A DNA stretch of 36,752 nucleotides from a virus. The stretch is from positions 1 to 36,752 of IMG/VR virus record IMGVR_UViG_3300018481_000044; one strand, given 5' to 3'. Under the pieces are notes generated by a model. The model saw only the letters and a list, made by a program, of their open reading frames with translations, did no database searches and was not told where the DNA came from. How positions within the stretch are numbered: the first letter of the stretch is position 1; each line of letters opens with the position of its first letter. This document shows, one piece after another, positions 1 to 36,752 of the stretch. The translations under genes and the position numbers were made by a program.

Positions 1-2
1 AG

Positions 3-53
3 CCCAACCGGCCGCTCTCCGGATTCTCGATCAGCATCGAGCCGCTGCCATGA
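3..53 (+). CDS. 3' end of an upstream gene (partial)
   Basis: An open frame enters from the left edge and stops at the TGA at 51-53. That TGA overlaps the ATG of the next gene as ATGA, the junction used by most neighbouring genes here. Only about 16 codons are visible, with no recognisable motif. The call rests on the overlap habit of this gene run and could be chance. Confidence 0.3.
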   Translation, partial: PNRPLSGFSISIEPLP

Positions 54-271
54 GCGAACAGCTATGGCGTTGCGGGCGCTGCCTTGAGCACAAGGCGGCG
101 TCCGCGTTCGGCAACAACAGCGACTCGCTCACCAGCGACAAGCGGCCCGTCTCCTACATCTGTCGGGACTGCATGCGGCGGTATCAACAGATGCGCCACA
201 AGCAACGATCCGATGGAACGTGGAGCGGCTGGCCTATCCGCAGGCGGTCGCAACTGAAGGAGCCATCATGA
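50..271 (+). CDS. small C4 zinc-finger-like protein
   Basis: 73 residues. Two CxxC knuckles are visible (CGRC near residues 8-11 and CRDC near 38-41) separated by a polar segment, followed by a basic tail rich in Arg and Gln. This spacing suggests one zinc-binding treble-clef or ribbon fold, as often found in small phage nucleic-acid-binding proteins or next to HNH nucleases, but no HNH residues are present. The stop overlaps the ATG of the YkgJ-like gene (ATGA at 268), so the two are probably translationally coupled. The metal site is an inference from cysteine spacing, and the function is unknown. Confidence 0.6.
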   Translation: MSEQLWRCGRCLEHKAASAFGNNSDSLTSDKRPVSYICRDCMRRYQQMRHKQRSDGTWSGWPIRRRSQLKEPS

Positions 272-753
272 ACCACTGTGGCTCATGCACCGCGTGCTGC
301 CGCGTGTTCGATATCGCGGAGCTACAGAAGCCCGCAGGCAAATGGTGCGATCATTGCGCCATCGGCAGCGGCTGCACGATCTACGAGGCGCGGCCAAAAG
401 CGTGTGTCGAATTCGAGTGCTTATTTTTGTTGAGTCAAAAGCGGGACGATGCGCGCGAGCATCTCCCGCTCTCACTGCGTCCCGACAAGTGTAAGGTCGT
501 GTTTGCACCAAGCACCAACGAGAACGTCGTCGCTGCGCTCACCATGCCCGGCGCACCGCTAGCATGGGAGCGCAAAGACGTGCGCGCATTGATCGATACG
601 CTTGTCAACGGCCCCGGCAACTTCGCTGTCGTGGCCGGTGCGCCGGGAGCACTGCGGCGCACCCTCATTGACCGCGACGGCCAGCGCGAAGTGCGCATGA
701 CCCCGCCCGATGAGAACGGAATGCAATTTAATATTCCCGAACCCGCCGAGTGA
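268..753 (+). CDS. YkgJ-like cysteine-cluster protein
   Basis: 161 residues from the ATG at 268, preceded by AAGGAG with good spacing and overlapping the previous stop as ATGA. The N-terminal part carries the cysteine pattern of the YkgJ/UPF0153 putative zinc- or iron-chelating family: CGSCTACCR near residues 4-12, then CDHC, C-T-I-Y-E-A-R-P and C-x5-C. The remainder, about 100 residues, has no recognised motif. Members of this family are proposed to bind metal; their reaction is unknown. A second protein with the same N-terminal cluster lies at 1159, so two copies sit in one small-gene operon. A longer start at 220 is unlikely because it overlaps the previous gene by 52 bases and lacks a ribosome site. 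Confidence 0.75.
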   Translation: MNHCGSCTACCRVFDIAELQKPAGKWCDHCAIGSGCTIYEARPKACVEFECLFLLSQKRDDAREHLPLSLRPDKCKVVFAPSTNENVVAALTMPGAPLAWERKDVRALIDTLVNGPGNFAVVAGAPGALRRTLIDRDGQREVRMTPPDENGMQFNIPEPAE

Positions 754-816
754 TCGGCGGTTCAGGAGGCCCGGCCATCGCTACGTTGAAGCCCAATGAT
801 CCTGTGCCGGGCCTCC
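743..816 (+). ncRNA. solitary B-type dual-spacer hairpin (with compact hairpin before it)
   Basis: The main hairpin spans 765-816. Its 11-bp stem (765-775 with 806-816; GGAGGCCCGGC/GCCGGGCCTCC) closes a 30-base loop of the form C, ATCGCTACGT, TGAAGCCC, AATGATCCTG, T. This is exactly the loop grammar of the large array at 14082-16702, but the outer stem bases differ and still pair. A compact hairpin CCGCCGA-GTGA-TCGGCGG at 743-760 lies just upstream and includes the stop codon of the previous gene. The unit sits in the leader of the gene at 845, sense to it. It could be a stand-alone guide, an RNP-binding regulatory site, or an ancestor of array units. Confidence 0.85.
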
Positions 817-844
817 GCTCTCTCACATCAAAGGAGCAAATACC

Positions 845-1162
845 GTGACCAAAAAACCTGAGCCGCTTCTGTGGCTCGATAGCGCGCGTGGTGTCTTCAT
901 CCCTCGCGACTTCGCAACATCGATGGCTGGCATGCGCGACAGCGTCGCCAACGTCACCACCTTAGACTGGACTACCCTCGAAGCTGGCCCTGAGCTTGGT
1001 GGTGACTCCTCGAACTACTGGGAAACGTGGACCGAAGTAGAGGCCCACGCCATCGTCACCTACGAGGGTGTCGAGTACCGCGTCTATCAAGACACGGATT
1101 GCTGGCTCATCCCGGTGGGGATGGAATGGGACGACGAGGCTGATTGGTTCGTATGGCCATGA
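845..1162 (+). CDS. acidic phage protein of unknown function
   Basis: 105 residues from a GTG at 845, chosen because AAAGGAGCAA precedes it at standard spacing and no ATG in frame fits. The protein is acidic and rich in Trp and Tyr, ending in a Glu/Asp/Trp-rich segment (EWDDEADWFVWP). I recognise no domain. It follows a solitary dual-spacer hairpin in its leader, so its expression may be controlled by whatever binds that RNA. Its stop overlaps the next start as ATGA. Confidence 0.7.
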   Translation: MTKKPEPLLWLDSARGVFIPRDFATSMAGMRDSVANVTTLDWTTLEAGPELGGDSSNYWETWTEVEAHAIVTYEGVEYRVYQDTDCWLIPVGMEWDDEADWFVWP

Positions 1163-1545
1163 GCATCATCGTCTCTGTCCCGCGCACCATGCTGGAGCGA
1201 AAGCCCCGGCATGGTGATCCCTGCAACCGCTGCGGCCTGTGCTGCTACGCGTCACTGTGCGACGTGGCGCGCGTGATCCATGGCGAGCGCGCGGGACCAT
1301 GTCCGGAGCTTCAGTGGGACGCCGATGGCTCCCGCTGCGGCTTGATCGAGCGCAGCACCGGCGAGGCTCGCGAAGACGCCAAGCTGCTCATCAACTCCGG
1401 CAATGGTTGCGATATGATTTTGCGCGGTGAGCAACGCAACCACCGCTACATCGCGCAGCGTGACGCTGCCGACATCAAGAACGGCGAGCGGCTCACTGCC
1501 GCCCGTAGACGTTTCGGACTCAAACCAAAGGAGCAACGACAATGA
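1159..1545 (+). CDS. second YkgJ-like cysteine-cluster protein
   Basis: 128 residues from the ATG at 1159, which overlaps the previous stop (ATGA); upstream in-frame ATGs at 1144 and 1153 lie inside the previous gene. The N-terminal half contains CNRCGLCCYASLC, then further cysteines in GPCPEL, SRCGL and NGCDM. This is the clustered Cys arrangement of the YkgJ family of putative metal chelators, and it resembles the gene at 268 in the N-terminal cluster only. The C-terminus is basic. Metal binding is inferred from the cysteine pattern; the biological role is unknown. Confidence 0.7.
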   Translation: MSIIVSVPRTMLERKPRHGDPCNRCGLCCYASLCDVARVIHGERAGPCPELQWDADGSRCGLIERSTGEAREDAKLLINSGNGCDMILRGEQRNHRYIAQRDAADIKNGERLTAARRRFGLKPKEQRQ

Positions 1546-1778
1546 ACGACCCTACCGAGTCAATGCGACGCGAGATGCTGGAGAGCGGCGAACCGTACCG
1601 CGATCTGGCGCGCGCTGAGCAACGCTGGACGACTGAAGAGTTGTCTCGCGACTTCACCGTGCAAAGCTTCCTCGCCCCGTTCGTGTTCGTCACTCGCAAG
1701 GCTGACGGCGCGCGCGGCACGATGGAGTTCACGCACAGCCCGCGTTTCTACTTCAACTTCGTGAGGGACCGGCCATGA
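1542..1778 (+). CDS. small conserved-looking phage protein
   Basis: 78 residues, with a strong AAAGGAGCAA before the ATG at 1542 and a 4-base overlap with the previous gene. The N-terminus is charged and helical; the second half alternates aromatic and beta-type residues (FLAPFVFVTRK, FYFNF), suggesting a small alpha-plus-beta fold. No family recognised. The stop overlaps the next gene as ATGA, placing it in a translationally coupled run from 1159 to 2035. Confidence 0.65.
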   Translation: MNDPTESMRREMLESGEPYRDLARAEQRWTTEELSRDFTVQSFLAPFVFVTRKADGARGTMEFTHSPRFYFNFVRDRP

Positions 1779-2035
1779 AACGCGAACAGGCCACCCCCTA
1801 CATTTCGCTCTGCATCGATGACGCACTCGGCGAGCGCAGCATCGATGACATGCCAGCCAACGCGCGACTCGTTGGCTGGCAGTGCGGCTTCGAACCAATG
1901 TTCGTTGCGGTGTGGTCCTATCAGGATCGGAGCGTTCGCGTCAGCGACCTCTCAGCCGAATGCGTCGCCGTCAAAATTCTCGAAGCGCGCCGCTGGTTCA
2001 GCGGCGAGCCTACTCCCGCCGACTACATCATCTGA
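1775..2035 (+). CDS. small phage protein of unknown function
   Basis: 86 residues. The ATG overlaps the previous stop (ATGA at 1775). It has two Cys-containing hydrophobic stretches and several Trp residues but no recognisable domain and no signal peptide. The stop at 2033-2035 begins the string TGAAACCCC directly before the next ribosome site AAAGGAGCAA; this resembles the array's core octamer, but no flanking stem exists there. Coding status is supported by the overlap and by absence of a better frame. Confidence 0.6.
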   Translation: MKREQATPYISLCIDDALGERSIDDMPANARLVGWQCGFEPMFVAVWSYQDRSVRVSDLSAECVAVKILEARRWFSGEPTPADYII

Positions 2036-2056
2036 AACCCCAAAGGAGCAAAACAG

Positions 2057-2443
2057 ATGTTGACCGATGCACAGTCCCTTCGAGCTATTCGCAACCCGCG
2101 TCATCCCGACACTTGGAATTTGATTATCAACGGGAAGCACAAGCTGACGCAGCTTGAATTCAACGGCGTGATCACCGGCATCAATACGCTGATGATTGCG
2201 ACGCACGACAAGGTCACCGTCCCCGGCTTCAAGGCGCAAGCCAATTGGTCCGGGTTGCCGTGGCTTATCCTGTACACGAAGGCTGCGAACTACGACGAGC
2301 GGCTCGCAGCATGGATGCTGGGCCTGATGGCGCAGTACGCTTTCATCCATCATCCGCAGCACTGGTACACAGACCGCACCACCTACGCGGGCCGTGACTT
2401 CCCGAACGCGTTCTACTTTCAGGGAAGGTGGCCCTACAAATGA
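2057..2443 (+). CDS. phage protein of unknown function
   Basis: 128 residues, ATG at 2057 behind AAAGGAGCAA. It is rich in aromatic residues (WNLIINGKHKL, WSGLPWLILY, HHPQHWYTDRTTY), giving a soluble, aromatic-rich protein without membrane segment or catalytic motif I can name. It is followed directly by the overlapping gene at 2440 (ATGA). Likely part of the same small-gene operon. Confidence 0.65.
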   Translation: MLTDAQSLRAIRNPRHPDTWNLIINGKHKLTQLEFNGVITGINTLMIATHDKVTVPGFKAQANWSGLPWLILYTKAANYDERLAAWMLGLMAQYAFIHHPQHWYTDRTTYAGRDFPNAFYFQGRWPYK

Positions 2444-2694
2444 ACTTCCACGACATCCAGACTTGGGCCAAGCCCAAGCAGCCGCGCGTCATTGATAACG
2501 ACGAAGGCGAGATCACCATCGAGCTTGATGGCGAGGAGCTTCGCGGCTGGAGCTACAAAAACGAAACCGAGCGCCGGACGAAAATGCTCTGCGCTCGTGA
2601 GTATGTCGAAGGCTGGTGCGACGCGACCGAAAAAATATTTTCGGGCATCACCGCGCTCGCTCTCGCAGGCATATCTCGAACCACGCCGCGCTGA
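2440..2694 (+). CDS. small acidic protein of unknown function
   Basis: 84 residues from the ATG at 2440, which overlaps the previous stop as ATGA; the in-frame ATG at 2428 lies inside the previous gene. The first half is acidic (NDEGEITIELDGEEL), the second contains EYVEGWCDATEKIF and a short hydrophobic patch. No domain recognised. This is the last gene before a 207-base spacer with a promoter-like element and a stem-loop, so it probably ends the first transcriptional unit, although no clear terminator follows. Confidence 0.6.
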   Translation: MNFHDIQTWAKPKQPRVIDNDEGEITIELDGEELRGWSYKNETERRTKMLCAREYVEGWCDATEKIFSGITALALAGISRTTPR

Positions 2695-2797
2695 TCACGC
2701 ACGACTTGTGCCCGGTTCATCGATGTCAAGCTTGAGCAAAACGCGATGCGAGTCCTTGCAACACGCGGACTTCCTGCACGCGACTCATGCTGACTCG

Positions 2798-2826
2798 TGA
2801 AAACCGAGAAGTGCGTTTGCTATAAA
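2798..2826 (+). promoter_or_regulatory. extended -10 promoter candidate
   Basis: TGC-TATAAA at 2818-2826 gives an extended -10 element (TGnTATAAA). The hexamer TGAAAA at 2798-2803, 17 bases upstream, is a weak -35. A start near 2833 would put the stem-loop at 2832-2863 at the 5' end of the transcript for the gene at 2902. Confidence 0.45.
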
Positions 2827-2831
2827 AGATG

Positions 2832-2863
2832 CCCGCGTCCGTAGTGTCACCTCCGGACGCGGG
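2832..2863 (+). promoter_or_regulatory. 5' stem-loop in the leader of the 2902 gene
   Basis: A perfect 10-bp stem CCCGCGTCCG/CGGACGCGGG encloses a 12-base loop. No T-run follows, so it is not a typical terminator. Its place just downstream of the candidate promoter suggests a transcript-stabilising or regulatory hairpin. Its loop lacks the TGAARCCC core and the 30-base size of the dual-spacer hairpins. Confidence 0.5.
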
Positions 2864-2901
2864 TCTACTCACCGCAACCAACTGAACGAAAGGACACTAC
2901 C

Positions 2902-3324
2902 ATGGCCAAGAGGCCGACGACCATCGCCGACATCGAGAAGAAGATCGCGCGATGGCAGACTCGATTCCGGCGCGCGATGAATGCCATCAGCAAGCTGAGC
3001 GCGCAGCACAAGCGAATGGTGAAGGCCGCGCAGCAAGCGGCTCAGCCCCCGGTCACGATGATCGCGGTCGCCAGACCGATGGTCGAACTGACTCCATCCA
3101 GCATCAAAAAGATCGTCGCGCCTCCGCCGGTGGTGACGCCGACCGGCGCAATAAAGATCAGCCGCGTGCCGACACCGAAGGCCACCGTGCCGGGGGTGGT
3201 CGACCTCGCCGCAGAGAACGCCACCGCTCTGGCAAAAGCCAAGGCACTGCGCGAGGAGATGCAGCGAAAGAAACCTGTGCGAACCAAGCGCGCCCCCTTG
3301 AGCACGCCGCCCGCAACGGCATGA
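2902..3324 (+). CDS. basic Lys/Ala/Pro-rich protein of unknown function
   Basis: 140 residues, ATG at 2902 behind AAAGGA. The first 45 residues form a basic amphipathic helix or coiled coil (ADIEKKIARWQTRFRRAMNA). The middle is Pro/Val/Thr-rich and the last third is again Lys/Arg-rich. The composition suggests nucleic-acid or membrane association, but no domain is recognised. It is a single-gene unit between a promoter-like element and an intrinsic terminator. The opposite strand also stays open across this region, but that frame lacks a ribosome site and does not fit the operon. Confidence 0.6.
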   Translation: MAKRPTTIADIEKKIARWQTRFRRAMNAISKLSAQHKRMVKAAQQAAQPPVTMIAVARPMVELTPSSIKKIVAPPPVVTPTGAIKISRVPTPKATVPGVVDLAAENATALAKAKALREEMQRKKPVRTKRAPLSTPPATA

Positions 3325-3368
3325 TGCTAACCGGCTGAATTGAACATCCAGCCAAACCCCAAACCTCC

Positions 3369-3402
3369 GCCCGGCAGCGCCCCACGCTGCCGGGCTTTTT
3401 TT
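3369..3402 (+). terminator. intrinsic terminator
   Basis: Perfect 11-bp stem GCCCGGCAGCG/CGCTGCCGGGC with a 5-base loop followed by seven T. It ends the transcript of the 2902 gene and lies directly before the AAAGGAGCAA of the next gene. Confidence 0.9.
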
Positions 3403-3417
3403 ATCAAAGGAGCAACA

Positions 3418-3927
3418 ATGTCTATGCGATCTCACTTCGAGCTATGCCGTCAGGCGTTCGGCCCCAACGTCTACAACGACTTCCTCCTCGCGCACGGTCG
3501 CGAGTATCCCACCGGACCCCACACGTTCACGGGTCCGCGCGGGGAACAGCACGGCTGCTACATGAACGCAACGCATCTCGCGATCATGGACTCCTCGATG
3601 ACCTACTGCGAAGGCAAGGTCTCGTGCATCGGCGTGCCCCTCGATCATGCGTGGTGCATCGACCGCAACGGTGTCGTGGTCGACCCGACCATCACTCCGA
3701 CCCTGCTCGATGGCACGGCGCGAGATGCCAAGTACTTTGGCGTGCCGTTCACGACCGCGTACATTCTGCGCGCCAGCAAGTTCAACAAGGTCTATGGCGT
3801 GCTCGACTTCTTCTACGCGCGCCACACCGCGCCGAAGCTGTTCGAGCTTGGCCTTGAGGCTGGCCAGAAATGGCTAATGGATCAGCCGATCCCGAAGCGC
3901 ACACGCAAGAAGAAGGAGGCCGCGTGA
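3418..3927 (+). CDS. conserved-type phage protein, possible Cys/His hydrolase fold
   Basis: 169 residues from the ATG at 3418, preceded by AAAGGAGCAACA. Visible motifs are HGCYMNATHLA near residues 42-52, DHAWC near 81-85 and VVDPTI near 90-95. The Cys, then His, then Asp order followed by a 'DPT' is reminiscent of papain-like or transglutaminase-like folds that act on proteins or peptides. That assignment is tentative; no peptidase family is clearly identified. The C-terminus is very basic (KRTRKKKE). The stop overlaps the next start (TGATG). Confidence 0.6.
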   Translation: MSMRSHFELCRQAFGPNVYNDFLLAHGREYPTGPHTFTGPRGEQHGCYMNATHLAIMDSSMTYCEGKVSCIGVPLDHAWCIDRNGVVVDPTITPTLLDGTARDAKYFGVPFTTAYILRASKFNKVYGVLDFFYARHTAPKLFELGLEAGQKWLMDQPIPKRTRKKKEAA

Positions 3928-4121
3928 TGCACAGCTACATCAGCAACGCTGACGGCAGCTACACAGTCGGCGTATGGCTGTCCGGCGACATCGAAAACAA
4001 AGCCACCTTCTGGAAGCTGTTCGATGTCGCAGACTTCGTTACCGCGTGCCGCGCGGTCAGCATGTTGAACGGCGGCGGCCAGCCGTTCTGGAATGAGATC
4101 AAGATCACAAAGGAGCACTAA
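3927..4121 (+). CDS. small phage protein of unknown function
   Basis: 64 residues. Start at 3927 overlaps the previous TGA (TGATG) and is preceded by AAGGAGGCC. The sequence (SYISNADGSYTVGVWLSG) suggests a beta-rich N-terminal half and a helical second half (VADFVTACRAVSMLNGG). No domain recognised. A two-base gap separates it from the secreted protein gene, whose ribosome site AAAGGAG lies inside its last codons. Confidence 0.6.
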   Translation: MHSYISNADGSYTVGVWLSGDIENKATFWKLFDVADFVTACRAVSMLNGGGQPFWNEIKITKEH

Positions 4122-4123
4122 CG

Positions 4124-4360
4124 ATGAAGACCCTCACCACCCTCACCGTGCTTGTCCTGTCGTGCGCTTCGGCTCACGCACAGGGCACCACGTTCAAGAA
4201 CGCGAACGGCCAGATCATCGGCCGCTCGGTCACCAACAACGTCGGCACCCAGTTCTACGATGCGAGCGGACGCAACACCGGACGCTCGACAACGAACAAC
4301 GCGGGCACAACTTTTTATGACGCATCCGGTCGGCAGACCGGCAGCGCACGGAGACGATAA
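4124..4360 (+). CDS. secreted small repeat protein
   Basis: 78 residues. A signal peptide is evident: Lys at position 3, a hydrophobic core (LTTLTVLVLSCASA) and an AHA-Q cleavage site near residue 19. The mature part is almost entirely three copies of a repeat of about 20 residues built on 'GTxFYDASGRxTGRS' (near residues 21, 41 and 61). The repeats are Asn/Gly/Thr-rich and predict short beta turns. Similar small exported repeat proteins exist in alphaproteobacterial chromosomes, which suggests host-derived cargo. The role is unknown. ATG at 4124 follows AAAGGAGCACTAACG. Confidence 0.7.
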   Translation: MKTLTTLTVLVLSCASAHAQGTTFKNANGQIIGRSVTNNVGTQFYDASGRNTGRSTTNNAGTTFYDASGRQTGSARRR

Positions 4361-4683
4361 TGACTGACCAAGAAAAACACGAGCGCATGATGACCGATCT
4401 AGCCAAGACTGCGGTTGATCGCGCCCGCAAGAGCGTCACCCTCGTCACGCAGCTACTCGATGGCGATGACGATGACACCAACATCGCGTTCGTGCTGACG
4501 TCGGTCGCTGCCGATATGATCAACGGCTCCGCCTATCACCTCTGGCAAAGCGAAGAAGATATGACTGAGGCCCAAGCGCTCGGCCACGTGCTGAAGGGGC
4601 TCTTTGTCGTTCTTGGCTTTGAAAACGTGAGGGACGCCATAAACGCAGTACCGCCGGGGAGGAAAAAATGTGGAGACTCTTAG
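4360..4683 (+). CDS. phage protein of unknown function
   Basis: 107 residues. The ATG shares its A with the previous TAA stop. Predicted mainly helical, with an acidic DGDDDDT stretch near residues 34-40 and a hydrophobic C-terminal half (LKGLFVVLGFENVRDAI). No domain recognised. The last codons overlap the next gene. Confidence 0.6.
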   Translation: MTDQEKHERMMTDLAKTAVDRARKSVTLVTQLLDGDDDDTNIAFVLTSVAADMINGSAYHLWQSEEDMTEAQALGHVLKGLFVVLGFENVRDAINAVPPGRKKCGDS

Positions 4684-4970
4684 CCTCCGTCCTCGTCGTC
4701 TCTGACACCGGCGGCGTCTCGATGACCCTCGCCCACACTGACTGGCCAACCGAAGCTGTCTGCAAGGAGATGATCGAAACCATGTACCGCGCGCCGGAGT
4801 CAGCGGTGATCGGCGGTCATAAGCTAGCGATCAAAACCACCGCATCGTGCGTGCCGGTCGGCGGATCGTACGCTGCACCCCGCGTCGAGTTCGTGCCGCC
4901 CGGCATCAGCTTCGGTTGGGGTGGCGTCGAACCCGTCCCGCGCAGAGGAGGTTACTATGAGCGGCGCTGA
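4668..4970 (+). CDS. small protein with hydrophobic N-terminus
   Basis: 100 residues, ATG at 4668 behind GAGGAAAAA, overlapping the previous gene by 16 bases. The N-terminus (MWRLLASVLVV) could be a short signal or anchor, followed by 'CKEMIETMY' and a second Cys near residue 61, compatible with a disulphide in a periplasmic protein. The C-terminus is Gly/Pro/Arg-rich. No family recognised. It overlaps the start of the HTH gene by 14 bases. Confidence 0.55.
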   Translation: MWRLLASVLVVSDTGGVSMTLAHTDWPTEAVCKEMIETMYRAPESAVIGGHKLAIKTTASCVPVGGSYAAPRVEFVPPGISFGWGGVEPVPRRGGYYERR

Positions 4971-5178
4971 ATATCTTGCGGCCCTTGATCGCCTCGACCT
5001 CACGCACATCGAGGCCGCTGCCTTTCTCGGAGTCAACGAGAAGACATCAAGGCGGTGGGGTTTGGACGAACACGCGATCCCCGCCAGCGTCGAGATGCTC
5101 TTGCTCGTGATGGCCAGCTACGGCTTCACGCCTGAGAGCGTCACAGCCTTGGTGCAGGAAAAGCGTCAGGCCGCTTGA
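4957..5178 (+). CDS. small HTH DNA-binding protein
   Basis: 73 residues from the ATG at 4957, with AGAGGAGG just upstream; an in-frame ATG at 4921 lacks a ribosome site and lies inside the previous gene. The segment LTHIEAAAFLGVNEKTSRRW (residues 14-33) has the spacing of a helix-turn-helix of the XRE/Cro-like type, followed by a helical 'SVEMLLLVMASYGFTPESV' tail typical of small phage regulators. It probably binds an operator in this phage; the target is not visible. It is the last gene of the left rightward operon, followed by a GC hairpin. Confidence 0.7.
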   Translation: MSGAEYLAALDRLDLTHIEAAAFLGVNEKTSRRWGLDEHAIPASVEMLLLVMASYGFTPESVTALVQEKRQAA

Positions 5179-5185
5179 ATCGCGA

Positions 5186-5220
5186 AGGGGCGGCAGTGGT
5201 ATGACCCACGCGCCGCCCCT
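5186..5220. terminator. GC-rich hairpin between convergent genes
   Basis: Stem AGGGGCGGC/GCCGCCCCT with an inner GTGG/CCAC pairing. It lies just after the rightward operon and before the 3' end of the leftward operon. It lacks a T-run on either strand, so it may act as a weak or bidirectional terminator. Confidence 0.4.
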
Positions 5221-5296
5221 CCGGTTCCTGCGGCGAGCGAGCTTCGGTCAAAGGAGCAAACTCCGAGCGAGGCTTCTAGCCGCGAAGACGCTGAAC

Positions 5297-5506
5297 CTAA
5301 CCACGATCAGGATCAGCCTCAAGCCCCTGATCACGAAGACGCTCAAGTGTCGCAAGCACAGCAACCATGCGCACAGTGCGGGCCTCCGCATCGCTGGGGT
5401 CGAGCCGTTCAGCGGCGATCTCCCGCTGATAGACCTTCTGCCTCATCCCGATCTCGCGCTTCACCTCCGCGATCTGATCGGCCAGCGTGATGTCATCTAT
5501 CCTCAT
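5297..5506 (-). CDS. small coiled-coil phage protein
   Basis: 69 residues, helical and highly charged (ADQIAEVKREIGMRQKVY, RMVAVLATLERLRDQG). The pattern resembles the short coiled-coil proteins common in alphaproteobacterial phage accessory operons. The ATG overlaps the stop of the preceding gene (ATGA at 5503-5506), supporting translation. Last gene of the leftward early operon. Confidence 0.65.
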   Translation of the reverse strand: MRIDDITLADQIAEVKREIGMRQKVYQREIAAERLDPSDAEARTVRMVAVLATLERLRDQGLEADPDRG

Positions 5507-5760
5507 TGCATCGCCCCCTTACAACTGAGCTTCACCGAACGCGGATCATCGGGACGACCGGCGGTGCTGATCGCAACGCGCAGGCCACACTGGCTGCACT
5601 CGATCATGTAGTAGCCGATGCGCTTCGCCGGGTAAGGTAACGCCACTTCGCAGAAGCGTCCGCCCCGCGACATGTCGAGGTCTATGCCGTCCGGGTATTT
5701 CGGATTCGGCCGGTTCTGCGGCTCGTGCCCGGAGTCCACCCATTCAATGCTATGCGTCAT
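5503..5760 (-). CDS. small zinc-knuckle-like phage protein
   Basis: 85 residues. The protein contains ECSQCGLRVAISTAGRPDDP, i.e. a CxxC plus a Cys near the C-terminus (LSCKGAMQ) and one in GGRFCEV, compatible with a single zinc site. The 'PYPAKR...YY' and 'TAGRPDDPRS' segments look like those of a small protein family frequent in Rhizobiales phages; I cannot name a function. The start overlaps the end of the upstream gene by 11 bases. Confidence 0.65.
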   Translation of the reverse strand: MTHSIEWVDSGHEPQNRPNPKYPDGIDLDMSRGGRFCEVALPYPAKRIGYYMIECSQCGLRVAISTAGRPDDPRSVKLSCKGAMQ

Positions 5761-6493
5761 TCGCGCCTAACCCCATCCTGAAAACCACCAGATCAGCGCC
5801 GGTCCACACCTTCGCCCACTTATGCTCAACCGCTGGCGCGTCGAATTTATTCACCATCACGTAGTCACGCCACACGCGACCATCACCGGGAGCAACCGGC
5901 AACTTGATGTTCAGCGCGCGCAACGCCTCGACCATCGGTCCCGTGTCCGCCATCATCTCCGATGGCGCAGGCGGCCCCTGTACTGGCGGAGGCTCCCACG
6001 GCGGAAGGGTCTGCTTCGGCTGCCACGGCGGCTCCCACGGCGGCGCTAGTCCGGCCCTGCGCTGCGCTATCGCAGCCTGAATTTGCTTGGCGTCCTCCAC
6101 CTCGCGCTGCTTCTTGCGCTCCGCATCTTCCCCCCGCCATATCTTCTCCCACGCTGCGTGCTCCGCCTTCTCACGCGCGATCCGCCTGCGATACCGGGGG
6201 ATGCTGACGAACTCGCAGGAGGAGTGATCACCGTCCGGCACGTGGCTGCACAGCGGCACGCGCGGTGGCTCATAGAAGTTGGCATTCGGATGCAGCCAGA
6301 TCGACCCCGTCGTTTCGATCTGATGCCGCCACAGGCTCATCGAGTGCTCAAGATCATCGTCATCGAAGTCGGGTTCGAGAACGTAATACTCGCGAGGCTC
6401 GAAGAGCGCTTCTATCGCCGCAGGATAACGGGTCCTGCGTCCGCTGCTCCCCCACCCCCGCGCGGCTGGCTTATTTCCAAGCATACCCTTCAT
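5750..6493 (-). CDS. proline-rich phage protein of unknown function
   Basis: 247 residues. The N-terminal third is charged, the middle (about residues 105-145) is a Lys/Arg/Glu-rich helix, and a Pro/Trp-rich segment with 'PPWEPPWQPKQTLPPWEPPP' at about residues 150-170 forms an imperfect repeat. The C-terminal 60 residues are a compact mixed fold. No catalytic motif is seen. Its start overlaps the stop of the upstream gene (ATGA at 6490). Confidence 0.6.
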   Translation of the reverse strand: MKGMLGNKPAARGWGSSGRRTRYPAAIEALFEPREYYVLEPDFDDDDLEHSMSLWRHQIETTGSIWLHPNANFYEPPRVPLCSHVPDGDHSSCEFVSIPRYRRRIAREKAEHAAWEKIWRGEDAERKKQREVEDAKQIQAAIAQRRAGLAPPWEPPWQPKQTLPPWEPPPVQGPPAPSEMMADTGPMVEALRALNIKLPVAPGDGRVWRDYVMVNKFDAPAVEHKWAKVWTGADLVVFRMGLGANDA

Positions 6494-6729
6494 CTCGCCT
6501 GCGCATCGGCCGCCTCCCGCATCACTTGAAGTTTGTGTTGCTCGCGCTCCAAATGCTCTTCGGCATAACGCATCAGCTTCAACAGCGCATTTGCTCTCGC
6601 CTCTGCCTTGGCAAGCTCGCCCTGCGCCTCACCGGCTTCGCGCCGCAGCACGGTGTGAACATCATGCAGACTCATCACGATATCGGCCTGCGCCCGGAGC
6701 GGATCAAACGCGGCCATTATTCGACTCAT
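6490..6729 (-). CDS. small coiled-coil protein
   Basis: 79 residues from the ATG at 6729, chosen because it overlaps the helicase stop as ATGA; an ATG two codons earlier is also possible. The sequence is an almost continuous Ala/Glu/Arg-rich helix (AGEAQGELAKAEARANALLK). It is probably a coiled-coil accessory protein coupled to the helicase. No family recognised. Confidence 0.6.
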   Translation of the reverse strand: MSRIMAAFDPLRAQADIVMSLHDVHTVLRREAGEAQGELAKAEARANALLKLMRYAEEHLEREQHKLQVMREAADAQAR

Positions 6730-8285
6730 TGCCAAGCACGATCACGCTCCTCACGCTTGCGTTTTGAATTCGCGATCATGCGCGACGTGATGTAGTTGAG
6801 CGTTTCAGGACGACACCACTTCGCCATCGGCGCATGCTTGATCGTTGGGTGGTTCGGCCAGACGCCGGTCTTGTCCTTGTACACCATCGAGGCCCAGCCC
6901 GGCTTATAACGCTGGCGATAGCCGTAGTACTTTAACTCAGCAAAGAATTCCGCCTTCTCTTCCATCGTGTCAACGCGCAGCGGATCCGGCGGCGGCTTCG
7001 GCTTGCCCTTTAGCTCGCGCGTCATCTCCTGTAGCTCGCCAGCATCCGGCTTGATCTTGCTCACCACCACCGCGACGAAGCCGCACGCTGGACACTTCGC
7101 TGTCGCTGGCGGCTTGAGGTACGCGCACTGCGGACACTCCTTCGGAAGCCTGATGCCTTCGGTGCGGTTGTCGTGCGTCGGCGTCTTGGCGTGATGCAGC
7201 CCGGTGTATGATTCATCGATGCTGGTGACGAAACCGAGCCGCAAATGGTTGTCGCTGTGATCGAGGATCAAACAGTCCTGCTTGCCCGGTGCCGTGCGCA
7301 AGCCGCGCCCCACGATCTGCACGAACAGCATATCGCTCTTCGTGGGTCGGCACATCGAGATGCATCGCACATCCCAGTCGATGCCGACCGTGAGCGTGCC
7401 GACGTTGCACACGACCTTGTAGGTGCCGTCATGGAAACCAGCTTTGATCGAGCGGCGGCCCGGAATGCGCCTGCCGGTGTCCTTCTCGATGCGATCAGCA
7501 TCAGGAGTGTACGCGTCTTGGTATGCACAGCGGACTCCCGCCGCCTCGAACTTATCCGCTAGCGCCTTGGCGTGCGCGCGATCCACCGCATAGCAGAGCG
7601 TCGGCCGGTTCTCTCCAAGCTTGATCCACGTGGCAACTGCGTCGCCAACGAGCTTGCCTTGCTGCATCGCCTCTGAAAGCTCGCCTTCATGATAATCGCC
7701 AGCCACTGTCCGCACGTTCGAAAGGTCTGGATGAGACGGGGCAAAAACCCGGAATGGCGCGAGGAAACCAGCATCGATCATCTGCCCCGTTGTGCTCGCT
7801 TTATAAAAATGCGTGTACCAATTTCCTAAATGCTTCGTCCATGGTGTCGCGGAGAGTCCGATGATCGGCACCTCCGCGAACTCCGGCATCTTGTCGCGAT
7901 GCATCAGCTTCTCATAGAACTTGAACCACCTGTGGCATTCATCGATCAGGATGATGTCGGGGTCCGGCATCTTCCGCTTCATCAGCGTCTGCACCGACGC
8001 AACTTGGATCGGTAGATTCCAATTGGTTAAATGATGCGACGCTTGGATAACCCCCACTTCAGTGATGCCGTGCGACGCAAACATCTCGACGGTCTGATCG
8101 ACCAGTGAGATGGTCGGCACGGTGAATAGAACCTTCTTCCCCTTCTCTCGCGCGCTCTCGACCAATGCGCATGTGAGAACTGTTTTGCCCCACCCCGTGG
8201 GCGCTTGCATGCAGATTCGGAATTGCTTTTCCGCCACCGCCCGACGCAACGCATCGAGCGCTTCGCCCTGATCCTCTCTCAACAT
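6726..8285 (-). CDS. SF2 DEAD/DEAH-type helicase
   Basis: 519 residues. Superfamily 2 motifs in order are Walker A APTGWGKT (28-35), DECH (115-118), SAT (145-147) and motif VI QIVGRGLRT (323-331). A four-Cys zinc ribbon (C384, C387, C398, C401) follows the second RecA lobe. This is the architecture of the Res-subunit/UvsW-like phage helicases that use ATP to unwind or remodel DNA during replication and recombination. No nuclease domain is attached. ATG at 8285 follows AAAGGAGCAAACGA. Its leader carries a solitary dual-spacer hairpin (8313-8358) in the sense orientation. Confidence 0.9.
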   Translation of the reverse strand: MLREDQGEALDALRRAVAEKQFRICMQAPTGWGKTVLTCALVESAREKGKKVLFTVPTISLVDQTVEMFASHGITEVGVIQASHHLTNWNLPIQVASVQTLMKRKMPDPDIILIDECHRWFKFYEKLMHRDKMPEFAEVPIIGLSATPWTKHLGNWYTHFYKASTTGQMIDAGFLAPFRVFAPSHPDLSNVRTVAGDYHEGELSEAMQQGKLVGDAVATWIKLGENRPTLCYAVDRAHAKALADKFEAAGVRCAYQDAYTPDADRIEKDTGRRIPGRRSIKAGFHDGTYKVVCNVGTLTVGIDWDVRCISMCRPTKSDMLFVQIVGRGLRTAPGKQDCLILDHSDNHLRLGFVTSIDESYTGLHHAKTPTHDNRTEGIRLPKECPQCAYLKPPATAKCPACGFVAVVVSKIKPDAGELQEMTRELKGKPKPPPDPLRVDTMEEKAEFFAELKYYGYRQRYKPGWASMVYKDKTGVWPNHPTIKHAPMAKWCRPETLNYITSRMIANSKRKREERDRAWQ

Positions 8286-8312
8286 TCGTTTGCTCCTTTG
8301 TGAAAAAGCGAA

Positions 8313-8358
8313 GGCCCGGCAACTCTCATCTGGGATTCACTACACCGGTGGCCGGGCC
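8313..8358 (-). ncRNA. solitary B-type dual-spacer hairpin, minus strand
   Basis: Read on the minus strand: stem GGCCCGGC/GCCGGGCC (8 bp) closing a loop C, ACCGGTGTAG, TGAATCCC, AGATGAGAGT, T. The loop length is 30 and the grammar is the same as in the array at 14082-16702. It lies between the stop of the 55-residue gene and the ribosome site of the helicase, so it would be in the helicase leader. The core octamer differs by one base (T for R) from the array consensus. Confidence 0.85.
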
Positions 8359-8371
8359 TCCTATCGTCGCA

Positions 8372-8539
8372 TCACTGCGGTGAATTCTTTGTCGTCAACG
8401 CATCCAGCGCGCTTTGCAAAAGCTTGCGCGCGTAATGCAGTTTGTCCTCCAGCATGATCGCGCGAGCATGCCAATATTCCCAAGCATCTCCTTCCTCTTC
8501 CTCGCGTGTGATCGGTCTCCCCGCGTTCTCGTCGGTCAT
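8372..8539 (-). CDS. 55-residue phage protein
   Basis: 55 residues from ATG at 8539, with AAAAGGAGCAAACACT upstream and an ATGA overlap with the previous gene's stop. It is acidic at the N-terminus (TREEEEGDAWEYWHAR) and helical after that (KLHYARKLLQSALDAL). No domain recognised. It ends just before the solitary hairpin in the helicase leader. Short length and helical content suggest a small adaptor or regulator, but this is a guess. Confidence 0.65.
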   Translation of the reverse strand: MTDENAGRPITREEEEGDAWEYWHARAIMLEDKLHYARKLLQSALDALTTKNSPQ

Positions 8540-8766
8540 AGTGTTTGCTCCTTTTCACGTCGCGGCGGATCGCCGCCAAATTCCACGTAGTCGATAGCCT
8601 CTTCAGCCGTCTTGAAACCTCCCTTCTCTCCGATCTTCGCGCCGTCCATCTGCACGGACCAACGCCACTCATCGCGCACGGTCTTGAACGGGCGCACGCG
8701 ATAGCGGATGCGACCGTCAATAGCGGCCCACCCGTTACCCTCCTCCTTCCACTCCAGCGCCTGCAT
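8536..8766 (-). CDS. small phage protein of unknown function
   Basis: 76 residues. Beta-rich pattern 'RIRYRVRPFKTVRDEWRWSV' followed by 'GFKTAEEAIDYVE', which resembles a small sheet plus one helix, as in single-domain phage proteins that act as protein or nucleic-acid adaptors. A G-rich stretch replaces the usual ribosome site. Overlaps the next gene as ATGA. Function unknown. Confidence 0.6.
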   Translation of the reverse strand: MQALEWKEEGNGWAAIDGRIRYRVRPFKTVRDEWRWSVQMDGAKIGEKGGFKTAEEAIDYVEFGGDPPRREKEQTL

Positions 8767-8784
8767 CGTTCACGCCCCCCATCA

Positions 8785-8985
8785 TCACGCGCGCCCCGCA
8801 CAGTCCGTGTAGGGCGTCAGCGGTGCGTCGTAGCCGTACTGATCATTCATATCGACCACGCTGCCATCGGCACGCGTGTAGAACACCTGCGTGCTGCCAT
8901 CATCGAGCGTGCGATACCCGATTCCGGTGATGCCGTTGGCATCCATCCAACGCTCCATCCTGTCGTCTTCGTAGTCCTCATCCAT
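8785..8985 (-). CDS. small acidic phage protein
   Basis: 66 residues. Very acidic N-terminus (MDEDYEDDRMERWMD), then a beta-type 'IGYRTLDDGSTQVFYTRADG' stretch. The ATG at 8985 follows AGGGAGCAAAGCAA. It overlaps the stop of the upstream gene by 8 bases. No family recognised. Confidence 0.6.
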   Translation of the reverse strand: MDEDYEDDRMERWMDANGITGIGYRTLDDGSTQVFYTRADGSVVDMNDQYGYDAPLTPYTDCAGRA

Positions 8986-9235
8986 TTGCTTTGCTCCCTT
9001 GCTCTGTGATGTTCGCGATGGCCACCGCGCCCACCGTTCCCGGCAACGGCTCGATCAACCAGAGCACGCCCATATCGTGCGCCCACCTCACCGCCATATC
9101 GGGGCCGATCATGTCGTGCCTCAGCGCCGTGCCGATGCTGAGCAATTCGTTCTCCATCAACCGGCACCGCAGCGTTGCGACGCGGAGCCGGTCGAGAAGA
9201 AATTCTTTGTGGGTGTCGATGGGGTCGTCGGTCAC
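8978..9235 (-). CDS. small phage protein of unknown function
   Basis: 85 residues from a GTG that overlaps the previous stop (GTGA). The N-terminal half is a charged helix (HKEFLLDRLRVATLRCRLME); the C-terminal half is more hydrophobic (MGVLWLIEPLPGTVGAVAIA). No motif recognised. Coding support is the overlap on both sides. Confidence 0.6.
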   Translation of the reverse strand: MTDDPIDTHKEFLLDRLRVATLRCRLMENELLSIGTALRHDMIGPDMAVRWAHDMGVLWLIEPLPGTVGAVAIANITEQGSKANG

Positions 9236-9408
9236 GGCCTGACCTTCTCAAATGCAAAGGTCCCCGGCTTCATCTCCAACAGCAACCGCAGACGTTGCTC
9301 TTTTCCGTCCAGCCGTTTGGCGACCACGAGGTCACCGACCTTGCCGCCGTCTACTTTAACAGCCCACTCTTTTGTGAATGTCGCGTATTTGGTTTCGTCG
9401 TCGCTCAC
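9232..9408 (-). CDS. 58-residue phage protein
   Basis: 58 residues from the GTG at 9408, chosen because AAAGGAGCAAAAC lies directly upstream; a longer frame to 9459 has no ribosome site. Beta-rich and Lys-rich (WAVKVDGGKVGDLVVAKR). No domain recognised. It is the first gene after the 625-base non-coding stretch, so a leftward promoter probably lies in 9409-10033. Confidence 0.6.
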   Translation of the reverse strand: MSDDETKYATFTKEWAVKVDGGKVGDLVVAKRLDGKEQRLRLLLEMKPGTFAFEKVRP

Positions 9409-10033
9409 GTTTTGCTCCTTTGGTAGTAAATTAAATCCGGCTCCATTTTTTCGCGACACGCTCTAGTGCCACAAGAGAGGTCTGAGTCTTCCTTCCTTCA
9501 TCGAGAGTCCGCTACCCAGACCGAACACCCCCCTTACCCCCCAGACCCAGACTGCACGGCAGGCAATCGTCTGCGCTCCGGCAAGAGGCCGGTTCGCACG
9601 GGTTGGACGAGCGGGGAGCATTCGGCCCGCATGCGCATGCGGTCCTAGACCGGCGATTGGTGCCACGCATCCGGTCAGGGCAAGCCCTCACACCTGCGCG
9701 CGTTCCGGAACCTTGATGAGGGGCTGGGGCTTGATCGCCGCGCGCGAATGATTCATTATTGCGCGCAAAGCAAACGAACGCCTCGCCTAGATCGAGGTTC
9801 GGTTCGGAAGGGGGTGGCTTAGCAAGAGCCGCCCTCTTCGCCTTTTAAGGGTGCCGCTGACTCTGCGGCATTGTCAAACACCCTCCCTCAAATCGAGCCG
9901 AAAAAATTAACGGGGACAACCTCACCCCAACATCTCGTGGCTTCGGGCACCGCGAACGCTATTCGTAGAATCCCATCTCCCACGTGGGGCGATATATCGG
10001 ATACGTGGGGAAACGAATCAGCGAATCAGCGAA
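9409..10033. other. 625-base stretch without a convincing gene
   Basis: No open frame here has a ribosome site or fits the operon. Seen in it are a long inverted repeat at 9739-9765; a hairpin GGGTGGCT-TAGCAAG-AGCCGCCC near 9810-9833; and a hairpin TGCCGC-TGACTCT-GCGGCA near 9850-9872. The composition changes: an AT-richer part with GAAAAAATTAA lies near 9899-9909. The stretch divides two leftward gene blocks and is a likely site of promoter, operator or a small RNA, none of which I can identify firmly. Confidence 0.5.
9739..9765. promoter_or_regulatory. composite palindrome, possible operator
   Basis: The inner perfect palindrome AATGA-T-TCATT (9747-9757) is flanked at equal distance by CGCGC (739-743) and GCGCG (761-765). 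Two nested dyads sharing one centre suggest a dimeric protein-binding site. It lies in the non-coding stretch upstream of the leftward gene at 9408. Confidence 0.4.
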
Positions 10034-10396
10034 TCACCCACGCCGTGTGGCGAAGCCTCTCGGCTTCCTGATGCGCCATGCCGTCAGGTACGCGATGTTG
10101 CCGTTCGAGTTCAGCACAGCTTTCCTGCCGCATCTCTCAATCCAGCCTTTATCCTCCAGCGGCGCGAGCCGGGGCGACACGGACCACGAAACGGAATCGC
10201 CCGGTTTTCCCAACTCGTTGTGCAGATAGCGAGAGATGCAGAGGCTGGTCATTGGCACGCCGGTTGCGCGAAGCACGCTGTAAACCATCATCTCGGAATT
10301 GGTGCGGTTGATCTTCGCGGCGGCAAGTTGCGACGTCTCAGGATCGCTATTCCGTGCGTAGGCTTCCGTCTCAGGGTCATCGAGGTCGTCAGTCAT
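10034..10396 (-). CDS. winged-helix-like DNA-binding protein
   Basis: 120 residues from the ATG at 10396 (GGGAGCAAACC upstream). The first 35 residues are acidic and polar. After 'NRTNSEMMVYSVLRATGVPM' comes 'SVSPRLAPLEDKGWIERCGR', which has the order helix, helix, helix, wing expected for a winged helix-turn-helix, with the closing R-K-A-V-L strand. Probably a phage regulator or replication accessory protein. No specific family is assigned. Overlaps the resolvase stop by 4 bases. Confidence 0.6.
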   Translation of the reverse strand: MTDDLDDPETEAYARNSDPETSQLAAAKINRTNSEMMVYSVLRATGVPMTSLCISRYLHNELGKPGDSVSWSVSPRLAPLEDKGWIERCGRKAVLNSNGNIAYLTAWRIRKPRGFATRRG

Positions 10397-10923
10397 GGTT
10401 TGCTCCCATGAGAAAACAGCGGCGTCGAATGCGCAGCGAGCTTCGGGTTGAGCCACGCACATTGAAAATCCCAGAGCGCGCAGGCGTCGCTCTCGTCGGT
10501 CGTTTGCACATCCCAACCCAGCATCCGGCATTGATCGAACGTGGCTTGCTTCGCCATCGCGCTCTTCATGTTCGCGCCGATGAAATGCACGCGCACATCA
10601 GCTACGCGCGCCTCGCGCAATTCGATGCGCTCGTAAGCCCACTCTTCCAAATGCTCGGTGAGACCGACCAGAAGCTTGATCGTTTCAATATTCGTCTTGC
10701 CCGCCATGATGCTCGGCACCGCCGGACTCTCGAACACGATCATGTCGGGAGTCGTCGCCCACTTCGCATTCAGCCAGCGCCGGAATTCTCGATAGATCAG
10801 CGCGCGCGGTGATCCCGGCTTGGCGAAGCGCAGGTGCCCGAATTTCGGGATCGAGCCGGGTGCGCCATAGCACCAGCCGGTGGTGGTCGCGAGATCGAGC
10901 GCGAGAACGCGACCTTCAAACAT
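10393..10923 (-). CDS. RuvC-like Holliday junction resolvase
   Basis: 176 residues from the ATG at 10923, which overlaps the end of the upstream gene. The RNase H-like/RuvC catalytic set is visible: D10 in VLALDLATTTGW, E65 in MIVFESPAV, and D143/D146 in TTDESDACALWDF. This is the usual tetrad for two-metal cleavage of branched DNA. Length and motifs fit phage RuvC-type resolvases, which resolve replication or recombination intermediates. It is 3 kb from the Nop-like protein and on the other strand, so a joint action is only conceivable. A longer frame to 11055 is rejected because it runs through the upstream gene. Confidence 0.8.
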   Translation of the reverse strand: MFEGRVLALDLATTTGWCYGAPGSIPKFGHLRFAKPGSPRALIYREFRRWLNAKWATTPDMIVFESPAVPSIMAGKTNIETIKLLVGLTEHLEEWAYERIELREARVADVRVHFIGANMKSAMAKQATFDQCRMLGWDVQTTDESDACALWDFQCAWLNPKLAAHSTPLFSHGSKP

Positions 10924-11428
10924 GCTCAGGACTGCGCGCGATAAGGTCTGTCCATGGCAATAGATATTTCTGTTGGACGAACCACGCTGGAGGACGCCCG
11001 CCATACGTCTGTATCCACTCTTCTCGCTGCGCATCGCGCGCGAGCATGTAGCCACGAATGATGAAGCGAGGTGCCTTGCCGGTCATTAGGATGAAGTAGT
11101 TATCAGGGTTGTCACCCCTGTAAGTCTCCGTCTTCGGGCGGATGTAGAGATCGTAACTATGACGCGAGCGGGTCCGGACCTGAAGGTTTTTCCCGATGTC
11201 CGGCGCGCTGAATGTGTTCACGCTTGGCGACCAGAACCGGTTGAGAAGCTTTGCGGCCCCTATCTCGCCACAGGCACCTTCGATGTGGATATTCCACGGA
11301 TCGTCGCCCTTCTCCTCATCGAAACCATTTGCTGGCTCAAGGCCAGCCGCCATGGCCGCAATGTTGCGCATGATCCCGCAGTGCGCGCCCATCGCCACTT
11401 CGCGCATGGTCAGGATGACTTCGCTCAT
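10916..11428 (-). CDS. phage protein, possible PD-(D/E)XK-type nuclease fold
   Basis: 170 residues. The segment 'HIEGACGEIGAAKLLNRFW' (about 48-66) followed by 'APDIGKNLQVRTRSRH' (about 75-90) has the E ... D-x(n)-QVR layout often seen in divergent PD-(D/E)XK folds where Gln/Arg replace E-x-K. The C-terminal half is beta-rich. The assignment is weak because the key Lys is missing. It lies within a cluster of DNA-metabolism genes and overlaps its neighbours on both sides. Confidence 0.55.
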   Translation of the reverse strand: MSEVILTMREVAMGAHCGIMRNIAAMAAGLEPANGFDEEKGDDPWNIHIEGACGEIGAAKLLNRFWSPSVNTFSAPDIGKNLQVRTRSRHSYDLYIRPKTETYRGDNPDNYFILMTGKAPRFIIRGYMLARDAQREEWIQTYGGRPPAWFVQQKYLLPWTDLIARSPEHV

Positions 11429-11595
11429 CGTCCCCTCCCGCTGCGCCGTGCCTTGATGTTCGTCTTGATCTTCTCGACCTTGCCGCGCACCTTCTCCTTG
11501 ATCTTCCCTTTGATCTTCTCGCGGCGCGGCCCGACGTTCTCCTCACGCATGCGCCGCAACTCCGCCTCGCGCGGTCCCATCTTTTTCTCGCTCAT
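11425..11595 (-). CDS. small very basic protein
   Basis: 56 residues from the ATG at 11595, preceded by AAAGGAGCCACGAGCT and overlapping neighbours as ATGA on both sides. Composition is extreme: Lys/Arg/Glu-rich with a repeated 'EKIKGKIKEKVRGKVEKIK' pattern, i.e. an amphipathic charged helix. Likely binds nucleic acid or another acidic partner. No family recognised. Confidence 0.65.
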   Translation of the reverse strand: MSEKKMGPREAELRRMREENVGPRREKIKGKIKEKVRGKVEKIKTNIKARRSGRGR

Positions 11596-12320
11596 AGCTC
11601 GTGGCTCCTTTGTGTGATGTTCTCCGGTTTGTGCTCAGCGCAGAACCACGCGCCGAGTTGCTGCTTTAGCACGCTCACGCCGACGCCGTGTGCGCCCCAC
11701 TTGCCGCAATGACAATAGTGAAGAAGCCGCCCCTGCGTGTCATAGCCGACAAAGCCCGCAAGCAGGAGGTCGATACCGATCAGGTCGCTCTTCTCGATGA
11801 ACCATGTGCCCTTCGAGAGTTTGCCGTCGTCGCTGATTCCATCGGCGATCTTCTTGCGCTCGAAAAAATCAACCTTGCTAATGTAGCCCTCGATCCAGCA
11901 TTGCGACCAGTCGCCGTCGTCAATCGACACGCCAACCAAATAATCAAATCGCTTGCGCTCATAAAGATCGTTCAACTGGCGAGACCATATCAGCCAGCGC
12001 TTGTGCTGCGGTGTCGTCTTCACATCGAGAGCAAAGCCCGCTGCGAGGGTTACATCGGTTCCGCCGTCCGCCACACTGATCCTGCGGCTGACAGCAGTTG
12101 ACAGATCAAGCGCGAAATGGAGCGCGACCGCATATTCACCGGCCTTGCCCTGCCCTTGGCGGATCGGATCAAGCTCAGCGCCCCATTCGCCGGATCGCGA
12201 GCGCGACGCCGATGCCGCGCCCTCTGGTGTCGCGTACCACTTCGCCATTGCCTCGCCGTACTGGCGCGACACGCGAACGATGTTGTCGTTCAGCACCACG
12301 AGCTTGCGATGTTCGTTCAT
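11592..12320 (-). CDS. PD-(D/E)XK nuclease-like protein with zinc site
   Basis: 242 residues. E62 in GKAGEYAVALHF, D89 in GGTDVT and D99-V-K101 in FALDVKTT form the E ... D ... DxK pattern of PD-(D/E)XK nucleases. The C-terminus carries 'CHCGKWG' and 'WFCAEHK', a CxC plus CxxH set compatible with a zinc-binding site. Expected to cleave or process DNA; the substrate is unknown. It sits directly downstream of the methyltransferase gene with an ATGA overlap. This raises the possibility of a modification-linked activity, although phages often carry such pairs in replication modules. Confidence 0.7.
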   Translation of the reverse strand: MNEHRKLVVLNDNIVRVSRQYGEAMAKWYATPEGAASASRSRSGEWGAELDPIRQGQGKAGEYAVALHFALDLSTAVSRRISVADGGTDVTLAAGFALDVKTTPQHKRWLIWSRQLNDLYERKRFDYLVGVSIDDGDWSQCWIEGYISKVDFFERKKIADGISDDGKLSKGTWFIEKSDLIGIDLLLAGFVGYDTQGRLLHYCHCGKWGAHGVGVSVLKQQLGAWFCAEHKPENITQRSHEL

Positions 12321-13351
12321 TCGGCGGCCTCAGCCGGAGCCTCATTGCCCCAACGCTCCCACCCCTTGCGCGCCTTGCGCGCGTTAAGCTCAATCTTCGG
12401 CAGATCGGAATAGTATTCCTCAATCATCTCATAAACCGCGTCGGGCTTTTCGCTGTGCCTGCGGCGTGGCGCTTGGATGACCGAAGGCCACTGCGTGCCC
12501 TCCAGCGGAGCCGAAATGTTTCCGCGCGTGCCTACCAGCAAGTGCTCGTGCTGATTCCGATTCCAATAGCCGGTGCCAGCCTTGTCTTTGACCCACACGA
12601 AGTTGCTGACGTAATCGAACCCCCACGCGGTCATGACTTCGAGCGCGTGCGGCAGCATCGGGACGGTTGCCCAGAGGAACAGCACACAGTCATCCGCGCA
12701 GATCGACGGCACATCGCGCGCCTTGATGTCTTCAAGCGTGCTGGTCGGGTACTGGTTGTCCGCAGAGGTACCGTCGAGCCCTTTCTCCGACCACGCTTCC
12801 CACCTCCATTCCGGATCGGCAAGAATCACGGCGAAGGTGCGCTGCGGCAATGCCTCGATCTTGTCGGATAGCTCCCTCATGCGGCTATCCCGCTTCGCCT
12901 TCTTCACCTTGTGGCGTTCAGCGCGCGCTTCCTTGATCACCTCGATATAGTTTTCGGCAGCCGCTACCACGATGCGGATGCGCTGCGCGATCATGGCCTC
13001 TTGCTTGGCTCGCGGTAGCCTAGCCAGTGCCTGCCAGCGGCTCGACTGAATCTTGCTGACGCCAAGATCGGAGAGCTTGGGAAGCTCCCGTGGTAACTTC
13101 GTGTTACCACGGGACAGCGTATCCTTGCTCTTGGCGCGCTCGCCGCCCTTCGCCATCGTGATCAGCAACTCGCCCGCGCGCACCTCCGCATGCAGACGAA
13201 TATCGGTAGCCATGCCAATCAGTTCGCCGTCCCTCGCTTGCTTGGCGTAGGTCTGCATGGCAATCGCTTTGTCGCGGATCGTCTTCACCTCATCGACCCG
13301 CGTTGCTTGCGCAAGCGCTTTGCGTACCGCGTCGTATTTAACGAGCTTCAT
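12317..13351 (-). CDS. MT-A70-like adenine methyltransferase
   Basis: 344 residues from the ATG at 13351, chosen for AAGGAGG at ideal distance; an in-frame start at 13375 has none. The C-terminal half (about 165-335) fits the MT-A70 family: 'FAVILADPEWRWE' places a DPEW motif at 179-182 where the usual sequence is DPPW. It is followed by 'LFLWATVPMLPHALEVMTAWGF', 'GYWNRNQHEHLLVGTRG' and 'RRHSEKPDAVYEMIE'. Family members transfer methyl groups from AdoMet to the N6 of adenine in DNA or RNA. The N-terminal 160 residues are helical and resemble a ParB-like or HTH-type recognition region, not certain. The Pro-to-Glu change in the catalytic motif is unusual and might alter activity. Confidence 0.8.
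   Translation of the reverse strand: MKLVKYDAVRKALAQATRVDEVKTIRDKAIAMQTYAKQARDGELIGMATDIRLHAEVRAGELLITMAKGGERAKSKDTLSRGNTKLPRELPKLSDLGVSKIQSSRWQALARLPRAKQEAMIAQRIRIVVAAAENYIEVIKEARAERHKVKKAKRDSRMRELSDKIEALPQRTFAVILADPEWRWEAWSEKGLDGTSADNQYPTSTLEDIKARDVPSICADDCVLFLWATVPMLPHALEVMTAWGFDYVSNFVWVKDKAGTGYWNRNQHEHLLVGTRGNISAPLEGTQWPSVIQAPRRRHSEKPDAVYEMIEEYYSDLPKIELNARKARKGWERWGNEAPAEAAE
13086..13114. repeat. perfect 12-bp inverted repeat inside the methyltransferase gene
   Basis: Arms TCCCGTGGTAAC (13086-13097) and GTTACCACGGGA (13103-13114) with a 5-base loop containing TTCG. It falls in codons of the methyltransferase N-terminal region (around SRGNTKLPREL). In RNA it would make a very stable UUCG-type hairpin; in DNA it would be a symmetric protein-binding site. 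Confidence 0.7.
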
Positions 13352-13369
13352 GCGTCCTCCTTGGCCCCC

Positions 13370-13415
13370 TTGCATGAGCGCATAAGCTTATCTATACAAT
13401 GCACCTTTGCAAAGG
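13370..13415. promoter_or_regulatory. divergent promoter region with palindromic operator candidate
   Basis: Rightward: TTGCAT (13370-13375), 17-base spacer, TATACA (13393-13398). Leftward candidate: TTGCCT (complement of 13413-13418), 16-base spacer, TATAGA (complement of 13391-13396). The 12-base perfect palindrome CCTTTGCAAAGG (13404-13415) lies downstream of the rightward -10 and inside the leftward spacer, so one bound dimer could control both. These would drive the methyltransferase operon and the guide-array locus. Confidence 0.5.
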
Positions 13416-13441
13416 CAAATGCCCAAAGGAGCAAACCCCCT

Positions 13442-14071
13442 ATGAGTCTCGAAACCCTTGCTAAGACCGCACTGGTCAAGAGCGGCGGTGACATCGAAAA
13501 AGCACTTCCCCAATTCGTCCGCGCGGTGCGTACGGCGAATCTGATTGACGATCTGGCGCGTAAGTATCTCAGCCAGATCGCCAGCGGGTCCGGCCAGAGT
13601 GAGAACGAAACCCGGAGCGCGGCTGCCGGACCCGCATCTCCAAAGCACAAGCTCGGCTCGATCAAGGTGCCTCAATACGACGTCAAGCCACACCGCCGCC
13701 GGACCCACGCCGAGAAGCAGGCCGCGCTCGCCGCTGCGGCTGCCTCTATCGAGGCTGTGTTCGAGCTTGAGATCAACGGACGCGCCATCGGCAATATCCG
13801 CTTCGGCGAACTGGCCGCGCTGCGCCACGATCTCGTGGACGATGCATCGAGCAAATTGATGTTAGGCATCGATGCAGCCCGCGCCGCCGTGCTCGCCGAA
13901 TTGATTCAGAACCACGCGGTCGTGCCAGATCATTCCGCGCGCGTGCGTGACGTGATCGACGCCCCAACCCTCAGGGGACTTGTCGCGGAGGCCGAAGAGG
14001 AAGCGCCGCGCCGGATCGCCGAAGCAATGCGCCGCGCCTCCGGTGCCATCGAGAACAGGAGCGTAGCATGA
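13442..14071 (+). CDS. unknown protein co-transcribed with the guide array and Nop-like gene
   Basis: 209 residues from the ATG at 13442 behind AAAGGAGCAAACCCCCT. Three parts are visible: an N-terminal helical segment (residues 1-45), a basic Ser/Pro/His-rich linker with 'KPHRRRTHAEKQ' (about 46-85), and a C-terminal helical domain with 'INGRAIGNIRFGELAALRHD' and a long Glu/Ala/Arg helix at the end. No catalytic motif is visible. Its stop overlaps the ATGA at 14068, where the array begins, so it is the first gene of that transcript. It could be a partner of the RNP, for example an RNA-binding or targeting subunit, or an unrelated early gene. Confidence 0.7.
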   Translation: MSLETLAKTALVKSGGDIEKALPQFVRAVRTANLIDDLARKYLSQIASGSGQSENETRSAAAGPASPKHKLGSIKVPQYDVKPHRRRTHAEKQAALAAAAASIEAVFELEINGRAIGNIRFGELAALRHDLVDDASSKLMLGIDAARAAVLAELIQNHAVVPDHSARVRDVIDAPTLRGLVAEAEEEAPRRIAEAMRRASGAIENRSVA

Positions 14072-14081
14072 AAAACGAAAA

Positions 14082-14492
14082 CGGTCGCCGAGTGGCTGAT
14101 GAAGACCCGAGAAGTGGTGCGACCGCGCCCCCGGCCAGTGGTGATGTGAAGCCCGTGACACTCTTGCCGGGGGCACCTAAAAAGAAAAACGGTCGCCAAC
14201 CGAGTGCTGACACCCTTGGCAGCCATGCGACCGCGAGCGCGGCCACCGCAGAGTCGAAGCCCTTACCGCCAGTGCCGCGCTCACCTAAAAACGGTCGCCT
14301 TGCAACTGATGTAACCCAGCGCAAGATTGCGACCGCGCCCCCGGCCAACGCACGCGTGAAGCCCAAAGAAGACTCGCCGGGGGCATCTTCTCGAACCGCT
14401 CGCCAAGGTGGCCTTGACGCCCGTCTGACATGTGCGAGCGCGCCCCCCGGCCAGAACGCACCTGAAGCCCAAATAAGCTCTGCCGTGGGGGC
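14082..14492 (+). repeat. TIGR-like dual-spacer guide array, upstream part (8 hairpins)
   Basis: Four A-B hairpin pairs. A units: 14082-14125, 14190-14233, 14292-14335, 14397-14440 (7-bp stem CGGTCGC/GCGACCG; the fourth is CGCTCGC/GCGAGCG). B units: 14127-14174, 14235-14282, 14337-14384, 14442-14492 (stem variants GCCCCCGGC/GCCGGGGGC and GAGCGCGGC/GCCGCGCTC; the last has a bulged T). A and B are one base apart; B-to-A linkers are 9-12 bases, once 15. Loops follow C-N10-octamer-N10-T, total 30 bases, octamer TGAARCCC with variants. The first and eleventh loop bases are often A, so the true spacers may be 9 bases. The strand is given by the octamer and by the flanking genes. Confidence 0.93.
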
Positions 14493-15378
14493 GACTTCTT
14501 CTATTGTCGAGACCATCCGCGCACATCACCGCGCGCGGCGATTCGCCATGGGCATTCAGCAGGTTCTTGATAACAAGCTTGGCGCATTCGTCCGGATTAA
14601 CGCGACCGACTGGCATCCCACCGACGATGAATCCGAGCGCACGAAGGCGAACAAGGAAGTTGCCGTAATCATCAAGGCGGCCCGCGAAGGTCAAGGCGAT
14701 CCGCTCATCATCGGAATGGTCGCCGTGACCGACAAGGCGCGCGAGCCTGCTGACGCTGAGCGCGCGAAGCACGAGAAAGCGATGGAGACTCTCGCCAAGC
14801 AGTTGCCGGTGGCTGCATGGGTCGAAAACATTCCCGGCTTCGGCATGCTTGGACTCGCAACGATCATCGCCGAGACCGGTGACCTCGCGATGTACTCGAA
14901 CGTGGCCAAGGTCTGGAAGAGACTCGGCTACGCACCGTACAAGGACAAAGCGGGCTCGACGTGGAAAAGGCCGAAGTGGCGCAACGCGGATGCGCTCACC
15001 GCTGAGGAGTGGACCGAGAATCCATTCTCAGGTCGGCGCTACGCTTTGATCCACACCATCGGAGTATGGCTGAAAAACAAACAGTGGGTTGGAGCCGCGA
15101 AGACGGAGGACGGCGTCGGTATTCCGAATGGATATTACGGCACGGTCTACGCCGCGCGGCGTGCGCACACATCGATCACGCACCCCGAATGGACAAAAGC
15201 CCATGCTCATATGGATGGGCTCAGGGTGATGATGAAGCAGGTCTTGAAGGACCTATATTTAGAATGGAATCAAATCGGTCGCCAACACTGGCCTGAAACC
15301 CAACGAGCCCGTGCGACCGCTGGTGACCCGGCCCGTGTGTTGGTGCAACCCAAAGAACATTTGCCGGGCTCACTCTAA
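14485..15378 (+). CDS. Nop-like / IS110-transposase C-terminal-domain protein (TasA-like)
   Basis: 297 residues if started at the GTG at 14485; other starts are ATG 14548 and, with the best ribosome site (AGGAG, ATGA overlap), ATG 14068, which would translate eight hairpins as a low-complexity leader. The conserved part begins at 'VETIRAHHRARRF'. Residues 112-152 (WVENIPGFGMLGLATIIAE, then GDLAMYSNVAKVWKRLGY) match the helix-hairpin-helix type Transposase_20 domain of IS110-family proteins, which is related to the Nop domain of box C/D RNPs. A helical region follows, ending in HAHMDGLRVMMKQVLKDLYLEW near residue 261. The N-terminal DEDD/RuvC nuclease of IS110 transposases is absent and no HNH is seen. 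The last 36 codons overlap hairpins A5/B5. Placement inside the array argues that it binds these RNAs, as the nuclease-less TasA form of TIGR-Tas would. A relic IS110 transposase is the alternative. Confidence 0.8.
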   Translation: MGATSSIVETIRAHHRARRFAMGIQQVLDNKLGAFVRINATDWHPTDDESERTKANKEVAVIIKAAREGQGDPLIIGMVAVTDKAREPADAERAKHEKAMETLAKQLPVAAWVENIPGFGMLGLATIIAETGDLAMYSNVAKVWKRLGYAPYKDKAGSTWKRPKWRNADALTAEEWTENPFSGRRYALIHTIGVWLKNKQWVGAAKTEDGVGIPNGYYGTVYAARRAHTSITHPEWTKAHAHMDGLRVMMKQVLKDLYLEWNQIGRQHWPETQRARATAGDPARVLVQPKEHLPGSL

Positions 15379-16694
15379 ATGACGAACGGTCGCCAGTGTC
15401 GCCTTGAAACCCTATGCGCTTGCGCGACCGCGAGCCCGGCCAATTCACCGATGAAATCCGGAGGAGCCATGCCGGGCTCACCTTTTTTTGACACGGTCGC
15501 CAGAGAACCGTTGAAACCCTTGATGCTTATGCGACCGTTGAGCCCGGCCAAGCGAAGAATGATACCCACGCAGGTATTGCCGGGCTCACCTATTTCCGAA
15601 ACGCTCGCCAATTCACCCATGAAGCCCAGAAGGTACTTCGCGAGCGCGAGCCCGGCCCGGTACGCGTTGAAGCCCATTCGATCCATGCCGGGCTCACTCT
15701 TCCAAAACGGTCGCCAACGCGGTGGTGAAACCCGCATCCGGCTAGCGACCGCGCCCCCGGCCATCGCACTTCTGAAACCCAAAGCATGCGTGCCGGGGGC
15801 ATCTATTCAAAACGGTCGCCAAAGCTCCACTGCAAACCGGCGTTCCGGTGCGACCGCGAGCCCGGCCATTAAAGTATTGAAACCCACGACACTTGCGCCG
15901 GGCTCACCTTTCTACGCTCGCCACAAGGCTTGTGAAGCCCACCGACGATCTGCGAGCGCGAGCCCGGCCACCATTGCAATGAAACCCATTGGGTGCTTGC
16001 CGGGTTCACCTATCCAAACGGTCGCCAGCGTCGCCTTGGAACCCAATGCGCTTCTGCGACCGCGAGCCATGGCCAGAGTCGGGCTGATGCCCAAAGATGG
16101 TTTGCCATGGCTCAACTTCTTTACGGTCGCCGGTGGACCATTGAAATCCAGCACCCCGACGCGACCGCGAACGCTCGCCGAAGCGCGGCTGAAATCCGCT
16201 ATACTGATGCGAGCGCGAGCCCGGCCATGCCCATCCTGAAGCCCAGACGTATCGTGCCGGGCTCACTCTTCTTCCAAAACGCTCGCCAGTTCACCCATAA
16301 AAACCTGAAGGTACCAGCGAGCGCGCCCCCGGCCACCAGTGCAATGAAGCCCAACGAAGGCGTGCCGGGGGCATCTTTTCGATACGGTCGCCTCATCAGC
16401 TTTGAAGCCCACTCAAGCGGTGCGACCGCTGAGCCCGGCCATCAGCACCATGAAACCCGCTGGTCGCGTGCCGGGCTCACCTATTCCGAAACGCTCGCCG
16501 ATTCGCGAATGAAGCCCAGAAGCCCGATGCGAGCGCGAGCCCCGGCCCAATGTTGCTTGAAACCCAGTCGGCCCGTGCCGGGGCTCACCTATTCGATACG
16601 GTCGCCACGGTTTTCTTGAAGTCCAAAACAGTGATGCGACCGCCGAGCCCCGGCCACCCGGCAAGTGAAGCCCAACGTGATCGTGCCGGGGCTC
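15276..16694 (+). repeat. TIGR-like dual-spacer guide array, downstream part (27 hairpins)
   Basis: A units start at 15276, 15387, 15494, 15602, 15708, 15813, 15915, 16019, 16124, 16172, 16280, 16385, 16492 and 16599. B units start at 15323, 15432, 15540, 15648, 15753, 15858, 15960, 16064, 16217, 16325, 16431, 16537 and 16645. Most A units are 44 bases and most B units 48. One A unit (16124) lacks a B partner and is followed 4 bases later by another A. Stems covary between CGGTCGC/GCGACCG and CGCTCGC/GCGAGCG (A), and between GAGCCCGGC, GCCCCCGGC, GAGCCATGGC and GAGCCCCGGC with matching 3' arms (B). The octamer TGAAACCC/TGAAGCCC dominates; spacers are nearly all different. Linkers from B to A often read ACCT-TTCnnAA. 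This is a tandem guide-RNA locus, not a CRISPR array. Confidence 0.95.
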
Positions 16695-16702
16695 TTTTTT
16701 TT
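16645..16702 (+). terminator. last B hairpin doubling as intrinsic terminator
   Basis: The final B unit has stem GAGCCCCGGC/GCCGGGGCTC and is directly followed by eight T (16695-16702), unlike the other units whose 3' arm continues with ACCT. It would end the array transcript and separates it from the convergent gene ending at 16701. Confidence 0.85.
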
Positions 16703-17153
16703 ACGCCGCGCTCGGAGCGTCGGCGGTCTCTTCGGCCCGCATCGGCACCACGTTCAGCTTCGGAGCCTTCTCAGCCTTCGGCTTCTTCTCAGCCTTCTCG
16801 CGCACCGGCTTCGGCACTTCGAGCAAAAGGCTGAGTTGCTTGCGGTCGCCCTGCGCGCGCGCGACGCGCTCCAACATCTTGCGCTGATCGATATCGAGAT
16901 CAGCGGTGAGCTTCTTGATTCGCTCGATCAATCTGATGATCGCGATCTCGGTCTTGGCGACCTTCTGCGCGAGGCCGCGTGCGCCCATCGACTCATAGAT
17001 CGAGGTCATGCCGTCTCTTTCGGATCGGGCCTGACGCATGAACGATCCGCGCGCACTCTCGATGTTGGCGTAGCGTTCGAGAATATCGGCAACGAATTTA
17101 TTGACATCGCGGTCGGTGAACTCGACCGAAGCTTGCTTCGCTTGCTTCGCCAT
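16701..17153 (-). CDS. coiled-coil phage protein with basic tail
   Basis: 150 residues from the ATG at 17153 with AAGGAG upstream; the longer frame to 17267 runs through the neighbouring gene. Residues 10-110 are helical and charged (FVADILERYANIESARGSF, KVAKTEIAIIRLIERIKKL), resembling small coiled-coil DNA-associated proteins in alphaproteobacteria and their phages. The tail (110-150) is Lys/Pro/Ala-rich. Function unknown; DNA binding is an inference from charge. It converges on the array terminator and overlaps the GcrA-like gene's stop. Confidence 0.6.
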   Translation of the reverse strand: MAKQAKQASVEFTDRDVNKFVADILERYANIESARGSFMRQARSERDGMTSIYESMGARGLAQKVAKTEIAIIRLIERIKKLTADLDIDQRKMLERVARAQGDRKQLSLLLEVPKPVREKAEKKPKAEKAPKLNVVPMRAEETADAPSAA

Positions 17154-17602
17154 CACGCTCTCCTTGGCTGATTCGTGTACATCATGAGGTGATCCGTGCA
17201 GTAGCTCGACCGGCTGCCGCTCACGTCCAAGCAGCGCGGCTTGCCGCAAACCATCTGGAGCCCCCACGGACCACGGCGCACGCCAAGGATCGCCTTGCAG
17301 TGATCCTCCTGCATGTTCTGGTATTCGACTCCTTCGGTCGCGGGCGGCTGGACGCTGTCTTTGAAAATGCGAGGCTGGGTCATGTGATGGTTGCTCCTTT
17401 GAGGCGGCTTCATTCTCGGTGGCGGCGGCGGCGTTGATGGGCGGTTAAATAGTTCGTGCGGCAGACGATGCTTCCTCCCGGCGATCATGCCGCGACTCGC
17501 AGCATAGCCCGCCGTCCGCATGTCGCGCTCTACTGTTGTCAGACTACCCCCTTCATTCCACAGCCTGATGAGGAGAGCGTCGGCTTCTGGTGTCCACTGC
17601 AT
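17153..17602 (-). CDS. GcrA-family cell-cycle regulator-like protein
   Basis: 149 residues from ATG 17602. The N-terminus 'MQWTPEADALLIRLWNEGGS', then 'TVERDMRTAGYAASRGMIAGRKHRL', matches the GcrA helix-turn-helix (W-T-x(n)-L-x-x-L-W ... GK/RxHRL). The C-terminus has the usual cysteine cluster (CKAILG, MVCGKPRC, SYCTDH). In between is a Pro-rich linker (PSTPPPPPRMKPPQR). In Caulobacter, GcrA binds sigma70 holoenzyme and methylated GANTC promoters. A phage copy could recruit host polymerase to phage promoters or read DNA methylation. The start at 17602 lies after the stop of the upstream gene; no strong ribosome site is visible. Confidence 0.8.
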   Translation of the reverse strand: MQWTPEADALLIRLWNEGGSLTTVERDMRTAGYAASRGMIAGRKHRLPHELFNRPSTPPPPPRMKPPQRSNHHMTQPRIFKDSVQPPATEGVEYQNMQEDHCKAILGVRRGPWGLQMVCGKPRCLDVSGSRSSYCTDHLMMYTNQPRRA

Positions 17603-17615
17603 CCCGCATAAAGAC

Positions 17616-17903
17616 TCACTTGCGACGGCGTTTGAAGATATCCGGTCGTATAGCCTCTGGCGACATTCCAAGGATCGGCGCTAGCTCGATCACGTGGTGC
17701 GGAGGGACCTTCGTCCACGCGCTCACGGCTTGATGTGAGAGGCCGAGCTTCTTCGCAAGGACCATCGCGAAGCCCGGCTTTGAAAACACCATTTGCATGA
17801 CGGCGTCACGCTTGGCATCCCGGCTCTGGGTGCGCTTTCGCCTACGGACCATTGAATCCTCTGACATTTCACGTGACAGGAAGCCGACTGTTTGGTTGCT
17901 CAT
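17616..17903 (-). CDS. YdaS/Cro-like repressor
   Basis: 95 residues (shorter starts at 17867 and 17852 possible). After a basic N-terminal stretch, 'GFAMVLAKKLGLSHQAVSAW' followed by 'KVPPHHVIELAPILGMSPE' fits the Cro/YdaS-type HTH in which the second and third helices read the operator. Its position, divergent from the recombination operon at 18106, is that of an early-gene repressor. The spacer between them holds a good rightward promoter (17932-17961). Confidence 0.75.
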   Translation of the reverse strand: MSNQTVGFLSREMSEDSMVRRRKRTQSRDAKRDAVMQMVFSKPGFAMVLAKKLGLSHQAVSAWTKVPPHHVIELAPILGMSPEAIRPDIFKRRRK

Positions 17904-17931
17904 ATCTTCAATGCCCTATTGCGTGGCGCAC

Positions 17932-17961
17932 TTTACAAGATCACCTTGCAACGGGTATAAA
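17932..17961 (+). promoter_or_regulatory. sigma70-type promoter for the recombination operon
   Basis: TTTACA (17932-17937) and TATAAA (17956-17961) with an 18-base spacer, each five of six to consensus. A start near 17968 puts the A+B dual-spacer hairpin pair (17989-18081) at the very 5' end of the message for the exonuclease gene. Confidence 0.65.
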
Positions 17962-17988
17962 GCAACCCTACGAATCGAACAAGGGATC

Positions 17989-18081
17989 GGTCGCCTGCGC
18001 CTTGTTGAAGCCCTTATCACCAGTGCGGCCAACGCCCCCGGCCACTTGATGCGTGAAACCCAGAGCGCGGGTGCCGGGGGC
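17989..18081 (+). ncRNA. solitary A+B dual-spacer hairpin pair in the exonuclease leader
   Basis: The A unit (17989-18030) has stem GGTCGC/GCGGCC including a G-T wobble and loop C, TGCGCCTTGT, TGAAGCCC, TTATCACCAG, T. The B unit (18034-18081) has stem GCCCCCGGC/GCCGGGGGC and loop C, ACTTGATGCG, TGAAACCC, AGAGCGCGGG, T. The architecture is the same as one repeat of the main array, 1.3 kb away across three leftward genes. It lies between the promoter and the AAAGGAGCA ribosome site, sense to the gene at 18106. Confidence 0.9.
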
Positions 18082-18105
18082 AACTTTTCTCAAAGGAGCA
18101 ATGAA

Positions 18106-19077
18106 ATGAAAGTCACGAAATGGGATGGCCAGCCGATCTCGAAAGCAGGTTGGTACAGCGGAATTCCGATTGAGCGTTATCACTCACCGAGCATGTGCGA
18201 CGGGCCAGCGGTGTCGTCATCGAATTTGCGAACGTGCTGGAGCAAATCTCCTAAGCATATGTTTTCGCAATGGGCCGAGAACCCGGAGCGCGAAGAGCGC
18301 ACCGTCACGCGCGCGATGCTGCTTGGCGCGGCAGCGCATCATCTTCTTCTGGGTGAGGATAATTTCAAACTCAAGTTCGTCGCGCAGCCAGAAACCTATC
18401 GCGACGTGAAGACCGGTGAGCCGAAGAAGTGGAATAACAATGCGCACGCCTGTCAGGAGTGGAACGCCAAGCAGGCGAAGGGCGGTAAGGTCGTCGTCAA
18501 GGTTGAGGAGCTAGACTGCATCGTCGCGATGGCGCGCTCACTCGCGTTGGAGCCGTTGGTCAACGAAGGCTTGCTGCGCGGTCGCATCGAAACATCTGGC
18601 TTCTGGAAGGACCAGCAAACCGGGTTGTGGATCAAGGTTCGGCCCGATGTCATCCCGGTTACTGACGCCGACTTCGTGGACCTGAAGACCGCGTCCGACG
18701 TGACGACGGTCGCACTGCAATCCACCATGCGCTCGTACGGCTACCCGCAACAAGGTGCTTTAATTTGGGAGGTCTGCGAGGCGCTGGGTCAGCCGTTCAC
18801 GAGCTTCATGCTCATGTTTGTCGAGACATCGAATCCATGGTGCGCACGCACGGTGCAGGTTGATGATGAAGACTTGTCATTTGGGCGACAACAAAACCGC
18901 TGGGCTCTGCGCAAGATCAGGGAATGCATCGACACCGGCCATTGGCCGGGGCCGGGCGAAGGCGACCTGCGCCCGCTGCGCATCTCGAATGATGAGCGCG
19001 AGCGTATCAAAACTCGCTTGAAAGCGGAGGGGCTACTCGATGAGGACACAACCACGAATTCCCGACGATATGCATAG
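18106..19077 (+). CDS. RecE/YqaJ-like PD-(D/E)XK exonuclease
   Basis: 323 residues from the ATG at 18106, seven bases after AAAGGAG; the ATG at 18101 is too close. Catalytic pattern: GAAAHHLL (His near 78-79), E162 in GRIETSGFW, D181 in VRPDVIPVTDADF, D192-L-K194 in VDLKTASD and YGYPQQ near 211-216. This is the RecB/RecE-type nuclease set (H, E, D, DxK, Y-Q) of phage exonucleases that resect double-strand ends. It is followed by a RecT-type annealing protein, forming a RecE/RecT recombination pair. The leader contains a dual-spacer hairpin pair, which may control it. Confidence 0.85.
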   Translation: MKVTKWDGQPISKAGWYSGIPIERYHSPSMCDGPAVSSSNLRTCWSKSPKHMFSQWAENPEREERTVTRAMLLGAAAHHLLLGEDNFKLKFVAQPETYRDVKTGEPKKWNNNAHACQEWNAKQAKGGKVVVKVEELDCIVAMARSLALEPLVNEGLLRGRIETSGFWKDQQTGLWIKVRPDVIPVTDADFVDLKTASDVTTVALQSTMRSYGYPQQGALIWEVCEALGQPFTSFMLMFVETSNPWCARTVQVDDEDLSFGRQQNRWALRKIRECIDTGHWPGPGEGDLRPLRISNDERERIKTRLKAEGLLDEDTTTNSRRYA

Positions 19078-19273
19078 GGTACTGATTTCGTCCGGACTGC
19101 CATGGCGCATCGAGACGGGATCGCGCCATTTCAAGGTGATCGTGAACGACAGGATGGCCGCCATCCTTCCGTTCTCGCCGCACAATCGCATGATGAAAAG
19201 TCACGCCCATCTCAGCGCGATGGGTCACGTACGCCGCGCAATTAGAAAATTAAAGGAGCAGGCTAATGGTTGA
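19040..19273 (+). CDS. HicA-like small protein
   Basis: 77 residues, ATG at 19040 overlapping the exonuclease end by 38 bases with GGAGGGG upstream. 'WRIETGSRHFKVIVNDRMAA' resembles the beta-sheet core of the HicA/dsRBD-like fold, where the His in 'SRHFK' is catalytic in HicA mRNA interferases. No HicB partner follows, so it is more likely a phage protein that reuses the fold. Function unknown. Confidence 0.6.
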   Translation: MRTQPRIPDDMHRVLISSGLPWRIETGSRHFKVIVNDRMAAILPFSPHNRMMKSHAHLSAMGHVRRAIRKLKEQANG

Positions 19274-20315
19274 CGTTTCAGTAATTGAGCAGCGCATTGA
19301 TCGCGCCATCACGTCCACGATCCCGGTCAGCGCGCCGCTGGGTGGCATCGATCCCACAGACTACGGACAGGTGATGGAGTTCGCCAAGACGATGGCGACC
19401 GCCAAACACGGCATTCCCGCGTGGCTGCGCGGCTCCGCCGGTGACTGCCTGATGATATGCAGCCGCGCGATGCGCTGGCGCATGGACCCCTACTTCGTCG
19501 CCGAAAAGTCCTACCTGATGATCAACCCGAGAAACAACGAGTCGCGGGTTGGCTGGGAGAGCCAGCTTGTTCACGCGGTGATCGAGACGCTGGCTCCGAT
19601 CAAGAACCGCCTGCGCCATCGCTTCGAAGGCGAAGGCGACGACACCGTCTGCATCGTGTGGGCGACCTTTAAGGGCGAGGACGAAGCGCACACGTTCAAG
19701 AGCGAACCGCTTGGCAAGCGCATCAAGGACATCGGCAAAAGCGATAAGGGCAATTTCCGTGGCAGCCCGCTCTGGCTCACCAAGCCGCGCGTGCAGTTGT
19801 TCTATGACGCGAGCCGCGACTGGGCGCGCATCAATTGCCCCGACGTTCTCGCGGGCGTCTACACGCGCGATGAGCTTATCGAGCACGAGGCGGTCGACGT
19901 TCCACTGAAAGAGATAACTTCTTCACCAAGCACGAGCGATCTTCAACAGCGGCTGAAGCTCGCCAGAGAAGCGCAGGTGCGCCCCGTGGATCGCGGGCTC
20001 GATGTCGAGCACGTCGGTCGCGAGGCGGCGGCGCGCAGCAAGATCATAGAAGGCGATCTCAATTCTGAGATCACCAAGGAGGAGGCGAAAGATGGCGGAC
20101 CAACCGACGATGGGAATCACGTGGAAGGACGGGGTGCCGATGCTGGAGATGGGGAGCGGCGTGCTGACGACGCGGTCACAGGTGACAGCGCTGGCGGAGG
20201 ACCTGACGAAAGTGGCCGAGCTAATGCCAGATCGCAAGCCGCGAAGGTCAAAGGGCAGGGCGAAATCTTCCCGGCCGACGACAAGGACAGGTCGAAAGAC
20301 AAAGGCAAACGGTGA
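19266..20315 (+). CDS. RecT-type single-strand annealing protein
   Basis: 349 residues, ATG at 19266 behind AAAGGAGCAGGCTA. Residues 30-215 fit RecT-family proteins: 'YGQVMEFAKTMATAK', 'CLMICSRAMRWRMDPYFVAEKSY', 'GWESQLVHAVIE' and 'WLTKPRVQLFYDASRDWARI'. These bind single-stranded DNA and anneal it during phage recombination, paired with the exonuclease upstream. The last 125 residues are Gly/Asp/Lys-rich and of low complexity. From 20092 a second frame with its own strong ribosome site encodes another protein over the same DNA, so the C-terminal tail may be unconstrained. Confidence 0.8.
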   Translation: MVDVSVIEQRIDRAITSTIPVSAPLGGIDPTDYGQVMEFAKTMATAKHGIPAWLRGSAGDCLMICSRAMRWRMDPYFVAEKSYLMINPRNNESRVGWESQLVHAVIETLAPIKNRLRHRFEGEGDDTVCIVWATFKGEDEAHTFKSEPLGKRIKDIGKSDKGNFRGSPLWLTKPRVQLFYDASRDWARINCPDVLAGVYTRDELIEHEAVDVPLKEITSSPSTSDLQQRLKLAREAQVRPVDRGLDVEHVGREAAARSKIIEGDLNSEITKEEAKDGGPTDDGNHVEGRGADAGDGERRADDAVTGDSAGGGPDESGRANARSQAAKVKGQGEIFPADDKDRSKDKGKR

Positions 20316-20346
20316 CACTGAGACAGAGGCAGCCGCGTCAACGTGA
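20092..20346 (+). CDS. small protein overlapping the end of the RecT gene in another frame
   Basis: 84 residues, ATG at 20092 preceded by AAGGAGGAGGCGAAAG, the strongest ribosome site in this operon. The first 45 residues look like a folded domain (MGITWKDGVPMLEMGSGVL, VTALAEDLTKVAELM); the tail is basic (RKPRRSKGRAKSSR). It overlaps the RecT frame by 224 bases. Translation is inferred from the ribosome site and from amino-acid composition that is more protein-like than the RecT tail. Function unknown. Confidence 0.55.
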   Translation: MADQPTMGITWKDGVPMLEMGSGVLTTRSQVTALAEDLTKVAELMPDRKPRRSKGRAKSSRPTTRTGRKTKANGDTETEAAAST

Positions 20347-20356
20347 GGTGACGACC

Positions 20357-20836
20357 ATGAAGGCCAAGACCCAGAAGCTTGAGACGTTGGAATTCGAGGT
20401 GCCCATCAAGCAAGAGGACATCGACAAATCCAATTGCCTCAAGGCGAACAGTTGCATGATCCGCGTCGCCGTCGAACGCATGCTTCGCAGCATGAGCGGA
20501 AAGGCCAACCATCACACGCGCGTCGACGCCGGTCATGCAACCTTCCACTGGCAAGGCTATCGGTACATTGCCGACATGCCGAAGCGGGGGAAGGCGAACC
20601 TGATCAAGTTCGATGCTGAGGACAAAGCGCGGAAGAAGGCGAAGAAGGCTGGCGAGGAGTTCGTGTCCAGCGTCAAGCCGTTCGTGCTGAAGTTCAAGGG
20701 ACGCAAGGTGGCCAAGCTGCCGAAGAACACTGCGGCACGACGCGAGCAGGTCAATGCCGCGCGTCGCGCACGGGTCGCCGGTGGTCAGAAGCAGGAGCGG
20801 TACACGCTGCGGGATCGCATCGTGGGGTTTGCGTGA
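20357..20836 (+). CDS. basic phage protein of unknown function
   Basis: 159 residues from the ATG at 20357; an upstream GTG at 20312 would add 15 residues over the previous gene. The N-terminal 90 residues form a mixed fold (ETLEFEVPIKQEDIDKSNCL, TFHWQGYRYIADMPKRGK). The C-terminal half is strongly basic with many Lys/Arg pairs (EDKARKKAKKAGEEF, RRARVAGGQKQ). Probably binds nucleic acid. The stop overlaps the next gene as GTGA. Confidence 0.6.
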   Translation: MKAKTQKLETLEFEVPIKQEDIDKSNCLKANSCMIRVAVERMLRSMSGKANHHTRVDAGHATFHWQGYRYIADMPKRGKANLIKFDAEDKARKKAKKAGEEFVSSVKPFVLKFKGRKVAKLPKNTAARREQVNAARRARVAGGQKQERYTLRDRIVGFA

Positions 20837-21168
20837 GACTGCGGCAACGACAGCCGCGTCAGCGTGACGACGGCTACCTCAAATGGCTGCGCGCGCAGCG
20901 ATGCGCGTGCGGCTGTTTGCAGGGACCACCATGCGATGCGGCACATCTTCGTGCGTCATCGCACCAGTACGACAAGCCGATGACCGGCATCGCGGCCAAA
21001 CCGGATGACATGTGGGCGCTGCCGCTGTTGCACGCGCATCACATGAACCAGCATTCCAGCCGACACGGTGAGCTTGGGTGGTGGGAATCGAAGGGTGTGG
21101 ACGACCCCTTTGCGCTATGCCTCGACTACTACGCGCGATACCAATTGGAAAAGGAGCAAACCCAGTGA
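20833..21168 (+). CDS. HNH/Ref-like small nuclease
   Basis: 111 residues from a GTG overlapping the previous stop. 'QRCACGCLQGPPCDAAHLRA' followed by 'KPDDMWALPLLHAHHMNQH' and 'GWWESKGVDDP' matches the phage Ref/DUF968-like variant of the HNH fold: Cys pairs, an 'AHL' His, and the 'PL..xHH' pair as metal ligands. Such enzymes nick or cut DNA, in the Ref case with RecA. It fits within the recombination operon. The N-terminal 11 residues (RLRQRQPRQR) are mirrored by an upstream segment at 20312-20345. Confidence 0.7.
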   Translation: MRLRQRQPRQRDDGYLKWLRAQRCACGCLQGPPCDAAHLRASSHQYDKPMTGIAAKPDDMWALPLLHAHHMNQHSSRHGELGWWESKGVDDPFALCLDYYARYQLEKEQTQ

Positions 21169-21623
21169 CAGAGCCAACCGAGTTTCGGACACGCCGCCTT
21201 GACGCACGTGAGATGGATCAGCTTGGGAAGGACGCCCGCGACATCCTGTCGAGGGCTGTGGATGCGCAAAGTTCCGGAAATTTTCCCACCGATCCGCTGG
21301 ACCATGTGTTCAAGACGCCGCCCGCCGCGCCAGTGAAGCGCGAGCTTGACGACCTTGGGCGCATGTCCGCCGACGCGGTCAGCGCACAGTACGAGGCCGC
21401 CGCCAGCGCGTTCGAGGAAATGGGGGTGGAGGTGACAGAGCGTGTCGCCAAGATCGGCAAGGCGCTGATCGAGTGCGATAAGGACCTGAGGGAAATTGCT
21501 GAGATCGCAGCGCAAATCCGCGAGAGGGGCAAGCACGTGCAGGCCCAGATCGAAGAGGCGTCCGCACTGTCAACGGACATCCGCTCCGCTGCCATCGAGG
21601 TCCGGCGGAAGCTCAAGCTATGA
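21165..21623 (+). CDS. coiled-coil protein of unknown function
   Basis: 152 residues from the GTG at 21165 (AAAAGGAGCAAACCCA upstream, GTGA overlap). Residues 65-150 form a long helix with heptad character (AASAFEEMGVEVTERVAKIG, EIAEIAAQIRERGKHV). The first 60 residues are polar. No domain recognised. It overlaps the membrane-protein gene as ATGA. Confidence 0.65.
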   Translation: MTEPTEFRTRRLDAREMDQLGKDARDILSRAVDAQSSGNFPTDPLDHVFKTPPAAPVKRELDDLGRMSADAVSAQYEAAASAFEEMGVEVTERVAKIGKALIECDKDLREIAEIAAQIRERGKHVQAQIEEASALSTDIRSAAIEVRRKLKL

Positions 21624-22186
21624 GCATCGTCTACCGGCGGCGTCCGGCGGAGCCGTGGCACGACTGGCTGGCCTATGGTGAGCGCGTCGGCGTCCTCGCG
21701 CGGGAGCGCGGCCGGGAGCTTGTTGCGTCCACGAGGCGGCTTCCGCATGCCAAGGCCGCCGTCTGGGGCGTTTTGGTCATCGTCGCGCTGGTAACCACCC
21801 TGCACGCCACAACGCGCACCCTTGCCCCGCTGCGGCCCGCCCAGCCCCCTTTGGCGCAGCGGCTCGATGACGCCCTGTCCGACTCCGTGGCAGCGGCACC
21901 GAAGGGGGATATGCGGGTGATCCAGATCACCAAGCAGGCCGACATCGAGTCGCGGATGGTGAAGACGGAGCGCATCACCGCTCCGCCACCGCCGATCTTC
22001 GCCGCCCCGCCACCGGCAGCCGTGCCGCCGCAGCCGGTCGCACAGGTTCAGGAGGAGCCGCCGCCGCCGGTCACAACTCGCAGGCGCATGGTCACGCGCG
22101 TGGCACGCGGGGGAGACATCTGCACGCGCCACGGCATGCGCAAAGAGATCACACGCGGCGGCCGGTCATGGAGGTGCAGGCGATGA
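21620..22186 (+). CDS. single-pass membrane protein with proline-rich region
   Basis: 188 residues. One transmembrane helix at about 45-63 (AAVWGVLVIVALVTTLHAT) with a basic N-terminal cytoplasmic part. The following region has a Pro-rich segment (ITAPPPPIFAAPPPAAVPP) that could span the periplasm, and the C-terminus is basic with two Cys (DICTRHGM, WRCRR). Topology is inferred from the hydrophobic helix and the positive-inside rule. It may be an envelope-modifying cargo gene or a structural spacer; function unknown. Confidence 0.6.
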   Translation: MSIVYRRRPAEPWHDWLAYGERVGVLARERGRELVASTRRLPHAKAAVWGVLVIVALVTTLHATTRTLAPLRPAQPPLAQRLDDALSDSVAAAPKGDMRVIQITKQADIESRMVKTERITAPPPPIFAAPPPAAVPPQPVAQVQEEPPPPVTTRRRMVTRVARGGDICTRHGMRKEITRGGRSWRCRR

Positions 22187-22350
22187 GTGACCGCGCGTGG
22201 ATGATCGTGATCCTCATCACGTGGCTTGCCATCGCAATGGAGTTGCTGTGGCGGCGCTGGGACCGGAAGCGTACGCAGCGCCAGTTGCTGCGCACACTGA
22301 GCCGGTTCGGCAACGGTCGCTTCATCAGGAAAGTCGAGGACGGGCAATGA
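22183..22350 (+). CDS. small single-span membrane protein
   Basis: 55 residues from the ATG at 22183 overlapping the previous stop. One hydrophobic helix at residues 7-22 (MIVILITWLAIAMELL) followed by a basic Arg-rich tail. Resembles the small membrane proteins common in phage operons (holin-like or anchor). Too little to assign a role. Confidence 0.55.
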   Translation: MSDRAWMIVILITWLAIAMELLWRRWDRKRTQRQLLRTLSRFGNGRFIRKVEDGQ

Positions 22351-22640
22351 TCGAGAGCAAAGAGAAGCTAAACGAACTTGCGATCTTCTTTCACGACAAG
22401 GTGCGCATGCTCAAGATCAGCCAATCGGTCATGATCCCGCTCAACAAATTCTCGGCGGAGGACATCGGCCAATACATGTGGGGCTACGCGATGTTCAAAA
22501 AGAAATGGTTCGAGTCCAAACACGACAAGATCGCGAACGTGCTCACCGTCGAGCGCGTCGAAGTGCCTGAATTCAGGCGCGGCGACATCGATGTCGCGTT
22601 GGGCAATACCGCAGTTTTAACCGGAGAAGAGGAAGCGTGA
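22347..22640 (+). CDS. small phage protein of unknown function
   Basis: 97 residues from the ATG at 22347, overlapping the previous stop as ATGA. Helical with 'KLNELAIFFHDKVRMLKISQ' and aromatic 'YMWGYAMFKKKWFESK'. The C-terminus is acidic. No domain. The last bases overlap the next gene as GTGA. Confidence 0.6.
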   Translation: MIESKEKLNELAIFFHDKVRMLKISQSVMIPLNKFSAEDIGQYMWGYAMFKKKWFESKHDKIANVLTVERVEVPEFRRGDIDVALGNTAVLTGEEEA

Positions 22641-22822
22641 CCATGGCCAAGAACGAAAAGCAGACGGCGTCATCAAAGGATGAACTCGCGACCACCATCC
22701 TGAATATGAGCTACGGCGAACTGATCTCGGTATCGGAGGTGCTCTGCAACATGAAGCGCGCGCGGCTCGAAACGCGCGAGGACTTCGCGGAGCTTCTGCA
22801 TCAATGGGCGGAGGGTCAGTAA
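22637..22822 (+). CDS. small phage protein of unknown function
   Basis: 61 residues from GTG 22637 (GTGA overlap) or 59 from ATG 22643; GGAGAAGAGG precedes both and suits the ATG slightly better. Helical, with 'ELATTILNMSYGELISVSEV' and 'REDFAELLHQWAE'. No family recognised. Followed by TAATG overlap with the next gene. Confidence 0.6.
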   Translation: MTMAKNEKQTASSKDELATTILNMSYGELISVSEVLCNMKRARLETREDFAELLHQWAEGQ

Positions 22823-23142
22823 TGGAAGACCCCGGCCTCGATGATGGTGGGCCGCCGCCGCCAAAAGCGGTAGGGGAATTTCTCGATGCCCTCGCCCGCT
22901 CGCTCGATCAAATCCTCAATGGCAAGGAAGTGCTGGAAGACAAGAGCCTGCGCAAGAACGGATTCATCTTGCTGATATTCCCATACGGCGAGAACGACGG
23001 GCGCGCCAACTATGTCTCGAACGGCGCGCGCCGCGAGGACATCATCAAGATGTTCGAGGTGCAGATCGAGCGCCTCAGGCAACAAGAGAAGGAAAAGGCG
23101 GAGAAGGAAAGGGCAGAGAACGGGAGGGCGGGGCCGACGTGA
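22822..23142 (+). CDS. small phage protein of unknown function
   Basis: 106 residues from ATG 22822, sharing the A of the previous TAA. The first half contains 'PKAVGEFLDALARSLDQILNG' and 'GFILLIFPYGENDGRANYVS', a compact mixed fold; the last 30 residues are a Glu/Lys-rich helix (QQEKEKAEKERAEN). No family recognised. The next gene starts at GTG over its stop. Confidence 0.6.
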   Translation: MEDPGLDDGGPPPPKAVGEFLDALARSLDQILNGKEVLEDKSLRKNGFILLIFPYGENDGRANYVSNGARREDIIKMFEVQIERLRQQEKEKAEKERAENGRAGPT

Positions 23143-23540
23143 AGAAGCGCGTGCCGCTGACGTTGCAGGAAAACCGCATCCGCGAGGGCCAGTACGCCAG
23201 CGATGAGAGCTACGGCATGGCCGGAGGCTTCCGGCTGATCGGGCCGAAGGGCGTGATGTTGCTGGTGATGTCGAGCGGCACAGAGGACGGCACCGGCTGG
23301 GAGCACGTGAGCGTCACCTGTCAGAACCGGCCGCCGAATTGGGAAGAGATGTGCGTCGTCAAAGACTTGTTCTGGGCCGAAGACGAGTGCGTGGTCCAGT
23401 ATCACCCGCCACGTAGCGAATATGTGAACTGCCACCCGTACTGCCTCCACCTGTGGAAGCAGGCGAGCGGCGCGTTCCCGATGCCGTCGAGCTTGCTGGT
23501 GGGTCCAAAGCGTCCGCTACGCAGCGCGCGCGATCATTGA
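23139..23540 (+). CDS. conserved-type phage protein (WEEM...VKDLFW family)
   Basis: 133 residues from GTG 23139. Contains 'GWEHVSVTCQNRPPNWEEM', 'VKDLFWAEDECVVQYHPP' and 'YVNCHPYCLHLWKQ', a signature I recall from a widespread phage protein family of unknown function (a DUF, probably DUF7694). Presumably cytoplasmic. It is the last gene of the rightward operon that begins with the exonuclease. Confidence 0.7.
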   Translation: MKKRVPLTLQENRIREGQYASDESYGMAGGFRLIGPKGVMLLVMSSGTEDGTGWEHVSVTCQNRPPNWEEMCVVKDLFWAEDECVVQYHPPRSEYVNCHPYCLHLWKQASGAFPMPSSLLVGPKRPLRSARDH

Positions 23541-23644
23541 AAAACGCTGGAATGTCCGGAAAATAGTATGACGGAATCGTGGCCGGTCGCGCTAAGGTTG
23601 GCCGGTCAAGTTTGCAAACTGACATCAAAAGGAGTCGTACCGAA

Positions 23645-24400
23645 ATGAAGAATCTATTGCTGGCAGCCGCCATGGTTGGTGCGCTGTCCCTACCGGCATC
23701 TGCCGCAGAAATCACCATCGGTGGTCAGGTCTGGACTATCGGTGGCACTGCTCTCACGCTGGGCGGCGTGCCGTCTGGTAATCAGGTTGACAACAACCCC
23801 TGCATCATCTGCGGGGCCAATCAGCCCAACCAGACCAACTTCGCCCAAAACTTCGGCTACACTGACTTCGGCAACAGAGGTAGCTTGTCCGACATTATCT
23901 TCTTCTCGTCCGGCATCCTTCGGGATGGCGACCTTGCAGCGGATACGATCTCCGGGACGAACTACACCGGGACGCAGATCGGCAACCTTCTGACGGCAAT
24001 GGGAGGTGATGGTTATACGTTCAGCATTGGTATCGACGTGAACGACACCAACAAGGCGCAGATTTTGGAGAGCTTCTTTTTCCTCGATCTGACCTCGCAT
24101 ACGGTGCTTGCATCATTCTCTCCGGAACTGGGTGGCGTCCCGCTTCCGTCTCTCAGCAACGGGACGGGCTTTCCCGACTACCAACTCAACGGGCTGACTC
24201 TGGCTGGCCTCGATCTCACCCACGAGTACGCTTTCTTCGGGCGTATCAGCGGTGCGAACGATGGTCCGGACAGCTTCTTCATCGTGGCACAGGCGGTCCC
24301 CGGTCCCATCGTGGGCGCGGGTCTTCCCGGCCTCATCACGGCTTGCTTCGCGCTGATGGGCTTGGCCGGTTGGCGTCGTCGCCGCAACGCGATGGCTTGA
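23645..24400 (+). CDS. exported protein with PEP-CTERM-like sorting tail
   Basis: 251 residues from the ATG at 23645 behind AAAAGGAGTCGTACCGAA. Signal peptide KNLLLAAAMVGALSLPASAA (cleavage near 21). The mature region is Gly/Asn/Thr-rich and beta-type with a Cys pair (PCIICGA). The C-terminus has VPGPIVGAGLPGLI, a hydrophobic helix and then GWRRRR, i.e. the alphaproteobacterial form of the PEP-CTERM tripartite signal (motif, transmembrane helix, Arg cluster) recognised by exosortase. It sits alone between an upstream spacer with repeats and a terminator, typical of lysogenic cargo expressed from a prophage. Function unknown; cell-surface display is inferred. Confidence 0.75.
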   Translation: MKNLLLAAAMVGALSLPASAAEITIGGQVWTIGGTALTLGGVPSGNQVDNNPCIICGANQPNQTNFAQNFGYTDFGNRGSLSDIIFFSSGILRDGDLAADTISGTNYTGTQIGNLLTAMGGDGYTFSIGIDVNDTNKAQILESFFFLDLTSHTVLASFSPELGGVPLPSLSNGTGFPDYQLNGLTLAGLDLTHEYAFFGRISGANDGPDSFFIVAQAVPGPIVGAGLPGLITACFALMGLAGWRRRRNAMA

Positions 24401-24416
24401 ACGCCAAAAACAACAG

Positions 24417-24445
24417 CGGCCCCGGTGATGAGCCGGGGCCGTTTT
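24417..24445 (+). terminator. intrinsic terminator after the PEP-CTERM-type gene
   Basis: 9-bp stem CGGCCCCGG/CCGGGGCCG with a 7-base loop followed by TTTTG. It ends the single-gene unit 23645-24400. Confidence 0.85.
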
Positions 24446-24458
24446 GTTAGGAGCAACC

Positions 24459-24719
24459 ATGTACGCGCTACTCGCCGCATTCATCCTCGCTGCCACGCCA
24501 GCGTGGGCGCAGAAAAGCGATCATCCAGTCACGCACCAACTCGTGGACAAGAACGGTGCGAAGGCTGGCACCGTGACGATCTCTGGCAATCGACAGTTTC
24601 TGCGCGACATCAACGATGAACTGATTGCCACCATCGTCATAGAGAAAGACGGCACACGCACCGCCTACGATCCGGACGGCAAGGTGCTCAAATCCGACAA
24701 GCTTCCAGTACCAAGGTGA
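24459..24719 (+). CDS. small secreted protein
   Basis: 86 residues from ATG 24459 (TAGGAGCAACC upstream). Signal peptide MYALLAAFILAATPAWAQ with cleavage after AWA. The mature part is a short beta-rich domain (KAGTVTISGNRQFLRDINDE, ATIVIEKDGTRTAYDPDGKV). Similar in type, not sequence, to the secreted repeat protein at 4124. Envelope or host-interaction cargo is the likely role. GTGA overlap with the next gene. Confidence 0.65.
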   Translation: MYALLAAFILAATPAWAQKSDHPVTHQLVDKNGAKAGTVTISGNRQFLRDINDELIATIVIEKDGTRTAYDPDGKVLKSDKLPVPR

Positions 24720-24949
24720 ACATCCGCATCCCACGCTGGCTCGTTGCAGCGTGGGATGCTTTCGGTGACTGGGCCAACGTCAACGTCTACGAGCGCGGCA
24801 AGATCGAGCTTCGCCGCATCGATCTCGTGCTCGCCATCGGCTTCTTCGGCTGCGTCGCTTGGTACGCGTACCACGACGGAGTCATGGGCGCGCTGATCGG
24901 CGGAACGCTCTACGCCTTCCTGATGATGGCCGCGCTCTGGATGTTCTAA
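24716..24949 (+). CDS. small membrane protein
   Basis: 77 residues from GTG 24716. Two hydrophobic helices: 'LVLAIGFFGCVAWYAY' (about 37-52) and 'GALIGGTLYAFLMMAALWMF' (about 58-77). The N-terminal half is amphipathic and polar. A helical-hairpin membrane protein; phage holin, immunity or cargo roles are possible, but none is supported by motif. Confidence 0.6.
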   Translation: MNIRIPRWLVAAWDAFGDWANVNVYERGKIELRRIDLVLAIGFFGCVAWYAYHDGVMGALIGGTLYAFLMMAALWMF

Positions 24950-24967
24950 CCCGACATGAAGGACGGC

Positions 24968-25360
24968 ATGGACATCGTTCCGAGATTGCGCGCTTACCGC
25001 TCTCGTATCATGAGCGAGGCCGCCGACGAGATCGAGCGGCTGCGACGAGCCGGATTTGGCGGCTTGTCCTACGACATCGCAGAGAAACAGCGGCAAGAGA
25101 TTGCGCGGCAGGACGACGAGATCGAGCGGCTGCGGGTTGCCCTACATAAATCCGAAGCTGGCCTGCTGCTAGCGCAGTTCGAGTTCATTGCAGACCTGAA
25201 TTTCATCAAAACGTTCTGGCGTGCTGAGCTGTCCTGCCTCCATCTGGCTTGTGTTGCTGAATGTAATCCGATGACAACGCATTGCGGGCGCGCTGCTGAG
25301 GTCTTTGAAAAGCACAACGCAAGGCCGCCGTTAACCGGCCGCGACAGCAACCCGACATGA
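24968..25360 (+). CDS. small coiled-coil protein, first of a tandem paralogue group
   Basis: 130 residues from ATG 24968, for which AAGGA at 24959-24963 is the ribosome site; an ATG at 24956 is in frame but has none. Starts 'MDIVPRLRAYRSRIMSEAAD' and contains 'ADEIERLR' and 'DDEIERLRVALHKSEAGLLL'. The 'KSEAGLLLAQFEF' segment recurs in the next gene. The C-terminal half has several Cys. Such 'ADEIERLR' proteins are frequent small phage proteins of unknown function. The stop overlaps the leader of the next copy. Confidence 0.55.
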   Translation: MDIVPRLRAYRSRIMSEAADEIERLRRAGFGGLSYDIAEKQRQEIARQDDEIERLRVALHKSEAGLLLAQFEFIADLNFIKTFWRAELSCLHLACVAECNPMTTHCGRAAEVFEKHNARPPLTGRDSNPT

Positions 25361-25368
25361 AGGATGCG

Positions 25369-25488
25369 ATGGACATCGTGGAGCGGCTGCGCGCGGGGCG
25401 ACCATCTGAGCTTCAGCTTGATAAATCCGAAGCTGGCCTGCTGCTGGCGCGGTTCGAGTTGCGAGCGTTAACCGGCCGCGAGACATGA
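25369..25488 (+). CDS. very short paralogue of the preceding gene
   Basis: 39 residues from ATG 25369 (AAGGA upstream; ATG 25357 also in frame). The sequence is 'MDIVERLRAGRPSELQLDKS' then EAGLLLARFELRALTGRET. It shares the start and the KSEAGLLLAxFE segment with the gene at 24968 and appears to be a shortened duplicate. The stop overlaps the next unit. Could be a decayed copy rather than a functional gene. Confidence 0.45.
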   Translation: MDIVERLRAGRPSELQLDKSEAGLLLARFELRALTGRET

Positions 25489-25496
25489 AGGACGAC

Positions 25497-25745
25497 ATGA
25501 CTGACCGACTTGTGAGAGGGCTGCGCCTGATCGAAAGCGGCCATTATCACGGCTTAGGCGATGTGTGGCTGAAGAAGACTGGAGGCGAGGCCGCAGACGA
25601 GATCGAGCGGCTGCGGGCTAAGCGTCTGGATTTTGCCAAGGAGGTCGAGCGGCTGACAAACGGTGTCAAGAAAATCCAAGAGTACCTTGAGGAAGATCGC
25701 ACGGGCGATGCTCTATTCGTCTGCGACGCCCTCCTAGCCCGCTAA
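25497..25745 (+). CDS. small coiled-coil protein, third of the paralogue group
   Basis: 82 residues from ATG 25497 with AAGGA at 25488-25492; ATG 25485 is in frame and overlaps the previous stop. Contains 'GGEAADEIERLRAKRLDFAK', the same EAADEIERLR block as the gene at 24968, then 'EVERLTNGVKKIQEYLEED'. Helical, acidic/basic mix, unknown function. The string TGAAGGA that ends the earlier copies recurs after its stop at 25747. Confidence 0.6.
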   Translation: MTDRLVRGLRLIESGHYHGLGDVWLKKTGGEAADEIERLRAKRLDFAKEVERLTNGVKKIQEYLEEDRTGDALFVCDALLAR

Positions 25746-25809
25746 CTGAAGGACAGCGAATGACTGACACCGACGAGAATGTGGGCGCGCGACCTCTGAC
25801 CGGGTTCTA

Positions 25810-26040
25810 TCAATACCGCCAAAAGGTTGGCAAGGCCGGGCCTCCACCCAGCACGCCCGCGAGCCAGATCACGACGGCGATCAGACACAACAGGGCAACG
25901 ACGATCTTGCCGAACTTCAGCACGTTGGCGTCGATGGTGACGCCGAACCAGTCTCTAATCACCCACAAGATGATGTACGCGATCAGGACAATGATCGCGA
26001 TGTACAAAAGCAGATTCAGAAACGAGAGCAAGATGTTCAT
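25810..26040 (-). CDS. holin-like membrane protein
   Basis: 76 residues from ATG 26040 (GGAGAGACACA upstream). Two strongly hydrophobic helices: 'LLSFLNLLLYIAIIVLIAYI' (about 4-23) and 'KIVVALLCLIAVVIWLAGVL' (about 45-64), with a short charged link. Downstream of the endolysin on the same strand, which has no signal peptide, so a pore-forming holin is needed; this is the only membrane-protein candidate nearby. The assignment rests on context and topology. Confidence 0.65.
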   Translation of the reverse strand: MNILLSFLNLLLYIAIIVLIAYIILWVIRDWFGVTIDANVLKFGKIVVALLCLIAVVIWLAGVLGGGPALPTFWRY

Positions 26041-26124
26041 TGTGTCTCTCCATCGGTCGAGCTAAGCGAAAGAGCTTGGCCGCGCGGAGCAAAGTATGGC
26101 GAGGCGGGGCAAGGCAGCTAAACG

Positions 26125-26150
26125 AGAGGCGGGCTTCGGCTCGCCTCTTT
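26125..26150. terminator. UUCG hairpin terminator between endolysin and holin-like genes
   Basis: 10-bp stem AGAGGCGGGC/GCTCGCCTCT (one G-T pair) capped by TTCG. Followed by TTTAGTTTT on the plus strand. It lies directly at the end of the endolysin gene and could act on both strands. Confidence 0.6.
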
Positions 26151-26949
26151 AGTTTTCCACCACCTCGACGCGGACGCCCGCTGGTACGGTGATGGCGAGC
26201 TTGACGACAAGCTCCTCAGCTTCAGGCAGCGGCGGCGGATGCTCGCCCTCTTCCGGCGTCACTGGTCCCTCGACTATCTCGCCCTCTTCGAGCGAGTCTT
26301 GGAGCGCGACGAGAAACTTGTTGTAGTAGCCCTTGATCAGGTCGCCGATGTTCACGCCGCCGGACCAGTTCGGCACCTTGGTTTTGTCACCGTTGATGAT
26401 CTCACGCGCCGTCCATGCGTCCGTCACGTCGTCGTTGAAGTAGCGGTCCAGCGTCTGCCGACCTTTAGAGTCGCCGCGAAACCACCCCTCGATCATGCCA
26501 CGGAACATGATGTCTGCGGCGATCAGCGGATGCAACGCGTTCTCGGCGTGCCACTCGCACGACATGTCGCCTTCAAGGCCAAGCTCATCATCCGACTTCG
26601 CGTAATTGTCTCGCCACGTTAGCTGGACGAATCCGCGACCGTAGTAGGTCTGTCCGGTCTGCGGATCGGGCTTGCCGTAGTCCATCCCGGCACCAAGACC
26701 GTACTCCTCGATGGGCAACATTGTGGAGGCTGTCTCGTGCTTCGTCGTGGCAAGGGCGTATGCGAGATGGCGCAGATCGATGGTCGCCGGATCGGCCTCC
26801 CATCGCGTCAGGATCGCGTTCTGTCCGTCGACCTGACCTTGATCGAGCGCAGGAGCGAACAGCGACTTGCGCACCGAGTTGAAATAGATTTGTCGGTTGA
26901 ACGCCTGCGGCGCGGCCATCATCTGTGATGGTGTGATGAGTGCTCGCAT
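26149..26949 (-). CDS. GH19 chitinase-fold endolysin
   Basis: 266 residues from ATG 26949 (AAGGAGTCCACC upstream). Residues 35-205 match glycoside hydrolase family 19: 'AYALATTKHETASTMLPIEE' with catalytic E72 and 'YYGRGFVQLTWRDNY' (102-116), the conserved sugar-binding and fold signature. In phages this fold cleaves peptidoglycan glycan strands. The last 60 residues are a Glu/Pro-rich tail. No signal peptide, so export depends on the holin-like protein downstream. Last large gene of the leftward structural operon. Confidence 0.85.
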   Translation of the reverse strand: MRALITPSQMMAAPQAFNRQIYFNSVRKSLFAPALDQGQVDGQNAILTRWEADPATIDLRHLAYALATTKHETASTMLPIEEYGLGAGMDYGKPDPQTGQTYYGRGFVQLTWRDNYAKSDDELGLEGDMSCEWHAENALHPLIAADIMFRGMIEGWFRGDSKGRQTLDRYFNDDVTDAWTAREIINGDKTKVPNWSGGVNIGDLIKGYYNKFLVALQDSLEEGEIVEGPVTPEEGEHPPPLPEAEELVVKLAITVPAGVRVEVVEN

Positions 26950-26971
26950 GGTGGACTCCTTGGGTTACCCC

Positions 26972-27026
26972 AAAAAAATGGATCGCGTGCTCGCGCGCTT
27001 GGAGGGCACCACGCGCAAGCGATCCA
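26972..27026 (-). terminator. intrinsic terminator between tail and lysis genes
   Basis: On the minus strand, TGGATCGC pairs with GCGATCCA. The alternative inner pairing GCTTGCGCG/CGCGCGAGC extends the stem, and TTTTTTT follows (complement of 26972-26978). It separates the D-like gene from the endolysin ribosome site. Its central loop has TGCCCTCC, not the array octamer. Confidence 0.7.
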
Positions 27027-27079
27027 AGTCTGGGGAGGACCGTGAATTGCTGGAAATTACTGGAAAATAGCGGTTCGCC

Positions 27080-28774
27080 TTACGGGGACGCGGTCCCCTC
27101 CGCGCCTGTGTTCAGCGTCCCGAGCATGCCGCCGATCTCTTCGCCGAACTCCTCGCGCATCTGTTCGAGCCGCTCTGGCGTGTAGGTCTGCGAGGTCGAG
27201 GGGTTCGGGTTCTCGGCTGGCGCTGGTGTCTCCGGCGCGACCGGCGGCGCAGGCTGCGGGTTGAGGCCCTCAAGGACCGTGCCGATATCCTTGCCGAGCG
27301 CTTCGTTTGCGGCCTCGCGCAAGCGCTCCAACTCTTCCGGCGTGTACGACTGTTGCGACACCGGCGGCGCGCCGGGAAGAATGTTCAGCACCTCAGGGAC
27401 CGGTAGGTTGCGGTCGGTGAAGAATTTGCGCAGCTTTGCCTTCTCCTCCTCCGGGAGGAAGCGAGACTGCGGCGTCACCTCCGGCTTCGGCGCGTCGGTG
27501 AAGCCCGGAATGAAGCGGCCCGGATCGTTCCACCATCCGCCCTTCACGTAAGCCGGTGTCGGATATTGCACGTTGATGCGCGTCGTGTAGCCGACGCCGC
27601 GTGTGTAGTTATGCTCGACTTCGGTCATCAGGTAGCGACCATCGACACCCGGCCGCGCGTTGCGGATGTTGACGAAGCCATTCGCGCGCGCACGTGGCTC
27701 ACCATTGATCAGAAGCCACCCGGTGCCGCGCCGACTCTCCGTCGTCCCTCCGGTCCCCTTGTTCACCTGATCAGCTTCGTTGCCGCTTTGCTGTGGGTTG
27801 ATGTACGCCGCGATGGCCTTGGCGCTGCCGAAGGGACCGCTCTTGTCGATGCCCATTTGCTTCGTAAGCCACTCGGCATCGTTGATGTTGAAAAAGCGCG
27901 CCTCCGCCTGACCGTACTGCGGGCGACCACTGTAGGGCTTGATGCGCCAGCCGATCAGGTTGACGCCCCACACCGCATCGATGACATCCATCGCGTTGCC
28001 GTCGACGTTGACGCCTTCGGTCTTGCCAACGATGGACACGACGTTGCCCGCGATCTTCATGCGGCCATTGAGTTGCGCCGCCATGTCGCGGGCGAAGTCC
28101 ATCGGACTGCGGTTCAGCATCGCCCAGCTTTTGCGCTTGATCTTCTCCATCTCCGGCGAAAGCTTCACCGTAAGCCCAGTGCCCTTAAAAGCTTTCTGCA
28201 AAAAGTCCTTGAAAGGAATTTCACCGCCGCCACCACCTCCGCCAGCGCCTCCCCCACCCGCCGCGCCGCCGCCAGCACTCTTGTCCTCTTTGTCTCCTTC
28301 TCCATCGGTGACGGTGTTCGGTTGTTTTGCCAGTCCTGCGACATTGCCGCTGGTCCCTGTGATCCAGACGCGACGGCCACCGCTGCGTCGACCGAAGCCT
28401 GACTCCACTTCCGACACCCAGCCGTCAAAAAGCAGTTCCATGCCGGGGCCGCCCCACGGCAATTCCTTTTCGCCGCCGATGGCGCGCACCGTATCCGCAA
28501 GTGCTAGCTCGCGCGCCGTCCGGCCGCGATCCGGTATGCGCGGACCCTCACCAGACCAACCGAGCGAGACTTGGATCGGCACGTTGTCGGGCGGTAGCTG
28601 AAGCTCAGCGTTTCGGTCATCGAGTTCGATGTGACATTCGTCATGGCCGTTTTCGAGCGTGTCGATCACCTGCACCGAGATCAGATACGGGTGCAGCTTC
28701 GAGGTCACGTCCTGCATTCCATGCACGACGATGCTGCACGCAGAGAGCCGACGTGGACCTTGATGTTCCGCCAT
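27080..28774 (-). CDS. phage D-like baseplate hub protein (late control D)
   Basis: 564 residues. N-terminal and central parts fit the P2 gpD/late control D family, which forms the tail hub around the spike: 'PYLISVQVIDTLENGHDECH', then 'MNLIFDGWV'-type 'LLFDGWVSEVESG', and the conserved 'WAMLNRSPMDFARDMAAQLN' and 'GRYLMTEVEHNYTRGVGYTT' blocks. A Gly-rich linker (about residues 175-185) interrupts the family domain. The C-terminal 130 residues are Pro-rich with two copies of a 'YTPExLExxRE..' helix. It follows gpU- and gpX-like genes, as in P2. Confidence 0.8.
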   Translation of the reverse strand: MAEHQGPRRLSACSIVVHGMQDVTSKLHPYLISVQVIDTLENGHDECHIELDDRNAELQLPPDNVPIQVSLGWSGEGPRIPDRGRTARELALADTVRAIGGEKELPWGGPGMELLFDGWVSEVESGFGRRSGGRRVWITGTSGNVAGLAKQPNTVTDGEGDKEDKSAGGGAAGGGGAGGGGGGGEIPFKDFLQKAFKGTGLTVKLSPEMEKIKRKSWAMLNRSPMDFARDMAAQLNGRMKIAGNVVSIVGKTEGVNVDGNAMDVIDAVWGVNLIGWRIKPYSGRPQYGQAEARFFNINDAEWLTKQMGIDKSGPFGSAKAIAAYINPQQSGNEADQVNKGTGGTTESRRGTGWLLINGEPRARANGFVNIRNARPGVDGRYLMTEVEHNYTRGVGYTTRINVQYPTPAYVKGGWWNDPGRFIPGFTDAPKPEVTPQSRFLPEEEKAKLRKFFTDRNLPVPEVLNILPGAPPVSQQSYTPEELERLREAANEALGKDIGTVLEGLNPQPAPPVAPETPAPAENPNPSTSQTYTPERLEQMREEFGEEIGGMLGTLNTGAEGTASP

Positions 28775-28859
28775 TTAATGATCCATGATGAAGTGTGAGG
28801 GCGGAGCGGCGGCCAATGACAATCTGAACCCCAGAGATGCGGTGCCTCCGATCTCGCCC

Positions 28860-29147
28860 TCACACTGTTCCCTGTGTCTTGTTTCCTTCCGGTGTCGTGC
28901 CCCACAACACCACCGAGCTTTTCTTCTGCGGCATACCCGACATAATTTCGTAGTCGAGCGGAATGCGCACCTGCGTGCCTACGGGAATAAACGGCGAGTA
29001 GCGATGATGCTTGGCGAGGTGCGGGTTATCGTCCAGCATTCGCTCGACCATGCCCGGCGCGACCGCACGATAGGCGCGCCACAAGATCAGATCAGCCGGG
29101 ATATAATCGGACCCGACCGTAACCAGATCATAGCTGGTGACTGTCAT
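28860..29147 (-). CDS. tail protein X (LysM-like)
   Basis: 95 residues from ATG 29147; the longer frame to 29330 runs through the upstream gene. 'YDLVTVGSDYIPADLILWRA' and 'VERMLDDNPHLAKHH' then 'FIPVGTQVRIPL' match the LysM-type phage tail protein X, a small baseplate-associated protein. Order U, X, D is that of P2-like tails. The stop lies 85 bases before the D-like gene. Confidence 0.8.
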   Translation of the reverse strand: MTVTSYDLVTVGSDYIPADLILWRAYRAVAPGMVERMLDDNPHLAKHHRYSPFIPVGTQVRIPLDYEIMSGMPQKKSSVVLWGTTPEGNKTQGTV

Positions 29148-29719
29148 GTGTTTGCTGTTTCTGGGTTGCCGCCCTGCACTGCACCTGAGCCCCACATCTG
29201 CACGATGCCCTGCGAGCCGTCGTTCGGAATCGGCACGCGCTGAAACAGCGCTTCGAACTCGATCATCTGACCGACGCCATCCTCCGCGATCAGCGAGTGA
29301 CCACGGCTCAGCGTCTCGATGACGAACCACCCATAATGCCAGCCGTCGCCGCGCATCAGAATCTGCGATTGTCCAAGGCGGCGCATGTTGTCGAGCACGT
29401 CGAGATGCGCCAGCCCGCCTGACGACGGAAAGCCACCGGGGTTAGCGACCACCAAGCCGGTCGTCGGATCGCGTGTGGCTGTGTTGGAATACGCCAAGGC
29501 GACATTCCCTTTTTTCTGGCGCGCGAAGAAGTGCGGAAAGACCTTGCCCTTGAGCGTGATCGTCTCTTCGTTCTCGCCGACCCATTCTCGGTACATCGCA
29601 GCACCGGCGATCTCTTTCTTGGCCCAGTCCGCGCCGGTGCTGTGGGACATCTGGTTCACGTTAAAAGGATAGACCTGAAACTGGATCGGTCCCCACTGAA
29701 ACAAAACAGAATTTGCCAT
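29144..29719 (-). CDS. tail protein U-like
   Basis: 191 residues from ATG 29719. 'QWGPIQFQVYPFNVNQMSHS', 'ETITLKGKVFPHFF', 'GDGWHYGWFVIETLSRGHSL' and 'IEFEALFQRVP' fit the P2 gpU family (tail terminator or baseplate-linked protein with a GpU fold). Placed between the tape measure and gpX-like genes as in P2. Overlaps the X start by 4 bases. Confidence 0.75.
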   Translation of the reverse strand: MANSVLFQWGPIQFQVYPFNVNQMSHSTGADWAKKEIAGAAMYREWVGENEETITLKGKVFPHFFARQKKGNVALAYSNTATRDPTTGLVVANPGGFPSSGGLAHLDVLDNMRRLGQSQILMRGDGWHYGWFVIETLSRGHSLIAEDGVGQMIEFEALFQRVPIPNDGSQGIVQMWGSGAVQGGNPETANT

Positions 29720-29962
29720 TCACCGCGCCTCCATCACCATGGTCTCGACGCCCGGCATCTGCGCGGCCTGCACGAGGAAGTCATCCCACTCTTCCGCAGG
29801 CCCGACGATGCATTCATGGAGATGTAAGCGACCGAGCCTGTCATCCTCGCCGCTATGCGAGCGCGCCTTGATGCGCTGGCACTCCTCACGCGAGCCGCGA
29901 TAGAACTCGATGATCAGCGAGCCCTCTTCGGTGAAGAGCTTGTAGGTCACGACCCATTTCAT
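29720..29962 (-). CDS. small phage protein between tape measure and gpU genes
   Basis: 80 residues from ATG 29962, overlapping the tape-measure stop as ATGA. Mixed fold (KWVVTYKLFTEEGSLIIEFY, then a His-rich 'RLHLHECIVG'). P2 has no gene here, so this is an insertion in the tail operon. Function unknown; a tail-assembly or host-interaction role is only suggested by position. Confidence 0.6.
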   Translation of the reverse strand: MKWVVTYKLFTEEGSLIIEFYRGSREECQRIKARSHSGEDDRLGRLHLHECIVGPAEEWDDFLVQAAQMPGVETMVMEAR

Positions 29963-32900
29963 GCTGCACCTATGTCTGAATAAGAATTCCACCGCGCCTC
30001 CCGCACTTCACGATCCGCCGAGCGCCGCATGCTCGTGCGCGCGAACTGCACTTGTGCATCGTTGACCTTCACATTGAGTTGCAGATCGCGCTCTTGCGTC
30101 GTGGGCGTCGCAGGAACGGGCGTTGCCGCTGGCCGCTCAACCGGCTCTGCCGCGCGTGCCGAGCCAGTCCTTGGCGCAGGCGTTGCCGCCACACGCGCGC
30201 GCTCTGCTTGCTGCGCTGCGATCTTCGCGCGGTCCTCTGCGGCAGTATCCAGAAGTCTGCCTTGAGCGTCGCGCTTCTCCTCGTGGAGATGCGGGCCTGT
30301 TGAACGTGGGTCTTTTGCTTTCAACGTGCCGAGCGGCTGCCCCTCCGCAACCGTGTCGCCAACCTTCACATTCGGGTCGACATGGCGGTACGTGCTGGTC
30401 GTACCGTCTTCATTCTGCACCGTCACGTCGCCATGCTCGTTGACGCCGGTCACCTTGCCGCCGTGGCGTGAGCGAAACTCCGAGCCAGCCGGACCCGGTG
30501 TGTCGGTGCCTGCATGCAGCTTGCGGCGGCCAGTGATCGGATGGACACGCTCGCCTACGCCGGAGGAAATGCGCTTGCCAGCCGGTAGCGTACTGGTTGG
30601 CGATCCGGTGTCGGGCGTCTCGGTTGATGTCACCGGCGTGGCTGGCGTCGAGCCCTTCGTCGGCGTGCCGGTCGCTGTCGCGGTCCAGCCCCGCCGGTTC
30701 TTCATCTGGAATTCGCTCTGGTCTTTCGGGTTCTCGAACTCGCTCGTGAGCGTCGAGACGTTCTGCGCACGGTTCGTCGGATCGGCTCCCATTAGCGCAG
30801 CGCGTGTGCGCTTGTATTTTCCCGACATGGCCTCATGCGCCATGTAGCGCGACTGGCCTTCGAGGCTGTTGCGCGCGTAGCCGTGCTTGTCGAGCCAGTT
30901 GAACATGGCAGTGCGCCGCTCAAGACGAGCGCCGTAGATGCCGTATCCGGTGCCGCTGTCGTGCGATGTGTCGGGTTGCAGCTTGCTTTCGGTCAGAGCC
31001 TGACCGGCAAGCAGGTTCGCAGCCTCCTTGATGTTCGCCTCTGGCACGCCCTCTTTGCGTAGCTGATCCTCCATCGCTTCCTTCGCGGTCGCGATGCGCT
31101 CGCCAATCTTCCCGCTCGCAGCCGGGCCGGTCGTCGGTCCCGTGGGTCCTGTCGGCCCATCCCCGCCGCGTGTCGCCCCGCGCGCGAGGCTCCCGCGTGG
31201 CCCGTAGTCGGTGCCAAGCCCGCCGGGACCCGCGCCGCCGGGGCCGGTATCGCCGGGTCCCCGAGCGCCGCCGGGGCCGCCCCAGAGATAGCCGCGACCG
31301 CTCGGCGTGTAGGACGCTGGGAGCACGCGCGCGTCGCCGCTGCCGCCGTACGTGCGGCCCTCTTCCGCTCGACGCGCTTCGGTTTCGACTCCGATGTTGC
31401 GCGTGCCTGCGCCGGTGGTGCCCTCGCCAGAAGTAGGGCCAGCGCCCATACGCACGCCGTACGCGCGCGGGGTAAACGCAGCCCTGACGAGTTGCGCGCG
31501 CTCGCTGTCCGGGAGCGCTTCAGCAAAGGACACGAGCTTCTTGGTCGCGTCGTCAAGCGCCGAGCCCATCTTCTGCAACATCCCCTCCGGGCGTCCCGGG
31601 GATGGAGTCGGCAGCAACGGTGTGGGCAACAGGCGCGGTCGAGCGGATGGCTCGTGCGGAGGCAGCATCGGGCTGACGCCCGGCCCCCGCCCCGGCCTCT
31701 CCGGGATCACATAGTTGGGGAAGCGCTTTCTCGAGTCCGCATCCAGTTTCTCGCGCTCTTGATCGGCCGCGTCCTCACGTGCCTTCTTCGCCTTAGCGAT
31801 CCCCTCAAGCTGTTCTTTATCGAGCTTCTCTTGGAATTCCTTGACCGTCTTGTCGTAATATTCCTGACCGCCGCGCTCGTAATCCGCGTACGGCACGATG
31901 GGCTGATCACCCTCGCCGCCAAAATCTTGGGGGGTCTTGGCCCATTGGCTATATTTGAATTCCGCCCACGACTTCGGCATGCCCTTCGGCATGACGTCAG
32001 ACAGGCCGACAATATATTTCAGTCCGCCAACGATGCGCTCAACGGAAGTCGCAATTGCCGTCATCGTTGCCGCGAGCGCTTCGATTCCTGCCGTGACACC
32101 GATGGCGTTGAGCAGTAACCCGAGCGAGTTTCTTAGCTCCTCAAGTGAAGTCATCAGCCGCTTGATTGCAAACTCCGGTCCCGCTTCGACATACTTGCCG
32201 CGCGCTACCGCCCCCTGTGCCTCGCGCACGCCCTTGAGTTTATCGGCGAACGTACGCAGTTCACCCATCAGTCTGGTGTAGGAAGCCTTGTCTTGGATAT
32301 CGAGCGCCTTCATCACGAGGTCTTGGTTATCGGCCTGCGTCATCAGGCTGATCAACTCGCCAATCGGGTCCTGCACCGAGCGCAAATACTTTTCGAGTTG
32401 ACCAGCGCCGAAGCCGAGCGCCTTGCCCATGCGGTCGTTGCCAAGATCACCAAGGATGCCGATGAGCGCTGAGCCTGCCTTGGCGGCGCTGCCGGTGCCT
32501 TCCTTCAACACACCGAAGAGCGTGACGGCGCGCTGCATCGCATCGACACCCTGATAGCCCCACGTCGCCATGTACGCAGTCGCCTGCGACAGACGCGGAC
32601 CCATCTCCTCGATGTTGATGTTGAATTGACTGTTGGCGTGCGAGAACGCCTCCATCACGTACTTGTATTGATCGGCGGGAATTTTCAGGTTGCGCATGAT
32701 GTCGCCAACGGCGCGGTTGAACAGCTTGGCGTTCGCGTTAGCGCCGTTCGCAGCCGTCGTCAGGTCGGGCATCATCTTCAACGCTTCTTCAGGCGTGAAA
32801 TTCCCGGCCTCACGAATTTCATTGAACGCCTCAAGCAACTCCTTCGATGACACGCCGGTGATCGCGGCTAGTCTCTTCATCTCAGTGCCAAGGTCGTGAA

Positions 32901-33375
32901 TTTTCTGTTCCGACAATCCGGTCTGGTTTCGCGTCAACCGCAATTGATTGTCGAACGCAGCGAAACCCATGAAGCCCTGCTTCAATTGGTTGAGGGCTTC
33001 GTAGGCGGTCAGCGCTCCGCCCGCCATTCTCGCGAGCCCGCCGACAATCGGCGGAATCTGCGCGCCCATGAATTTGAAGGCGCTGCCGCCCTGTTGCCCT
33101 GCCTGAACGGCTGCTTGGCCCGCCTGACGATGCTTGTTGACCAGCGCGTTCTCGCCGTCGATAGCTTTCTTGTGGTTGGCGAGTAACTGATCGTAGGAAA
33201 GATTGCTTTCCTTCGCGCGCTCGCGGATCGCGCGCGTGTTGATCATGTGGCCCTTATAATCCTCGTAGTCCTTCTTGACCTCCTTATTCAGGTCCCTGAA
33301 ATTCTTGGTCGCCGACTTGACCGCCGGGCCAGTATTGTCGACGCCATCAATGTAGATCGTGGTTCGTTCGTTCAT
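29959..33375 (-). CDS. tail tape measure protein with lysozyme-like and M23 domains
   Basis: 1138 residues. The N-terminal 550 residues are helical with the tape-measure pattern 'YQGVDAMQRAVTLFGVLKEG' and a hydrophobic stretch at about 415-455. A Gly/Pro-rich linker follows (about 560-755). Then a lysozyme/transglycosylase-like block (about 755-915, with 'AGQALTESKLQPDTSHDSGT' and 'GYGIYGARLERR'), and an M23-type metallopeptidase (about 930-1030: 'GVGERVHPITGRRKLHAGTD' and 'GPHLHEE' with the HxH metal ligands). The tape measures tail length and the two enzyme domains would locally open peptidoglycan during DNA injection. ATGA overlaps on both sides. Confidence 0.85.
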   Translation of the reverse strand: MNERTTIYIDGVDNTGPAVKSATKNFRDLNKEVKKDYEDYKGHMINTRAIRERAKESNLSYDQLLANHKKAIDGENALVNKHRQAGQAAVQAGQQGGSAFKFMGAQIPPIVGGLARMAGGALTAYEALNQLKQGFMGFAAFDNQLRLTRNQTGLSEQKIHDLGTEMKRLAAITGVSSKELLEAFNEIREAGNFTPEEALKMMPDLTTAANGANANAKLFNRAVGDIMRNLKIPADQYKYVMEAFSHANSQFNINIEEMGPRLSQATAYMATWGYQGVDAMQRAVTLFGVLKEGTGSAAKAGSALIGILGDLGNDRMGKALGFGAGQLEKYLRSVQDPIGELISLMTQADNQDLVMKALDIQDKASYTRLMGELRTFADKLKGVREAQGAVARGKYVEAGPEFAIKRLMTSLEELRNSLGLLLNAIGVTAGIEALAATMTAIATSVERIVGGLKYIVGLSDVMPKGMPKSWAEFKYSQWAKTPQDFGGEGDQPIVPYADYERGGQEYYDKTVKEFQEKLDKEQLEGIAKAKKAREDAADQEREKLDADSRKRFPNYVIPERPGRGPGVSPMLPPHEPSARPRLLPTPLLPTPSPGRPEGMLQKMGSALDDATKKLVSFAEALPDSERAQLVRAAFTPRAYGVRMGAGPTSGEGTTGAGTRNIGVETEARRAEEGRTYGGSGDARVLPASYTPSGRGYLWGGPGGARGPGDTGPGGAGPGGLGTDYGPRGSLARGATRGGDGPTGPTGPTTGPAASGKIGERIATAKEAMEDQLRKEGVPEANIKEAANLLAGQALTESKLQPDTSHDSGTGYGIYGARLERRTAMFNWLDKHGYARNSLEGQSRYMAHEAMSGKYKRTRAALMGADPTNRAQNVSTLTSEFENPKDQSEFQMKNRRGWTATATGTPTKGSTPATPVTSTETPDTGSPTSTLPAGKRISSGVGERVHPITGRRKLHAGTDTPGPAGSEFRSRHGGKVTGVNEHGDVTVQNEDGTTSTYRHVDPNVKVGDTVAEGQPLGTLKAKDPRSTGPHLHEEKRDAQGRLLDTAAEDRAKIAAQQAERARVAATPAPRTGSARAAEPVERPAATPVPATPTTQERDLQLNVKVNDAQVQFARTSMRRSADREVREARWNSYSDIGAA

Positions 33376-33848
33376 CAGGGCTCATCCGACAAATCGAAAC
33401 CAGTTTCCGGCAGCGGCACGCCCGGCCCTTGGAAGTTCTGCGGCGCGTCTGTCGCGCCACTGCCATTGGTCGCGGCGGACTCTGCTCGTTGCTGCGCCTC
33501 AGCTAAATTGATTTTCACGCGCTCCAGCGCTTCCTCCGGCGATGCCAGTCGCCGCTGCGGGATGGTGCCGTTGGCGATGTCTTGCTGAATTTCGGTTGGC
33601 ATCATCGCGAGGAAGGCTTCCATCACGCGGTTCACATCGGGATAACGAAGGCTGCGGATGACGCCCTCCTCGACGCCCGCAAGCTCGACCACCAGACCGA
33701 GCGAGTCTTGCCAGTCGCCCGCGCTCCAGCGCAGCAAGTGACCGAAGCACATTGGTGCGAGGGTGATGCTCTCGATCTTCCTGCCGCCGAACTCGAACGG
33801 AATGAACAGGTGGACCGTGCGCCCACCGTTCTTGTCCATGCTGATCAT
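33375..33848 (-). CDS. tail assembly chaperone (gpE-like)
   Basis: 157 residues from ATG 33848, which overlaps the upstream stop (ATGA). The position directly before the tape measure, the acidic/amphipathic sequence and 'LIPFEFGGRKIESITLAPMC'-type start ('HLFIPFEFGGRKIESITLAP') fit P2 gpE/tail-assembly proteins (DUF2213-like order). A frameshift extension (E') is not visible in the overlap. The C-terminal 50 residues are polar. Confidence 0.7.
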   Translation of the reverse strand: MISMDKNGGRTVHLFIPFEFGGRKIESITLAPMCFGHLLRWSAGDWQDSLGLVVELAGVEEGVIRSLRYPDVNRVMEAFLAMMPTEIQQDIANGTIPQRRLASPEEALERVKINLAEAQQRAESAATNGSGATDAPQNFQGPGVPLPETGFDLSDEP

Positions 33849-34006
33849 CGATGCATCCAGATGCAGACGACCGGCACACCCTTGTGGATGCGCTGGTCAA
33901 CGAACTCGACGTCTTCGGCAGGACCCGCGCCGTCGTGATCCGCCACGACGACGCGCTTGTCCTGATCGAGCTTTTGCAGAATCTCAATTAGCTCGCGGAC
34001 GATCAT
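33845..34006 (-). CDS. 53-residue phage protein between tube and chaperone genes
   Basis: 53 residues from ATG 34006, ATGA overlaps on both sides. 'MIVRELIEILQKLDQDKRVV' followed by 'VADHDGAGPAEDVEFVDQRI'. A small alpha-beta protein of the 'helix then strand' type common in phages; similar sequences in alphaproteobacterial phages are not named. Position suggests a tail-assembly accessory. Confidence 0.65.
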   Translation of the reverse strand: MIVRELIEILQKLDQDKRVVVADHDGAGPAEDVEFVDQRIHKGVPVVCIWMHR

Positions 34007-34593
34007 GGCAGCGCCAGAAGACGCCGCAGATCACCGTTGAGGTCAGTCTCGCCGCTGACGAACTCTGAAGTGAAGAAGTCCCATTTGTACATCAGCACCG
34101 GCTCTTGAGCGCCGGAGGAAAGCTGCATGTGCAGCGTGTAACTCACGATGCTCTTGATGCTGTACTCGTGCGACATCAGGTTGCCCTTCGAGAACGCAGT
34201 CGGGTTGCTGCGGCCCAAGCGGCCTTCCATGACGGCGATGGCTTGCAGCGCTTCGGAGGTGCGGCGGTTGCGGATCAGGCCATACGCGGTGAAGCGATGG
34301 AAGAGCGGGTCTTGCTGGCCGACATAGGCCATGACGTCCGGGTCCCAGCCCGCGAGGTTGAACGTCGCTTCCAGCTTGTTGAAGTGCGTCGCGATCTCGA
34401 TGGCGACCGGCGCGCCACCCGCCGCGTGGTCGACCGTGTTTTCTTCGAGCGTCGGCAGCTTGAGTTCCTGCAAGATCAGATGGGTGGAGACGCCCGGCAC
34501 GGTGCCGCCGCCCGCCGCACCTGCTTCCGCTGGAGCGCGCGTGTCGCCGCAGATCAGGTTCGCGCTTTCCATGATGTAGACGTTCTGAGCCAT
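34003..34593 (-). CDS. major tail tube protein
   Basis: 196 residues, ATG 34593 behind AAGGAATAGCATC. 'HLILQELKLPTLEENTVDHA', 'IEIATHFNKLEATFNLAGWD' and 'KSIVSYTLHMQLSSG' match the P2 FII-type tube family; 'ETDLNGDLRRLLAL' closes it. It polymerises into the inner tube inside the sheath encoded by the preceding gene. The 206-base gap to that gene contains the solitary plus-strand hairpin. Confidence 0.85.
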   Translation of the reverse strand: MAQNVYIMESANLICGDTRAPAEAGAAGGGTVPGVSTHLILQELKLPTLEENTVDHAAGGAPVAIEIATHFNKLEATFNLAGWDPDVMAYVGQQDPLFHRFTAYGLIRNRRTSEALQAIAVMEGRLGRSNPTAFSKGNLMSHEYSIKSIVSYTLHMQLSSGAQEPVLMYKWDFFTSEFVSGETDLNGDLRRLLALP

Positions 34594-34630
34594 GATGCTA
34601 TTCCTTTTCGATGCAGGTAAAGATGTTGTT

Positions 34631-34709
34631 GTGAGCGAGTGCTCTCGCTCACTCTGGTGCGCCCGGCCATTACAGTCATGAAACCCTTGTAGGGATTGCC
34701 GGGCGCACC
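34631..34709 (+). ncRNA. solitary B-type dual-spacer hairpin, antisense to the tail operon
   Basis: Stem GGTGCGCCCGGC/GCCGGGCGCACC (12 bp, 34656-34667 with 34698-34709) encloses C, ATTACAGTCA, TGAAACCC, TTGTAGGGAT, T. The octamer is on the plus strand, whereas flanking tail genes are on the minus strand. A compact hairpin GTGAGCGAG-TGCT-CTCGCTCAC (34631-34652) sits 3 bases upstream, as in the unit at 743-816. After the B arm comes TTTTCG. It lies in the spacer between sheath and tube genes. Confidence 0.85.
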
Positions 34710-34799
34710 TTTTCGATGTGAGGGATGGCGGGGCGGATGCTTCCAGTCATCCTGCCAGTTCAAAGCACGTCGCTTCGTGCTGCCCCGCCGCGATGGCGC

Positions 34800-36563
34800 T
34801 TACGTCGTCGCAAGATTGAGTTGCGAGGCGAGGTCGGCAACCATCGCATCGATAGCCTCACGATAGCGCGAGGACTCGATGGTCAGATGCTTGAGGACCG
34901 GCGGCTCTTCTGCGCGGAAGCCAACGGTGAGCTTGCCGAGCCTGATCTGTTCAGGCGTGTTGCCCTCAGTGCGGAAGTTGACCCTGTAACCAAGGATGTG
35001 CTGGTCCGCCTGCAAGTCGCGCAGGAAGAAGCGCATCGTATTCAATATCGCTTGCACGGTGTGGCCCACGATATTGTAGCGACCGAGATAGAAGCGCAGC
35101 GAACGCAGGAGTCCAAGGTGGATGTAGTCGCGGCCTCTCATCACATTGTACATCTGCCACAAAACATCTTCGCCTGCGTTGTCGGTCGAGATCAGCACGA
35201 AGCCGCCCGATGCGATGGCGAAGTCGTCACCGATCTCACCGCGCACCAGCACGCCGATATTTGCGCTGAGCAACTCCTGTGCCTCGTTCGCACTGTCAGT
35301 GAGGCTGAAGCCGATCTCGCGGTTGGGTGAGACGATGCCCTGCACCGCTTGGTTCGCTGAAGAGTGGAACGGCGCACCCGTCTCGTGATCGCGCCGGACC
35401 ATGATGCCCGCCATGCGCGGAGCGAGCGGCCGGATCATGATGAAGCTCGTCACCGGGTCCATCACACGGCAGCCGCCCGACAGCGGAATGAGGCGATGGC
35501 TCTGCATCGTCTCGCGCCAGTCGAGATCGTTCTGCAACGACGAGCCCGCCGACTCCACGATCATCATGCCGAGAAGCTGGTTGCAGATCGGCGTGGCGCT
35601 GGCGACCACCGGGTTTGCACCGGAAACCAGCGTTGCCGTATAGGTCGCTACCGTGCCGCTCACCTCCCACACGTAGGTGAAGGAAGCGCCGCTGCCTGAG
35701 CCCGTCGAGGACGTTGGTTCGACAGGCGCGTCATCCGGGTCTTCGGTGCCGACGATGAAGCCCGGCGCAACCACGGTGACGGTCAGCACGCCACCGCCTG
35801 CCGCGATGGTCGCGACGTTGAGGATCACGCCATCCGGCATCAGCAATTGCTCGCCGACCTGATAGCCAAGACCGCCAGTTGCGACCGCTGCCGTGTCCAC
35901 AGTCTGGCCGGGAGGCGGAGCGGTGATGGTCGGAGCCGTCGTGTACCATGCGCCCGGCAGTTCAAGCTCGATGGCACCGAGCGAGCCATCGGTCAGGCCG
36001 TAGGCAAAGCCGGTCGCCTGTACAGCGTTCGCCCCACCGCCGGAGAACGTGACCGGATACATGTGTTCGGCAACGTAGCCGGAGCCCGCCGTCTCGCGCT
36101 CGATCACGCCGACGCCGTTGGCCATCTGTGAGGTGTAGCCGGGAGCAAGAAGAATGCGCGGCGTGCAGCCGAGCTTCTGCGCCGACTTGAGGAAGGCCCA
36201 CATGCCGGTCGAGTTGAGGCTGTCACCAGCGATCTTGCTGATCGTCTGTTGCAGCTTGATCGCCGGATCGGGATCGGTGCCCTCCTGCGTACGCACCACC
36301 ACGACGCGCGCGGCGAACTGAGTCTCGCCAAGCTGGTCGTTGATGCCGCGCACAGCGTCGGACAGATAACCCGACTCGCCGAGCTTGCTTGTCTTCTTGG
36401 TGTCGTTCGAGTTTAGCACCACCGGCGTATCGAGCGGGAAGACCACCGGATCAGCGAGCGGTGCGGGGCCGACCAGTCCAATGGTGGAAAGATCGGCCGA
36501 GAGAACCGGCCGCGCGCCTTCATCGACTTTACGAATAGAGATTCCGAATACTGGATCGGCCAT
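34800..36563 (-). CDS. contractile tail sheath protein
   Basis: 587 residues, ATG 36563 behind AACAGGAGAATCCCCC. The N-terminal 'GISIRKVDEGARPVLSADLS' and 'GLVGPAPLADPVVFPLDTPV' and the C-terminal 'TRFFLRDLQADQHILGYRVN'-type block (NTMRFFLRDLQADQ, LGYRVNFRTEGNTPEQIRLG) match the P2 FI sheath family. A Gly/Thr/Val-rich insert at about 205-330 is a domain facing outward, as often in larger sheaths. It assembles around the tube and contracts at infection. Confidence 0.85.
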   Translation of the reverse strand: MADPVFGISIRKVDEGARPVLSADLSTIGLVGPAPLADPVVFPLDTPVVLNSNDTKKTSKLGESGYLSDAVRGINDQLGETQFAARVVVVRTQEGTDPDPAIKLQQTISKIAGDSLNSTGMWAFLKSAQKLGCTPRILLAPGYTSQMANGVGVIERETAGSGYVAEHMYPVTFSGGGANAVQATGFAYGLTDGSLGAIELELPGAWYTTAPTITAPPPGQTVDTAAVATGGLGYQVGEQLLMPDGVILNVATIAAGGGVLTVTVVAPGFIVGTEDPDDAPVEPTSSTGSGSGASFTYVWEVSGTVATYTATLVSGANPVVASATPICNQLLGMMIVESAGSSLQNDLDWRETMQSHRLIPLSGGCRVMDPVTSFIMIRPLAPRMAGIMVRRDHETGAPFHSSANQAVQGIVSPNREIGFSLTDSANEAQELLSANIGVLVRGEIGDDFAIASGGFVLISTDNAGEDVLWQMYNVMRGRDYIHLGLLRSLRFYLGRYNIVGHTVQAILNTMRFFLRDLQADQHILGYRVNFRTEGNTPEQIRLGKLTVGFRAEEPPVLKHLTIESSRYREAIDAMVADLASQLNLATT

Positions 36564-36620
36564 GGGGGATTCTCCTGTTGAGAGGTTCGTTCGAAAAGAC
36601 GGAAGATGGAGAGGGGGGAT

Positions 36621-36752
36621 TTAGAACGAGCTAGGCGGCGTCTGAATTTCCAGTTGCTTCACCGTCAGCGCATGCACGCGCACCGACAACAAAAGCTCCG
36701 GCTCCGCGCCACCAGCCGGAAGAGAGAAGATGCGTATCTCACGCACGTAGTC
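36621..36752 (-). CDS. 3' end of the gene upstream of the sheath gene (partial)
   Basis: The minus-strand frame enters from the right edge and stops at TAA (36621-36623); 43 codons are visible, including 'EIRIFSLPAGGAEPELLLSV' and ending 'TPPSSF'. Separated from the sheath start by 57 bases that include its ribosome site. Likely a tail or head-completion protein, but too short to identify. Confidence 0.55.
   Translation of the reverse strand, partial: DYVREIRIFSLPAGGAEPELLLSVRVHALTVKQLEIQTPPSSF

What the first reader, a model, noticed from the sequence alone, without database searches (positions are those of the whole stretch)
8313..8358. Lone B hairpin on the minus strand before the helicase gene
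Same 30-base loop with TGAATCCC and 10-base flanks, stem GGCCCGGC/GCCGGGCC, in sense to the helicase 28 bases downstream. It is far from the array and on the other strand, so the unit can move or arise independently, and again sits before an operonic DNA-metabolism gene.
Basis: seen in the sequence. Interest (0 to 1): 0.75.

Follow-up and report, generated by a model that had tools for sequence, protein, structure and literature searches.

The report
Stand-alone TIGR guide-RNA unit in phage
The hairpin is a single guide-RNA unit of the phage's own TIGR-Tas RNA-guided DNA-binding system, inserted alone in front of a helicase gene; such lone units come and go between close relatives and swap their guide sequences at fixed sites, which may show how these guide sets evolve.

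Summary
Window 8310-8361 (-) is an 11-pair hairpin with an exactly 30-nt loop: stem / CCA / 9-nt spacer A / TG / AATC / CCA / 9-nt spacer B / TG / stem. This is the box C/D grammar of a stem-loop TIGR unit (Faure et al. 2025). A covariance model built only from the phage's arrays scores it 35.9 bits; a sibling model's best match in 1.09 Mb of related phages is 17.7 bits. Between the two arrays lies a Tas gene: Nop fold, Z 16 to TasR/TasH, NCBIfam TIGR_Tas, no nuclease domain in the modelled core (TasA type). The window holds about six lone units besides the arrays. New relative to the paper's main text: in this phage group lone units form a ~75-90-nt module (GNRA-tetraloop hairpin + unit + linker) mostly 24-45 nt before a start codon, in sense. 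Three modules differ in presence between the window and an 85%-identical relative. At two orthologous sites frames are kept (60/68 identical) while spacers are random (9/36). Best reading: stand-alone tigRNA genes carried in operon leaders, guiding TasA to DNA. Transcription, processing and targets are inferred; no target was found. A Tas-binding leader regulator remains possible. New variant of a known kind.

The parts
8310..8361 (-). lone tigRNA stem-loop unit (the finding): stem GGAGGCCCGGC/GCCGGGCCTTC, spacer A CCGGTGTAG, spacer B GATGAGAGT
8368..8379 (-). small hairpin CGCA-GTGA-TGCG (GNRA tetraloop) just 5' of the unit; the stop codon of the upstream short gene lies in its loop
   Evidence: reading of the sequence against L005
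8285..8309 (-). linker and ribosome-binding site (AAAGGAGCA) before the helicase
6726..8285 (-). DEAD/RadD-like DNA helicase gene downstream of the unit
14068..15378 (+). TasA-type Nop-domain protein gene (Nop core from about 14500); its N-terminal reading frame runs through array 1
14080..14497 (+). TIGR stem-loop array 1, alternating A (CGGTCGC) and B (CCCCGGC) stems, 8 units
15276..16694 (+). TIGR stem-loop array 2, about 26 units, the last followed by T8
765..816 (+). lone unit, preceded by GNRA hairpin, before an RBS and GTG start at 845; absent in L005
18034..18081 (+). unit before the RecE-like exonuclease gene, preceded by a degraded A unit (17988-18031)
13588..13631 (+). lone unit (CGAAACCC variant) inside ORF 13190-14071
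28807..28850 (+). weaker lone unit (27 bits) between minus-strand late genes
34656..34709 (+). lone unit between minus-strand late genes, preceded by a 9-bp hairpin

Best explanation
The hairpin is one unit of the stem-loop type of TIGR-Tas system, standing alone as a single-guide gene. Shown here by sequence: the unit has two 9-nt spacers, each between a CCA (box C) and a TG (box D), closed by a stem; a TasA-type Nop protein and two arrays of the same unit lie on the same phage genome; the lone module (small GNRA hairpin + unit + linker) occupies the gap between a stop codon and the next ribosome-binding site; modules differ in presence between close relatives; at orthologous sites the frame is kept and the spacers are replaced. 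Inferred: the unit is transcribed with the early operon, bound by a TasA dimer and trimmed by a host RNase into a tigRNA; spacer A pairs with one strand of a target and spacer B with the other, so TasA, lacking a nuclease, bends or blocks that DNA (a competing phage or mobile element is the likeliest target). Placing guides singly in operon leaders adds guides to the repertoire and ties each to the timing of its host operon.
For: Unit grammar: 340 of 351 distinct units in related phages have 9+9 spacers; CA opens the loop in 285, TG closes it in 329. Stem: 7/7 pairs, 100% paired, 67 double-sided changes against 26 shuffled. Independent model score 35.9 bits against a background maximum of 17.7 for the sibling model. 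Tas: Transposase_20 and NCBIfam TIGR_Tas E 2e-15 (below its curated cut-off); profile match to TasR 9mty E 4e-8; model pLDDT 88.6; Z 16.6 TasH, 16.0 TasR, 13 IS110, 7 Nop5. Tas homologues sit beside arrays in about 20 phages. Presence/absence of three modules, window against L005. Spacers 9/36 identical, frame 60/68, fourfold sites 53% (P 5e-4). In arrays, L177 against L120: fourfold identity 85%, 1 of 13 guides retained. Sense RBS+start within 45 nt for 17 of 21 scorable lone units, none antisense within 60.
Against: No RNA data. No convincing target for any lone unit: none in IMG/VR for this unit, one probably chance hit for unit 765; the local excess of gap-0 matches (10 against about 4) rests partly on one repeated coding motif. 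Two lone units are antisense to the surrounding late genes and one lies inside an ORF, so placement in leaders is not universal. L005 is a fragment without a visible tas gene. The lone-unit spacer comparison rests on two orthologous sites in one pair of phages. A leader-regulatory role would also keep the frame.
Confidence: 0.74

Rival explanations
1. Cis-acting leader regulator: the lone unit is mainly a TasA-binding site (or RNase target) in the mRNA leader, so that TasA level controls helicase, RecE, RecT and other early genes; the spacers are incidental.
For: Sense placement 24-45 nt before the start, right after the upstream stop, for 17 of 21 lone units; a conserved GNRA hairpin upstream (11 of 18 against 2.2% of random windows); at this site GCUUUUU could pair with the RBS AAGGAGC.
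Against: Spacer length is fixed at 9+9 and spacers change faster than fourfold sites; two lone units are antisense between genes and one is inside an ORF; presence/absence between close relatives implies the downstream genes do not need it.
Confidence: 0.17
2. Degenerate relic: lone units are array units copied out by recombination and now decaying, with no function.
For: A degraded A unit lies beside 18034 (23.7 bits); unit 28807 scores lower (27 bits).
Against: Most lone units have perfect stems and boxes with high scores; frames are 60/68 identical at orthologous sites although fourfold sites are 53% identical; the GNRA module is specific to lone units.
Confidence: 0.06
3. Ordinary palindrome: intrinsic terminator, REP-like element or chance hairpin.
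For: GC-rich stem in an intergenic gap.
Against: 30-nt loop, no U-run directly after the stem, exact loop grammar, covariation, and background scores far below.
Confidence: 0.03

Closest known systems
TIGR-TasA systems with stem-loop arrays (Faure et al. 2025, PMC12045711; Peromyscus leucopus gut contig)
   Same: Nop-domain TasA without nuclease; units with two 8-12-nt spacers between box C and box D, closed by palindromic stems; arrays split into sub-arrays beside tas
   Different: Here single units also stand alone kilobases from the array, on either strand, in operon leaders with a GNRA hairpin; two alternating stem classes (A, B); conserved linker TGAARCCC; part of the array lies inside the tas reading frame. 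Dispersed single units are not mentioned in the paper's main text (supplement not read)
TIGR-TasR and TasH dual-repeat systems (9mty; 9vzx, 9w03)
   Same: Nop fold (Z 16); UG...CCA boxes at both ends of each spacer
   Different: Nuclease domain present; short edge repeats in place of long stems; 36-nt guides; strictly tandem arrays
Box C/D snoRNAs and Nop5
   Same: Dispersed single guide RNAs with two guides between boxes C and D; Nop fold (Z about 7)
   Different: K-turn and L7Ae, RNA methylation; eukaryotes and archaea
IS110 bridge RNA
   Same: Related Nop-like domain (Z 13), bipartite guide
   Different: DEDD transposase domain and transposition; one two-loop RNA per element

Membership tests
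TIGR-Tas, stem-loop type | Nop-domain Tas protein encoded beside the array | tested here: met
   NCBIfam TIGR_Tas E 2e-15 (57 bits, below the curated cut-off of 100), TasR profile match E 4e-8, structure Z 16 to TasH/TasR
TIGR-Tas, stem-loop type | Units with two 8-12-nt spacers flanked by box C (CCA) and box D (UG) | tested here: met
   9+9 nt in 340 of 351 units; boxes conserved; unit 8310 fits exactly
TIGR-Tas, stem-loop type | Palindromic stems closing each unit | tested here: met
   7/7 pairs form in all units, 5 of them with changes on both sides
TIGR-Tas, stem-loop type | Units repeated in tandem | tested here: not met
   Unit 8310 stands alone, about 5.7 kb from array 1; tandem arrays are present elsewhere in the same genome
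TIGR-Tas, stem-loop type | Transcribed and processed into tigRNA bound by Tas | not testable with these tools
   needs RNA sequencing
TIGR-Tas, stem-loop type | Tandem-spacer recognition of opposite DNA strands | tested here: inconclusive
   target searches gave no convincing target
TasA subtype | No RuvC or HNH nuclease domain | tested here: met
   Nop core of about 260 aa aligns with TasR/TasH beyond their nuclease domains; the upstream 144 aa are array-encoded
IS110 transposase | DEDD/RuvC-like catalytic domain before the Transposase_20 region | tested here: not met
   only the C-terminal part matches; the IS110 equivalog model scores 38.7 against a cut-off of 140

The most novel reading that the evidence does not exclude
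Lone units are mobile single-guide cassettes: a ~75-90-nt module that inserts between a stop codon and a ribosome-binding site, whose spacers are then exchanged at a fixed place, so that a phage keeps part of its guide set scattered through its operons and renews it faster than neutral change. This would be a guide-turnover route that needs no Cas1/Cas2-like adaptation proteins.
Probability: 0.4. Interest if true: 0.85.

Novelty: new variant of a known kind. Interest (0 to 1): 0.68.

Why it matters
How TIGR arrays gain and change guides, and what TasA does, are stated as open questions in the founding paper. Lone units at fixed, alignable places in gene leaders give clean pairs of orthologous guide sites in which gain, loss and spacer replacement can be read base by base; arrays do not offer this as easily.

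Tried and rejected
Rfam: no match in the window. No tRNA. Close phages in INPHARED: none by DNA; only weak Tas relatives there. Bacterial genomes: the pattern gave scattered single matches and no arrays, taken as chance. Targets: geometry A+rc(B) was inferred from the cleavage rule in PMC12045711 and searched locally with controls (gap 0, at most 1 mismatch: 10 against about 4), but three hits share one coding motif (ARIEALE), so rejected as proof; exact 18-mers in IMG/VR gave none for this unit and one unrelated hit for unit 765. Terminator reading rejected. Target-site duplication: ACAAAG flanks the helicase insertion on both sides, but no duplication is seen at the other two sites, so not claimed. 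Sigma-70 promoters: none above chance.

Full report
Observation. The minus strand at 8310-8361 reads GGAGGCCCGGC CACCGGTGTAG TGAATCCC AGATGAGAGTT GCCGGGCCTTC. The stem has 11 pairs, the loop 30 bases, and the helicase ATG follows in sense. The window holds some 40 further copies of the same unit: array 1 at 14080-14497, array 2 at 15276-16694, and lone copies at 765, 13588, 18034, 28807 and 34656. The unit is not a chance find. A model made only from the arrays scores it 35.9 bits. The model that also includes lone units finds nothing above 17.7 bits in 1.09 Mb of phages that share the helicase. The stem covaries at every pair that varies.

What it is. Read as boxes, the loop is CCA-N9-TG-N4-CCA-N9-TG. 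This is the layout Faure et al. (PMC12045711) give for TIGR units: two spacers, each between a box C (CCA) and a box D (UG), with palindromic stems replacing edge repeats in the stem-loop type. Of 351 distinct units in related phages, 340 have exactly 9+9 spacers. The gene between the arrays encodes a Nop-fold protein. It matches the IS110 C-terminal domain and the NCBIfam TIGR-Tas model below its curated cut-off. It matches the solved TasR by profile at E 4e-8. Its AlphaFold model (pLDDT 88.6) aligns to TasH and TasR at Z 16, IS621 at 13 and Nop5 at 7. No nuclease domain is seen in the modelled core, so it is of the TasA type. Homologues at about 30-61% identity lie beside such arrays in about 20 other phage contigs.

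What is unusual: the lone units. In this phage and its relatives (L003, L005, L110, L153) I scored 22 lone units. Of the 21 with sequence downstream, 17 have a ribosome-binding site and start 24-45 nt downstream in sense; none has one within 60 nt on the antisense side. In a wider, partly redundant set the counts are 30 against 8 of 55. The lone units carry their own frame: a small hairpin just upstream, GNRA-capped in 11 of 18 against 2.2% of random windows, then the unit, a linker and the RBS. At 8310 and 765 the stop codon of the upstream gene lies in that GNRA loop. In arrays an A-type unit occupies this place.

Gain and loss. L005 is a 13-kb relative with about 85% coding identity. It lacks the unit before the helicase and the unit at 765, and has a lone unit at L005:1688 where the window has none. 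In each case the difference is a block of about 75-90 nt directly upstream of the RBS. No unit was found in any of 79 more distant helicase-bearing loci. A gain in this lineage is therefore the simpler reading, although those phages may lack Tas altogether.

Spacer replacement. L110 and L153 share two lone sites. At the first, about 40 bases upstream through the 5' stem are identical. Over both units the frames agree at 60 of 68 positions and the spacers at 9 of 36, which is random. Fourfold sites in these phages agree at 53%, so the spacers are more diverged than neutral sites (P 5e-4). In arrays the contrast is stronger: L177 and L120 agree at 85% of fourfold sites but share 1 of 13 guides. 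L114 and L120 share a block of three consecutive units, so blocks of units are also exchanged or inherited.

How it probably works. Shown by others for TIGR in general (PMC12045711): arrays are processed to guides, including stem-loop units with TasA, and the two spacers pair with opposite DNA strands. Inferred here: the lone unit is transcribed with the early operon, excised with TasA and a host RNase, and used as one more guide. RecE/RecT-like genes are present; recombination at short repeats such as the RBS could move modules, but this is conjecture. The main rival is that the unit is a TasA-responsive leader switch. The antisense lone units, fixed spacer length and fast spacer change speak against that as the only role.

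Limits. There are no RNA data, no confirmed target, no host name, and the relatives are fragments of metagenomic phages. The spacer claim for lone units rests on two sites in one pair. The founding paper's supplement was not available here, so dispersed units may have been seen by its authors.

Noticed in passing
window 14068-14500: Array 1 lies inside the TasA reading frame: ATG 14068 has an AGGAG ribosome-binding site, all 12 TGA triplets up to 14500 are out of frame, and A-unit spacing is 108/102/105 nt. The guide precursor may also be the tas message. L148, L161, L094 and L186 also have units in the tas frame, most others do not.
   Followed up: partly
window 14080-16694: Arrays alternate two stem classes, A (CGGTCGC or CGCTCGC) and B (CCCCGGC, GCCCGGC), joined almost directly as A-B pairs followed by a linker; lone units are nearly all of class B.
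   Followed up: partly
window 15276-15319: Spacers of this unit, read as B+rc(A), give ACGAGCCCGGGCCAGTGT, close to the A-B junction of TIGR arrays; it matches a lone unit of L003 at 2 mismatches. Possibly a guide against other phages' TIGR units, possibly chance.
   Followed up: no
L114:4856 and L114:5925: The same guide (CAAGGCTGG/CCGTCGCCT) occurs twice in one phage, in two sub-arrays about 1 kb apart: recent unit duplication.
   Followed up: no
L108:3980, 5362, 9835, 11185: A phage contig with four scattered lone units and no array in the 14 kb held.
   Followed up: no
window 12317-13375: MT-A70 DNA adenine methyltransferase gene shortly upstream of the TIGR-Tas locus, on the other strand.
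   Followed up: no

What the first reader, a model, noticed from the sequence alone, without database searches (positions are those of the whole stretch)
14068..16702. TIGR-Tas-like guide-array locus with a nuclease-less Nop/IS110-type protein
Seen: 35 hairpins whose loops all read C-N10-TGAARCCC-N10-T, i.e. two variable 10-mers around a conserved octamer, on both sides of a gene for a protein with the IS110 C-terminal (Transposase_20) signature WVENIPGFGMLGLA. Known, from memory: TIGR-Tas systems (published 2025) have tandem guide arrays with two short spacers per unit and Nop-domain Tas proteins related to IS110; the form without nuclease is TasA. IS110 bridge RNAs likewise hold two guide segments in an internal loop. 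Inference: this is a phage-borne member of that group, about 70 half-guides long, possibly for silencing or competing with other phages.
Basis: partly seen in the sequence, partly recalled or inferred. Interest (0 to 1): 0.97.

Follow-up and report, generated by a model that had tools for sequence, protein, structure and literature searches.

The report
Phage-borne TIGR-TasA guide-RNA system
A soil phage carries a recently discovered kind of RNA-guided DNA-binding system (TIGR-Tas, without a nuclease) whose guide hairpins sit not only in an array but also inside the effector gene itself and scattered in front of other phage genes, and in a sister phage one such guide matches a helicase gene of this phage and its relatives, which makes the unknown purpose of these systems testable.

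Summary
In detail: 35 hairpins (18 'A', 17 'B' stems) at 14082-16694, nearly all as back-to-back A-B pairs, each loop being two variable 9-mers between box-C (CCA) and box-D (UG) motifs, ending in a terminator. The protein is a Tas protein: its profile finds TasR (PDB 9mty, E 1.6e-11), and the AlphaFold model (pLDDT 92) matches TasR, TasH, then IS110 recombinase. No nuclease was found, so this is a stem-loop TIGR-TasA locus, a kind published in 2025. New here: (1) the first eight units lie in frame inside the tas coding sequence (ATGA overlap with the upstream gene, also in a relative); (2) six further units are dispersed, most just upstream of ribosome-binding sites, and are present/absent between near-identical phages; (3) a conserved partner gene of unknown fold precedes tas; (4) a solo unit of a sister phage matches 18/18, contiguously on opposite strands as TasR rules predict, the helicase gene of this phage and four others. 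None of the window's own units has a confident target. Best reading: nuclease-less RNA-guided DNA binding against rival phages, with guides cut out of mRNAs (inferred). New variant of a known kind.

The parts
13442..14071 (+). gene X: 209-aa partner protein of unknown fold, ORF immediately upstream of tas (ATGA overlap); holds one guide unit in frame (13586-13633)
   Evidence: a homologue lies next to tas in nine relatives, upstream in eight and downstream in L011; no Pfam or PHROG match; model pLDDT 79 with no PDB fold match
14068..15378 (+). tas open reading frame (436 codons), start codon overlapping the gene X stop (ATGA), ribosome-binding site AGGAGC
   Evidence: ORF list and start context; the same ATGA overlap in relative L002
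14500..15273 (+). Tas (TasA-type) Nop/IS110-like RNA-binding core, 258 aa
   Evidence: profile to 9mty E 1.6e-11; NCBIfam TIGR_Tas E 1.2e-16; AlphaFold pLDDT 92.4; Foldseek TasR, TasH, IS621
14082..14490 (+). upstream array: 4 A-B pairs (8 guide units) lying in frame inside the tas coding sequence
   Evidence: A-to-A spacings 108, 102, 105, all multiples of 3
15276..15368 (+). first downstream pair, still inside the tas ORF (codes for its C-terminus)
15387..16694 (+). downstream array: 25 guide units in A-B pairs, one A-A exception at 16124/16172
16645..16702 (+). last B hairpin plus T8: reads as an intrinsic terminator ending the array
   Evidence: sequence, fold -27.6 kcal/mol, z -3.0
767..814 (+). 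solo guide unit in the leader of the gene at 845, preceded by a guide-less hairpin CGCCGA-GTGA-TCGGCG; absent at this site in relative L148
8312..8359 (-). solo guide unit in the leader of the helicase gene (6726-8285, -); absent in L148, insert flanked by ACAAAG repeats
13586..13633 (+). solo guide unit in frame inside gene X
17989..18081 (+). dispersed A-B pair directly upstream of the ribosome-binding site of the exonuclease-like (DUF3799) gene
34659..34706 (+). solo guide unit on the strand opposite to the tail genes
7323..7340 (.). 18-bp protospacer in the helicase gene (codons KSDMLF), exact match to spacer A plus reverse-complemented spacer B of a solo unit of sister phage G033 (L094:11838)

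Best explanation
This is a TIGR-TasA system of the stem-loop-array type in a tailed phage. Shown: a Nop/IS110-like Tas protein without a detected nuclease; 35 arrayed plus 6 dispersed hairpin guides, each with two 9-nt spacers between box C (CCA) and box D (UG); a partner gene (X) that travels with tas in the close relatives examined; guides placed inside the tas coding sequence and in gene leaders. Inferred: the arrays and leaders are transcribed with the phage genes, Tas binds the hairpins and host RNases trim them out of the mRNA, and a Tas dimer with one hairpin binds 18 bp of DNA, spacer A on one strand and spacer B on the other, bending it and blocking transcription or replication of a competing related phage. 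Because ten units lie in the tas ORF, trimming them would destroy tas mRNA, so guide production and Tas synthesis should limit each other.
For: Identity. Anatomy: against PMC12045711. Stem conservation: 8 of 9 pairs change on both sides across 60 units, covariation score 0.967 against 0.203 for shuffles and at most 0.203 for slid structures (units were preselected for pairing). Association: a search by RNA pattern alone fetched about 25 contigs that also encode a Tas homologue; related phages with no close Tas relative found had no units. In-frame placement: ATGA overlap and spacing in multiples of 3; a whole array kept as a 441-codon ORF in L028. Turnover: three solo units present/absent between the window and relative L148. 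Target: a solo unit of G033 matches 18/18, gap 0, the helicase gene of the window and of four other contigs; six other spacings gave no exact match.
Against: No expression, processing or binding data. None of the 41 window units has a match at 0-1 mismatch at gap 0 in 2.3 Mb of related phage DNA, and three of them had none in all of IMG/VR. The helicase case belongs to a sister phage, and helicase homologues were fetched after the first hit, so the repeats are not independent; one of seven pair-shuffled control runs also gave an exact match. The NCBIfam equivalog cut-off (100 bits) is not reached (61). Some unit-bearing contigs of 37-73 kb have no detectable Tas.
Confidence: 0.75

Rival explanations
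1. The guides regulate the phage's own genes: Tas bound to the leader hairpins controls translation or stability of the mRNAs that carry them (a riboregulator), and the spacers are not used on DNA.
For: Five of the six dispersed units lie within or directly before a gene on the same strand, several just upstream of a ribosome-binding site; units are kept in frame in coding regions.
Against: Spacers are hypervariable at conserved positions: the unit before the gene at 845 and the one before its G002 counterpart share stem and place but no spacer; solo units come and go between close relatives; a regulator would not need 9+9 freely varying bases.
Confidence: 0.2
2. The A-B pair is the working unit, a bridge-RNA-like molecule with four spacers that holds two DNA sites together, for example to aid recombination by the nearby RecT and exonuclease.
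For: Strict A-B pairing conserved in L028, L011, L048, L106, L095 and L112; the TIGR paper describes IS110 bridge RNA as resembling two fused tigRNAs; one pair lies directly before the exonuclease gene.
Against: Solo units lack a guide-bearing A partner, having a guide-less hairpin instead; the one convincing target is for a solo unit; the published stem-loop array is processed into single hairpins.
Confidence: 0.15
3. Ordinary IS110-family transposase remnant with unrelated repeats.
For: Pfam names only Transposase_20 and PHROGs call it transposase.
Against: TasR and TasH are the closest solved folds, ahead of IS621; arrays recur with Tas homologues in about 25 contigs; no second IS110 domain was found in the core.
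Confidence: 0.02

Closest known systems
TIGR-TasA with stem-loop array (Faure et al. 2025, PMC12045711; Peromyscus gut locus with 13 stem-loops)
   Same: Nuclease-less Nop protein; tandem hairpins; two short spacers each, bounded by box C and box D; array split into subarrays
   Different: Here 35 units in strict A-B pairs, in-frame units inside tas, dispersed leader units, a conserved partner gene X, and a true conserved loop octamer
TIGR-TasR / TasH (PDB 9mty, 9vzx)
   Same: Nop fold, UG and CCA boxes, 9-nt spacers, target read as spacer A on one strand and spacer B on the other
   Different: No RuvC or HNH found; hairpin edges instead of short edge repeats
IS110 / IS621 recombinase with bridge RNA (PDB 8wt9, 8wt6)
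   Same: C-terminal RNA-binding domain; paired guide segments in hairpin loops
   Different: No DEDD domain found by Pfam; many guide units per locus instead of one two-loop RNA
Box C/D snoRNP (Nop5/Nop56/58)
   Same: Nop-type protein, guides between C and D boxes, guide RNAs dispersed over a genome
   Different: From established knowledge: snoRNPs target RNA with fibrillarin and L7Ae; no such partner was noted here, and the one matched target lies in phage DNA

Membership tests
TIGR-Tas (stem-loop TasA type) | Tas protein with Nop/IS110-type RNA-binding fold | tested here: met
   Foldseek 9mty E 5.6e-5 prob 1.00, TasH E 1.9e-4; profile E 1.6e-11
TIGR-Tas (stem-loop TasA type) | Adjacent array of units with two 8-12 nt spacers bounded by box C and box D | tested here: met
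TIGR-Tas (stem-loop TasA type) | Palindromic edges forming stem-loops | tested here: met
TIGR-Tas (stem-loop TasA type) | No RuvC or HNH nuclease domain (TasA) | tested here: met
   Pfam finds only Transposase_20; N-terminal extension is array-encoded
TIGR-Tas (dual-repeat type) | Short 8-12 nt edge repeats without stems | tested here: not met
   edges are 7-12 bp hairpins
NCBIfam NF052498 TIGR-Tas endonuclease | Score above the curated cut-off of 100 bits | tested here: not met
   61.4 bits, E 1.2e-16; all 20 relatives hit the model at E <= 0.01
TIGR-Tas (stem-loop TasA type) | Array processed into small RNAs bound by Tas | not testable with these tools
   needs RNA sequencing
TIGR-Tas (stem-loop TasA type) | Both spacers match adjacent DNA on opposite strands | tested here: inconclusive
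   one convincing case for a sister-phage unit; none for the window's own units
IS110 transposon | N-terminal DEDD RuvC-like domain | tested here: not met
   no DEDD domain in Pfam scan; 258-aa core only
CRISPR array | Identical 25-36 nt repeats with spacers of similar length | tested here: not met
   Tandem Repeats Finder reports no array here; 9-nt split spacers
Known Rfam RNA family | Match above gathering score | tested here: not met
   no Rfam match in the window

The most novel reading that the evidence does not exclude
Guide RNAs are produced by cutting messenger RNAs: units are kept in frame inside the effector gene and its partner, and inserted as mobile cassettes in front of ribosome-binding sites, so that guide supply is tied to expression of the gene that carries them and Tas limits its own synthesis, while the guides attack genes of rival phages.
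Probability: 0.35. Interest if true: 0.9.

Novelty: new variant of a known kind. Interest (0 to 1): 0.8.

Why it matters
Faure et al. state that natural targets of TIGR spacers and the function of nuclease-less TasA are unknown. This phage group gives a defined natural protospacer (a helicase gene in rival phages), closely related phages with and without tas, solo guides present or absent at the same site in near-identical genomes, and a conserved partner gene. Each can be tested in a laboratory strain. In-frame guide arrays inside the effector gene would be an unusual form of dual coding and a possible self-limiting circuit.

Tried and rejected
Targets in other orientations and spacings (rcA+B, A+B, B+A; gaps -4 to +5) gave no exact match. 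Matches at 2-3 mismatches are no more frequent than in controls and were discarded. Peptide-level target search: only the helicase peptide stood out, but one shuffled control scored as high. The G002 12454 unit to L221/L181/L094 match is in a repetitive coiled-coil stretch and is treated as weak. Exact searches of IMG/VR with four composite targets (three window solo units, one of G002) found nothing. An excess at gap -1 with 1-2 mismatches was not followed up. Stop-free length alone was rejected as evidence that arrays are translated, because the downstream array also has long open frames. Gene X fold search gave no match. Close relatives were not found among plasmids or in the first genome scan; a profile found 12 distant ones in genomes, mostly alphaproteobacteria.

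Full report
WHAT IS THERE. The window is a 36.8-kb virus record with tail, sheath-like, helicase, RecT, exonuclease-like and MT-A70 methylase genes. At 14082-16694 there are 35 hairpins. Eighteen have stem A (CGGTCGC or CGCTCGC) and 17 have stem B (GAGCCCCGGC and variants). They run A-B, A-B, with 0-2 nt inside a pair and a 9-15 nt A/T-rich linker between pairs; the single exception is an A-A step at 16124/16172. The last B hairpin is followed by eight T, an intrinsic terminator.

Each loop is C-N10-octamer-N10-T. Twenty of 35 octamers are exactly TGAARCCC. Information per position shows nine freely varying bases per spacer, with base 1 mostly A. Read this way, a unit is box C (CCA), 9-nt spacer A, box D (UG), AARC, box C (CC, mostly followed by A), 9-nt spacer B, box D (UG). 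That is the anatomy published for TIGR arrays, and the palindromic edges make it the stem-loop type (PMC12045711).

THE PROTEIN. The core 14500-15273 hits Pfam Transposase_20 (E 8e-5) and NCBIfam TIGR_Tas (E 1e-16, 61 bits, below the 100-bit cut-off). A profile of 20 relatives finds TasR 9mty at E 1.6e-11 and TasH at 3e-4. The AlphaFold model (pLDDT 92.4, pTM 0.86) has TasR and TasH as best PDB matches, followed by IS621 recombinase. No nuclease domain was found, so it is TasA-type.

NOT CHANCE. Searching IMG/VR by the RNA pattern alone (GGCC-N10-TGAARCCC-N10-TGCC) brought in contigs of which about 25 also encode a Tas homologue. Eight of nine stem pairs change on both sides across 60 units (covariation 0.967 against 0.203 shuffled); the units had been preselected for pairing, so the paired percentage is biased, but the diversity of pair types is informative. 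A covariance model finds 38 matches in the window (E <= 0.1). At E <= 0.001 it finds none in 18 related phage records (about 950 kb), in which no close Tas relative was found (one has a weak Tas-like match, E 1.8e-9).

UNITS INSIDE THE GENE. The tas ORF starts at 14068, where its ATG overlaps the stop of gene X (ATGA) behind a ribosome-binding site AGGAGC. The relative L002 has the same overlap. Eight units therefore lie inside the tas coding sequence, and the first downstream pair codes for the C-terminus; spacings within the ORF are multiples of 3 (108, 102, 105, 111), while the rest of the downstream array is mixed. In relative L028 a whole array is a 441-codon ORF with its own ribosome-binding site and all 16 spacings divisible by 3; in L106 a 120-codon array ORF overlaps gene X and tas by ATGA on both sides. 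Because units may have spread by duplication, these spacings are not independent, and no probability is attached. Other relatives carry units in frame at the N- or C-terminus of tas.

DISPERSED UNITS. Six more units lie outside the array. One is inside gene X in frame. An A-B pair precedes the exonuclease-like gene, and two solo units precede the gene at 845 and the helicase gene, close to their ribosome-binding sites. One, at 34659, is on the opposite strand to its neighbours. The relative G002 has at least eight such solo units, each upstream of a gene, most preceded by a short guide-less hairpin. The unit before the gene at 845 and the unit before its counterpart in G002 share place and stem but not spacers. 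Between the window and relative L148 (92% identical helicase), the units at 767 and 8312 are present only in the window, and one at L148:1690 only in L148; the insert at 8312 is bounded by ACAAAG repeats. So units are gained and lost quickly.

PARTNER GENE. Gene X (209 aa) has a homologue next to tas in nine relatives examined, upstream in eight and downstream in L011. It has no Pfam or PHROG match and no clear fold. In G037, about 80-97% identical to L048/L106 in shared stretches, gene X, tas and the array are missing, replaced by other genes, while one pair before recT remains.

TARGETS. By TasR rules the target should read spacer A plus reverse-complemented spacer B, 18 bp with no gap (derived from PMC12045711). 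Among 319 units and 1.12 Mb of phage DNA, this arrangement gave two exact matches; six other gaps gave none, and three pair-shuffled sets gave 0, 1 and 0. One match is a solo unit of sister phage G033 (L094:11838) against the window's helicase gene at 7323 (codons KSDMLF). An IMG/VR scan found that 18-mer in five contigs, four of them in orthologous helicase genes and one elsewhere; four other composite targets gave none. Base 1 of each spacer does not pair at the helicase sites, as expected if it belongs to box C. Helicase homologues fetched later add repeats but no independent support. None of the window's own 41 units has a match at 0-1 mismatch.

MECHANISM. Shown: fold, array, placement, turnover, one natural protospacer. 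Inferred: transcripts of arrays and leaders are trimmed to single hairpins, as shown for a published stem-loop array; a Tas dimer with one hairpin binds 18 bp and, lacking a nuclease, blocks or bends DNA of related phages; trimming units out of tas mRNA would limit Tas production.

NOVELTY. TIGR-TasA with stem-loop arrays is known. Text searches in the TIGR paper and one review for dispersed, scattered, untranslated or in-frame units found no such description; its supplements were not readable here. The in-frame array, dispersed units, strict pairing, partner gene and natural target make this a new variant.

Noticed in passing
window 15602-15646 and 16280-16323; 15387-15430 and 16019-16062: Two sets of diverged duplicate guides within the array (AATTCACCCA/AGTTCACCCA and AGTGTCGCCT/AGCGTCGCCT), suggesting unit duplication and spacer drift.
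   Followed up: no
L246 (G037) about 10380-11505: Close relative in which gene X, tas and array are replaced by other genes, one with a DnaJ-like stretch, leaving an orphan pair before recT and a degenerate unit.
   Followed up: partly
L048:6999, L106:9259, L246:9356: Orthologous B units before recT have similar, drifting spacers (GGGGCACGTG, AGGGGACGTG, ACGGCACATG) while their A partners differ completely; the drift looks codon-like.
   Followed up: no
G003, G035, G037: Contigs of 37-73 kb with guide units but no detectable Tas; fragment ends or a diverged effector could explain it.
   Followed up: partly
L235 (Bacteroidales genome contig): Tas homologue with at least six units, so the unit type is not confined to alphaproteobacterial elements.
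   Followed up: no
window 28805-28852: Weak unit-like match (25.7 bits) outside the array, possibly degenerate.
   Followed up: no
window 34659-34706: Solo unit on the strand opposite to the surrounding tail genes, unlike the other dispersed units.
   Followed up: partly
window 29959-33375: Tape-measure protein with peptidase M23 and tail lysozyme domains.
   Followed up: no
all units, gap -1: Excess of 1-2 mismatch matches when the two half-targets overlap by one base, unexplained.
   Followed up: no
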